A stretch of DNA of 47,230 nucleotides from Thomasclavelia saccharogumia DSM 17460. Its GTDB lineage: Bacteria; Bacillota_I; Bacilli_A; Erysipelotrichales; Coprobacillaceae. A program made the position numbers and the translations under genes. How positions within the stretch are numbered: the stretch's first letter is position 1; the number at the start of each line of letters is the position of its first letter. Of this stretch, positions 1 through 47,230 are shown one piece after another. The notes beneath the pieces are model-generated. The model did not search any database. It saw nothing but the letters and a program-made list of their open reading frames with translations, and was not told the origin of the DNA. The DNA is taken from contig NZ_JMLH01000020.1 of NCBI RefSeq assembly GCF_000686665.1, forward strand, positions 1 to 47,230. Reading direction: 5' to 3'.

Positions 1-249
1 GATATCAATGATTCGACCTTTTTCATCAACCGCACAGATATCGAGGATGATGTTTTTAGCGAGGACCGTATTTTGATTGATTTCGGGATTTTTAACGATC
101 ATCTGCTGACAGTCAAGACCAGTGACAGATTTAACGATAAACTTTCTTATTTTTTGGGATTCAAAAGTATCTCTAGAGAGCAGATATTTAAAGAACAGGT
201 CATTACTAAAGCTGACATTATTTTGGATAATATTTTTTTCATGAATCAT
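1..249 (-). CDS. Rpn-family (PD-(D/E)XK) recombination-promoting nuclease / transposase-like protein, truncated by window edge
   Basis: The reverse strand reads 83 codons from an ATG at 249 to the window edge without a stop. The start has a strong GAGGAGG Shine-Dalgarno at about 258-264. The N-terminus contains SFSNDLFFKYLLS, and residues 68-83 read ILDICAVDEKGRIIDI. These match the opening of the Rpn / PDDEXK-type putative transposase family, where the Asp of ILDI is part of the nuclease site; the following Glu-x-Gln would lie beyond position 1. Family members promote RecA-independent recombination and occur in many copies in gut Firmicutes. The C-terminal part is missing only because the window ends, so integrity cannot be judged. 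Function is assigned from family resemblance. Confidence 0.75.
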   Translation of the reverse strand, partial: MIHEKNIIQNNVSFSNDLFFKYLLSRDTFESQKIRKFIVKSVTGLDCQQMIVKNPEINQNTVLAKNIILDICAVDEKGRIIDI

Positions 250-299
250 ATTTTTTTCCTCCTCATTATCTTTTACAATCTAAAAAGGAAAATTACTTC

Positions 300-1058
300 T
301 TTTTAATTATGATTTCATTCTCATTATTTTTTTGAAATCCATTTTTATATAAACTAATAGCTTTTTTATTTTCATTTTTATGTAGTCTAAGGAAAAAAGT
401 ACCCATCATTTATTTTATATTTTTAAATAATATTCTATTAATAACTAGTAATGCTTTATTACCAAACTTTCATCAGTATATTTATTTAGAAATAGGGACA
501 TTTTTAATTACTTTGAAATCGTTGTTTCATGATGATTATCAATAATAATATCTACTCTCCTGTTTTTACCAAAGCAGTGTAAATCAGTTAAATAAACTTT
601 ATCATAATAATTTAGTTTTTATTAATCGTTTCTTAAATCTGCTTTGATAGAACTCATAGAAAATTATGGTTCTCTCATCCATTTTATATGTTGGATATCC
701 TTGCGTCATCCCTTTATAAATAAAATTAGTTGTACAAATATTTCCAATCCTATTATTTTTTCACAATTAGAATCAATTACATATCCATTAGTATCATTAA
801 TGATTACAGTTAACCCTAAATCTTTTACAAAATTATATAATTCTGGTAAATACTAGTCTGTGTTAGCTAATATAACCTTTTCTAACTACTGTTCATTCAT
901 TTTTTAGTTTTAATAAAATATTGAAATACAGATGGTAAATCATCATGATTTATTATAAACAAATAATTCATCATTACTATTTAATAACTTGTTCATGGTA
1001 ATATCCTTAAATACTTTCATATCTATAATATAACTTTACTGTACATTCTCATTAAAAA
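300..1058. other. Gene-free AT-rich stretch with decayed reading frames
   Basis: No intact gene with a plausible start and ribosome-binding site is visible between the Rpn gene and pcrA. On the minus strand several short protein-like pieces are interrupted by stops and frame changes: around 930-1020 (MNKLLNSNDELFVYNKS), 706-900 (see the pseudogene entry) and about 514-610 (YLTDLHCFGKNRRVDIII). This is the pattern of a gene or genes lost by mutation. An open frame on the plus strand at 644-856 overlaps these pieces and has no good ribosome-binding site, so I do not call it. Confidence 0.5.
706..900 (-). pseudogene. Decayed fragment, possibly N-terminal part of an AcoR/DhaR-type regulator
   Basis: Reading from 900, the frame gives MNEQ, a stop, LEKVILANTD, a second stop, then a clean protein-like run of 48 residues including LGLTVIINDTNGYVIDS before a final stop at 706. 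The phrase resembles the beginning of the GAF-like domain in AcoR/DhaR-type sigma-54 activators (leucine-rich helix followed by a ...D..G.v.d. motif), but the resemblance is weak and made by eye. Two internal stops and the absence of any downstream ATPase domain make it a remnant. The identity could be wrong; that it is not a working gene is fairly sure. Confidence 0.3.
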
Positions 1059-1081
1059 TAAAAAAGCACCCTAAGAGTGCT
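1059..1081 (-). terminator. Rho-independent terminator of pcrA
   Basis: In the minus-strand RNA a 7-bp stem (arms 1065-1071 and 1075-1081, one G-U pair, loop UUA) is followed by a run of U. The stem overlaps the pcrA stop codon (TAG at 1080-1082). Confidence 0.8.
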
Positions 1082-3224
1082 AATTTGCCAGCTTCTTTAA
1101 AGCCTTATGTCCTGCCATCAAAGTTTTTAACCCCGCTGGTAATTCAAACGCAATATCAAGAGTGTTTCCATTAACTTTAACTACAACTCCTTTACCAAAA
1201 GTATCATGCATAACAAAATCACCAACAGTCCAATCTTTAACTTGATTATTGCCAATTAAATCAGCTTTATTAAGTGATGTATTTATATAGTTAGCTGTTT
1301 TAAAACGAGGCTTTGCTCCAATATGTTTGATTCCTTCTTTACCAACTTCATCAATAAAACGACTTGCTATTTTAGGGGAATCAGTAACAAAACTAAATCC
1401 TTCACTATCAGTTAAAAACAACTGCTTCTTCGCTCTAGTAAAAGCAACATAGGCTAATCTTCTCTCTTCTTCCAAGCCTTCATCCGATTCACTGATCGAT
1501 CTAAAACTTGGGAAAATTCCTTCCGATAAACCTAAAACAAAAACATAATCAAATTCCAGACCTTTGGCCATATGAATTGTCATTAAACTTACATATTGTT
1601 TTTCATCAATATCATCATTGTCAGTATATAACGAAATTTCTTGTAAATAATTTTCAATTGTTGCCAAATCAGGATTTTGATTCTCAAATTCGTAAATTGA
1701 ACGCTGTAACTCATGAATGTTATCAATTCTATTTTCTTCAAGATCCTTTTTCAGCATTTCAATATAACCAGTATTATTCATCAACTCTTCAAACATTTGA
1801 TGCATCGGTAAACTTGAATGTTTTGCTGTTTCGATTGCCTCAACTAAGATCTTAACTTCTTTTTTAGCCTTCGTAGACAATCTAATTTGATCACTAAATA
1901 AAGTTAATGCTTCATACAAACTAACTTGATTATTCAAAGCAACCTGTTGAATATTTTCTAATGTCTTTTTCCCAATTCCTCGACTAGGAACATTAATAAT
2001 TCGTTCAAAAGCTAAATCTTCATTATTACAAACCAGCTGTAAATAACTTAAAGCATCTTTTACTTCTTTACGACTAAAGAATTTAAGTCCCCCAAAAATT
2101 CGATAATCGATTCCATGAGAAATTAAGCTTTGTTCAATTACTCGTGATAAATAATTAGCACGATATAATATAGCAAAATTCCGATAATTGACACCCTCCA
2201 CATCATTAATGATTTTTTCTATTTGACCACAAATATAATCGGCTTCTTCTTGTTCACTTTTACCAGTAAAATGAATGACTTCAGCACCTCCAGTGGCTTC
2301 AGTATATAAATTTTTTTCTAAACGATTTTGATTCTTACGAATCAAACAATTGGAAATATTTAAAATATTACCAGTTGAACGATAGTTTTGATCTAAAATA
2401 ATTGTCTTACATGGTTTAAAGTCTTTATCAAAATCTAAAATATAATTAACATCAGCACCTCTAAATGAATAAATTGTCTGATCAGGGTCGCCAACTACAC
2501 AAGTAATCGCTTTTTTTGCCATTAACTTTACTAAACGATATTCAATATTACCTACATCTTGAAACTCATCAACATGAATATATTGAAAACGGTACTGCCA
2601 TTTTTCTAGTACATCAGGATAATTTTCAAAAATATAAACTGCTTTTAATAATAAATCATCAAAATCAAGCATAAAGTGATTTTCCTGATATTCTAAATAT
2701 TCTTTATAAACCATGGCTTTTTTTATTTCACCTTGAAATTGTCCAGCTAATTCTAAAGCTCGTTGAGGTGTAATATTAGCCATTTTATAATTTGAAATAG
2801 AAGCAATCATGCTTTTGATACTGATTGTTTTTGCATCAATATCTAAATTGTTATAAATTTTTTTAATCAATGCTTTTTGATCTTCTTCATCCATGATCAT
2901 AAAAGTACTAGGATAATTAATAACGTTGATATGCTGTCTTAAAATTCTTACACATAATGAATGAATTGTACAAATTAAAGAACCCATACCATATGGTCCT
3001 AATATATTAGTAACTCTTTCTTTCATTTCATTTGCAGCTTTATTCGTAAAGGTAATCGCAAGAATCTTACGAGGATCAACACCAACTTCATCAATTAAAT
3101 AGGCAATTCGATATGTAACAACTCTCGTCTTTCCAGAACCAGCACCAGCAATTATTCTTAAATGACTATCAAGATAAGTAGCTGCTTCTTTTTGATTTTT
3201 ATTTAATAATTTATCTAAATCCAT
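1080..3224 (-). CDS. pcrA: ATP-dependent DNA helicase PcrA (UvrD/Rep family)
   Basis: A 714-residue superfamily 1A helicase. Walker A GAGSGKT lies at residues 26-33, followed by the motif Ia region ITFTNKAANEM, motif II DEFQDV, motif III GDPDQTIYSFRGAD, motif IV/QNYRS, motif V TIHMAKGLEFDYVF and motif VI EERRLAYVAFTRAK. The C-terminal VGDFVMHDTFGKGVV is the Tudor-like tail typical of PcrA, which binds RNA polymerase. PcrA unwinds 3'-5', removes RecA filaments and works in repair and rolling-circle replication. Length is close to the usual 720-740. It stands alone with its own terminator. In many Gram-positive genomes pcrA is followed by ligA, which is not seen here. The start ATG at 3224 is preceded by a purine-rich GGTGGTGATGAG. 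Confidence 0.95.
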   Translation of the reverse strand: MDLDKLLNKNQKEAATYLDSHLRIIAGAGSGKTRVVTYRIAYLIDEVGVDPRKILAITFTNKAANEMKERVTNILGPYGMGSLICTIHSLCVRILRQHINVINYPSTFMIMDEEDQKALIKKIYNNLDIDAKTISIKSMIASISNYKMANITPQRALELAGQFQGEIKKAMVYKEYLEYQENHFMLDFDDLLLKAVYIFENYPDVLEKWQYRFQYIHVDEFQDVGNIEYRLVKLMAKKAITCVVGDPDQTIYSFRGADVNYILDFDKDFKPCKTIILDQNYRSTGNILNISNCLIRKNQNRLEKNLYTEATGGAEVIHFTGKSEQEEADYICGQIEKIINDVEGVNYRNFAILYRANYLSRVIEQSLISHGIDYRIFGGLKFFSRKEVKDALSYLQLVCNNEDLAFERIINVPSRGIGKKTLENIQQVALNNQVSLYEALTLFSDQIRLSTKAKKEVKILVEAIETAKHSSLPMHQMFEELMNNTGYIEMLKKDLEENRIDNIHELQRSIYEFENQNPDLATIENYLQEISLYTDNDDIDEKQYVSLMTIHMAKGLEFDYVFVLGLSEGIFPSFRSISESDEGLEEERRLAYVAFTRAKKQLFLTDSEGFSFVTDSPKIASRFIDEVGKEGIKHIGAKPRFKTANYINTSLNKADLIGNNQVKDWTVGDFVMHDTFGKGVVVKVNGNTLDIAFELPAGLKTLMAGHKALKKLAN

Positions 3225-3244
3225 CTCATCACCACCACCGCTTT

Positions 3245-3273
3245 ATTATAGCTTATATCTTTTATAAAAGATA
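3245..3273 (-). promoter_or_regulatory. Putative pcrA promoter -10 box with adjacent 18-bp palindrome
   Basis: On the minus strand TATAAT (3245-3250) lies about 20 bases before the pcrA start. Just upstream, 3256-3273 is the perfect palindrome TATCTTTTATAAAAGATA. It does not resemble the Bacillus LexA box (CGAAC-N4-GTTCG). It could be an operator or merely AT-rich symmetry. Confidence 0.4.
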
Positions 3274-3506
3274 CTTATTTCTAAGTATTTTTAAATATTA
3301 GATATAAAATCATTAAAATTTAAATTCTCATCATACACTTTATATTAATAATCATTTATGGTCTCAACTTTAGGGAGATAAATTTACAAAACAGCCATAA
3401 AAAACACCAGCTAGAATTAACCGTTATTGTTTCTTTTTTTCATTCTTTTACCATTGATATTGTTTTAATACTATAAAAAGAACTATATGAATATATGATA
3501 TCATGA

Positions 3507-3584
3507 TTTTTTAACATTGAAGATAAAGATATAATGATTACCAAAGTTTTAGCTGATGGGAACATTAAAGAGATTCAAAAGTAA
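3507..3584 (+). pseudogene. Orphan C-terminal gene tail (25 codons)
   Basis: The frame ends MITKVLADGNIKEIQK then TAA, and a strong terminator follows about 20 bases later. Upstream the frame is closed by TGA at 3504 and the only ATG lies 16 codons from the end, with no ribosome-binding site. A protein-like tail with its own terminator but no body suggests the 3' end of a deleted gene. Not recognised. Confidence 0.3.
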
Positions 3585-3604
3585 AAAAGTATCTGGTCAA
3601 AACA

Positions 3605-3637
3605 AAAGGAATAACTTAAATTTTTAGTTATTCCTTT
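3605..3637. terminator. Bidirectional hairpin terminator
   Basis: A perfect 12-bp stem (AAAGGAATAACT at 3605-3616 with its complement at 3626-3637) encloses a 9-base loop, with T-rich flanks. It could stop the plus-strand stub, and it is also the first strong hairpin downstream of the large SGNH gene on the minus strand (stop at 3779). Confidence 0.65.
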
Positions 3638-3778
3638 AGATTTATCTATACATTTTCTTTAATTACCCTAAATTTCATCGGTTTTTTAAACCTCTTAAAG
3701 TTGATTTTAAATAATTTAGCTTTTCTCTAAATTATTTATTTACCTAAAACTTTGATAATTATCTCAATTTTTGACTTA

Positions 3779-6700
3779 TTAATTTATATGCTTTCTTTTT
3801 TTATTTTCATATAACACAGTTAAAGAAAGCATTAAACTAGCAAATAGATTTAATAGATCAGTAGTATCTCCAGTATTTACTGTAACAGTTTCATCTTCTG
3901 ATTTAACCATCTCCAATCCTTTGATACCTGCCATTAAATTTTCATACACTATTTCTACACCTGCATCATCGATATTTTCATTGACTAATGCTGCTTGGGC
4001 TTTATTTAAAGCACTTTGCATTACATTCCATGATTTAATGGTATAATTTGTTACATTTAATCCGTTTGCTTTATTGATCAATTCTTGTAATAAACTTTTA
4101 TCAGGAATTAATCTTAAATCCACATATACTTTTACCAAAGCATTATATGCATTATCAACTTCTTCTTGAGTTACACTTCCATTAGCTAATACATCTTGTG
4201 CCTCTTGAAATACTGGTACTAGGTTATTCCATGTTTCACTTGTATATTTGCTTCCATCTAATCTTAATACTTTGTTTACCATTGCTTCTAAGATTGTTTT
4301 ATCTACTTCTTTTACTTCGACTAAATTATTAATAGCTGCTTGTAGATTACTATATGCCTTATCTACATCCTCCTGCATTGCATTTTCATCATTCATGACT
4401 TCAGTTGCTGCTTCGATTGCCTCTTGTAATGCTGTCCATGAATCAGCTGTATAATTTTCTTCTTGTAATTCATTTGTTGAAGTGATCAATGTTTCTAATT
4501 CGGTTTTATCTCCTTTATAGAACTCTAACATTTGCATAGCACTTGCTAATCTTGCAAATGATGTATCTACTTGTTCTTGAGTTGCCTTATCATTAGCTAA
4601 GATATCTTGAGCCTCAATTAATGCTGTACTGAATTCAGTAACAACAGCTAGTACTACTTTATCTAATTGTTCTTGAGTTATATTATTTGCCATAGATATG
4701 GCAATTGATAAACCTAATTTATTTACATTAATTTTAACTAGATCTTTAATTGCTGTATCAATAAATTTTACTGCTTCATCTAATTCATTTTGGCTTTGAG
4801 CTGTCTCCAATAATTGTTCTGCATTTTTAATTGCTAGTGAAAGATTATTATAACTCTCAAATGTATACTCTTCTTTTGTAAAGTTTTTAGCTTGATTTAT
4901 TTTATCAATCAACGAATCTTTATTAAGGTTATTTAAAATTTCTTGATTCTTAAAAGTTATTTCTTTATTAGTAGTATCAAGTGAAGCTTTTACCAAAATA
5001 TTGATCGTACCACCTTTAGGTATATTAGTTAGTATTAATTCCTTGATTGGTTCTAAAGAATCTTTATAAACTGTTTTACTATATACAGTTCCATTAATGC
5101 TTGCCTCAATAGTAACACTGCCAAATGATTGATTATACTCTGTAGCCAATTTTTCTATATCTACAACTAAATTAGTATCATTCAAAGTTATTTTAGGAGC
5201 AATTTCACTTATTTCTTTTATTGTATTTGTTTCATAATCTAAATTACAAATTATACTTTCACTATTCCATAAACCTATTTCTGTAATCAGCTTTTGTGTC
5301 ATTTTTAATTGACCCAGATGATTAGGATGAATATAATCTGTATTCATCCAATCCCCATTAGCTTTTCCGATACTATCATTTATATAAGAGGCATCTTCCC
5401 ATTGGTTATAATGATCAACTATAATACAGTTTTCTTCTTTAGCTACTTCTCTAATAACTGAGACATATTTAGATAGTCTATTTCCTCTATTATCATTACT
5501 AAATAGTTTATTTGGAGTCCTAAGTACTGGAATGGAATTATTTTCTTTAATTTCTGAAATCATCGCTTTTAAATTTTCACGGTAAGATGTAGTATCATCG
5601 CTATAATTGGCATCATTTGTACCAAACATCAAAACAACTACATCAGCATCTTTATATCTTTCATAGCGTGCTTCTTTATTATTCATTAATTCTTGAAGCG
5701 TAGCACTTGATACACCTGTATTAATTACTACATCATCTTCTCGATTTAATTCGTTTCTTAGATATTTTTCAAAAAGTTGTGGCAATGAATCATATCCATT
5801 AGTATGTAAAGCTCCATGGGTAATACTATCACCTAAAAATAACCATTTCATTTTCTTACTTTGTTGTACTTTCGTATATATTTCTTTTTGTAAATCTGAT
5901 AAATTACTACTATCTGTTTTAACTGATACTTCACTATCTTTATTAGTTGTTCCAATTAATGTTTTTAACTGAATCATGCCGTTATTTCCCTGCACAATCA
6001 AGTTAAAATTTTTATTTGCTGGAAGATTTTTTATCTCTGCTTTATTACCAATAAAATTACCACTGATTGTAATACCATCAATATCTAATTTATAACTATA
6101 ATTATAAACATTAGCATTATCAGGTACTTCAATATTCAACTGATTATTAGAAACTAATACAGTCGGTACATCAGAAATAAAGGTAGGAATTTGTTTTATA
6201 TTTTTAGAAATATTATTTTCTGTTATTGTTGTTGTACGATTTACAGTTTTCAATGATAATTGATTAGCAATCGCCAAATGTCCTTTAGCATTCAATGAAC
6301 CATCAGAATTAAACTTATCGCTTAAAATCTCATTATCCTTTTTAAATAACTCATCATGATTTATAACTAATATATTTTTTAATAACAAACTATCAACTTT
6401 TGATAAAGCACTGTTTACAATATCATTAAGTCTTATTGAAGAATCATCTTGAACAGGCGGAATTTGAACAACACTATATATATCATTATTATTATTTTTA
6501 TCAATAATTGATAATAAATGTTCTTCAATCTCGCTATCAGACAATGTATCATTATTATCAAGCATTAGTGCTAAAGCCTTAGGTTGATATGCTTTTATCA
6601 AGCTATCATAATTAGTATCAATATCCTTGATATTTTGATTTCTTTTGGCAGTATTGATTACAAAGCGCTGCCTTTTTTGCATTGAGGCAGTAGCAAGATT

Positions 6701-8683
6701 CCAACGAATAACTTCTTCAAACAATCCCGTATAATTTCTAACCCCGCCTATGTCTTGTAAACTTCCTTGAGCTAATGAACCCCCAGTGAAAACCCAAGTA
6801 TTAAATGCACCCTCATCAAATAAATCATCTATTTTATTTTTTGTTTCACTTGTAAGATCGATAGCCTCTTGATCAGAAATAACCTCATCTAAAATTGCAA
6901 AATAACTAATCTCACCATCTAGACCATATAAAACTGAACCATCATTTTCTAATATGCCACCTAGAGTCATTTGATTGATTGTTGGTGTTTTATCAAATAA
7001 ACCAACATTAGCACTATTACCATGGAATTCTAATATTTCTTTTCCATCAATTGTTACTCTTAACTGTTTACCATTTACACTATCTTTAGAATTAGAAAAA
7101 ACAAGTGTATGCCAATTTTCATCACTCAAAGCATGCCCCATTGCAGTTGCTCTTGTTTGTTTTAAATCAGATCTTAATTCATTATTTTCTTTTAAATACA
7201 AGGTAATCAAATCTTTACCACTATTTGATCCATTACTTGCATAATTTGGAGTTTCAAGAATTTTGTTCTTTGCAGAAAATAAAACTTTTGGTGTATTAGA
7301 ATCATTAAAACGAAATTTCATTACAATGCTTCCTTCACTCATAGTTTTTATTTTATTCAATAATTCTTGATTGCCATTTAAAATATCAATACAGCTATTG
7401 CCATCAAGGATTCCTTCATTATCATTAAAAGTTTTATAAATAATTCCACTTTGAAGACCATTTTTTGCTGTTAAAATTTCACTTTCCTGGCTACCTGCAA
7501 CTATTTTATATTCACGATTATTTGTTGTTAAAGAATTATCAACATATTTTAATCCACCAGTAATTGTTAAAAAATTAAAATCATCAGCTGGATCATCTCT
7601 TACTAAAATAGTATAAGCGTCAGCTCCTTTTACAGCGTTCCATGTTAATATATTACTACTATATTTAGAAACTATAGAAGCTGTTAATGTATCACTTGCT
7701 TCAATATTCATAGCAGGTGCATCACTTGAAATAGCATTGATTTCATTTTGTGAAAGCACCTCATCTGTAACAATGATATAGTCAATTGTTCCATACCAGG
7801 GATTAGTAATGTTCCCATTTTCATCTCTGTTTCCGCCAATTGATAAAGTCTTAATTTCACTAAATCTTGTAAAAAATCCTTTTAAAGCATCATTATTATC
7901 AAACGATACTGTAGTATTTCCATCAAATGAAGCAATTATTTTACCACTATTATTACTAGCGGGATTACTATAAACAGCCATATGTGTGGTATTTAAAAAA
8001 TTAGTATTAGCATAGGTTGCTCTTAATCCACCTGAAAGGTCAATTCCAAATGATTCAATAGACTGATTATTGTTATTTGGATGTCTAACACCAAAAATAC
8101 CACTATTATTAATTCCTAACATTGACGCATTTTGTTTCCAGCCATCAGTACTATCAAAGCTCCCTTTTACAATAACAGTACCTCCTGTTAACGTATTAAT
8201 TTTACTAATTTGATCATCTAAATCAATAATATTAGTTCCATCAAAAATATGGCGTTGCTTTAAATCATCACTCCATGTTAACTTAGCCTGATCAACAATA
8301 GTCCTAAATCCAGTATATTCATCATTACTAAAAACCGCTGTCATATTACCTGTAGTTTGATCTATAATATGATAATATTTCTTCTGTCCAATTCCTACAT
8401 TTTCATGAATATATTCTGATGAATTTAAATTTTCTGCAATTAATGTAAACGGACCATCTAATGAATCACCTGCTTCAATCTTATATACATGATCTTCTTC
8501 TCCATGCCAACTGATTCTGATTGAATTATAACGAGCTATACATTTTTCATCTAAAGAAATATTTTCTGCGCGCTCAATTACAGATGCACTTAATTCGTTT
8601 GCCCTTACAGGAAAAATATTAAAAGCATTTTGAAAAAGCACTGTTGAAAGTATCACTATTAAAATTTTACTCTTTTTTTTCAT
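3779..8683 (-). CDS. Secreted wall-anchored LamG / SGNH-hydrolase / FIVAR-repeat surface protein
   Basis: A 1634-residue exported protein. A signal peptide occupies about residues 1-28 (cleavage near VRA-NE). A fibronectin-like segment (30-125) and a LamG-like lectin fold (about 145-318) follow, then a second pair of the same kind (328-408 and 410-612). Next is an SGNH-like domain (about 630-800) with FTGGSLAQGS in place of the GDS block and a lost His. A canonical SGNH domain (945-1130) has Ser953 in FLGDSITHG, Asn1023 in MFGTND and Asp1116/His1119 in DYIHPN. FIVAR three-helix repeats run from about 1255 to 1600. VNTGD, a hydrophobic stretch and a KKRKH tail form a sortase-type sorting signal. 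SGNH enzymes deacylate sugars or lipids. Sialate or glycan O-acetyl esterase activity is plausible because the sialidase at 34048-38658 has the same tail, but the substrate is not shown. The Shine-Dalgarno at the start is weak. Confidence 0.85.
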   Translation of the reverse strand: MKKKSKILIVILSTVLFQNAFNIFPVRANELSASVIERAENISLDEKCIARYNSIRISWHGEEDHVYKIEAGDSLDGPFTLIAENLNSSEYIHENVGIGQKKYYHIIDQTTGNMTAVFSNDEYTGFRTIVDQAKLTWSDDLKQRHIFDGTNIIDLDDQISKINTLTGGTVIVKGSFDSTDGWKQNASMLGINNSGIFGVRHPNNNNQSIESFGIDLSGGLRATYANTNFLNTTHMAVYSNPASNNSGKIIASFDGNTTVSFDNNDALKGFFTRFSEIKTLSIGGNRDENGNITNPWYGTIDYIIVTDEVLSQNEINAISSDAPAMNIEASDTLTASIVSKYSSNILTWNAVKGADAYTILVRDDPADDFNFLTITGGLKYVDNSLTTNNREYKIVAGSQESEILTAKNGLQSGIIYKTFNDNEGILDGNSCIDILNGNQELLNKIKTMSEGSIVMKFRFNDSNTPKVLFSAKNKILETPNYASNGSNSGKDLITLYLKENNELRSDLKQTRATAMGHALSDENWHTLVFSNSKDSVNGKQLRVTIDGKEILEFHGNSANVGLFDKTPTINQMTLGGILENDGSVLYGLDGEISYFAILDEVISDQEAIDLTSETKNKIDDLFDEGAFNTWVFTGGSLAQGSLQDIGGVRNYTGLFEEVIRWNLATASMQKRQRFVINTAKRNQNIKDIDTNYDSLIKAYQPKALALMLDNNDTLSDSEIEEHLLSIIDKNNNNDIYSVVQIPPVQDDSSIRLNDIVNSALSKVDSLLLKNILVINHDELFKKDNEILSDKFNSDGSLNAKGHLAIANQLSLKTVNRTTTITENNISKNIKQIPTFISDVPTVLVSNNQLNIEVPDNANVYNYSYKLDIDGITISGNFIGNKAEIKNLPANKNFNLIVQGNNGMIQLKTLIGTTNKDSEVSVKTDSSNLSDLQKEIYTKVQQSKKMKWLFLGDSITHGALHTNGYDSLPQLFEKYLRNELNREDDVVINTGVSSATLQELMNNKEARYERYKDADVVVLMFGTNDANYSDDTTSYRENLKAMISEIKENNSIPVLRTPNKLFSNDNRGNRLSKYVSVIREVAKEENCIIVDHYNQWEDASYINDSIGKANGDWMNTDYIHPNHLGQLKMTQKLITEIGLWNSESIICNLDYETNTIKEISEIAPKITLNDTNLVVDIEKLATEYNQSFGSVTIEASINGTVYSKTVYKDSLEPIKELILTNIPKGGTINILVKASLDTTNKEITFKNQEILNNLNKDSLIDKINQAKNFTKEEYTFESYNNLSLAIKNAEQLLETAQSQNELDEAVKFIDTAIKDLVKINVNKLGLSIAISMANNITQEQLDKVVLAVVTEFSTALIEAQDILANDKATQEQVDTSFARLASAMQMLEFYKGDKTELETLITSTNELQEENYTADSWTALQEAIEAATEVMNDENAMQEDVDKAYSNLQAAINNLVEVKEVDKTILEAMVNKVLRLDGSKYTSETWNNLVPVFQEAQDVLANGSVTQEEVDNAYNALVKVYVDLRLIPDKSLLQELINKANGLNVTNYTIKSWNVMQSALNKAQAALVNENIDDAGVEIVYENLMAGIKGLEMVKSEDETVTVNTGDTTDLLNLFASLMLSLTVLYENKKRKHIN

Positions 8684-8852
8684 AATCTCTTTTCCCTTCT
8701 TTAAATTTTAACTATTTTTCATTTATTAGTTTCATCCCCCTTTTTTACAAATATTATCTATTTATATTTTATATTAATAATTCAAAGTCGTATTTACAAT
8801 TTTAAACACTCATTATGTAATTTTCTATTATCTATTTTCTTATTAAAAATAA

Positions 8853-8896
8853 AAAAACAATGCTTAAGTAAAGAATTTTACTAATACATTGTTTTT
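8853..8896 (-). terminator. Terminator of the pyr operon
   Basis: Arms AAAAACAATG (8853-8862) and its complement (8887-8896) enclose an inner AGTAAA/TTTACT pair (8867-8872 / 8877-8882). On the minus strand a T-run follows, 7 bases after the pyrD stop. Confidence 0.75.
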
Positions 8897-8902
8897 ATTA
8901 TC

Positions 8903-10568
<1,666 letters not shown>

Positions 10569-10576
10569 AATACCTC

Positions 10577-11845
10577 CTATATTCTAGTAATTACACCATC
10601 TAAAACATGATATTTTAATACACCATAACATTTTGTATCCAAAAATGGGGTATTAATTGATTTAGATTTAATATTATCTTTAGTTATTGTATATTCTTCT
10701 TCAAGATCGAAAACAGCTAAATTTGCTTTATAGCCAATTTCTAAATCATGATCGATCTCAATTACTTTGGCGGGATTTAATGACATACAAGTCAATACTT
10801 TTTCTAGAGGAATAAGCCCTTTTTTTACAATATATGTATACATTAAACTAAAGGCATGCTGATTCCCAATTATTCCAAATGGGGCTTTATCGATCGGTTT
10901 ATTCTTTTCAGCAATTGCATGTGGTGCATGATCAGTTGAGATTACTGTTACAGTACCATCATTGATGCCAGCAATCAAAGCCTCTAGGTCCTCTTTACTT
11001 CTTAATGGCGGATTCATTTTATAATTAGGATTAAGATTTTTAATATTATCATCCGTTAAAATCAGATGATGCGGACATGCTTCACCACTAACAAGGCTAT
11101 TTGTCTTACGCGCTTCTTTTAAAGCCGCCACAGTTTCTTTAGTAGAAATATGACAAATATGATAGCGATTTCCTATTTCATCAGCAAGTTTTAGATCACG
11201 GACTACATGATTATATTCAGAAGCATTATTAATTCCTACTAAATCATGATCTTTAGCATAATTTCCCTCATTGATACATGCTCCCGGCTTTAATTCACCT
11301 TCATCCTCACAATGGGCTACAATAATTGAATCATTTGTCTTGGCAGCTTTCATTGCTGCTTCCATCATATCTTTTGACTGAACTCCTTTACCATCATCCG
11401 AAAAACCGACAACGATCGTTTCTTTACTATTTGCATCGAAATCCACTAGTTCCTGTCCTTTTAGCTCTTTAGTAATTGCGCTATATGTATAAGTATGTAC
11501 TTTCGCATCTTTTTCAACCCGTCTTTTAAAATCTCTGATCGTCTCGACATCATCCATGCAGGGAATCGTATTAGCCATTGCTACTAAATGCGTATAGCCA
11601 CCATATTTTGCTGAATTAGTCCCTGTTGCAATTGTTTCTTTATGCTCAAAACCAGGTTCTCTTAAATGTACATGGATATCGACAAATCCAGGAGTTAACA
11701 ATTTATCAGCAATATCAATTATTTCATCAGCTTGATCAATATTTTGTTTAATATCAATGATTTTATCATTTTCAATCAGAACATCTAACTTCTGGATTTT
11801 ACCATGATAAAAAACATTACCATTTTTAAATAATACTTTAGTCAT
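10577..11845 (-). CDS. pyrC: Dihydroorotase (PyrC, multifunctional-type/class I)
   Basis: A 422-residue amidohydrolase that closes carbamoyl aspartate to dihydroorotate. The metal-binding DIHVHLREPGFEHKE is near residue 55, further His ligands lie in HCEDE and YHICHISTKE, and the catalytic Asp is in STDHAPH. The C-terminal LAVFDLEEEY strand is typical of the beta-sandwich of this superfamily. The start overlaps the end of pyrB. I place it at the ATG of ATGACTAAAG (11845), since the in-frame GTG just before has no better Shine-Dalgarno; the choice between the two is uncertain by one residue. Second gene of the pyr operon. Confidence 0.93.
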   Translation of the reverse strand: MTKVLFKNGNVFYHGKIQKLDVLIENDKIIDIKQNIDQADEIIDIADKLLTPGFVDIHVHLREPGFEHKETIATGTNSAKYGGYTHLVAMANTIPCMDDVETIRDFKRRVEKDAKVHTYTYSAITKELKGQELVDFDANSKETIVVGFSDDGKGVQSKDMMEAAMKAAKTNDSIIVAHCEDEGELKPGACINEGNYAKDHDLVGINNASEYNHVVRDLKLADEIGNRYHICHISTKETVAALKEARKTNSLVSGEACPHHLILTDDNIKNLNPNYKMNPPLRSKEDLEALIAGINDGTVTVISTDHAPHAIAEKNKPIDKAPFGIIGNQHAFSLMYTYIVKKGLIPLEKVLTCMSLNPAKVIEIDHDLEIGYKANLAVFDLEEEYTITKDNIKSKSINTPFLDTKCYGVLKYHVLDGVITRI

Positions 11846-12710
11846 CACTTAACACCCGATTCAATAATGCCATTCTCACAAAAACTCCATTAGCCATCTG
11901 TTTAAAAATTCGACTTTGTTTACATTCAACGATTTCATCAGCAATTTCAACATTACGGTTAAATGGAGCTGGATGCATTATGATTGCCCTTTCTTTCATT
12001 TTATTAACTCTTTCACGATTTAATCCGTATAATTCATGATATTGATCAGTAGTTAATTTCATTAAACTATGATGTCGTTCATGTTGAACTCTAAGCAGCA
12101 TAACAATATCAACCTCTGGTAAAATCGTATCAAAGTCAACATAATTATACCCTGGTTCTTCAAATTCACGCGGACCGCTAGTATAAACTTCCATTCCTAA
12201 ACGTTTCATAATTTCATAGTTACTATGAGCTACTCTTGAATGAACGATATCTCCAACAATTACTATTTTTAAACCCTCAAAATGTCCAAATTCTTCACGA
12301 ATCGTCATTAAATCCAATAAAGATTGGCTAGGATGATTTCCTGTTCCATCACCACCACTAACGATAGGAATCGTAATTCGATCAACCAGATCTTCATAAT
12401 AATTTTCTTTAGGATGTCTGATAACGACTGCATCACAACCGATCGACTCAAAAAATTTTACAGTATCATATAGAGTTTCTCCTTTTTGAACACTTGAGTT
12501 AGCTGTTTCAAAATTTTGTGTTCGACAGCCTAAATTATAAGCCGCTTTATCAAAGCTATAATGCGTTCTTGTTGATGGTTCAAAAAATAAATTTGCGACA
12601 ACTTTTTTGCCATTATAATCTACTTTTTTCCCTTTTTTAAATTCTTCTGCCTCATCTAAAATCAAATTAATATCAGTTGTTGAAAAATCTTTTAATGTAA
12701 ATATATTCAT
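11838..12710 (-). CDS. pyrB: Aspartate carbamoyltransferase catalytic subunit
   Basis: A 290-residue enzyme joining carbamoyl phosphate and aspartate, the committed step of pyrimidine synthesis. The carbamoyl-phosphate loop FFEPSTRTHYSF is near residue 45, GGDGTGNHPSQSLLDL near 122, and the aspartate-side loop MLLRVQHERH near 205. It is slightly shorter than the usual 300-310 residues but all blocks are present. No regulatory pyrI follows, consistent with a Bacillus-type unregulated trimer. The Shine-Dalgarno GGAGG lies directly after a leader terminator hairpin, so expression is probably set by attenuation. Confidence 0.95.
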   Translation of the reverse strand: MNIFTLKDFSTTDINLILDEAEEFKKGKKVDYNGKKVVANLFFEPSTRTHYSFDKAAYNLGCRTQNFETANSSVQKGETLYDTVKFFESIGCDAVVIRHPKENYYEDLVDRITIPIVSGGDGTGNHPSQSLLDLMTIREEFGHFEGLKIVIVGDIVHSRVAHSNYEIMKRLGMEVYTSGPREFEEPGYNYVDFDTILPEVDIVMLLRVQHERHHSLMKLTTDQYHELYGLNRERVNKMKERAIIMHPAPFNRNVEIADEIVECKQSRIFKQMANGVFVRMALLNRVLSDD

Positions 12711-12723
12711 CGTTTTCCTCCAT

Positions 12724-12773
12724 AAAAAATACCTCTAACGAGGTATAATTGGGAAATAATATTCATTATACCC
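12724..12773 (-). promoter_or_regulatory. pyr operon leader with competing terminator and antiterminator hairpins
   Basis: In the minus-strand RNA, arms 12740-12746 and 12729-12735 form AUACCUC-GUUA-GAGGUAU followed by six U: an intrinsic terminator ending about 5 bases before the pyrB Shine-Dalgarno. The 5' half of that stem is also complementary to an earlier segment: 12765-12772 pairs with 12742-12749 (GGUAUAAU with AUUAUACC), which would prevent the terminator. A third hairpin (GGG..AUAAU..AUUAU..CCC, about 12751-12773) competes with the antiterminator. I saw no convincing PyrR binding loop, so the signal (PyrR, UTP-dependent pausing or other) is unknown. The hairpin would also stop read-through from coaD. 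Confidence 0.65.
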
Positions 12774-12799
12774 AGTTGATGTATCTTTTTTCTTTATTC

Positions 12800-12828
12800 A
12801 TCATATCAAATATCATTGATTTTGACAA
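12800..12828 (-). promoter_or_regulatory. pyr operon promoter
   Basis: On the minus strand TTGTCA (12823-12828), a 17-base spacer and TATGAT (12800-12805) form a near-consensus sigma-A promoter. The implied leader is about 80 nt long before pyrB. The promoter lies just downstream of the coaD stop codon. Confidence 0.8.
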
Positions 12829-12854
12829 TTATTTTAAACAAAACCACTTTGATT

Positions 12855-13340
12855 TCATCCATTTAATTTCTTTTGTAAAGCTTCTTCTACACAAGCTGGT
12901 ACTAAGCCAGCAACATGCCGCTTATGACTAACCATTTCTTTTACTGCTGAAGAAGAAATAAATGAGTGTGATGGTTTAGTCATTAAAAATACCATATCTA
13001 CATCTTTGTCCAAATACTGATTAGAAAAAGCTAACTGTAATTCATATTCAAAATCCATCGTTGCTCTAATTCCGCGTACTAAGATTTTTGATCCAACATC
13101 TTTAGCATACTCTACTGAAAGTTTATCCGATGAATCAACGATTACATTATCAAATTGTTGGCATACTTTTTTTAATAATTCTTTTCTTTCAGCAACTGTA
13201 AAAAGCCCCTGTTTATTAGGATTAATACAAATCGTCACATACAAAATATCAAACATTCTGCTGGCCCGTTCAATAATATCCAAATGTCCATTAGTTACAG
13301 GATCAAATGTTCCTGCATATACTGCAATATTTTTCTTCAT
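12855..13340 (-). CDS. coaD: Pantetheine-phosphate adenylyltransferase (CoaD)
   Basis: A 161-residue nucleotidyltransferase that makes dephospho-CoA from 4'-phosphopantetheine and ATP. AVYAGTFDPVTNGHLDII at the N-terminus carries the T/HxGH-type site, and LVRGIRATMDFEYE and SSSAVKEM are the other conserved blocks. A longer frame exists, but the ATG at 13340 is preceded by AGGGGTAAG, and with that start the length fits the family (about 160) and the gene lies 4 bases after the rsmD stop. Adjacent rsmD-coaD is a classic Firmicutes pair. Last gene of the UPF0223-ftsW-ylb operon. Confidence 0.95.
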   Translation of the reverse strand: MKKNIAVYAGTFDPVTNGHLDIIERASRMFDILYVTICINPNKQGLFTVAERKELLKKVCQQFDNVIVDSSDKLSVEYAKDVGSKILVRGIRATMDFEYELQLAFSNQYLDKDVDMVFLMTKPSHSFISSSAVKEMVSHKRHVAGLVPACVEEALQKKLNG

Positions 13341-13344
13341 ACTC

Positions 13345-13893
13345 TTACCCCTGATATTTAAATACATTCAATGCTGTAATACCATAGTCATTTTTTTTAA
13401 GCAAATTTATTTGCTCAAAAGTTTTAAAAACAACTTCTTTTAATTCTTCTACCATAATAATACAGCCCTCATTCAACATTTCATTCTCGATTAAAAATTC
13501 TAATATTCCATCAACCAATCCTCTGCCATAAGGCGGATCTAATAAAACCAAATCAAACTTAATTCCTTCTTCACTAAATTTTTTTAATGCTTTTCGATAA
13601 TCAAGTTTATACACTTTAGCATTTTCAATCTTTAAAGATCTAATATTTTCTCTAATTATTTGAAAAGCAGCGTATTGATGATCAACACTATAAAGAAAAT
13701 CACAGCCCCTCGATAAAGCTTCTATTCCTAATCCACCGCTGCCTGCAAATAGATCTAATACATTTCCCCCTTGAAAATAAGGTCCGATAATATTAAACAT
13801 ATTTTCTTTATTGCGATCTGTTGTGGGACGAGTTAGATTTGATTTTACCGTTTTTAACTGTCTACTTTTATATTTACCTGCTATTACTCTCAT
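13345..13893 (-). CDS. rsmD: 16S rRNA (guanine966-N2)-methyltransferase RsmD
   Basis: A 182-residue Rossmann methyltransferase. The N-terminal MRVIAGKYKSRQLK matches the start typical of the family (RIIGG..kGr.L). NVLDLFAGSGGLGIEALSRG is the SAM-binding motif, and LVLLDPPYGRG is the N6/N2-MTase DPPY motif. It methylates G966 of 16S rRNA in the 30S head. It lies 8 bases after ylbF and 4 bases before coaD, as in Bacillus (ylbF-ylbG-ylbH-coaD) except that ylbG is absent. The Shine-Dalgarno AGAGGG supports the start. Confidence 0.95.
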   Translation of the reverse strand: MRVIAGKYKSRQLKTVKSNLTRPTTDRNKENMFNIIGPYFQGGNVLDLFAGSGGLGIEALSRGCDFLYSVDHQYAAFQIIRENIRSLKIENAKVYKLDYRKALKKFSEEGIKFDLVLLDPPYGRGLVDGILEFLIENEMLNEGCIIMVEELKEVVFKTFEQINLLKKNDYGITALNVFKYQG

Positions 13894-13901
13894 AAACCCT
13901 C

Positions 13902-14249
13902 TTATAACTTATATGGAGATAAATCCAGTTCTTTTGATATATTTCCAAACACGATTTTAGTTATTTCTTCCAAAAAATCATTCAAACGATGATATTTTTG
14001 ATAATAATCAATAATATCCTCATTACAACTAATCTGACGTTTTAAATCTTTGATTTCTTCTTTAATTTGCGTATTATCAATATACGGTTCATATTTTCTT
14101 ATTTCTTCATATTGATCAAGTTTATTTTGATAATCCCGCAATAACTCTTCGATATCTTTTGTATGAAGCTTTTTTTCAGCTTCAAGATAATCAAGATAAC
14201 GTTGATCCTTTTTTATTTCATTTATTAATTTATCTAATATTTCTTGCAT
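13902..14249 (-). CDS. ylbF: YlbF/YmcA-family protein
   Basis: About 115 residues, mostly helical and charged (coiled-coil-like), with the late-family features LNDFLEEITKIVFGNIS at the C-terminus. YlbF, YmcA and YaaT form the Y-complex that controls mRNA maturation by RNase Y and supports competence and sporulation in Bacillus. The position between ylbE and rsmD reproduces Bacillus gene order, which makes the assignment firmer than sequence alone. A GTG at 14255 is a possible alternative start, but AGGTGA is placed for the ATG at 14249. Confidence 0.8.
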   Translation of the reverse strand: MQEILDKLINEIKKDQRYLDYLEAEKKLHTKDIEELLRDYQNKLDQYEEIRKYEPYIDNTQIKEEIKDLKRQISCNEDIIDYYQKYHRLNDFLEEITKIVFGNISKELDLSPYKL

Positions 14250-14255
14250 ATTCAC

Positions 14256-14438
14256 CTACATCATCATTTCCAACATATTTATCAGCATTGAAACTTGATC
14301 TATTTTATCAATAAATTGTTGATTTTTTTCATCCTTATATTCTTGTACTAAACGACCATATTCTTGAGGATACCTAGATAAAACAATATACCAATGGGGA
14401 TGATAACGAAGATAATATCTTATTTCTTCATTCATCAT
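14256..14438 (-). CDS. ylbE: YlbE-like protein
   Basis: A 60-residue protein beginning MMNEEIRYYLRYHPHWYIVLSRYP, which matches the short YlbE family of Bacilli (basic, aromatic, with R/H-rich first half). Function is unknown in the family. It overlaps ylbD by 11 bases and abuts ylbF, so the three are surely co-translated. No signal peptide or membrane segment. Confidence 0.75.
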   Translation of the reverse strand: MMNEEIRYYLRYHPHWYIVLSRYPQEYGRLVQEYKDEKNQQFIDKIDQVSMLINMLEMMM

Positions 14439-14730
14439 ACCATTTTCTTTCTCTTTCTGGTTCTTTTTTATCTAAAAAAGAACTAACAACATTCAAAACT
14501 TTTTCAATTGAACTCAAACTATTTGATAATGCATTCAAATCAATATTTTTAATAATTTCAATTATTGCATTTAAATCAACATTACTATTAGTCTTATATG
14601 GCTGCCAAAATTTATCATCTTTACCATACATTACATAAATCTCATACAATTGCTGCCAAGTATAACGACCATTTAAAACATCCTGCTTTACACTAGGGAC
14701 AGTTTTCAAAAACTCTTTAAATTCGTCCAT
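14428..14730 (-). CDS. ylbD: YlbD-like (putative spore coat-associated) protein
   Basis: A 100-residue protein with the YlbD N-terminal pattern (FKEFLKTVPSVKQDVLNGRYTWQQLYEIYV...YGKDD.FW). Bacillus YlbD is annotated as a coat protein, though its job is unclear. It is shorter than the Bacillus protein (about 130) and ends in a charged tail. AGGTGA precedes the ATG. It stands between ftsW and ylbE. Confidence 0.75.
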   Translation of the reverse strand: MDEFKEFLKTVPSVKQDVLNGRYTWQQLYEIYVMYGKDDKFWQPYKTNSNVDLNAIIEIIKNIDLNALSNSLSSIEKVLNVVSSFLDKKEPERERKWYDE

Positions 14731-14762
14731 AATATCACCTAGTATATTATATGTTTTGATCT

Positions 14763-16025
14763 TTAATCGGTGTCAAATTTTTGCCGATTATGCTTAGCAA
14801 TTATTGCCTGAGCGATTCCAATAGCTACAAAGGCACTAACAGTTGACGAACCACCAGCCGAAATAAGCAGCAACGGTACTCCGGTCATCGGAATTAATCC
14901 CGAAACTCCTCCTAGATTAATTATTAAATGTAAAAAGAAATATGATGACACTCCGAGCAAAATAATTCTTGACTTATTTTCTTTTACTTCATTTGAATAT
15001 TTTAATAATTTAAAAATAATAACACACGTCGGTATAATTACTAACCCTAAGCCAATTATTCCCAGCTCTTCATAAATTATAGCCCCAATGAAATCATTGT
15101 GAGCTTCTGGTATATAGCCATATTTTTGGGTAGAATTTCCAAACCCTAAGCCAAATAATCCTCCATCACTAAAAGCAATTAGTGCATTTACCAACTGGTA
15201 ACTGTTATTATAAGGATCTGACATCGGATCGAGCCATGAATAGATCCGACCTAATTGATAAGGCTGTAAGACAGTGGTTCCAATAATTGTCAATATCACT
15301 GCACACCCCCCTATAAAGATCCACACCATTTTTTTATACTTCTTAAAATACTGTCTTGGGGTTCCAATAAAACAAACAAAACAAATTCCTACCAGAATCA
15401 CAGTAGTCCCAAAATCCTTTTGAATAAACACTCCAACAACAGCAGCAATAAAAACCAAGAGCATTGGTAAAAATACGCATTTTAAAAACTTTTCTTTATA
15501 AAATGCCGCTTTCAATGCCGCTGTTTTAAATCGTCCCTTAACAACAAAAGCTTTATCACTTTCGGTTAAAAAATAACTCATGATCAAAATCATTGCAATT
15601 TTCATAAATTCAGCCGGCTGAATACTAAATGCTCCACCAAATTTGATCCAGGCATGAGAACCATGAGAATCAGACCAAAATCTACATATCGTCATCAAAA
15701 TAATTCCTAATAAATATAACTTCATTGACGTTGTATAATCAATATAGCGTGTTTTAAAAACTCTAGCGATAAAAATCATTACAACCGCTCCAGCGATAAC
15801 ATAAACTGTTTGCGTACTCATATTTTTTATCGCTAAAGTAACTGTTTTCTCTGATGAAGTTACACTTCCAATTGAAGCTGAACCAATCATAATAATTCCA
15901 AAAACAGCAAGAATAAAAACACTTATATAGATTCCTTTATCTACACCTCGACTTGTAAAAAGCTGTTTTAGTCGATCAATTATTCTTTTTATCTTCGTAA
16001 ACCTTTTTTTTACCAAATTACTCAC
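14763..16025 (-). CDS. FtsW/RodA/SpoVE-family peptidoglycan glycosyltransferase
   Basis: A 420-residue SEDS protein with about ten membrane segments. The conserved blocks are WIKFGGAFSIQPAEFMKIAMIL, QKDFGTTVIL and GGVSGLIPMTGVPLLLISAGGSST, which holds the family's conserved C-terminal loop. SEDS proteins polymerise lipid II together with a class B PBP. In Bacillus ftsW lies close to the ylb genes, which favours FtsW, but RodA or SpoVE cannot be excluded by reading. The start codon is GTG (16025), placed after AAGTAGGTGAG and overlapping the stop of the UPF0223 gene by 8 bases. A basic cytoplasmic N-terminus of about 30 residues precedes the first helix. Confidence 0.9.
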   Translation of the reverse strand: MSNLVKKRFTKIKRIIDRLKQLFTSRGVDKGIYISVFILAVFGIIMIGSASIGSVTSSEKTVTLAIKNMSTQTVYVIAGAVVMIFIARVFKTRYIDYTTSMKLYLLGIILMTICRFWSDSHGSHAWIKFGGAFSIQPAEFMKIAMILIMSYFLTESDKAFVVKGRFKTAALKAAFYKEKFLKCVFLPMLLVFIAAVVGVFIQKDFGTTVILVGICFVCFIGTPRQYFKKYKKMVWIFIGGCAVILTIIGTTVLQPYQLGRIYSWLDPMSDPYNNSYQLVNALIAFSDGGLFGLGFGNSTQKYGYIPEAHNDFIGAIIYEELGIIGLGLVIIPTCVIIFKLLKYSNEVKENKSRIILLGVSSYFFLHLIINLGGVSGLIPMTGVPLLLISAGGSSTVSAFVAIGIAQAIIAKHNRQKFDTD

Positions 16026-16284
16026 CTACTTGAATCCAGTCATTTTCTTTAGCTGCTTTTACTACCTGATAAATTGAATAGTGGGAAATCTCATAAAATT
16101 GTTTATCTAACTGTTTTTCCGCACTTTTACTATCAACAATAACTTTAAACTTGCGATAAGCATTCATAAACTCCTCTTTACTAATACCTTTTTCATATGC
16201 CTTTTCTACGGCATTATATAAAGCAATTACATCAATTATCTCTTCTGTTGACCAATTATAGTCTAACGGATAATTATAATCCAT
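16018..16284 (-). CDS. UPF0223 (YktA-like) family protein
   Basis: An 88-residue acidic protein with YPLDYNWSTEEIIDVIALYN, VEKAYEKGISKEEF and AYRKFKVIV, a close match to the UPF0223 family of Bacilli (Bacillus YktA). Function is unknown. It opens the operon running through ftsW and the ylb genes to coaD. An AAGGAGTG ribosome-binding site and an upstream TATAAT on the minus strand (near 16310) suggest that transcription starts here. Confidence 0.85.
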   Translation of the reverse strand: MDYNYPLDYNWSTEEIIDVIALYNAVEKAYEKGISKEEFMNAYRKFKVIVDSKSAEKQLDKQFYEISHYSIYQVVKAAKENDWIQVGE

Positions 16285-16396
16285 ATTTAATCACTCCTTA
16301 ATTTTTTTCTATTATAACGTAAAATTTAATTATTATCTACAATAACCCAGGCAAAAGATAAATATTAGAATAGGATATACTAAAGGAGGTGATAAT

Positions 16397-16633
16397 ATGA
16401 ACTGTGGATTTAACTATTCTGGATGTGGATGCAATTCATACAGTCCTTTCATCACAAATCCATTTGGATGCTGTGGATGCAATAGTGGTTTTTCAATGTC
16501 CAACTGTGGTTGTGGATGCAGCAACAGCTGTGGATGTAACAACGGTTTTGGATCAACAAACTGGTTTGCAATCGTTTTAGTAGTATTCTTATTATTGATC
16601 ATTTGTGGAAATTCAAGAATTAGAGTCGGATAA
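16397..16633 (+). CDS. Small cysteine/glycine-rich single-pass membrane protein
   Basis: A 78-residue protein with a very strong Shine-Dalgarno (AAAGGAGGTGAT). The first 52 residues hold 11 cysteines, mostly as CG, CGC or CC (for example GCGC, FGCCGCNSG, NSCGCNNG). A hydrophobic helix of about 15 residues follows (FAIVLVVFLLLIICG) and a short basic end (RIRVG). The helix plus short tail resembles the YjcZ-type sporulation mini-proteins of Bacilli, which are Gly-rich but not Cys-rich. There is no obvious signal peptide before the Cys domain. It may bind metal or crosslink in a spore or envelope layer; this is inference only. It sits alone, divergent from the UPF0223-ftsW operon. Confidence 0.75.
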   Translation: MNCGFNYSGCGCNSYSPFITNPFGCCGCNSGFSMSNCGCGCSNSCGCNNGFGSTNWFAIVLVVFLLLIICGNSRIRVG

Positions 16634-16637
16634 AGTC

Positions 16638-16691
16638 TTTATTTCACCTCATTTTATGATATAATACTATCAGAATTTAAATGAGGTGAAA
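16638..16691 (+). promoter_or_regulatory. def promoter bracketed by a 13-bp inverted repeat
   Basis: TATAAT at 16660-16665 with a weak TTTATT -35 at 16638-16643 (16-base spacer). Perfect 13-base arms at 16642-16654 and 16679-16691 flank the -10 box; the right arm contains the def Shine-Dalgarno GAGGTGA. A transcript from upstream would fold the ribosome-binding site into a hairpin, while one starting at this promoter would lack the left arm. Confidence 0.6.
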
Positions 16692-16693
16692 CT

Positions 16694-17263
16694 ATGTTAA
16701 CAATGAAAGATATAATCGATGACCATAACAAAAAAATTCGTGAAGTTTCAAAAGAAGTATCACTGCCTCTAAATGAGGAAGATCGTAATCTCTTATTAAA
16801 AATGCATGAATTTCTTGTCAACTCTCAAGACCCAGAAATTTCTGAAAAATATGATTTACGTCCTGCTGTTGGGATTGCTGCGATTCAACTAGGGATTCCT
16901 AAAAGAATGTGTGCTATTCATGTTTTAGATTATGATAAAGACGGAAATATTACTAAGAGTAATGACTATGCTTTAGTTAATCCTAAAATCATTTCTTATA
17001 CTGAAAAGAAATCTTATTTAAAAGATGGTGAAGGATGTTTATCAGTAAATGAAGAAGTTCAAGGTTATGTACCACGCTACGCTAAAGTGACAGTTAAGGG
17101 ATATGATATATTGACTGATCAAGAAGTGAAAATTGTTGCTCGAGGTTTTTTATCAATTTGTTTACAGCATGAATTAGATCATTTTGAAGGAACACTTTTC
17201 TATGATCGAATCAATAAAGATAATCCTTTTGCACCGATAGAAAATGCTATGATTATTGAATAA
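16694..17263 (+). CDS. def: Peptide deformylase
   Basis: A 189-residue metallohydrolase that removes the formyl group from new proteins. Motif I reads VGIAAIQLG (Ile at the variable position usually Pro), motif II EGCLSV supplies the metal Cys, and motif III QHELDHFEG supplies the HExxH residues. The insertions and length are of the Gram-positive type II class. It is separated from the cysteine-rich gene by 60 bases with its own -10 box, and followed by a strong terminator, so it is probably monocistronic. Confidence 0.95.
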   Translation: MLTMKDIIDDHNKKIREVSKEVSLPLNEEDRNLLLKMHEFLVNSQDPEISEKYDLRPAVGIAAIQLGIPKRMCAIHVLDYDKDGNITKSNDYALVNPKIISYTEKKSYLKDGEGCLSVNEEVQGYVPRYAKVTVKGYDILTDQEVKIVARGFLSICLQHELDHFEGTLFYDRINKDNPFAPIENAMIIE

Positions 17264-17269
17264 AAGTTT

Positions 17270-17294
17270 AAAGACTGCAAGTTTTGCAGTCTTT
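17270..17294. terminator. Bidirectional terminator between def and the membrane-protein gene
   Basis: An 11-bp stem (AAAGACTGCAA at 17270-17280, complement at 17284-17294) with a 3-base loop and A/T tails on both sides serves the convergent genes. Confidence 0.85.
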
Positions 17295-17299
17295 TAAAA

Positions 17300-17752
17300 T
17301 TATTTAATTCTTCTGCTTTTTACAAACTTTGATCCTACTAATATTATTACTGCTATTATAGCACAACCGCCATATAGTCTTAAATGAAGTAATTCATCTA
17401 GCATATAACAATGACAAACAAAATATTTAGCAAATACTACCACTGCAAATATCAATGCAAGTAAACCAATATTTATAAGACTATATTTTAAATCCTCATC
17501 TTTCCAATAATTAATAATTAAAATCAATAAATAAGCTATTACCAATATTAATATTACATAATATAATTTATTGATTACGTTAGAAATAGTATCTACTCTA
17601 AGCTTTTCACTTTCAGTATATCCATTTGGAAATACTTCTTCATAAACAAGTGCGCTTAAATAATTATTTAAAGTAACGAACTCATAAAAGCTCCAAAAAG
17701 CCAAAATCAAGTATCTAATTACTACAATTATAATATTCTTTAACCTAAACAT
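17300..17752 (-). CDS. Four-helix membrane protein of unknown function
   Basis: 150 residues with four hydrophobic segments (about 5-25, 63-85, 92-112 and 127-145), a soluble loop between helices 1 and 2 (LNNYLSALVYEEVFPNG...) and a basic end (KFVKSRRIK). I do not recognise a family. The frame upstream ends 2 bases before this ATG, so the two were translated as a pair; the only candidate Shine-Dalgarno is GGGGAA, inside that upstream frame. Base composition is like its surroundings. Confidence 0.6.
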   Translation of the reverse strand: MFRLKNIIIVVIRYLILAFWSFYEFVTLNNYLSALVYEEVFPNGYTESEKLRVDTISNVINKLYYVILILVIAYLLILIINYWKDEDLKYSLINIGLLALIFAVVVFAKYFVCHCYMLDELLHLRLYGGCAIIAVIILVGSKFVKSRRIK

Positions 17753-17754
17753 AA

Positions 17755-17985
17755 TTATTCCCCATGAATCGTTTGTGTATAATAAGGTGATCTATACGTA
17801 GAAGTGCCAGCTTTGATTCTTTTATAGCCATATTTATAAATAAAATCAATAAGCAGATGATTCCCATGCATATGAAGTTCGTATAAACGTTCACTAACAA
17901 CTCCTCCAGCAAAATCTTTTAATGATACTTTTAGTCCGCTAAAAGATCTAATTACTGCAATATTTTCATTTATCCTTATTATATA
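17755..17985 (-). pseudogene. Open frame without a start codon, unknown protein
   Basis: The minus strand is open for 76 codons, closed upstream by TAG at 17986-17988, and reads as plausible protein (for example KVSLKDFAGGVVSERLYE and KRIKAGTSTYRSP). There is no ATG, GTG or TTG until an internal Met about 31 codons from the end. An ATG with AAGG just upstream lies in another frame (MKILQ then stop), so a one-base change near the 5' end probably destroyed the start. It ends 2 bases before the membrane-protein gene. Not recognised. Confidence 0.45.
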
Positions 17986-17987
17986 CT

Positions 17988-18455
17988 ATCGTTTTTTTTA
18001 ATTGTTATTAATACATACTAAAACTATTATTTTGAAAACTTATATTTTTAAATATAATTTATTAATCATACAACTTACTTTTCCTCCTCTCCCTGTCAAA
18101 TTAATTAATAAAATATATTTTAAAGCTTTTCTTATTTTTACTATAACACAAAAAAAAGAAAATTTTCAATTTCACAATTTAACGGTTAAAAATACCATTA
18201 AACGGTAAAGATCAATTCATTTGATACAACAATTTATATTTTTAAATTCAAATTATTATCAAACAGCCTTTAAAATAGACTATTTAATTTTATAATCTTT
18301 TTTAATTCAGCTGCTATAGATACATCTAACATACAAAATAAATAAAATTAAATCCTGCTTTAAAATAATAGATAAAGGTGGCTATTTACAGCATTTATTA
18401 TAGAAATATTATTATAGTTGTGATACAATTTTATCAATTTGAGGAGGAGATATTA
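17988..18455. other. Gene-free AT-rich region upstream of metY
   Basis: No supported gene. A 68-codon plus-strand frame (18002-18208) has low-complexity Ile/Leu/Lys content and no good ribosome-binding site. Near metY there are promoter-like elements: TTTACA around 18384 with TATTAT 16 bases further on, and GATACAAT near 18421. I looked for S-box and T-box landmarks and did not find them. Confidence 0.4.
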
Positions 18456-19736
18456 ATGGATAATAAAAATTATGGTTTTGAAACATTACAAATACATGCC
18501 GGTCAAAAACCTGACCCTGTAACCAAAGCAACCGGTATGCCGTTATATTTATCAAATGCTTTTACCTTTGAAGATGCCGACCAGGCCGCAAGAATTTTCG
18601 CATTAGAAGAAGGTGGTTATTTTTATTCGCGTTTATCTAACCCTACTGTTGATGCTTTACAAACAAGAATGGCAGCTCTTGATGGCGGGTTTGGAGCTGT
18701 TGCCTTTGCTTCAGGAACAGCAGCTATTATGGGATTGATAATGACAGTTTGTCAAAGTGGTGATGAAATCGTAGCGGCTAATAATCTTTATGGTGGAACG
18801 ATTGGTTCTTTATCAGGAACGATGGAAACAATGGGATTTAAATCTCATTTTGTTGATCCTAAAGATTTAAAAGCTTTAGAAGCTGCAATAACTGATAAAA
18901 CAAAATTAATTTTTGTAGAATCTGTAGGAAATCCTAATGGTGATATGCTGGATTTTGATGCTATAAATAAAATTGCTAAAAAATACGGTATTTTATTTGT
19001 TGTTGATAATACGACCCCAACACCATATTTATTTAAACCAATTGAACATGGTGCTGATTTAGTAGTTTATTCAACGACTAAATATTTAGCTGGACATGGT
19101 AATGTCATGGGTGGAATCATTGTCGATAGTGGTAACTTTAATTGGAAAGACAATCCTCGTTATCCTTTATTTAATACCCCTGATAAAGCCTATCATGATA
19201 TTATTTATGCAAATTTAGGTCAAGCTGCATTTTGTACAAAAGCTGTTGCCAAAACATTACGTGATTTAGGTGGTTGTATGGCACCATTTAATGCCTATAT
19301 GACTCTACTTGGATTAGAAACACTATCTCTAAGAATGAAAAAACATGTTGAAAATGCTCGGATATTAGCTAAGTTTTTAAATGAATGTGAAGATGTTGAA
19401 TGGGTAAGTTATGCCGAACTACCAGATAATCCTAATTATGACTTAGCAAAAAAATATTTCCCTAATGGTTTTGGCGGTCTTTATACATTTGGTGTAAAAG
19501 GCGGTGTCGCTGGTGGTAAAACAGTCATCGATAACATCAAATTATTTATTCATGTTACTAATTTTGCTGATTCTCGTTCTTTATTAACACATCCAGCCAG
19601 CACTACTCATGCTCAAATGTCAGAAGAAGAACGTTTAGCAGGAGGAGTAAAACAAGAAACAATTAGAATGTCTGTTGGTTTAGAAGATGTCGAAGATTTG
19701 ATTGCCGATTTAAAACAAGCTTTTAAAAAAATTTAA
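18456..19736 (+). CDS. metY: O-acetylhomoserine sulfhydrylase / aminocarboxypropyltransferase (MetY)
   Basis: A 426-residue PLP enzyme of the Cys/Met metabolism family. It turns O-acetylhomoserine plus sulfide into homocysteine. YSRLSNPTVDALQ and FASGTAAIMGL bind the cofactor phosphate, VVDNTTPTPYLF holds the PLP-nitrogen Asp, and YSTTKYLAGHGN carries the Schiff-base Lys. An upstream extension of the frame is rejected because GAGGAGGAG lies just before the ATG at 18456 and MDNKNYGFETLQIHAGQ is the normal start. The partner enzyme MetA at 41246-42190 has the acetyl-specific residue. Monocistronic with a terminator. Confidence 0.93.
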   Translation: MDNKNYGFETLQIHAGQKPDPVTKATGMPLYLSNAFTFEDADQAARIFALEEGGYFYSRLSNPTVDALQTRMAALDGGFGAVAFASGTAAIMGLIMTVCQSGDEIVAANNLYGGTIGSLSGTMETMGFKSHFVDPKDLKALEAAITDKTKLIFVESVGNPNGDMLDFDAINKIAKKYGILFVVDNTTPTPYLFKPIEHGADLVVYSTTKYLAGHGNVMGGIIVDSGNFNWKDNPRYPLFNTPDKAYHDIIYANLGQAAFCTKAVAKTLRDLGGCMAPFNAYMTLLGLETLSLRMKKHVENARILAKFLNECEDVEWVSYAELPDNPNYDLAKKYFPNGFGGLYTFGVKGGVAGGKTVIDNIKLFIHVTNFADSRSLLTHPASTTHAQMSEEERLAGGVKQETIRMSVGLEDVEDLIADLKQAFKKI

Positions 19737-19742
19737 AATTAT

Positions 19743-19765
19743 TAGCATCTCAAATTGAGATGCTA
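19743..19765. terminator. Terminator after metY (bidirectional)
   Basis: A 9-bp stem (TAGCATCTC 19743-19751, complement 19757-19765) with a 5-base loop, followed by TTTTATTA. It lies between convergent metY and the AAA/PDDEXK gene. Confidence 0.8.
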
Positions 19766-19782
19766 TTTTATTACTATCTTAT

Positions 19783-21351
19783 TTAATTATCATGAATTGC
19801 CTTTTCTATCTTACAACTATGTTTCTTTGTCTTCTTATCATAACTGATTCCTACTATCAGTAAATTATCTCTATACTTTTCTAATCCAAAATAATATTTC
19901 TTCGCTTTGATCTGATCTATCGCTGTCTCTACTTCCTGATCCCATTTTAATTCTACTATCATTGCTGGTTTATCATCTTTAGGTATAAACACCATATCTG
20001 CATATCCTTTACCACTTGGCATCTCTCTTATTATCGTATAATGATTTCTGGCATATATATACGCGATCGAAATCGTATAGGATAACGCATTTTCATTATT
20101 ATATGTTAGTATCGCTGTATCCAAATGCGCTTCTTCGATATACTTGGCTACTAATTCTTCTTCTTTATTCCATGTCGCTTCTAATAAGGCACGGCTGTTT
20201 AATAATGCTTTCGTCGTTTCATTCCATGATGAATCTTCAATCGATGCTACAAACGAACTTGTTACTTCCTTATTTGGGATATAACATGTCTGATCAGAAC
20301 TGTTATATCCTAGATATCCTAAATGAATCAGCAGTGTTAAAACATCATCTTTTGATTTAAACGTCGTCATATCATTTTGAAACTTGTCTGTATTCAAATA
20401 TACCTCTTCTCCAGCCAATAACTTGACAACATCATCTTTCAAGCCATCATAATTCATATCGATATAGACTCTTAAGGCTTCATACGTCTCGGTTGCACTC
20501 CAGTAGTTTTCGTATTTTCTGTCCATCAAAGCATAAACAACAGAACGATGGTTATAAACTGATAAATCATCTGTCATCCTGTATCCATCATACCAGTCCT
20601 TCATTTTTTCATAATCCATATCATATTTTAAACATAAATCTTCAACTTCTTTTTCTGTAAAACCCATAAACTCTTCCAGTGGTGTTGGATTGAGTATCGA
20701 TATTTCCTTGAACATATTCAAGGCACTATGAGTTCCGTATTTTTTGATTGGCAGGATTCCCGTCATATAGGCAAGCTCTACATAGGGCTTATCTTTTAAT
20801 AAGTTTCTTAAAAAATCCAAATACTGACTCTGGGCTTCTTTATTATTTTTGTATTCTCTAAAGATACAGTCCCATTCATCGATAACAAAAATAAATCGTT
20901 CATTTACCTCAGCATAAACATCTTCTAAAACTTGTATAAGATCATTAATATCAAAATATTCTATATTTTGATAAACTTTTTTTATATCTCTAAAAATTAA
21001 TTTCGTTAGAAGAATAAGCATTTTATCAATATCATGTGTTTTACTTAAAAAATCCTGCATATTGAGATGGATCACATTATGCTGATTTAAATGCTTTTGA
21101 TATAACTCTGTTTGACTGATTTTTAAACGATTGAATATCTGTGATGAATCACAGCCTTTGGAATAATAAGCTACTAACATATTGGCATCGGTACTCTTTC
21201 CAAATCTTCTTGGTCGTGATATACAAAGATATTTATTCACTTTTTCTTTCAAATGCTCAATTCTTTCAATCAATAAAGATTTGTCAACATATATTTCTTT
21301 ATTAACCGCTTCATAAAAATTCTGATTTGTTGGATTTAAATAAATGCCCAT
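19783..21351 (-). CDS. AAA-ATPase-like / PD-(D/E)XK nuclease-like protein
   Basis: 522 residues of a multicopy gut-bacterial family. The N-terminus MGIYLNPTNQNFYEAV...YVDKSLLI is diagnostic. A Walker A-like SRPRRFGKST lies at residues 45-54, and Walker B is RFIFVIDEWD. A middle helical region contains DWYDGYRM. The C-terminal PDDEXK-like core has GYADMVFIP (Asp) and AMIVELKWD (Glu-x-Lys). The biochemical role is unknown. Start choice: AAAGGA lies 9 bases before the ATG at 21351; the earlier in-frame ATG abuts this site and is unsuitable. It stands alone next to a decayed transposase region. Confidence 0.85.
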   Translation of the reverse strand: MGIYLNPTNQNFYEAVNKEIYVDKSLLIERIEHLKEKVNKYLCISRPRRFGKSTDANMLVAYYSKGCDSSQIFNRLKISQTELYQKHLNQHNVIHLNMQDFLSKTHDIDKMLILLTKLIFRDIKKVYQNIEYFDINDLIQVLEDVYAEVNERFIFVIDEWDCIFREYKNNKEAQSQYLDFLRNLLKDKPYVELAYMTGILPIKKYGTHSALNMFKEISILNPTPLEEFMGFTEKEVEDLCLKYDMDYEKMKDWYDGYRMTDDLSVYNHRSVVYALMDRKYENYWSATETYEALRVYIDMNYDGLKDDVVKLLAGEEVYLNTDKFQNDMTTFKSKDDVLTLLIHLGYLGYNSSDQTCYIPNKEVTSSFVASIEDSSWNETTKALLNSRALLEATWNKEEELVAKYIEEAHLDTAILTYNNENALSYTISIAYIYARNHYTIIREMPSGKGYADMVFIPKDDKPAMIVELKWDQEVETAIDQIKAKKYYFGLEKYRDNLLIVGISYDKKTKKHSCKIEKAIHDN

Positions 21352-21360
21352 ACTTATCAT

Positions 21361-22766
21361 TCCTTTCGTAGAATTATTGTAACATTTTTTTGTTGATTAT
21401 TCATCACATTTTGATACTAATCATAGCTCGACTTCATTACTTAAACAAATTACATAAATATTAGTTTTAATCTATGATTTCCATGTTTTCTAAATAAAAA
21501 AGATGTTAACTCTAAACCCTAAGTTTCAAAGCAATATTTACAAGCTTATGTCTATACTTTGAACTCTATGCCTAATATTTCTCAACTCTTGATTTAAAAC
21601 CATATCACTTCTAATCCTTTTTCAATTAAATATATTTTAAACATTCTCCTTTATTAACATATAATAGTTTAAGTGTTATAACTCTAATTTATTTCCTCTA
21701 TCTTACATATATGTTTTTATCATAACTTTGAAAGACGCTGAAAATCACTCACTAATACATGTATTTTCATTGCTGATAATGTATCTATTCCTTTGAAACA
21801 TGAAGTTTTAGATACAAAATTCCTGTATTCTTCCCCCTATGAAAATTCTTCTATTCTTTCATTGAATCTTTCAATTCGTTCATTTAAATTTAAATAATCA
21901 TCCCCTTTTAGAAATTCATTCAATCTTTCTCTTACGATTTCAGGCAGTTCTATCGTTTCAAGCTATTTGATATGGGCAACTATTCTACTGCTTTTCCCCT
22001 GATGTCTTAATCCTCTTCTTAATACAAGTGCACTGATTGGTTGTTTGATTCTCTTTTTTGACTAAATGACATCTTCTCTTAAGACTATATATTCCTTAAT
22101 TTCATTGTCATGTCCGTTGGCACATGAATTGCTTTATATGAACCATGTGTTGATAATGCCAGTGTTGCCAGTATGACACATAAAATATCATGATATGCAA
22201 GTTCGTGATACAAATAAAATCCTAGCCAGCCTGATACATATCCTGTTAAAATATCTGTCTCATTTTCATCACATGCTTTTCTTTTAGCTGACTTAATAAA
22301 TTTAAGAACATTTTTTACCTCTTATCTTTATATTATAATTGTACTAAAATACTGCATGTTAGTCCATTTCTAACTATATTTATACTCGTCATCTTCAAAA
22401 TAATGGTTTTTTCAAGAATTGATCAAATATGGATATAAAACCTATAAATGACAAAATCATTCAATATCCCATACTTAAAAAATGAAAATGATAGTATCTT
22501 GAAAAACTCTTTATAACATTACTGTTACCAATTATATGGATTTTATTGTTTGTTTTCTTGACGTCATTCATTTCAACAATAAATTTGATTTACTAAAGAT
22601 CTTTTTAAAAATTATCATATTTCACTTCATATATTTCTCTATTTTCGTCTATCTTTATTAATTTGATTAAAATTGAAATTTAATATTATTATAAGTAATT
22701 CCTACAATAGTTTTGTTTACACACTTATAATTTTTACTCATCAGTGCTAATATTCTTTCCATAATA
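21361..22766. other. 1.4-kb stretch without an intact gene
   Basis: The centre (about 21720-22322) is a decayed IS110-type transposase. The flanks, 21361-21719 and 22323-22766, are AT-rich, with only short hydrophobic or stop-ridden pieces (for example a membrane-like LEKLFITLLLPIIWILL around 22498-22560, plus strand). I did not recognise insertion-sequence ends. Confidence 0.5.
21720..22322 (-). mobile_element. Degenerate IS110/IS116-family transposase remnant
   Basis: Read on the minus strand, pieces in order resemble an IS110 transposase. GYVSGWLGFYLYHEL...ILCVILA corresponds to the EAG..G..L...L...G..C.V.A block. Then KKRIKQPISALVLRRGLRHQG corresponds to the region before the helical middle, and LNERIERFNERIEEF is a linker helix. 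SCFKGIDTLSAMKIHVLVSDFQRL corresponds to the C-terminal GIDTLTA..L..E.GDF.RF block. Several stop codons and frame changes interrupt it, and the DEDD-type N-terminal catalytic part is missing. It is a dead element, identified by eye. Confidence 0.6.
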
Positions 22767-22788
22767 AAAGACTGGAATCCCAGTCTTT
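22767..22788 (-). terminator. Terminator of glnK-amtB
   Basis: A 9-bp stem (AAAGACTGG 22767-22775, complement 22780-22788) with loop AATC and a T-rich exit on the minus strand, just after the amtB stop. Confidence 0.85.
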
Positions 22789-22794
22789 TAATTA

Positions 22795-24036
22795 TTATTT
22801 TTTTAAGAAATCTGGATATGCTTCTGAACCATGTTCTCCAATATCAAGTCCTTCTAATTCTTCTTTTGGAGTAACCCGTAATCCAATTGTCTTTTTAATA
22901 ATTGTAAACATCAAGAAAGAAGTAATACAAACCCAAAGAGCAACTACTACAACTCCAGTTAACTGTGTGATCAATAAATCGAAACCACCACCATAGAATA
23001 ATCCTAAAATGCCTTCACTTGCCGGTGTATTGCAGGCAAATAAACCGACAGCAATGGTACCCCAAACACCATTTAAGCAATGTACACCTACTGCACCAAC
23101 TGGATCATCAATATGGAATTTTTGATCTAAGATCTCACATCCATATACAACTAACACACCACCTATTGCTCCAATTATAAGTGCACCATATGCAGAAACG
23201 ATATGACAACCAGCTGTAATGCCTACTAAGCCAGCTAAAATACCATTTAAAGTCATTGAAATATCAGGTTTCCCATATTTTTTCCAAGTTAAAAACATTG
23301 CTACCAATGCACCTGCGCAAGCTGATAAATTAGTAGTTAAAGCAATATGTCCTACATATCCTGCTGCTTCCAATGATGATCCGGGATTAAATCCAAACCA
23401 GCAGAACCATAAAATAAATACCCCTAAAGTAGCCATCATGATACTATGACCAGGAATAGCTTTTGCCTTTCCATCTTTATCATATTTACCAATTCTTGGT
23501 CCAAGAGTAATCGCACCCATCAAAGCAGCCCAGCCACCTACTGAATGAACTGCGGTAGATCCGGCATAATCAATAAATCCTAACTTAGATAGAAATCCAC
23601 CACCCCAGATCCAATGACCAGAAATTGGATAAATAACTAAACTAATTACGAATGTATAAACTAGATAAGATACAAACTTTGTTCTTTCTGCCATAGCTCC
23701 CGAAACGATCGTTGCTGCAGTTGCACAGAAAACCGTTTGAAAGAAAATAAATACTGATGGCGATAAAGCTTCAAATTGTGGCAAATCAAGCTTAGTTGGA
23801 TCAAAAAATCCACTGCTTCCAATAAATCCCCCAATCGAATCACCAAACATTAATCCGAATCCAATCATAAAAAAGATAATTGAACCAATCGCAAAATCCA
23901 TAATATTTTTCATTAATACATTATTACAATTCTTTTGTCTAGTAAGACCTGCCTCTAAAATTGCAAATCCAGCCTGCATCAGCATAACCATTACAGCAGC
24001 CAAAAATACCCAAACGATATTAATTAATTGTTCCAT
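22795..24036 (-). CDS. amtB: Ammonium transporter (Amt family)
   Basis: A 413-residue membrane protein with about eleven helices. Amt signature stretches are MQAGFAILEAGLTR, SGHWIWGGGFLS and GFNPGSS. The pore twin histidines are in STAVHSVGG (first) and GAVGVHCLNGVWG (second). The C-terminal cytoplasmic tail, LRVTPKEELEGLDIGEHGSEAYP, is the segment with which PII proteins engage. The gene follows glnK by 18 bases with an AGGGGG Shine-Dalgarno, the common glnK-amtB order. Ammonia uptake under nitrogen limitation, blocked by GlnK when nitrogen is ample, is inferred from the family. Confidence 0.96.
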   Translation of the reverse strand: MEQLINIVWVFLAAVMVMLMQAGFAILEAGLTRQKNCNNVLMKNIMDFAIGSIIFFMIGFGLMFGDSIGGFIGSSGFFDPTKLDLPQFEALSPSVFIFFQTVFCATAATIVSGAMAERTKFVSYLVYTFVISLVIYPISGHWIWGGGFLSKLGFIDYAGSTAVHSVGGWAALMGAITLGPRIGKYDKDGKAKAIPGHSIMMATLGVFILWFCWFGFNPGSSLEAAGYVGHIALTTNLSACAGALVAMFLTWKKYGKPDISMTLNGILAGLVGITAGCHIVSAYGALIIGAIGGVLVVYGCEILDQKFHIDDPVGAVGVHCLNGVWGTIAVGLFACNTPASEGILGLFYGGGFDLLITQLTGVVVVALWVCITSFLMFTIIKKTIGLRVTPKEELEGLDIGEHGSEAYPDFLKK

Positions 24037-24054
24037 AAAACTACCCCCTAAATT

Positions 24055-24393
24055 TTATAATGCTTTTTCACCAGTTTCACCAGTACGAATTCTAACCGCC
24101 TCTTCTACAGGATATACAAACACTTTACCATCCCCAACATTTCCTGAAGAAAGTCTTTCAGTAACTTTATCAATTACTTTTTTTACGACATCATCTTTTA
24201 CTACTGTTTCAACTCTTAGTTTGGAAACTAAGTTTACAGCATATTTGGTTCCCCGATATTGCTGAGTATAACCCATCTGATTACCAAACCCCATAATATT
24301 GGAAACCATCATACCAGTAATATCACATTCAGTTAAAATATCTTTTAAATCTTCTAACTTTTCTGGTCTAATAATGATCTCTAATTTTTTCAT
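24055..24393 (-). CDS. glnK: PII nitrogen-regulatory protein (GlnK/GlnB)
   Basis: A 112-residue PII signal protein. It starts MKKLEIIIRPEKLEDLKDIL. The T-loop region, GYTQQYRGTKYAVNLVSKL, keeps the Tyr that is modified in some bacteria, and KVIDKVTERLSSGNVGDGKVFV is the C-signature with the ATP-binding GDGK. It senses ADP/ATP and 2-oxoglutarate and gates AmtB. An AAAGGGGG site precedes the ATG. Its promoter overlaps an inverted repeat, so a dedicated regulator is likely. Confidence 0.95.
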   Translation of the reverse strand: MKKLEIIIRPEKLEDLKDILTECDITGMMVSNIMGFGNQMGYTQQYRGTKYAVNLVSKLRVETVVKDDVVKKVIDKVTERLSSGNVGDGKVFVYPVEEAVRIRTGETGEKAL

Positions 24394-24443
24394 CTTTTAT
24401 TAACCCCCTTTATTTTTTTAGATTTTAAGCTCATGCGCTTGAA

Positions 24444-24483
24444 ATCTTGATAAAATAATATCAAGATAATAATTTATTGTCAA
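24444..24483 (-). promoter_or_regulatory. glnK-amtB promoter with overlapping 9-bp inverted repeat
   Basis: On the minus strand TTGACA (24478-24483), a 17-base spacer and TATTAT (24455-24460) make a near-consensus promoter. Perfect arms ATCTTGATA (24444-24452) and TATCAAGAT (24459-24467), 6 bases apart, straddle the -10 box, the position for a repressor. It does not fit the GlnR/TnrA box (TGTNA-N7-TNACA). A short stem-loop (about 24421-24446) would lie at the 5' end of the RNA. Confidence 0.7.
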
Positions 24484-24572
24484 TAATAAATTTTATTTTT
24501 ATCTTTAACAATAAAAAAAGTGGCTTAATAACCACTAAAAATTTAATAAAACTTATTACCAAAATAATCTTA

Positions 24573-24995
24573 TTAATAATAATCTCTTACCAAATTTACC
24601 ATATCTTCAACATACAAGCGGGCGCCATCAATTACATTTTGATCAATTTCTTTTAGTTGTTTAAAAGTTAATTTAAATGAATACTGCTCTCTCATTAATG
24701 GTAAATCGGTTTCTTGGCATAATTTAATCATTTCTTTCATTTTATGATCATTTATATAAAAAGCATTGAACAAAGCGACATTACGAACTTTTTGGCGATT
24801 TAAATTTTTTATAAAAGATTCAAGCTGATAATCTTTCCAGGATGAATCATCAAAGCCAATTATCATTAAATCGACACAACCACAATAATCAAAATCGTCT
24901 ATTGTTTTAGCGGATGTCTTGACCCATCTTGCCATAGCTTCGGCTACAGGCTTAATATGTCTTGACTTATTTGTGTACAAAACTTCTACTTTCAT
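24573..24995 (-). CDS. Flavodoxin-like protein
   Basis: About 140 residues. The first strand and loop, MKVEVLYTNKSRHIKPVAEAMA, have the shape of a flavodoxin FMN-binding start. CVDLMIIGFDDSSWKDYQLESF is the second strand with the 50s loop, and VRNVALFNAFY the third. The usual T/S-x-T-G-x-T loop is replaced by YTNKSRH, so FMN binding is uncertain. The true start is the ATG at 24995: AGGTGAT sits 4-10 bases ahead, and the in-frame GTG at 25004 is part of that site. It stands alone, divergent from the lipoprotein gene. Confidence 0.7.
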   Translation of the reverse strand: MKVEVLYTNKSRHIKPVAEAMARWVKTSAKTIDDFDYCGCVDLMIIGFDDSSWKDYQLESFIKNLNRQKVRNVALFNAFYINDHKMKEMIKLCQETDLPLMREQYSFKLTFKQLKEIDQNVIDGARLYVEDMVNLVRDYY

Positions 24996-25112
24996 TAGTA
25001 TCACCTATTGTAATTCTAAATCGTTTTTGTGAACTGTATATAAACTGAATAAAATATATTTTTTAATATTAGAAATTTAAGATTGTGGCACACTAAATAT
25101 GGAGGTGAATTG

Positions 25113-25778
25113 ATGAAATTTATAAAATCTACTAGTTTAATTACATGTTTACTTATTTTACTAACTGGTTGTGTTAAGGGGGATGTAAATATTGCTTTTA
25201 AAGATAACACAGATGCTAATATTGAAATTAAATTATTTTTTCCCGAAAGCCTTTTAAATGAATATAATACATCAATTGATGAGTTAACGAATAAATTAAA
25301 AGAAAATGGTTTACAAGACTGGACTAGTGAAAAATCTAAGGAATCAATCAACGGTGTAACATATTTGGTTTTAAATTTAAAAGCTCCTGAAAACATTAAT
25401 AAGGGTTTAATGTCTTTTTTTGAATATCATGAAAAAGATAAAAGCTATCAAGTTAAGATAGATTTAAATTTAATTAATGATATTTATAATATTAGTGAAT
25501 TAAAAGATATAGATAATTATTCTCTATCTAATTTAAAAACGATGGGTTTAGAATTTAATTTAAATATTGAAATGCCTGGTACAATCAAAGAAACTAATGT
25601 TGGTAAGATCGTCAATAATCAAGTGCAAATAGATCTTGTTGATTTATTGACTCAAGATGAAATTACTACGATTTCTATTAATTCCATAACTACCCATAAA
25701 AACAATTTTCCTATTAATCTTTTAATTATTGCTGGTTTATCGATCATTCTCTATTTGATCATAAGAAAAAGTAAATAA
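25113..25778 (+). CDS. LppM/DUF3153-like lipoprotein with C-terminal membrane anchor
   Basis: 221 residues. A lipoprotein signal peptide ends in LLTGC (Cys20). The extracellular part is mostly beta with the LppM-like theme (VNIAFKDNTDANIEIKLFFP near the start; LEFNLNIEMPG and VGKIVNNQVQIDL near the end). A helix, INLLIIAGLSIILYLII, precedes a basic RKSK tail. Function is unknown. The start at 25113 is set by GGAGGTGA; the longer frame from 25083 would include that site. It precedes the phosphofructokinase by 56 bases. Confidence 0.75.
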   Translation: MKFIKSTSLITCLLILLTGCVKGDVNIAFKDNTDANIEIKLFFPESLLNEYNTSIDELTNKLKENGLQDWTSEKSKESINGVTYLVLNLKAPENINKGLMSFFEYHEKDKSYQVKIDLNLINDIYNISELKDIDNYSLSNLKTMGLEFNLNIEMPGTIKETNVGKIVNNQVQIDLVDLLTQDEITTISINSITTHKNNFPINLLIIAGLSIILYLIIRKSK

Positions 25779-25834
25779 CTACTTTTTTTTACTATCTAAA
25801 AATGTTAGAATTAGGCCGTAAAAAGGAGAATAAG

Positions 25835-27073
25835 ATGAAAAAAAGAAATTGTATTATTGGACAGTCTGGAGGACCCACAATCGCCATCAATGCAAGTCTT
25901 GCAGGAATCATTCATAAAGCTAAATATAGTAATGAATATCAAAATGTTTATGGGATGATCAATGGTATAAAGGGTCTGTTGGAAGGTCGCTATATGGATC
26001 TTCTTAAAGAATTTGATACTGGTGAAAAGATCAATGCCTTAAAACAAACACCAGCTATGTATTTAGGCTCTTGTCGTTTTAAATTACCAACTCATATAGA
26101 AAATGTTGATACCTATGTTAAATTGTTTGAAATCTTAACAAAATTAGAAATCACTGATTTTTATTACATCGGTGGTAATGATTCAATGGATACAGTAATG
26201 AAATTAGACGATTATGCTAAAAGTATTAATAGCCCAATTAAGTTTATTGGTATACCTAAAACCATTGATAATGATTTAATGGGGACTGATCATACACCAG
26301 GATTTGGCTCAGCTGCAAAATATGTAGCTTCATCGATTTTAGAAGTAGTGCATGATAGTTTGATTTATCAATTGCAATCAGTAACAATTATTGAAATCAT
26401 GGGTAGAAATGCCGGCTGGTTAACCGCTGCTGCTGCTTTAGCTCGTAATGAATACAACGAAGCTCCCGATCTAATTTATTTACCTGAGGTTATTTTTGAT
26501 ACAGAACGTTTTCTAAATGATATTCGTGAGATTTTCAAAAGAAAACGCTGTGTCGTTATTGCCGTCAGTGAGGGAATCAAGGATAAAAATGGTAATTTCT
26601 TAGATGATAATTCCAAATATGTTCAACGCGATGCTTTTGGTCATGTTTTACATTCTGGTACTGGAAAAATGTTAGAATCATTGGTATTTGAGGAATTTCA
26701 ATGTAAAGTTAGAAGTATTGAACTAAATGTTTTACAACGTTGTGCAATGCATATTGGTAGTAAAACTGATTTAAATGAATCTTTTGTAATTGGTCAAAAG
26801 GCTGTTGAAACTGCTATTGCTGGTAAATCTGGTCAAGTAATGGGATTTAAGCGTGTTTCTAATAATCCTTATACAATTGAATATATTTCTACTGATGTGC
26901 ATGAAGTTGCAAATTTAGAACAAAAAATACCTATTGAATGGATCAATGAGGCTGGTAATGATATTTCTCAAAAATTATATGAATATTTGTTTCCGTTAAT
27001 TCAAGGAGAAGTCCATATCAACTATCAAAATGGTATTCCTGCTTATTATAGCTGTAAACATCTTAATAAATAA
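25835..27073 (+). CDS. 6-phosphofructokinase, probably pyrophosphate-dependent
   Basis: A 412-residue PfkA-superfamily enzyme converting fructose-6-phosphate to fructose-1,6-bisphosphate. Two substrate-specificity sites read as PPi-type. YYIGGNDSMDT has Asp where ATP-PFK has the second Gly of GGDGS. GIPKTIDNDLMGTDHTPGFG has Lys where ATP-PFK has Gly (PGTIDND). EIMGRNAGWL and VIAVSEGI are the other signatures. It is longer than ATP-PfkA (about 320), also as in PPi enzymes. The start at 25835 is preceded by AAAAAGGAG. The reaction is reversible in this class. Confidence 0.88.
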   Translation: MKKRNCIIGQSGGPTIAINASLAGIIHKAKYSNEYQNVYGMINGIKGLLEGRYMDLLKEFDTGEKINALKQTPAMYLGSCRFKLPTHIENVDTYVKLFEILTKLEITDFYYIGGNDSMDTVMKLDDYAKSINSPIKFIGIPKTIDNDLMGTDHTPGFGSAAKYVASSILEVVHDSLIYQLQSVTIIEIMGRNAGWLTAAAALARNEYNEAPDLIYLPEVIFDTERFLNDIREIFKRKRCVVIAVSEGIKDKNGNFLDDNSKYVQRDAFGHVLHSGTGKMLESLVFEEFQCKVRSIELNVLQRCAMHIGSKTDLNESFVIGQKAVETAIAGKSGQVMGFKRVSNNPYTIEYISTDVHEVANLEQKIPIEWINEAGNDISQKLYEYLFPLIQGEVHINYQNGIPAYYSCKHLNK

Positions 27074-27098
27074 GGATTAGATGATTTATCTAATCCTT
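27072..27098. terminator. Bidirectional terminator between PFK and MocR genes
   Basis: A perfect 11-bp stem (AAGGATTAGAT 27072-27082, complement 27088-27098) with a 5-base loop and a T-rich tail, between convergent genes. Confidence 0.88.
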
Positions 27099-27101
27099 TT
27101 A

Positions 27102-28418
27102 TTATTGCCATATATCTTTTAGAATATTTGTGGCTTGATCAATATCTTGATCAAGAATTCCTGAAAATGATAAAGTTATTTGATTATTTCTATTTTTATT
27201 TACTAAAATATCATTTTTTTTAGCTATCTCAATAAATTTATCAATTAAATCAATTTCAACAGACATAGTGATTTTTAATGCTGTTTCATATAAATCAAAA
27301 GTATAATCAGGAAAAGCTTGTTGTAAATTTTTTAAAAGATGTTCGCTTTTATCACGATAATGCTTTCTTAATCTTCTTAAATGTCTAGATAACTGCCCAT
27401 CTTCAATATACATTGCTAAAGCCAATTGTTCTAATTTTGAGGCAGTTTGATGATATCCATCTGATTTTTGTTTGAATAATGATAATAATTGATCAGGTAA
27501 AGCCATATAACTAATTCTAATTGATGGTAATAGTAATTTAGAAAAAGAACCAATATAAATAATATGATCATTATCTAATTTTGCCATTGCATCAATTGGT
27601 TTAGTATTGAATTTTAGTTCGCCATTATGATCATCTTCAATTATATAAACACCATTTTCCCGAGCATATTCGATTATTTCCAAACGTCGCTGCTGTTTAA
27701 GTGGATGCCCATGATAACCTCCAGATGAACTATTTAAATAAAGTAATTTCAAATTTGCTTTTTTTAATCCTTCAATTGTAATTCCTTTATCATCAACCGG
27801 TAATTTTACAACCTGCATATGACAATCATGGAACACTGCTTCAGCCTGCTTAAACCCGCCTTCTTCAATTCCCACAATATTATCCCTTTCAAACAAACTA
27901 CAGACATAATAAAGTAAGATTTGAAATCCGGCTCCAATTACATAATTATTGACAGGCCTTCTTACCCCACGGTATTCATGACTGTATTTTTGTAATGCTT
28001 TTTTTAATACTAATTCCCCTTGTGGTTCTCCATAACTCATTAAATCATCACTTTGATTGAGAGCTTTTTTAATATATTTTTTCCAGATATCTAAATTAAA
28101 ACTCTCACTGTCAACTAATCTTCCACTAAAATCATAACGATATTTATGATTATCAAATTGTTCATTAATTTGATTGAGATTTTCATTTATTGCATGTTTA
28201 TTGTATTGTACATCTACAAAATAACCCACCTTCTCTTTTGTATAAACATATCCCTCTACTAATAACTGCAAATATGCACTTTCAACAGTAGTCTTACTAA
28301 CATCTAATTGTTTGGCCATTTTTCTGATTGACGGTATTTTATCATTATACTTTAAATACCCTTTTTCAATATCATCAACAATTGTTTCATATACTTCTAA
28401 ATACTTATATTCTTTCAT
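27102..28418 (-). CDS. MocR/PdxR-type GntR-family regulator with aminotransferase fold
   Basis: 438 residues. The N-terminal winged helix (about 1-75) has IRKMAKQLDVSKTTVESAYLQLLVEGYV. The fold-type I PLP domain has GEPQGELVLKKAL, VIGAGFQILL, YLNSSSGGYHGHPL, YIIEDDHNGELKF and YIGSFSKLLLPSIRISYM, where the Lys after SFS is the expected Schiff-base residue. MocR proteins usually sense an amino compound or PLP and often control the divergent gene; here that is cysK1, 120 bases away. Control of cysteine synthesis is therefore a reasonable guess. The start has AAAGGGGA upstream. Confidence 0.9.
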   Translation of the reverse strand: MKEYKYLEVYETIVDDIEKGYLKYNDKIPSIRKMAKQLDVSKTTVESAYLQLLVEGYVYTKEKVGYFVDVQYNKHAINENLNQINEQFDNHKYRYDFSGRLVDSESFNLDIWKKYIKKALNQSDDLMSYGEPQGELVLKKALQKYSHEYRGVRRPVNNYVIGAGFQILLYYVCSLFERDNIVGIEEGGFKQAEAVFHDCHMQVVKLPVDDKGITIEGLKKANLKLLYLNSSSGGYHGHPLKQQRRLEIIEYARENGVYIIEDDHNGELKFNTKPIDAMAKLDNDHIIYIGSFSKLLLPSIRISYMALPDQLLSLFKQKSDGYHQTASKLEQLALAMYIEDGQLSRHLRRLRKHYRDKSEHLLKNLQQAFPDYTFDLYETALKITMSVEIDLIDKFIEIAKKNDILVNKNRNNQITLSFSGILDQDIDQATNILKDIWQ

Positions 28419-28538
28419 AAACAGTCCCCTTTAAAACTATTATAAATCATCATCTTGATAATGACAATTAAATATAATTAAATTTTTTATACCATAATCA
28501 TCCATTTTATGATATAACAAAAAAGAGGGAGTGAAGAT

Positions 28539-29453
28539 ATGAGCGTAAAAAAAAGTGTTTTAGAGGTAATCGGTAAAACACCTCTTATTCAAATTAATCG
28601 TTTCAAAGAAGCAAAAAACATAACTAATAATTTATATGCAAAAGTAGAATTTTTTAATCCTGGGGGAAGTGTTAAAGATCGAGTTGGATTAAAATTAATC
28701 AAACAGGCATATCAGGAAAAACTAATCAATGAAAAAACTACTATTATTGAACCAACTAGCGGTAACACAGGAATCGGATTAGCTATTGCCTGTGCCATCT
28801 ATAAAAATGAATTGATCTTGACCATGCCAGAAACAATGTCCATAGAAAGACAAAAGTTATTAAAAGCCTATGGTGCTAAAATTGTTTTAACAGCTGGTGA
28901 AAAAGGTATGCAGGGTGCAGTTGATAAAGCAAATGAATTAGCACGTAAAATTGAAAATAGCTTTATCCCTGGGCAATTTACCAATCCTAATAATCCATTA
29001 GCTCATGAAGAAACTACTGCTCTTGAAATAATTGATGATTTTGATGATACGATCGATTATTTTGTTGCTGGAATTGGTACAGGTGGTACTATTACTGGCA
29101 TCGCTAGAGAGCTAAAAAAGAAATATCCTGAAATAAAAATAATTGGTGTTGAACCTAGTGACTCTCCTTTAATTACAAAAGGAAAAGCCGGCAGTCATGG
29201 TCTTCAGGGGATTGGGGCAAATTTTATTCCTGAAATTCTTGATTTAGATCTTATCGACGAAGTAATAACTGTTTCAACTGATGAAGCTTATAATGCAGCT
29301 AGATTATTAGCAAAAAAAGAAGGTCTATTAGTTGGTATCTCGGCTGGAGCTGCCCTACATGGTGCCTCTATATTATCAGGTGAAAATAAAAATGTTATCG
29401 TTCTACTTCCAGATACTGGGGAACGTTATTTATCAACAGCTTTATTTGAATAA
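28539..29453 (+). CDS. cysK: Cysteine synthase A (O-acetylserine sulfhydrylase), copy 1
   Basis: A 304-residue fold-type II PLP enzyme making cysteine from O-acetylserine and sulfide. The PLP Lys is in NPGGSVKDRVG, the phosphate/substrate loop in [12 protein letters not shown], the glycine-rich cofactor loop in GIGTGGTITG, and GISAGAAL and [15 protein letters not shown] close the protein. It is divergent from a MocR regulator and tail-to-tail with a second cysK. A GAGGGAGTG site supports the start. It could also use other acceptors (homoserine or cysteine/CBS-like activity); sequence reading cannot tell. Confidence 0.92.
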   Translation: MSVKKSVLEVIGKTPLIQINRFKEAKNITNNLYAKVEFFNPGGSVKDRVGLKLIKQAYQEKLINEKTTIIEPTSGNTGIGLAIACAIYKNELILTMPETMSIERQKLLKAYGAKIVLTAGEKGMQGAVDKANELARKIENSFIPGQFTNPNNPLAHEETTALEIIDDFDDTIDYFVAGIGTGGTITGIARELKKKYPEIKIIGVEPSDSPLITKGKAGSHGLQGIGANFIPEILDLDLIDEVITVSTDEAYNAARLLAKKEGLLVGISAGAALHGASILSGENKNVIVLLPDTGERYLSTALFE

Positions 29454-29455
29454 TT

Positions 29456-29483
29456 AAAAAGCTATCGTTAATGATAGCTTTTT
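29456..29483. terminator. Bidirectional terminator between the two cysK genes
   Basis: An 11-bp stem (AAAAAGCTATC 29456-29466, complement 29473-29483) with a 6-base loop, A-rich on one side and T-rich on the other. Confidence 0.88.
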
Positions 29484-29490
29484 AATATAT

Positions 29491-30423
29491 TTAATCTGAT
29501 GATACTAATGCTGTTGAAAGATATCTTTCACCGGTATCCGGTAAAAGAACAACAATGTTTTTTCCCTTATTTTCTTCACGTTTTGCTAAAACAGCTGCTC
29601 CATACATTGCTGCTCCAGATGAAATTCCTACTAACGCTCCTTCCGTTTTAGCAATTTCTCGACTTGTTGCAAAAGCATCTTCATTAGATACCGCAATAAT
29701 TTCATCGTAAATACTTGTATCTAATGTATTAGGTACAAAACCAGCACCAATTCCTTGAATTGTGTGTGGCCCCGCTACCCCTTTTGAAAGAACAGGTGAA
29801 GCAGCTGGTTCAATGGCAACAACTTTAATATCAGGATTTTTTTCTTTTAAATATTTTCCAACTCCACTAATTGTTCCTCCAGTACCTACGCCAGCTACAA
29901 AAATATCAATATTTCCTTCTAACTGCTGATATATTTCTGGCCCTGTTGTTAAATAATGAATATTGGGATTTGCGGGATTATCAAATTGACTTGGAATAAA
30001 AGCGTTTGGTATTTCTTTTGCTAATTCATTAGCCTTATTAATAGCACCTTTCATTCCTAAACTTCCTGGTGTAAGTATTACCTTAGCACCATATGCTTTC
30101 AACAGATTCCGACGTTCAATCGACATTGTTTCCGGCATTGTCAAAATAACCTGATATCCTAAAGAAGCTCCTATAGCGGCCAACCCAATTCCGGTATTAC
30201 CACTAGTTGGTTCGATGATAACAGAATCCGGCTTCAAGACACCTTCTTCAATAGCTTTGCTCAACATTGCATTAGCAATTCTGTCTTTGACACTACCAGC
30301 GGGATTAAAATATTCTAGCTTTGCAAAAATATTAGCATTTAAGCTGTGTTTAGATAAATAATTATTTAATTTTAAAATTGGTGTATTTCCTATCAATTCA
30401 CTAATATGATTATTGTAAGTCAT
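29491..30423 (-). CDS. cysK: Cysteine synthase A, copy 2
   Basis: A 310-residue paralogue of the gene at 28539. It has [14 protein letters not shown] with the PLP Lys, [39 protein letters not shown] and [14 protein letters not shown]. Relative to copy 1 it has an Ala for Gly in the first loop and a slightly longer C-terminus. It has its own near-consensus promoter and a leader containing a 23-base palindrome, and the Rrf2 regulator gene lies directly upstream in the same direction. The ribosome-binding site is CGGAGGT. Confidence 0.93.
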
Positions 30424-30443
30424 TTTTTTACCTCCGTTATATT

Positions 30444-30530
30444 ATATTATTAACAATTAATAATATGTTTATAATTCCTATATTCCCTACTGTTTTAATA
30501 TGATTATATCATTGATTCATATTTTGTCAA
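30444..30530 (-). promoter_or_regulatory. cysK copy 2 promoter and palindromic leader
   Basis: On the minus strand TTGACA (30525-30530), a 16-base spacer and TATAAT (30503-30508). Downstream, 10-base perfect arms at 30444-30453 and 30457-30466 (spacer CAA) form a palindrome just before the Shine-Dalgarno. Two GGAAT words lie between the -10 and the palindrome, which vaguely recalls Rrf2/CymR sites. The adjacent Rrf2 protein is the obvious candidate regulator. Confidence 0.65.
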
Positions 30531-30535
30531 CAAAA

Positions 30536-30551
30536 AAAGCCCGAAGGCTTT
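30536..30551 (-). terminator. UUCG-loop terminator after the Rrf2 gene
   Basis: On the minus strand AAAGCC-UUCG-GGCUUU followed by a U-run: a short stem closed by the very stable C(UUCG)G tetraloop. It overlaps the Rrf2 stop codon region. Confidence 0.8.
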
Positions 30552-30984
30552 ATATAGAATAATTATTGACTTGATTGCTAGCTTGGTCAATTAGATCTTG
30601 TAGTGTAACACTATCAACATATTCTTTGATCACCTTATCCAATCCCTGCCAAAAAGGTAACGTAATACATTCATTACTTCGTGAACAATGATTATTATGA
30701 TCTTTTAAACAAGCTACAGGTGCAAGATCACCTTCCGTAATTCTTAAAATATCTCCGATAATATACTGATCAGGGCGTTTTGTTAAGCGATAACCTCCAC
30801 TATTACCTCTTAAACTCTGTAAATATCCCGCCTTGTTTAATAATGATATAATTTGCTCAAGATACTTGACTGTTAATTCCTGCCTCATGGCGATATCTTT
30901 CAGGGGTATAAATTTACCATCATCATGCATAGCAATATCCAACATAACTCTCAAAGCATAACGTCCTTTGGTTGAAATCTTCAT
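30550..30984 (-). CDS. Rrf2-family transcriptional regulator (IscR/CymR-like)
   Basis: 144 residues. The winged helix starts MKISTKGRYALRVMLDIA, with recognition helix LTVKYLEQIISLLNKAGYL and wing SLRGNSGGYRL. Three cysteines (Cys92, Cys100 and Cys106) lie in the Fe-S loop position, as in IscR-type members and unlike cysteine-free CymR. It may therefore sense Fe-S status or sulfur. It lies upstream of cysK copy 2 and is separated from it by a terminator and promoter. Its own upstream region holds an AATAATA/TATTATT inverted repeat that could mediate autoregulation. The ribosome-binding site is GAGGTGA. Confidence 0.9.
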   Translation of the reverse strand: MKISTKGRYALRVMLDIAMHDDGKFIPLKDIAMRQELTVKYLEQIISLLNKAGYLQSLRGNSGGYRLTKRPDQYIIGDILRITEGDLAPVACLKDHNNHCSRSNECITLPFWQGLDKVIKEYVDSVTLQDLIDQASNQVNNYSI

Positions 30985-31002
30985 TTGTCTTCACCTCGAT
31001 AT

Positions 31003-31020
31003 AATAATACTGATATTATT
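31003..31020 (-). promoter_or_regulatory. Inverted repeat upstream of the Rrf2 gene
   Basis: Perfect 7-base arms AATAATA (31003-31009) and TATTATT (31014-31020), 4 bases apart, lie about 20 bases before the Rrf2 start. It is a possible autoregulatory site, but the AT-only arms make chance plausible. Confidence 0.35.
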
Positions 31021-31038
31021 CGATAAATACAAGCAAAA

Positions 31039-31776
31039 TTAATCATTTATCTTATCAATTATGCAATTATCATGCTTTTCCAACAAGAAACAATGTTCAG
31101 CATTACCTAATGTTTCTAGAAAATCCCCTAAATCAGTAGGTGTAATGACTACATGATCTAAAATATTACTCGTCTTAGTTACCTCGATGCCAACTGCCTG
31201 CAAAGCATAGTATACAAGTTCACTGCAATATAGAGTCGTATCATCATAAGTAATCATGCTGTAGTCATAAGGGGTTCCTAAATAATCTAGAGCACGATCA
31301 ATATAATATTTGATAAACTCATTGTCTTCGTTAAATCGATAGCCTGAAAGAGCCTTGAGATAAGACTCTTCTTTTAAATTTGCCATCTGATCAAAAGTTC
31401 TGATTTTAACTCCTGATGAATTACTATCTAAAACTAAAACTTCATTTTGATTTTGATAATGTTTGATTATATCTTGATAATATTTATCATTCGGTTGATA
31501 AAACTCTGTAAACTGCTGATATGTACCAAGATAAAAAACTGTATGTTTCCATCTTCCAGGAATAGCATATGAACTTAAGTAATTTGTATTTTCAATATTT
31601 ATAATATCGCCAACTTTAAAAATATTTGTATAATTTAACAGCTCATCATATTCAATAACTTCATCTTTTGCTATAGATGTACTTTCGACAACTTCAATAT
31701 GATCGGCTGTTTCATTTTTAAAAGAGCAGCCACTTATCATTAATATTAATACTATTACCAAAAGAAATTTTTTCAT
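31039..31776 (-). CDS. YiiX/NlpC-P60-like (permuted papain fold) lipoprotein hydrolase
   Basis: 245 residues. The lipoprotein signal ends in MISGC (Cys17). The circularly permuted NlpC/P60 core shows the His in GRWKHTVFYLG and the nucleophile Cys in TTLYCSELVYYAL, with LGTPYDYS before it. Such enzymes cleave peptide or amide bonds in cell-wall or lipid substrates; the substrate is not predictable here. It follows tex by 11 bases, and AAGGATGAG precedes the ATG at 31776; a TTG one codon earlier is in frame but better seen as leader. Confidence 0.8.
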   Translation of the reverse strand: MKKFLLVIVLILMISGCSFKNETADHIEVVESTSIAKDEVIEYDELLNYTNIFKVGDIINIENTNYLSSYAIPGRWKHTVFYLGTYQQFTEFYQPNDKYYQDIIKHYQNQNEVLVLDSNSSGVKIRTFDQMANLKEESYLKALSGYRFNEDNEFIKYYIDRALDYLGTPYDYSMITYDDTTLYCSELVYYALQAVGIEVTKTSNILDHVVITPTDLGDFLETLGNAEHCFLLEKHDNCIIDKIND

Positions 31777-31787
31777 CAACTCATCCT

Positions 31788-33932
31788 TTAATCTTTAATC
31801 ATACTTAAACCAACACGATGTTTATTAACATCAACATCAATAACATATACTTCAACAATGTCTCCTATACTTAGTTTATCCAAAGGATGCTTAATTCTTT
31901 CATGTGAAATTTTAGAAATGTGTACTAAACCGTCATTTTTTAAACCGATATCAATAAAAGCTCCAAAATCCACAACATTTCTAACTGTACCTTCTAAAGC
32001 CATTCCTGGCTTTAAATCCTCAATTTTTAAAATATCTTTCTTTAAAAGCGGGGTCGCATAATTATCTCTTGGTGAACGATTCGGTTTAATAAAACTATCA
32101 ATTATATCATCCAATGTATAATTATCGATTTGTAATTCCTTCATTGCTTTTTCTTTATTAAGATTCGTAAGTTTATCAGCAATCTCTTTTGTTCCCAATT
32201 CTTTTTCATCTGCACCTATTAATTTTAATAATTCTTTAGCCTGAGCATAATTTTCAGGATGGATCGCAGTTGCATCGAATGGATCATTGGCACCAGGAAT
32301 TCGTAAAAATCCAATTGATTGTTGATAAGTTTTAGCTCCTAATTTATTAACATTCTTTATTTCTTCACGGTTAGTAAATTTACCATGTTCATCACGATAT
32401 TTAATAATATTTTTAGCTACGCCGCTGTTCAATCCAGAAACATATTGTAACAAAGAAGCAGACGCTGTATTAATATCAACGCCAACACTATTAACAGCTT
32501 TTTCAACAACAAAATCTAACTGTTCTTCAAGTTGTTTTTGAGCTATATCATGCTGATATTGGCCAACACTGATTGCTTTAGGTTCAATTTTTACTAGTTC
32601 AGCTAAAGGATCTTGTAATCTTCGAGCTATTGATACTGCAGAACGCTCTTCTACTTGATAATCTGGAAATTCTTCTTTAGCAAGTTTACTAGCTGAATAA
32701 ACCGATGCCCCAGCTTCAGAAATAATCGCATAATCAACATCAAGATTATTTTCTTTGATTAATTGTGAAATAAAAGCTTCACTCTCTCTGCTGGCAGTTC
32801 CATTACCAATTGCGATGATTTCAATTTTATATTTCTTAATAATATCTAATAACGTTTTTTTCTCTTTATCATAATTATTTTTAGGTATCGTAATGAATAC
32901 TTTATCGATCTTTAATACTTTTCCTGTTTGATCAACAACTGCTAATTTACAACCAGTACGATAAGCAGGATCAACACCTAATACCATTTTATCTTTTAAT
33001 GGCGCCTGCATAAGTAATTTTTCTAAATTAATTGAAAATACTTTTAATGCTTGTTCACTAGCTTTTTCTGTTAATTCATTACGTACTTCACGTTCAATTG
33101 AAGGTAATAATAAACGATTTAAGCTATCTTCAACAACTTTTAATAAATAATCGTTGACACTACTATTTCTTTTTTTAGTTATACCACGATATATATATTG
33201 GATCAAAAAATCCTTATCCATAATAATATTCACTGTAATTACTTTTTCATTTTCAGCACGATTAACAGCTAAAATACGGTGTGAAACGATTCGATTAACG
33301 CGTTCATGATAATCGTAATACATTTCATATACTTTTGTTTCATCAGGATTTTTCTTTTTGACTTTTGTTTCAATCGTACCTGATTTATACATGATATCTT
33401 TAACAAACTTACGGTATTTGATATCGTCACTAATAACTTCGGCAATAATATCTAAAGCACCTTGAATCGCCTCTTCAATAGTCGTTACTTTATCATTTAA
33501 ATATTTTTTTGCTTCTTCATTAATATCTCCTTTAGGTAAAGACAATATCCATTTACTTAATGGCTCTAAACCTTTAGCTTTGGCTTCAGTTGCTTTAGTC
33601 TTTCTTTTCTCCTTATAAGGTCGATACAAATCTTCTACTTCATTTAATTTAGCAGCTTTTAAAATATCTGCTCTTAACTGCTCCGTTAACATTCCTTTTT
33701 CATCTATTAATCTAATAACATCTTCTTTACGTTTCAATAAACCGATTTGATATTGATAATATTTATCAATATTTCTGATCTGGTCCTCATCTAAGCCACC
33801 TGTTGCCTCTTTACGATACCGGGCAATAAAGGGAACTGTATTCCCCTGCTCTAATAATGATAAAACTGCAACTACTTGTTTTTCAGCTACTCCTAATTCT
33901 TTTGCTGCTATTTTAATAATTTCCTCGTTCAT
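31788..33932 (-). CDS. tex: Tex-family RNA-binding transcription accessory protein
   Basis: A 714-residue Tex protein. The N-terminal helical domain has ARYRKEATGGLDEDQIR and EVEDLYRPYKEKRKTKA. The YqgF-like RNase H fold starts at VLGVDPAYRTGCKLAVVD, followed by helix-hairpin-helix units (SVGVDINTAS..LLQYVSG, GLNSGVAKNIIKYRDEHG). A C-terminal S1 domain (about 640-712, LEGTVRNVVDFGAFIDIG) closes it. It acts in the cytoplasm on transcription and RNA, essential in some pathogens. Length is normal. It probably forms a two-gene operon with the downstream lipoprotein. Confidence 0.95.
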   Translation of the reverse strand: MNEEIIKIAAKELGVAEKQVVAVLSLLEQGNTVPFIARYRKEATGGLDEDQIRNIDKYYQYQIGLLKRKEDVIRLIDEKGMLTEQLRADILKAAKLNEVEDLYRPYKEKRKTKATEAKAKGLEPLSKWILSLPKGDINEEAKKYLNDKVTTIEEAIQGALDIIAEVISDDIKYRKFVKDIMYKSGTIETKVKKKNPDETKVYEMYYDYHERVNRIVSHRILAVNRAENEKVITVNIIMDKDFLIQYIYRGITKKRNSSVNDYLLKVVEDSLNRLLLPSIEREVRNELTEKASEQALKVFSINLEKLLMQAPLKDKMVLGVDPAYRTGCKLAVVDQTGKVLKIDKVFITIPKNNYDKEKKTLLDIIKKYKIEIIAIGNGTASRESEAFISQLIKENNLDVDYAIISEAGASVYSASKLAKEEFPDYQVEERSAVSIARRLQDPLAELVKIEPKAISVGQYQHDIAQKQLEEQLDFVVEKAVNSVGVDINTASASLLQYVSGLNSGVAKNIIKYRDEHGKFTNREEIKNVNKLGAKTYQQSIGFLRIPGANDPFDATAIHPENYAQAKELLKLIGADEKELGTKEIADKLTNLNKEKAMKELQIDNYTLDDIIDSFIKPNRSPRDNYATPLLKKDILKIEDLKPGMALEGTVRNVVDFGAFIDIGLKNDGLVHISKISHERIKHPLDKLSIGDIVEVYVIDVDVNKHRVGLSMIKD

Positions 33933-34008
33933 AATAACTCCTCTTATAATTAAACTTTAACTATATTATTTTATCCAAAATTAATAAAATATCAACTCTT
34001 ATTTAAAA

Positions 34009-34038
34009 AAAGGAAGCTATCATTATCAAGCTTCCTTT
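34009..34038. terminator. Terminator after the sialidase gene
   Basis: A 10-bp stem (AAAGGAAGCT 34009-34018, complement 34029-34038) with a 10-base loop and A/T-rich tails, 10 bases after the sialidase stop on the minus strand. Confidence 0.8.
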
Positions 34039-34047
34039 AAAATATCA

Positions 34048-37000
34048 TTATTTCTTTTTCTTTTTAGATAAATATGCAAGCATACTTAACGAAGCAGCAG
34101 CTCCTAATGCAACAGTCAAATTAGTAGTATCACCAGTAGCTACACTTGCTGTTGTATCACCAGTTTTGACTGAATTACTCGTTTTAACTTCTTCTAATCC
34201 TGCCATTGCTTTAGCTAACACATCTTTAGCATTATCTACCTGTTCTTGACTCGCTTCTGGATCATTTAAGATTGCTTTAGCTTCATTTAAAGCATCTGCC
34301 ACTACTGCCCATGACTCAGCACTATAATTAGCAGCATTTAAACCATTGGCCTTATTGATTAAATCATTTAATAAATCTTTATTTGGTTTTAATCTTAAGT
34401 TCAAGAACGCTTTTACCAATTCTGTGTATACTTCATTAACTTCATCCTGCATTGCATTTTCGTCAGCTAAAACTGAATTTGCTTTATCCAATACTGGTAA
34501 CATTGCCTGCCATGATGTTTCGATATATTTACTTTCATCTAAGGCATTGATATCATCTACTTGTTTTTGTAATGCTGTTTTGTCACCTTTGTAGAATTCT
34601 AACATATGCATTGCATTCGCTAGTCGATCAAAAGCACTATTTACTTCACTTTGAGCGGCATTAGTTTTTGCATATACTTCTTTAGCGTTTGTTAAAGCTT
34701 CATTAAATTCAGTTACTACGGCTGGTACGACATTTTCTAAGCTTGCTTTTTCAGCCATTTCAATGGCAATAGCTAATAATAATTTATCAGCATCATCAAC
34801 TTCAACTTTATCTAATTGAGCTTCAAGATAATTAGCTTTAACAACTATATCTAATACTTCTCTATTTGATGTTACAGAATCTATTTGTGTTTTTAAAACA
34901 GCTAATTCAGAAACAAAACTTTCCCATGATTCAGCAGTATAATCTTCTTCTTTCAATACCTCTAATCTTGCAATTGTATTTTTTGCATCACTTATATCAA
35001 TCAAAGCATTTTTAGCACTTGATATTTTTGCATAAGCATTATTCAACATTGTTTGAGAAACTAATTCAGCATCTAATAAAGCCTGAGCTTCATTTACACT
35101 AGCTAAAAGTTCATCAACTGTTGTTTTAGAATATCTATCAGTATCTAATTCATTAACTTCATTTATTAAATTTGTTAATGCTGTTTTATCACCAGGTTCA
35201 ATGACACCATCACTATATTCAAATAAGTTTATTTCAGCAACAGCACAACTTTGTTTAGCTCCTGTACCATATGCTTCAAGTACCGTTAATTTAACATATA
35301 GAGCATCTGTAGGAATAAATTCTGCATATTGAACATTTTTACTATCTTGCCAAGTACCTGTAGCCACCACATTGAATTCTTCACCGTCATTACTTACAGA
35401 AACTTCATATTGTTTAACTCTACCATTACTACTATTTTGACGTGGCGTATAAGCTAATTTATATAATTTCTTTGTTTCCTCTAATTTTAGTGTTACTGAT
35501 TGTGGTAAATTAATATTTGCATTTCCCCATGTTGAATGCCAATAAGTATTTGGATTATTATCAATAACATTACTTGCTGCACCATCTGCATTTTCAGCTG
35601 TACTTGAAGAATGTTGTGAAGTATAACTATTTAAAGTTATGCCACTATTGATTTGTGTAAAATCATGAATATTAGTATTTAATGTACCAACTTTTCCATT
35701 TCTAATGTTTTCAATAATACCATCAGTTTCTACAATTTCAACAGCTTTCATTACACCATTAACCTGTTCAGGTAATGCAGCTTCAAATGTAATTGTATCG
35801 CTTCCAGAACCTGCTTGATAATCAGCCAAAATAACTTTATCATTAATAGTTAACTTTAATTGTGGGTTATTTATTGCAATCAACTCTTGATCAAATGTTA
35901 ATGTAACATTAATTTTTCCATTTTCAACATCTGTAGAATAGCTAATAAGCTTTGGATCTTTCATTTGTTCAGCAACAGTTCCTGCTGTGATGAAATCATC
36001 ATTAAATTCTGTATATTTAATATCAAATGTTCCATCAGTATCATCTTCGTAAAGTAATCCAAATAAAACATCATTTTCATCATTTTGTAATATACTTAAA
36101 CAAGAATATTGGAATTTACCAGTATTTAAAATCTGACTATCAGTCCATGTAATATCCCCAGTTTCTTGATCAACTTCTCCAATATGAACCATACCTTGTG
36201 TTCTAGGATAATGATCAGGATTAGTCATTACAACATATTCTTTACCATCTTGAGTATAATTTACTACTGAAAGCTGACAATAAGTATCATTGATTTCAGT
36301 CTTTTCAACTTTATCCCAAGTCATTCCACCATCACTACTTGTTGCAACATAAACCTTACCATAGTAAACACTATCATAAGTATTTCGCATAAATAATTTA
36401 ACTTGTCCGTTATTTAATTGGATAGCTTGAGACTCAGTAAACATCTGACCACCATTATTCATTGTTTCACGGTCATTACCCTTTAATACTTGTGGCGATT
36501 CACCTAAAGTCCATGTTTCACCACCATCTTTACTAATGATCATTGCTGAAGATTGGCTTCCACTAACATTAGCACTAGCAGTATAAACTGGTACTGCTAA
36601 ACTTCCATCATGCAATTGAATTCCATTTCCAGGACCTGTTCCAATAAACATCATCCAATCTTCTTTAACTTGTGGTGTTATATCAACCGGATTTGCCCAA
36701 GTTTTACCATCATCATCAGAATAAGTCAACCATAGATATTGGGTATTTAAAATATGTAATTCACCTTTATCAGGTCCATTTTTCAACATATAAATATTAC
36801 CTTTATATTCTCCATTCAAATAAAGGCTTCCACGTTCATGATATGGCGCATTACCTTTTAAAACAACCGTATATCCTGTCTTATTATTTTGCTCATCATA
36901 TACATAACCTGTATCACCATCAGGACGAATCGTATACTCGTTTCCTTCACTATCGAATAATTGTTGATAATTAACCCCATCAATTTCTTTATATCCATTA

Positions 37001-38658
37001 CCAGTTGTCAATTGACTAGTATCCATTAATCCAGATGTTTCTGGGAACATATCGACCATCAAGAAAATACGTCCTGTTTCTTTATCTTCAAACATACTGC
37101 TGTCAATCAAGAAAGATGATGATGAAGGACTATTTTGATTTGAAATTAGGTCTGTAACAATAATTGGATCACCAAAATCATCTTGCCCTGCTTCTCTTCT
37201 TCTAACAGAAATATCAATATTTCCACAGTCCTGAGATCCAGAATTACGTTTATCGATAGCAGCTAAAACTGTTCCTTTAGAAGTTTTCAATAATGATGGA
37301 ATACGATATGAACTAGATCCATCATATCCAGTATAGAATAAATCTTCTGTATCTGTCTTTACTGCATTAGTCATATCAACTTCTTGACCTGGCTGCCAAT
37401 TAGTTAAATCATGTTCCTGATTAATTGCACTAGTATCTAATATCTCACTATATGTTTTGATATAATCAATTGCACCAGAGAAAATTTCTAAATCATTATT
37501 TGCAGTATCAACAAAACCTAAGTTAACAGCATTAGCATTACTCAATAAGCTAAAGAATCCTTCAGCTACAGCATTAGTATATTGATCAACAAATACACCA
37601 TCTAAATAACACTTAAAACCTTTACCACTACCATTTTCTTTAGTAATAGTGATAGTATGCCATGCTGTATCACTTACTGTTCTATTTGCTCTTGTAATTG
37701 AAGATGCTGGCATAACAAAATCCTTAGTTCCTTGAACATTGATTCCAAATGTATTATTGCTAGGATTTACATAAACATCAATGTATTCATTTGCAGCTGC
37801 ACTATTTGAAATGGAGAATAATGACATTCTTTCAGCACTTGCATCATTTACACGATATCTGATTGAAATACTTCCCGTTTTCATTGATACTATTTGTGAT
37901 AATTTATCATTATCCTGAACTCTTTGTATATCACTATCTTTATAATAAACATTTCCATGTTCATAAACAACACTTTCAAGAGCCCCCAAATGATAAGACA
38001 TAATATCACTTTCATCTAATGCACTAGTGTATAGTTCTAAATTCTTTAAATTCCCAGTCATTGGATAATTATTAGCTCCACCTGCTCTACTTCCAATTCC
38101 AAATCCCATATAATTAGGATTAGTGATAACTCCTTGAGTAAATCCAGATGACGTTGTTCCTTCTAATACCTTTTTACCATCCAAATAAATACGATAATAA
38201 CCATTGGCAGTCATAGTAAATGTCACTTTATGTTCAGCCGTAAAATCAACATCACTAAGAGTAACTTTAGAATTGCTTAACATCTGTCCACCTGTCGCAT
38301 TTCTTAATTCTGCTCCTAACGTTTTACTACTTGGAATAGCATATAATGTAAAGTAATTATTGGCAACAGTATTATCACCAATAAAGAAAATAGCATTAAC
38401 ACCACTATTACTATTGCTTGCAAAACTAAATGTTCCATTAATAGTAAAATCATTTAGATTCGCATAAGCGCTAACATTACTGCTTGCATCAATAGCTCCT
38501 GTACCATTATTTACTGTAGTAACCGTATCCGTAGAATACTGATTAGTTGGGGCGACTGTGCTTTCGGCATAAATCGGTATTGTCATCAATGGTGTCATTA
38601 CAGATGTTGTTCCTAATAATGAAGCCATCAAAACCGAACAAACAATCCCTTTTTTCAT
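34048..38658 (-). CDS. Wall-anchored exo-alpha-sialidase (LamG-LamG-GH33-CBM32-FIVAR)
   Basis: 1536 residues. A signal peptide runs to about residue 31 (IYA-ES). Two LamG-like domains (about 45-215 and 230-410) precede a six-bladed GH33 sialidase (about 440-905) with Arg452 in SYRIPS. Asp boxes SDDDGKTW (from 647), SKDGGETW and SSDGGMTW are present, an Arg is in LFMRN, and the likely nucleophile is Tyr851 in FQYSCLS. An Ig-like stretch and an F5/8-type CBM32 (about 1010-1150, YWHSTWG) follow, then FIVAR repeats to about 1496. The tail has two TGD words (VKTGDTT, VATGDTT), a helix and a KKKKK end, a sortase-type signal. It releases sialic acid from host glycoconjugates at the cell surface. GGAGGAGAT precedes the ATG. 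Confidence 0.93.
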   Translation of the reverse strand: MKKGIVCSVLMASLLGTTSVMTPLMTIPIYAESTVAPTNQYSTDTVTTVNNGTGAIDASSNVSAYANLNDFTINGTFSFASNSNSGVNAIFFIGDNTVANNYFTLYAIPSSKTLGAELRNATGGQMLSNSKVTLSDVDFTAEHKVTFTMTANGYYRIYLDGKKVLEGTTSSGFTQGVITNPNYMGFGIGSRAGGANNYPMTGNLKNLELYTSALDESDIMSYHLGALESVVYEHGNVYYKDSDIQRVQDNDKLSQIVSMKTGSISIRYRVNDASAERMSLFSISNSAAANEYIDVYVNPSNNTFGINVQGTKDFVMPASSITRANRTVSDTAWHTITITKENGSGKGFKCYLDGVFVDQYTNAVAEGFFSLLSNANAVNLGFVDTANNDLEIFSGAIDYIKTYSEILDTSAINQEHDLTNWQPGQEVDMTNAVKTDTEDLFYTGYDGSSSYRIPSLLKTSKGTVLAAIDKRNSGSQDCGNIDISVRRREAGQDDFGDPIIVTDLISNQNSPSSSSFLIDSSMFEDKETGRIFLMVDMFPETSGLMDTSQLTTGNGYKEIDGVNYQQLFDSEGNEYTIRPDGDTGYVYDEQNNKTGYTVVLKGNAPYHERGSLYLNGEYKGNIYMLKNGPDKGELHILNTQYLWLTYSDDDGKTWANPVDITPQVKEDWMMFIGTGPGNGIQLHDGSLAVPVYTASANVSGSQSSAMIISKDGGETWTLGESPQVLKGNDRETMNNGGQMFTESQAIQLNNGQVKLFMRNTYDSVYYGKVYVATSSDGGMTWDKVEKTEINDTYCQLSVVNYTQDGKEYVVMTNPDHYPRTQGMVHIGEVDQETGDITWTDSQILNTGKFQYSCLSILQNDENDVLFGLLYEDDTDGTFDIKYTEFNDDFITAGTVAEQMKDPKLISYSTDVENGKINVTLTFDQELIAINNPQLKLTINDKVILADYQAGSGSDTITFEAALPEQVNGVMKAVEIVETDGIIENIRNGKVGTLNTNIHDFTQINSGITLNSYTSQHSSSTAENADGAASNVIDNNPNTYWHSTWGNANINLPQSVTLKLEETKKLYKLAYTPRQNSSNGRVKQYEVSVSNDGEEFNVVATGTWQDSKNVQYAEFIPTDALYVKLTVLEAYGTGAKQSCAVAEINLFEYSDGVIEPGDKTALTNLINEVNELDTDRYSKTTVDELLASVNEAQALLDAELVSQTMLNNAYAKISSAKNALIDISDAKNTIARLEVLKEEDYTAESWESFVSELAVLKTQIDSVTSNREVLDIVVKANYLEAQLDKVEVDDADKLLLAIAIEMAEKASLENVVPAVVTEFNEALTNAKEVYAKTNAAQSEVNSAFDRLANAMHMLEFYKGDKTALQKQVDDINALDESKYIETSWQAMLPVLDKANSVLADENAMQDEVNEVYTELVKAFLNLRLKPNKDLLNDLINKANGLNAANYSAESWAVVADALNEAKAILNDPEASQEQVDNAKDVLAKAMAGLEEVKTSNSVKTGDTTASVATGDTTNLTVALGAAASLSMLAYLSKKKKK

Positions 38659-39088
38659 ATCTTTATCTCCTCCTTTGGCCTATTTTTTAATTTTACTTAT
38701 ATTAAGTAATCATATATAGGCATTTACATAAATATGCTATCACTATAATTTAATAAAGTATTTATAATATTTAATGATTTATTTATAAATTTTTTATTGT
38801 TTTATTACCTTTTACATATCTATAATTTCATTGATAATATCAGTGTTTTTCTTGAAAAATTAAAATTTTAAAAATAATTATAATAATAAAATTTATTTGT
38901 TTTTTAGTAAAAATAATATCTTTTTAATAAAAACGATAAATATTTATCGTTTTTAATCAAAAATATCAAAGAATTTATTATAATTATCTTTTAAACACTT
39001 ATTTTTATTGACCTATTAGGAAATAAAAAAGTCTTAATATATTCTTTTTATAAATATCAAAAGCAATCTACTTATAGCTTTTACTATT
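38659..39088. other. 430-bp AT-rich region upstream of the sialidase
   Basis: No open frame of note. It contains a 28-bp perfect palindrome (38928-38955), a weak hairpin near 39058-39082 that could end the Nudix transcript, and several -10-like words (for example TATATATGAT on the minus strand near 38715), none with a convincing -35. The length suggests a regulated leader or promoter for the sialidase. Confidence 0.5.
38928..38955. promoter_or_regulatory. 28-bp perfect palindrome upstream of the sialidase
   Basis: Each 14-base half reads TAAAAACGATAAAT with no spacer; the centre is CGATAAATATTTATCG. It lies about 270 bases before the sialidase ATG. It could be an operator for a dimeric regulator or a T-flanked weak terminator of the Nudix gene. 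Confidence 0.5.
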
Positions 39089-39523
39089 TCATTTATAACT
39101 TTTATTATGTAAAAGAGTATTATAATACTCTTCAATTGTATAAATAATATCATTGAAAATCTCATTATCTAGTAATTCTTTCGCCTCTTCGATAGATGCA
39201 AACAAATAATCAGTATGCTCATCAGAAAGAAGGACATGATCATTTTTAGGAATACATAAATAACCAATTCCTACCGTTTGATAATCCTTTCTAACCTTAG
39301 TAAATGTATATGCTGGTTTTAAAATAATGATATCTAGTCCCGTTTCTTCTTTTAATTCACGAACTAAAGCTTGATTAGGTGTCTCACCATATTCTAGACC
39401 ACCCCCCGGCAGTTCCCAATACCCTAAACCATCACTTGATGGTTTAATTCGTTTTAATAATAAAATCTGATTATTTAATACGACAATGCCTTTTACAGTT
39501 ATATGAAATCTTACATTTTTCAT
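39089..39523 (-). CDS. Nudix hydrolase
   Basis: 144 residues. The Nudix box is complete: [21 protein letters not shown] then TGLD, fitting G-x5-E-x7-REUxEExGU. It starts [25 protein letters not shown], with the usual beta strand before the box. It hydrolyses a nucleoside diphosphate linked to X; the substrate is unknown, and MutT-like or sugar-nucleotide roles are both possible. CGGAGGT precedes the start. It is divergent from the pepV gene. Confidence 0.9.
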
Positions 39524-39624
39524 CTTCTACCTCCGTTTACCAACTATATCATAACATTATTATTAATAAAATTGTTTAATTTTTATCATCATTAGTGTTA
39601 TAATTATTCCGAGGTGATATTTTT

Positions 39625-40992
39625 ATGATAGATTTTAAATCTGAAGTTTTAAAAATAAAAGACCAAATGATTGAAGATATAAAAATGTTATGTGCAATTC
39701 CTTCAATGCAGGATGATACTACTATTAGCGAATTTGCACCTTTTGGCAAAGCTAATCGTGAAGCTTTAGATGCAATGTTAGAAATTGGAAAGCGTGATGG
39801 CTTTGAAGTTGAAGACGTTGATGGTTATGCTGGTCATATCGATATCGGTGAAGGTGATGAAACATTTGGAATTCTTGGACATTTGGATGTCGTTCCTGTA
39901 AATGAAGCCGGTTGGAATAGTGATCCATTTAATGTCATTATTAAAGATGATAAATTATATGGACGTGGTGTTGCTGATGATAAAGGTCCTCTTTTAGCTG
40001 GATATTATGCTGCTAAAATTATTAATTCATTAAACATTCCTACAAAGATGAAAATCAGGGTCATTTTTGGATGTAATGAAGAATTAGGCAGCAGCTGTGT
40101 TAGACACTATTTTACAAAAAAGCCTTATCCTAAAATGGGATTCACCCCTGATGCTGCTTTTCCTGTAGTTTATGGAGAAAAAGCTGGATGTGGGTTTAAG
40201 ATCGAAGGTCATGTAGAAAAAGGTGGTCTAATTTATTTATGTGCTGGTAGTAGACCTAATATTGTCCCTGAAACTTGTGAAGCTGTAATTACTGGTAATT
40301 ATAAGCAGTATGTTGATTCATATCGTAAATTTTTAAGTGCTAATAACTTAACTGGTGAAATTGAAGAAGAAGGAAATCACACCAAACTTGTTTTAAAAGG
40401 AAAATCTGCTCATGCTAGTACTCCTGATGAAGGAATAAACGCAGTTGTCTTGCTTTGCAAGTTTTTAGCAACTGTAGTTGATAATAAACTAGTTGATTTT
40501 ATTTTAGAATATCTTGATGATTGTAATGGTAAAAAACTAGGAATTGATCATGTTGGTCTTATGGGGCCTTTAACTTTAAATCTTGGTGTCATATCTTATT
40601 GTAAAGAAGAATTTAAAATCACACTTGATTTACGTTGTCCTCATGATATGGATTTTGAAGGAATGGTTAATAAATTTCAAACAGCATGTACAAATTATGG
40701 ATTTAAGGAATCACATGATTTAGGTAAAGCATTATACATTGATCCAGATTCTGATTTAATTACTAATTTACATAATGCCTATGTAAATGTTAGTGGTGAT
40801 AATGTTAATAAACCACAAGCTATTGGTGGTGGAACTTATGCTAAATCAATGCCTAATTGTGTTGCCTTTGGTGCTGAATTCCCTAATGAAGATAATTTGA
40901 TTCATGGTAATAATGAAAATATTAAAATCGAGTCTTTATTAAAAGCTACAGAAATTTATTGTTATGCTTTGTATAATTCAATTAAAGTCTAG
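39625..40992 (+). CDS. pepV: Sapep/PepV-family metal-dependent dipeptidase
   Basis: A 455-residue M20 metallopeptidase. Metal site motifs are GHLDVVPVNEAGW (His and Asp), YGRGVADDKGPLLAG with the bridging Asp, CNEELGSS with catalytic Glu-Glu, and a late His in DNLIHGNNENI. Length and order match PepV/Sapep, which cleaves dipeptides in the cytoplasm. The start has GAGGTGAT upstream, with a TATAAT box around 39600. Monocistronic, with a terminator whose stem contains the stop codon. Confidence 0.93.
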   Translation: MIDFKSEVLKIKDQMIEDIKMLCAIPSMQDDTTISEFAPFGKANREALDAMLEIGKRDGFEVEDVDGYAGHIDIGEGDETFGILGHLDVVPVNEAGWNSDPFNVIIKDDKLYGRGVADDKGPLLAGYYAAKIINSLNIPTKMKIRVIFGCNEELGSSCVRHYFTKKPYPKMGFTPDAAFPVVYGEKAGCGFKIEGHVEKGGLIYLCAGSRPNIVPETCEAVITGNYKQYVDSYRKFLSANNLTGEIEEEGNHTKLVLKGKSAHASTPDEGINAVVLLCKFLATVVDNKLVDFILEYLDDCNGKKLGIDHVGLMGPLTLNLGVISYCKEEFKITLDLRCPHDMDFEGMVNKFQTACTNYGFKESHDLGKALYIDPDSDLITNLHNAYVNVSGDNVNKPQAIGGGTYAKSMPNCVAFGAEFPNEDNLIHGNNENIKIESLLKATEIYCYALYNSIKV

Positions 40993-41009
40993 GGTATGCC
41001 CTAGACTTT
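40984..41009 (+). terminator. pepV terminator
   Basis: An 11-bp stem (AAAGTCTAGGG 40984-40994, complement 40999-41009) with a 4-base loop and a T-run. Confidence 0.9.
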
Positions 41010-41040
41010 TTATTAATAATCTGATAAACTAATTATACTT

Positions 41041-41127
41041 GCAGACATGGCGAAATTGGTATACGCGCTATCTTGAGGGGGTAGTGGGCAACTGCTCGTG
41101 CGAGTTCAAATCTCGCTGTCTGCACCA
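41041..41127 (+). tRNA. tRNA-Leu (anticodon GAG)
   Basis: 87 bases including an encoded CCA. The acceptor stem GCAGACA pairs with TGTCTGC. The anticodon stem CUAUC/GGUAG encloses UUGAGGG with GAG at 41075-41077. A long variable arm (class II) and the T-arm GAGTTCAAATCTC are present. It is followed 12 bases later by tRNA-Thr, probably in one transcript. Confidence 0.95.
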
Positions 41128-41139
41128 ATCTTTTTATTT

Positions 41140-41213
41140 GCCGGTGTAGTTCAATGGCAGAACGCATGAATGGTAATCATGAAATTCAAGTTCGATTCTT
41201 GGCTCCGGCACCA
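41140..41213 (+). tRNA. tRNA-Thr (anticodon GGU)
   Basis: 74 bases with encoded CCA. The D-stem is GUUC/GAAC, the anticodon stem CAUGA/UCAUG, and the loop AUGGUAA with GGU at 41172-41174. The T-stem UCAAG/CUUGG encloses UUCGAUU. The acceptor stem GCCGGUG/CUCCGGC has one U-U mismatch at pair 6-67. The anticodon gives threonine; the identity rests on the anticodon. Confidence 0.88.
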
Positions 41214-41222
41214 GTAAAAAAT

Positions 41223-41245
41223 AAAAAACGGCAATGCCGTTTTTT
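41223..41245. terminator. Terminator of the tRNA pair and of metA (bidirectional)
   Basis: A 10-bp stem (AAAAAACGGC 41223-41232, complement 41236-41245) with a 3-base loop and long A and T runs on either side, between the plus-strand tRNAs and minus-strand metA. Confidence 0.88.
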
Positions 41246-42190
41246 TTATTTTTGTTTCTTCTTAATTTCTTCTAATTCACTTAAATCATAAGGTGTTAGC
41301 TGATACACATAATAATTTAACCAGTTACTAAAAAGCAAATATGCATGCGAACGCCACTTCACTAAAATTCCATTATGCATATTATCATCCTTATAATAAT
41401 TTTTAGGCATGGTTGCCTGATTAGATATTACAAGATCACGATTATATTCTTTATCTAAAGTGTCTGGATCATATTCAGGATGTCCTGTTACAAAAAAACG
41501 TGAACCGTCCTTTTCAGCTATTAAATATACTCCTGCTTCATCACTACTAGCAAGAATATCTAGATTATCAATTTTTGCAATATCTTTTGCAGCAACCGTA
41601 GTATAACGCGAATGCGGTGCATAAAACTGATAATCAAAACCTCGTAAGATTTTTCTTTTCATCTTGTCCACATTAGTATGATGAAAATACACACCTGTTA
41701 ATTTCTCTTTTAATTCATATTTTTCAATACCATAAAAATAATGAAGTGCCGCTTGAGAAGCCCAGCAAATAAAAAACGAACTAAACACATGCGTTTTTGA
41801 CCATTCTAAAATTTTTTCCATCTCCGGCCAATAATCAACATCTTCAAATCTTAACCTTTCAACTGGAGCACCAGTTATAATCAAACCATCATATTTATTT
41901 TCTTTAATGTCATCAAAAGTTTTATAAAAAGCTAACAGATGCTCTTGAGAAGTATTTTTAGAATCATGACTAGCCATATGTATCCAATCAACTTCTATTT
42001 GTAACGGTGTATTTGATAACATTCTTAATAACTGTGTTTCTGTAACGATCTTAGTAGGCATAATATTTAAAATCAAAAGCTGCAGAGGTCTTATCTGCTG
42101 TGCTAATGCTCTATTTTCATCCATAACAAAAATATTTTCTTCTCTTAGAATCTTACTTGCTGGTAAATCATTTGGTATTTTAATAGGCAT
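41246..42190 (-). CDS. metA: Homoserine O-acetyltransferase (MetA/HTS family, acetyl-CoA form)
   Basis: 314 residues. The catalytic Cys142 lies in [15 protein letters not shown], and the His/Glu of the triad in VTGHPEYDP. Residue 111, counted from MPIKIPND, is Glu ([10 protein letters not shown]); in this family Glu111 gives acetyl-CoA and Gly111 gives succinyl-CoA use, so the product should be O-acetylhomoserine. It fits MetY elsewhere in the window. The start ATG at 42190 is 8 bases after AGGAGG; the in-frame GTG at 42199 sits inside the site. It lies downstream of the dGTPase-like gene by 60 bases. Confidence 0.93.
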
Positions 42191-42250
42191 AATATGCACC
42201 TCCTAATATTGATTAGTTTATCACATTTAAACTTAGATTTTAAGTAAATA

Positions 42251-43495
42251 TTAAAATGAAATCAATTCATTAAAAATCTGAATGATATATTCATCAGACA
42301 TTCCAGATAAATAATCAATTATACTTTTAACAAAAGCTTTATCATCTTCTAAAAAATTATACACGATCTTATTTTCATATACATCTAATCGTTTTAATCC
42401 GTTCATACAGCTATATTTTTCTAACCAGTGAACATACCCATTAATTGCATGAGGAAATTGATTTTTATCTTTAATTAATTCATCAATTACATTAGTATCA
42501 CTATCTCTGATCAATAATTCATATTTCATAAAAAAATCAAAAATAGAATTCAAAATTAACTTTACATAATTAGCATGAATCTGTACTCGATCAATCAAAT
42601 AAATATTCTGATAATTAAATTTCATAATCGTTTTCATAATTTCAAAAGCTTCATTTGATAAAGAAATTCCATTTTCTGGACTACTGTTTTTACAAACATC
42701 CTGAATAAAATAATTCACTACTGTTCCATTATTAATAGCACTAAACTCATAACTGCTACTAATATTATTTAACGATGCTCTTAAAACCTCAACTTTATTT
42801 TCTTTTAAAACTTTTAATCTTAAAGCATCTTCGATATCACGTGCTAAATATGCAATTTTATCAGACATTTTAACCACACAGCCTTCCCACGTAAAAGGGT
42901 TATACAATCCAGCACTAGTAAAATCGTTTAAATCAATATATTCATTTCGTTTAATAATATTTTTTTGATTCATTTCTCCACAATGAGAAATTATCCCATC
43001 ACGTACTGCATATGTTAAATTAAGATTATGACGATGATGTAAATTATCTTCTAATGTTTCAATATCATCAATAAAATGTAAACTATTACGTTCATGCCAA
43101 AAAGATTCTAAACCATTATTTTTAGCAAGTTCATTAATTATCTGCTCGCCACCATGACCAAATGGAGCATGACCTAAATCATGTCCAACAGAAATTGCTT
43201 TCGTAAGTTCTGTATTTAACCCTAAGTAATTTGCAATCGTATAACTGATTGATTCAACTAAATTAACATGCTCACTTCGTGTACAAACATGATCGTCTTT
43301 TACTGCAAAAAAAACTTGAGTTTTATGTTTTAACCGCCGATAAGCCTGACTAAAAATAATTCTCGTATAATCTCGTCCAAATTCGTTTCTTAAATCATTT
43401 TTTCTTTGGTATAATGGTTTATTACGTGCTATTGCCTTTTGAAAATCTGGATGTTTTTCATTCAAAGCATAGTCTTTAAATAAATTTTTTTTCAT
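42251..43495 (-). CDS. dgt: Deoxyguanosinetriphosphate triphosphohydrolase-like HD protein
   Basis: 414 residues. The HD metal motifs are seen as TRSEHVNLVESISY (His) and AISVGHDLGHAPFGHGGEQ (HD), with MSDKIAYLARDIEDAL carrying the later Asp. FGRDYTRIIFSQAYRRLKHKTQVF is the family's N-terminal signature. These enzymes remove tripolyphosphate from dNTPs. The start at 43495 follows AGGGGG; six extra codons further upstream would include this site. The gene symbol is by family; activity on dGTP is not shown. Confidence 0.9.
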   Translation of the reverse strand: MKKNLFKDYALNEKHPDFQKAIARNKPLYQRKNDLRNEFGRDYTRIIFSQAYRRLKHKTQVFFAVKDDHVCTRSEHVNLVESISYTIANYLGLNTELTKAISVGHDLGHAPFGHGGEQIINELAKNNGLESFWHERNSLHFIDDIETLEDNLHHRHNLNLTYAVRDGIISHCGEMNQKNIIKRNEYIDLNDFTSAGLYNPFTWEGCVVKMSDKIAYLARDIEDALRLKVLKENKVEVLRASLNNISSSYEFSAINNGTVVNYFIQDVCKNSSPENGISLSNEAFEIMKTIMKFNYQNIYLIDRVQIHANYVKLILNSIFDFFMKYELLIRDSDTNVIDELIKDKNQFPHAINGYVHWLEKYSCMNGLKRLDVYENKIVYNFLEDDKAFVKSIIDYLSGMSDEYIIQIFNELISF

Positions 43496-43658
43496 TGCAA
43501 TCCCCCTATGCAATACATTATATGCTAGATTTTACATTTTAACAAACTGAAAACATTCAAACTTTTATGATTTTTATTAATAACTATATCTATACCATTA
43601 GATAATAAAAAAGACTGAACTGGATCAAGTTCTTACCATTATAAGGTTACTAAAAAAT

Positions 43659-43712
43659 AAGAGATTTCAAAAAATAAATAACTATTTTTATTAATTATTT
43701 AAGAAATCTCTT
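43659..43712. terminator. Hairpin downstream of nagB
   Basis: 10-bp arms AAGAGATTTC (43659-43668) and complement (43703-43712) around a long AT-rich loop with further pairing, and T-runs on both sides. It is the probable nagB terminator on the minus strand. Confidence 0.65.
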
Positions 43713-43772
43713 TTTAACATTTACCCTAAAGTAAGAAAGAATCCTATATCAGACAACTTTCTATAAAACAAA

Positions 43773-44504
43773 TTATTTAGTTAAAAGAGATGCAGCCTCT
43801 TTATCCAAAATAACTGTAACATCTTGATGCTGCTGTAAAATACTTGCAGGTAATTCTTCTGTAACAGGACCTTCGATCATCTTTTTAACCGCATCAGCTT
43901 TTCCTTTACCACAAGCTAATAATAAAACACTTTTTGCCTTCATGATATTGCTAATTCCCATGCTTATTGCTTGCTTTGGTACATCTTCAATCTTACCATC
44001 GAAGAATAATCGAGCATTATCTTCAATTGTACTTTGTTTTAAATCAACAACATGAGTAACTGCATCAAAAGATGTTCCAGGTTCATTAAAACCAATATGA
44101 CCATTTGATCCAATTCCTAATAATTGAATATCAATTACATTTTCTGCCAAAAGTTTATTATATTCATCACAACTTGCTTGAATATCACCTGATCCTTTTG
44201 GTACGTGCACATTTTCAGGTTTAATATCAACTTTTGAAAATAAATGTTTTTGCATAAAATAATAATAACTTTGCGGATGAGTATGTTCTAAACCATAATA
44301 TTCATCCAAATTATAGGATTTAATATCTTTATAAGAAGTCCCGTTCTTCTCATGATCTTCAACCATTAATTCATACATTTTAACTGGTGTAGATCCCGTA
44401 GCCAATCCTAAATTAGCATTTGGCTTATTTTTAATAATTTCTAACATTACTTTTGCAGCTTCAGCGCTTGCTTCTTCATAATTTTCACAAATAATTAATT
44501 TCAT
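43773..44504 (-). CDS. nagB: Glucosamine-6-phosphate deaminase (NagB)
   Basis: A 243-residue enzyme converting glucosamine-6-phosphate to fructose-6-phosphate and ammonia. GLATGSTPVKMYELMV binds phosphate, YNLDEYYGL and LLGIGSNGHIGFNEPGT contain the catalytic Asp, Glu and His. Length is typical of the Bacillus-type short form without the allosteric tail. It would feed amino sugars, including those from sialic acid catabolism, into glycolysis, but no nanA/nanE/nagA is in the window. The promoter TTGAAG-17-TATCAT is visible upstream. Confidence 0.95.
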   Translation of the reverse strand: MKLIICENYEEASAEAAKVMLEIIKNKPNANLGLATGSTPVKMYELMVEDHEKNGTSYKDIKSYNLDEYYGLEHTHPQSYYYFMQKHLFSKVDIKPENVHVPKGSGDIQASCDEYNKLLAENVIDIQLLGIGSNGHIGFNEPGTSFDAVTHVVDLKQSTIEDNARLFFDGKIEDVPKQAISMGISNIMKAKSVLLLACGKGKADAVKKMIEGPVTEELPASILQQHQDVTVILDKEAASLLTK

Positions 44505-44524
44505 TTTTCCGTCCCTCCAATATT

Positions 44525-44553
44525 ATGATACTATTTTTACCTTTAAACTTCAA
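44525..44553 (-). promoter_or_regulatory. nagB promoter
   Basis: On the minus strand TTGAAG (44548-44553), a 17-base spacer and TATCAT (44525-44530), about 20 bases before the start codon. Confidence 0.6.
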
Positions 44554-44701
44554 GTTACAAATTTACCAATTCTTTTTAAATAATACAATAAGTGTCTAAT
44601 ATTACTCATAGGGCTGAGAAAAAAGATTAACCTAGCGACGATATTTCTTTATTTTTCATATAAAATAAGGTAAAATAAGGTTGTATGGAGGTGTTTTTAT
44701 A

Positions 44702-46411
44702 ATGATAAAAGGTATTGGGGCATCTAATGGTATCGCAATTGCTAAAGCTTACAAATTAGTTATGCCCGATTTAACTGTAACTAAAGTTACAGTAGAGGAT
44801 GCAGAGGCTGAAATCAAAAAATTTGACGAAGCTATGGTTCAAACTGCAAAAGAATTAGAAGCAATTAAAGAAGCTGCTGCTAAAAATTTATCAGCAGAAG
44901 AAGCAGCTGTCTTTGATGCACATGCATTAGTTTTACAAGATCCTGAGTTAAAAACTCAAGTTGAAGACAAAATTAAAAATGAAAAAATTAATGCTGATGC
45001 TGCATTAGATGAAGTTGCTAATATGTTTATTGCAATGTTCGAAAGTATGGACGATAACTATTTTAAAGAAAGAGCTGCTGATATTAAAGATGTATCTCGT
45101 CGTCTTTTAGCAAATTTACTTGGGAAATCATTACCAAATCCTGCTTTGATCGATGAAGAAGTTGTTATTATTGCTGATGATTTAACTCCTTCTGATACTG
45201 CTCAATTAAATAAAAACTTAGTTAAAGGATTTGCAACTAATATTGGTGGTAGAACTTCTCATTCAGCTATTATGGCACGTTCATTAGAAATCCCTGCTGT
45301 TGTTTCTTGTAAAACAATTACAGAAGAAGTTAATGAAAATGATATGATCATTTTAGATGGTGAAGCTGGAATTGTTATTTTAAATCCTAGCGAAGAAGAA
45401 ATCAAAGAATATCAAGTTAAACGTGAAGCATTCATTGCTTATAAAGAAGAATTGAAAAAATTAAAGAATGAAAAATCTGTAACTTTAGATGATCATCATG
45501 TTGAATTAGTTGCAAATATCGGATCTCCAAAAGATATTCAAGCTGTTTTAGACAACGGTGGTGAAGGTGTTGGTTTATTTAGAACTGAATTCTTATATAT
45601 GGAATCTGCTGAATTGCCAACTGAAGAACAGCAATTTGCTGTTTATAAAGAAGTATTAGAAGGTATGAATGGAAAACCTGTCGTTGTTCGTACATTAGAT
45701 ATTGGTGGAGACAAAAAAATTGAAGCTCTTCCTTTACCTGAAGAAATGAATCCATTTTTAGGGGTTAGAGCTGTTCGTTTATGTTTCCAAAGAGAAGATA
45801 TTTTTAGAGTGCAATTAAGAGCATTACTTAGAGCATCTGTTTATGGTGATTTGAGAATCATGTTCCCTATGATTGCTACATTAGATGAATTTAGAAAAGC
45901 TAAAGGAATTCTATTAGAAGAAAAAGAAAAATTAGTTAATGAAGGTATTTCAGTATCTGATAATTTCCAAGTTGGTATCATGATCGAAATTCCAGCTGCA
46001 GCTGTATTAGCTGATCAGTTAGCTAAAGAAGTTGATTTCTTCTCAATTGGTACAAACGACTTAGTGCAATATACATTTGCTGCTGATAGAATGTCTTCTG
46101 GTGTTTCTTATTTATATCAACCTTTCCACCCATCAATCTTACGTTTAGTTAAACATGTAATTGAATCTGCACATAATGAAGGTAAATGGGCTGGTATGTG
46201 CGGTGAAATGGCTGGTGAAGCTACTGCTGCACCATTATTGATTGGTTTAGGTCTAGATGAGTTTTCAATGTCAGCTACATCAATCCTTTCACAAAGAAAA
46301 TTAATTAGATCAATGAAAAAATCAGAGATGAATGAATTAGCTGCTAAAGCTATCAATTGCTCAACAATGGAAGAAGTAGTTGCTTTAGTTAAAGAATACG
46401 TAGAATTATAA
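44702..46411 (+). CDS. ptsI: PTS enzyme I (phosphoenolpyruvate-protein phosphotransferase)
   Basis: 569 residues. The phosphorylated His187 is in [22 protein letters not shown]-binding signatures are [34 protein letters not shown], and the active Cys in GMCGEMAGE. It takes phosphate from PEP and passes it to HPr, the first step for all PTS sugars. In most Firmicutes ptsH precedes ptsI, but none is adjacent here, so HPr must be elsewhere. The start at 44702 follows GGAGGTG; an upstream in-frame ATG contains the site and is rejected. A perfect 10-base tandem repeat (taaaataagg twice, 44661-44680) precedes the ribosome-binding site. Confidence 0.96.
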
Positions 46412-46452
46412 GTAAATATATTAAAATATGACTCTATTTTAAGAGTGAATAA

Positions 46453-46518
46453 ATGAACTGGTTTCGATGTCAAGAACAAAATATTGACAGTTATGAATCA
46501 GTTATAGAATGTGATTAA
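46453..46518 (+). CDS. Possible 21-residue peptide or orphan gene tail
   Basis: ATG at 46453 opens MNWFRCQEQNIDSYESVIECD and stops at the base of a terminator stem. The only upstream purine run is AAGAG. It lies 41 bases after ptsI, so it could be read through from there. Composition is non-random for such AT-rich DNA (Trp, two Cys). It may be a real micro-protein or the last codons of a lost gene. Confidence 0.25.
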   Translation: MNWFRCQEQNIDSYESVIECD

Positions 46519-46552
46519 AAATGTGTTATAGCCTGAGCCATAACACATTTTT
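46517..46552 (+). terminator. Terminator downstream of ptsI
   Basis: A 13-bp stem (46517-46529 with 46540-46552) around a 10-base loop that can itself form two G-C pairs; T-run at the end. Confidence 0.85.
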
Positions 46553-46962
46553 TTGTGCTTTAATGATATTTCATTCTTAAGCATTTTTACTTATAAATAA
46601 ATATTATAAATTTTCGCAAAACTTACAATTTTAAAATCTTTTATTTTTAATTAAAATAACACGCCGATTTTGCAATTTCTATCCAACTTCATGATTCCTT
46701 GATGATGACATCTAAAAAGTCCTTATTTAGTATTTCAACATTATCAATATGAATTTTATAAGATACAGCATTTTCTTTTTAAATATTAAAATAGAAATTT
46801 TCACTTTTTAAATTTTGAATATAACCTGCCATTCAAAGTTATATTTAAGATTTATATACCACGACACTCGCAAAGAATTCAGTAGCAAGACATTTTACAA
46901 TATTTATATCTGCTTATCTCTTTCTGAAAAGATTACATATCCTTCTAATTATAACAAAAAAG

Positions 46963-46981
46963 GGACACCAAAGAGGTATCC
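46963..46981 (-). terminator. rRNA operon terminator
   Basis: On the minus strand GGAUACC pairs with GGUGUCC (46975-46981 with 46963-46969, one G-U) around a 5-base loop, followed by C and six U. It is 17 bases after the 5S 3' end. Confidence 0.85.
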
Positions 46982-46997
46982 AAAACAAAAAAAAGAA

Positions 46998-47103
46998 CCG
47001 GCAGCTTGCTATTTTCGCACCGCAGTACTATCTTCGCCGTTATGATGCTTAACTTCTGTGTTCGGTATGGGTACAGGTGTGTCCATCATGCTATCGCTAC
47101 CAG
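46998..47103 (-). rRNA. rrf: 5S ribosomal RNA
   Basis: On the minus strand CUGGUAGC begins the molecule and pairs with the 3' GCUGCCGG. The universally conserved core CCCAUACCGAACACAGAAGU is present, followed by GCGGUGCGAAAAUAGC. Ends are set by the terminal helix and may be off by one or two bases. Confidence 0.95.
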
Positions 47104-47191
47104 ATCTCTTCTCTTTAAGCAATTCCTTTCGAGAATCACTCAAAACCGGATAATAGTTCCTTCCATTTGCTCGTCTCCAACCTTCTCTTTA

Positions 47192-47230
47192 GGTTAAGTC
47201 CTCGACCTATTAGTATCAGTCCGCTTAACA
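47192..47230 (-). rRNA. rrl: 23S ribosomal RNA, 3' end (partial)
   Basis: The minus strand reads GGACUGAUACUAAUAGGUCG then AGGACUUAACC, the conserved 3' end of bacterial 23S rRNA. It continues past the window. The 5S gene follows after an 88-base spacer containing no tRNA. Confidence 0.93.

Follow-up and report, generated by a model that had tools for sequence, protein, structure and literature searches.

A candidate PyrR-independent attenuator at pyrB of Thomasclavelia and its possible link to UTP supply

The attenuator of E. coli pyrBI works through UTP-dependent pausing and a translated leader peptide, and at pyrG of Bacillus subtilis CTP-dependent reiterative initiation controls a terminator. 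Closest to the locus described here are the PyrR attenuators of the B. subtilis pyr operon (RF00515), found at the same gene and with an upstream hairpin, an antiterminator and a terminator in the same order. Pyrimidine control in Gram-positive bacteria is commonly attributed to PyrR (e.g. PMC13328217). In the literature that we searched, which covered few subscription papers, we found neither a PyrR-less pyr attenuator of Firmicutes nor data on pyr transcription in Thomasclavelia.

The subject of our analysis is the leader of pyrB in a 47,230-nt piece of the genome of Thomasclavelia saccharogumia DSM 17460 (the window, by which we mean the whole stretch of DNA that was analysed). Unlike the RF00515 attenuator, this leader is about 83 nt long and comes without a PyrR loop, a PyrR protein or a match to RF00515 (E<=10). 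Nearly the whole of this gut Firmicutes family appears to have lost PyrR together with its RNA loop, and several genera keep the switch at pyrB, which raises the testable question of an attenuator that works without its regulator and reads nucleotide supply through polymerase speed.

Structure of the pyrB leader

Read directly from the sequence, the promoter and the 83-nt leader sit on the minus strand between coaD and pyrB, and pyrB is followed 3' of the switch by pyrC, pyrK and pyrD (Table 1). A near-consensus promoter had been proposed on first reading of this DNA and it was found, with 10 of 12 consensus matches and TG before the -10; the same promoter occurs in the other Thomasclavelia genomes, and it stands 20-30 nt upstream of the three hairpins described below. 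Transcription would start at about 12793, judging from promoter spacing. The leader is short, as had been said, and its length is corrected from about 80 to about 83 nt, with the pyrB ATG at 12710. A promoter that starts downstream of the antiterminator arm would have spoken against the original prediction; the 5' arm lies, on the contrary, about 20 nt downstream of the putative start.

Table 1. Positions of the pyrB leader elements and of the neighbouring genes in the window.
Feature	Position	Strand	Basis
pyrB promoter, -35 TTGTCA (12828-12823), 17-nt spacer, extended -10 TGATATGAT (TATGAT 12805-12800)	12800..12828	(-)	sequence
pyrB leader RNA, putative start ~12793 to pyrB	12711..12793	(-)	start from promoter spacing; fold z -3.2
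P0, putative anti-antiterminator, TGGG-ATAAT-(gaat)-ATTAT-CCCA (12774-12750), flanks (AAC)/(ATT)	12747..12777	(-)	predicted fold
Antiterminator (AT) 5' arm, GGGTATAAT	12765..12773	(-)	pairing and conservation
Antiterminator (AT) 3' arm, ATTATACCT, overlapping the terminator 5' arm	12741..12749	(-)	pairing and conservation
Intrinsic terminator T, ATACCTC-GTTA-GAGGTAT (hairpin 12746-12729) and U6	12724..12746	(-)	1 found, 0.1 expected
pyrB Shine-Dalgarno, GGAGG	12717..12721	(-)	sequence
pyrB, aspartate carbamoyltransferase catalytic chain	11838..12710	(-)	NF002032, 355.6 bits, over cutoff
pyrC, dihydroorotase	10577..11848	(-)	TIGR00857, 377.8 bits, over cutoff
pyrK, dihydroorotate dehydrogenase electron transfer subunit	9813..10568	(-)	NF000799, E 5e-82, below curated cutoff
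pyrD, dihydroorotate dehydrogenase	8903..9820	(-)	NF005574, 440.7 bits, over cutoff
coaD, upstream of pyrB	12855..13367	(-)	TIGR01510, 189.5 bits, over cutoff

The leader can form three hairpins, P0, AT and T, which cannot all form in full together, and the attenuation geometry of the original prediction, with three mutually exclusive hairpins before pyrB, was in this way borne out. P0 is a simple hairpin of 9-10 bp, predicted in all nine Thomasclavelia leaders (for L011 with the register shifted to GGTA/TACC), and the pairing of the two AT arms extends over 9 bp. T is the sole terminator-like site within 800 nt, against 0.1 expected. Folding of the leader, which had been suggested as a check, gave a z of -3.2, with 1 of 200 shuffles equally good, and when the upstream leader was shuffled 2000 times with dinucleotides preserved, 6 shuffles had a complementarity to the terminator arm as good as that of AT; for single distant leaders (L014, L022, L026) the shuffle tests for AT were not significant taken alone. 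With a terminator between promoter and gene, and a conserved AT that shares a terminator arm beyond chance, the element would, from its sequence, be classed as an attenuator.

Conservation of the switch and loss of PyrR

The leader with P0, AT and T is kept in all nine Thomasclavelia genomes (T. cocleata DSM 1551 is among the named relatives), in one copy per genome and at pyrB only. The arms GGGTATAAT, AATTATACCTC and GAGGTATTTTTT are unchanged in 7 of the 7 relatives compared, in which the 5' part of the leader is 64-95% identical; the arms of AT and T are under strong selection, because they remained identical while the fourfold-degenerate sites of pyrB diverged to 30-68% identity in the same relatives. 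The loops do vary, that of T between GUUA, GCAA and GAAA and that of P0 between GAAT, AAAT, TAAT, AGAAT and AGAT. Immediately 5' of the AT arm every leader of the genus has the pentamer AACTG, which AT does not need. A search of 315 genomes of the order for the general pattern GGTAT-ATACC-GGTAT-U4 gave matches in 19; pyrB leaders of Coprobacillaceae account for 14 of these, and the other five are near the level of the reversed-pattern control (2 matches in the same genomes). No comparable switch was seen in the upstream regions of pyrF.

The same layout with changed arms was found in five further genera without PyrR, thus in six together with Thomasclavelia. The arms read GGTATAT/ATATACC/GGTATAT in G012, G028 and G026, GGTATTT/ATATACC in G019 and GGTATGT/ATGTACC in G021, and G010 has a longer version. 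Covariation among related pyrB leaders, the comparison advised with the original prediction, was uninformative inside the genus, where no AT or T pair varies, and between genera only a few changes lend it support. Pairing is preserved by A-U to U-A at the seventh arm position of AT, by U-A to U-G and A-U to G-U in G021, and by C-G to U-A at the loop-closing pair of T; this support is modest since mismatches, one U-U and a few A-G, also occur. Each genus has its own P0 hairpin, and thus the genera share no one conserved part that could do the sensing.

According to our profile search, PyrR stands over the cutoff in 1 of 37 Coprobacillaceae genomes (G016), whereas the sister family, sampled with 23 genomes, has it in 18. 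The best PyrR (NF003549) match in the genome of the window reaches 37 bits against a cutoff of 138, and this protein is a hypoxanthine phosphoribosyltransferase over its own cutoff (TIGR01203, 195 bits), on which ground we rejected the idea of an overlooked PyrR. A hidden or degenerate PyrR loop was likewise rejected: RF00515 has no match at E<=10 in the window, in agreement with the earlier remark that no such loop is recognisable, nor does it occur in the Thomasclavelia genomes. The leader is not a PyrR attenuator; loop and protein are absent, and the arrangement of antiterminator and terminator at a pyr gene is present.

Within the Coprobacillaceae the PyrR RNA element is found in G016 only, and there a CCTTT/AAAGG stem with the PyrR loop TAGTCCGAGAGGCTA stands immediately before GGGTATAAT, which is followed by ATTATACCTTC and then by GAAGGTAT-U8. 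The antiterminator GGGTATAAT/ATTATACC of this full PyrR version is identical in sequence to that of Thomasclavelia, and since G016 joins the PyrR loop to it, PyrR and loop appear to have been lost and AT and T kept, so the pyrB leader probably descended from a PyrR-type attenuator. A tree of PyrB joins G016 as sister to genera 1, 3 and 4 (support of 85/78 for this join, with long branches), and a second clade holds the other PyrR-less leaders; because of this position PyrR with its loop was probably lost at least twice, with the AT/T core retained in both lines. The simplest reading of the sequences would be an ancestral PyrR switch, the leader being lost later in g4, g7 and g17, where it is absent altogether. 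Together these genomes make a natural series on how regulatory RNAs change their input: G016 with PyrR, Thomasclavelia and five genera with none, and g4, g7 and g17 with the leader lost.

As the switch is under selection, and regulator and binding site are gone, pyrimidines have to be sensed otherwise or expression is set to a fixed level. The latter, which we regard as unlikely, would be a device or relic without any signal, where transcripts of coaD end at the terminator and a constant share of pyrB transcription is let through, with AT only tuning it. The lack of a sensing part common to the genera speaks for it, as do the position of pyrB after coaD on the same strand and the family members g4, g7 and g17, where there is no leader and pyrB still follows coaD. 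The earlier suggestion that the hairpin may end the coaD operon has the geometry right (on the same strand, the upstream coaD has its end at 12855), and coaD transcripts would also run into this terminator, but that is not its sole role, because a promoter lies between and the antiterminator is conserved too. Against a fixed level stand this dedicated promoter, the recurrence of AT and T in six PyrR-less genera, and the antiterminator arms, which are as strictly conserved as those of the terminator, something that a plain terminator would not need.

Another protein, RNA-binding or uracil-nucleotide-binding, might have replaced PyrR and stabilise P0 when pyrimidines are plentiful, which would make the leader a PyrR-like attenuator with a new regulator. 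We consider this rather unlikely, if slightly less so than a fixed level, though it accords with PyrR attenuation that looks ancestral in the order, with the joining of the PyrR loop to the same AT and T in G016, and with the invariant AACTG that AT does not require. Protein sites usually keep their sequence or shape, however, and P0 varies in its loops within the genus and differs wholly between genera; moreover, the only PyrR relative that we found is the hypoxanthine phosphoribosyltransferase.

Possible input of the switch

Our tentative proposal, in which we place somewhat less than even confidence, is a PyrR-independent attenuator of pyrB-pyrC-pyrK-pyrD on which UTP acts via polymerase speed. 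P0 would form first on the emerging RNA and hold the antiterminator 5' arm. With the polymerase passing over the terminator region at normal speed, T would form beside P0 and transcription would stop. When UTP is short, the polymerase would slow at GUUAGAGGUAUUUUUU, with the antiterminator 3' arm just emerged, P0 could rearrange into the more stable AT, the terminator 5' arm would be taken up and pyrB would be transcribed. We infer both this order of folding and UTP as the signal that acts via elongation speed. Such a leader would resemble E. coli pyrBI in sensing UTP through the speed of the polymerase, and would differ from it in that an antiterminator hairpin, and not a ribosome, blocks the terminator.

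The predicted energies have the order of a race. In 16 of 16 leaders AT is 0.8-4.5 kcal/mol more stable than the best fold that lacks it as long as the terminator 3' arm is absent. After this arm has emerged, the combination of T and P0 is favoured by as much as 7.3 kcal/mol or comes within 2 kcal/mol of AT. We also built a kinetic model, a coarse co-transcriptional master equation with ViennaRNA barriers and assumed rate constants, in which slower U addition raised the share of AT in most leaders at suitable rate constants. In L004 this share went from 0.01 to 0.54, Thomasclavelia responding only with strong slowing and fast refolding, and in L016-L018 from 0.4 to over 0.9; AT rose with mild slowing in G012, G026 and G028. 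There was almost no response in L010 and L012, L022 was nearly always in AT with almost full readthrough, and the response of L026 reversed at the fastest setting. This crude model suggests that the sign can be right and says nothing of the magnitude, for the size of the effect depends wholly on the assumed rate constant.

An outcome that hangs on antiterminator refolding within the time given by the polymerase is also what is described for kinetically controlled riboswitches such as the Mesoplasma 2'-dG riboswitch (PMC5838219), unlike which the pyrB leader has no aptamer domain that we could see. In another RNA, refolding into an antiterminator takes about 1 s, comparable with the synthesis of about 24 nt, but there NTP from 0.05 to 2.3 mM left the folding outcome unchanged with E. 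coli polymerase (PMC5838219). Slow U addition also prolongs the time spent at the U-tract, which might favour termination.

The original prediction had left the input between nucleotide-dependent pausing and another ligand. Pausing or elongation stays the best guess, and a small ligand is disfavoured because the P0 loop varies, P0 differs by genus and no other aptamer-sized stretch is conserved. It is accordingly very improbable, in our opinion, that P0 with an internal loop acts as a very small riboswitch for a pyrimidine nucleotide: it is placed where an aptamer would act, and UMP or UTP would be sensible signals for pyrB, but it is a simple hairpin and no family of Rfam, the curated aptamers included, matches the leader.

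A leader peptide with coupled transcription and translation, as in E. coli pyrBI, is also hardly to be expected at pyrB. That layout is seen at carA of the same genomes, and a chance ORF is suitably placed in some leaders (in L004, with its ATG at leader position 33); L004 and some relatives also have an ATG that overlaps the -10, upstream of the putative start, in a frame that is not conserved. Across the pyrB leaders, however, neither a start codon nor a Shine-Dalgarno nor a frame is conserved, and L006, L007, L009 and L011 have no ORF of at least 5 codons that starts before the terminator. As there is no conserved leader ORF, the pyrB leader is not pyrBI-like and we rejected a leader peptide there. 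With B. subtilis pyrG the proposed mechanism would share protein-free nucleotide sensing at a Gram-positive pyrimidine gene; unlike pyrG, the initially transcribed region is A/G-rich without a G-run start, and this AAAGAAA-like region of Thomasclavelia, its start position being predicted, speaks against control of the pyrG type.

In its broadest form, our UTP-speed proposal would describe a protein-free and ribosome-free UTP sensor of about 70 nt, a race of two hairpins left from a PyrR switch, in a family where elongation speed would report UTP at pyrB as well as at carAB; this we offer as a possibility that is on the doubtful side.

Leaders of other pyrB genes and of carA

A different PyrB, about 36% identical, is encoded at L093-L104 (genera g6, g8, g11, g13, g15, g16, g18 and g20), where the leaders are very short and no attenuator of the pyrB type was seen. 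Different leaders also precede pyrB by about 90 nt in two unclassified Bacilli MAGs (L088 and L089), with overlapping terminator and antiterminator candidates, ACTAGT/ACTAGT vs ACCAGT/ACTGGT, and neither draft genome has a PyrR over the cutoff. For L014 (G010, genus g3) we predict a pyrB transcript that starts about 120 nt before the gene, near GGGUAAAGAAACCCC, the only case of a start near GGGU, and CCCC there could also pair with the antiterminator arm GUGGGU; in this one genome the start is reminiscent of the G-stuttering at pyrG start sites.

The true look-alike of pyrBI is the carAB leader of the same genomes. The region upstream of carA in ten Coprobacillaceae genomes, among them that of the window, has a strong Shine-Dalgarno (AAAGGAATGAG or a similar sequence), a leader ORF 21-32 codons long (MIVFEESKKVNQKALFSYFYCC in the genome of the window) and, after a U-rich stretch, a terminator of the ACATATCA/TGATATGT-U7 kind (loci L108, at about 1353-1500 of G000:C2, L111, L109, L106, L113, L112, L114, L115, L116 and L107). 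Of the 40 nt that lead up to the terminator 18-25 are U, and the stop of the ORF abuts the terminator 5' arm in 9 of the 10; in G026 the frame runs through. By its layout the carA leader looks like a pyrBI-type UTP attenuator, in Firmicutes mostly without PyrR, and it supports, without proving, UTP sensing through transcription itself in Coprobacillaceae. Between the Shine-Dalgarno region (AAGGAATGAG..) and the U-rich stretch (..CTCATTTTT) a pairing of 8-15 nt is predicted, a complementarity beyond that of shuffles (p below 0.05) in 7 of 9 leaders tested, so that perhaps the U-rich stretch also masks the ribosome site of the leader under fast transcription. The pairing partner changes between genomes, as GAGGCU/AGCCUUAUU, GAGAC/GUCUC and GAGAAA/UUUCUC.
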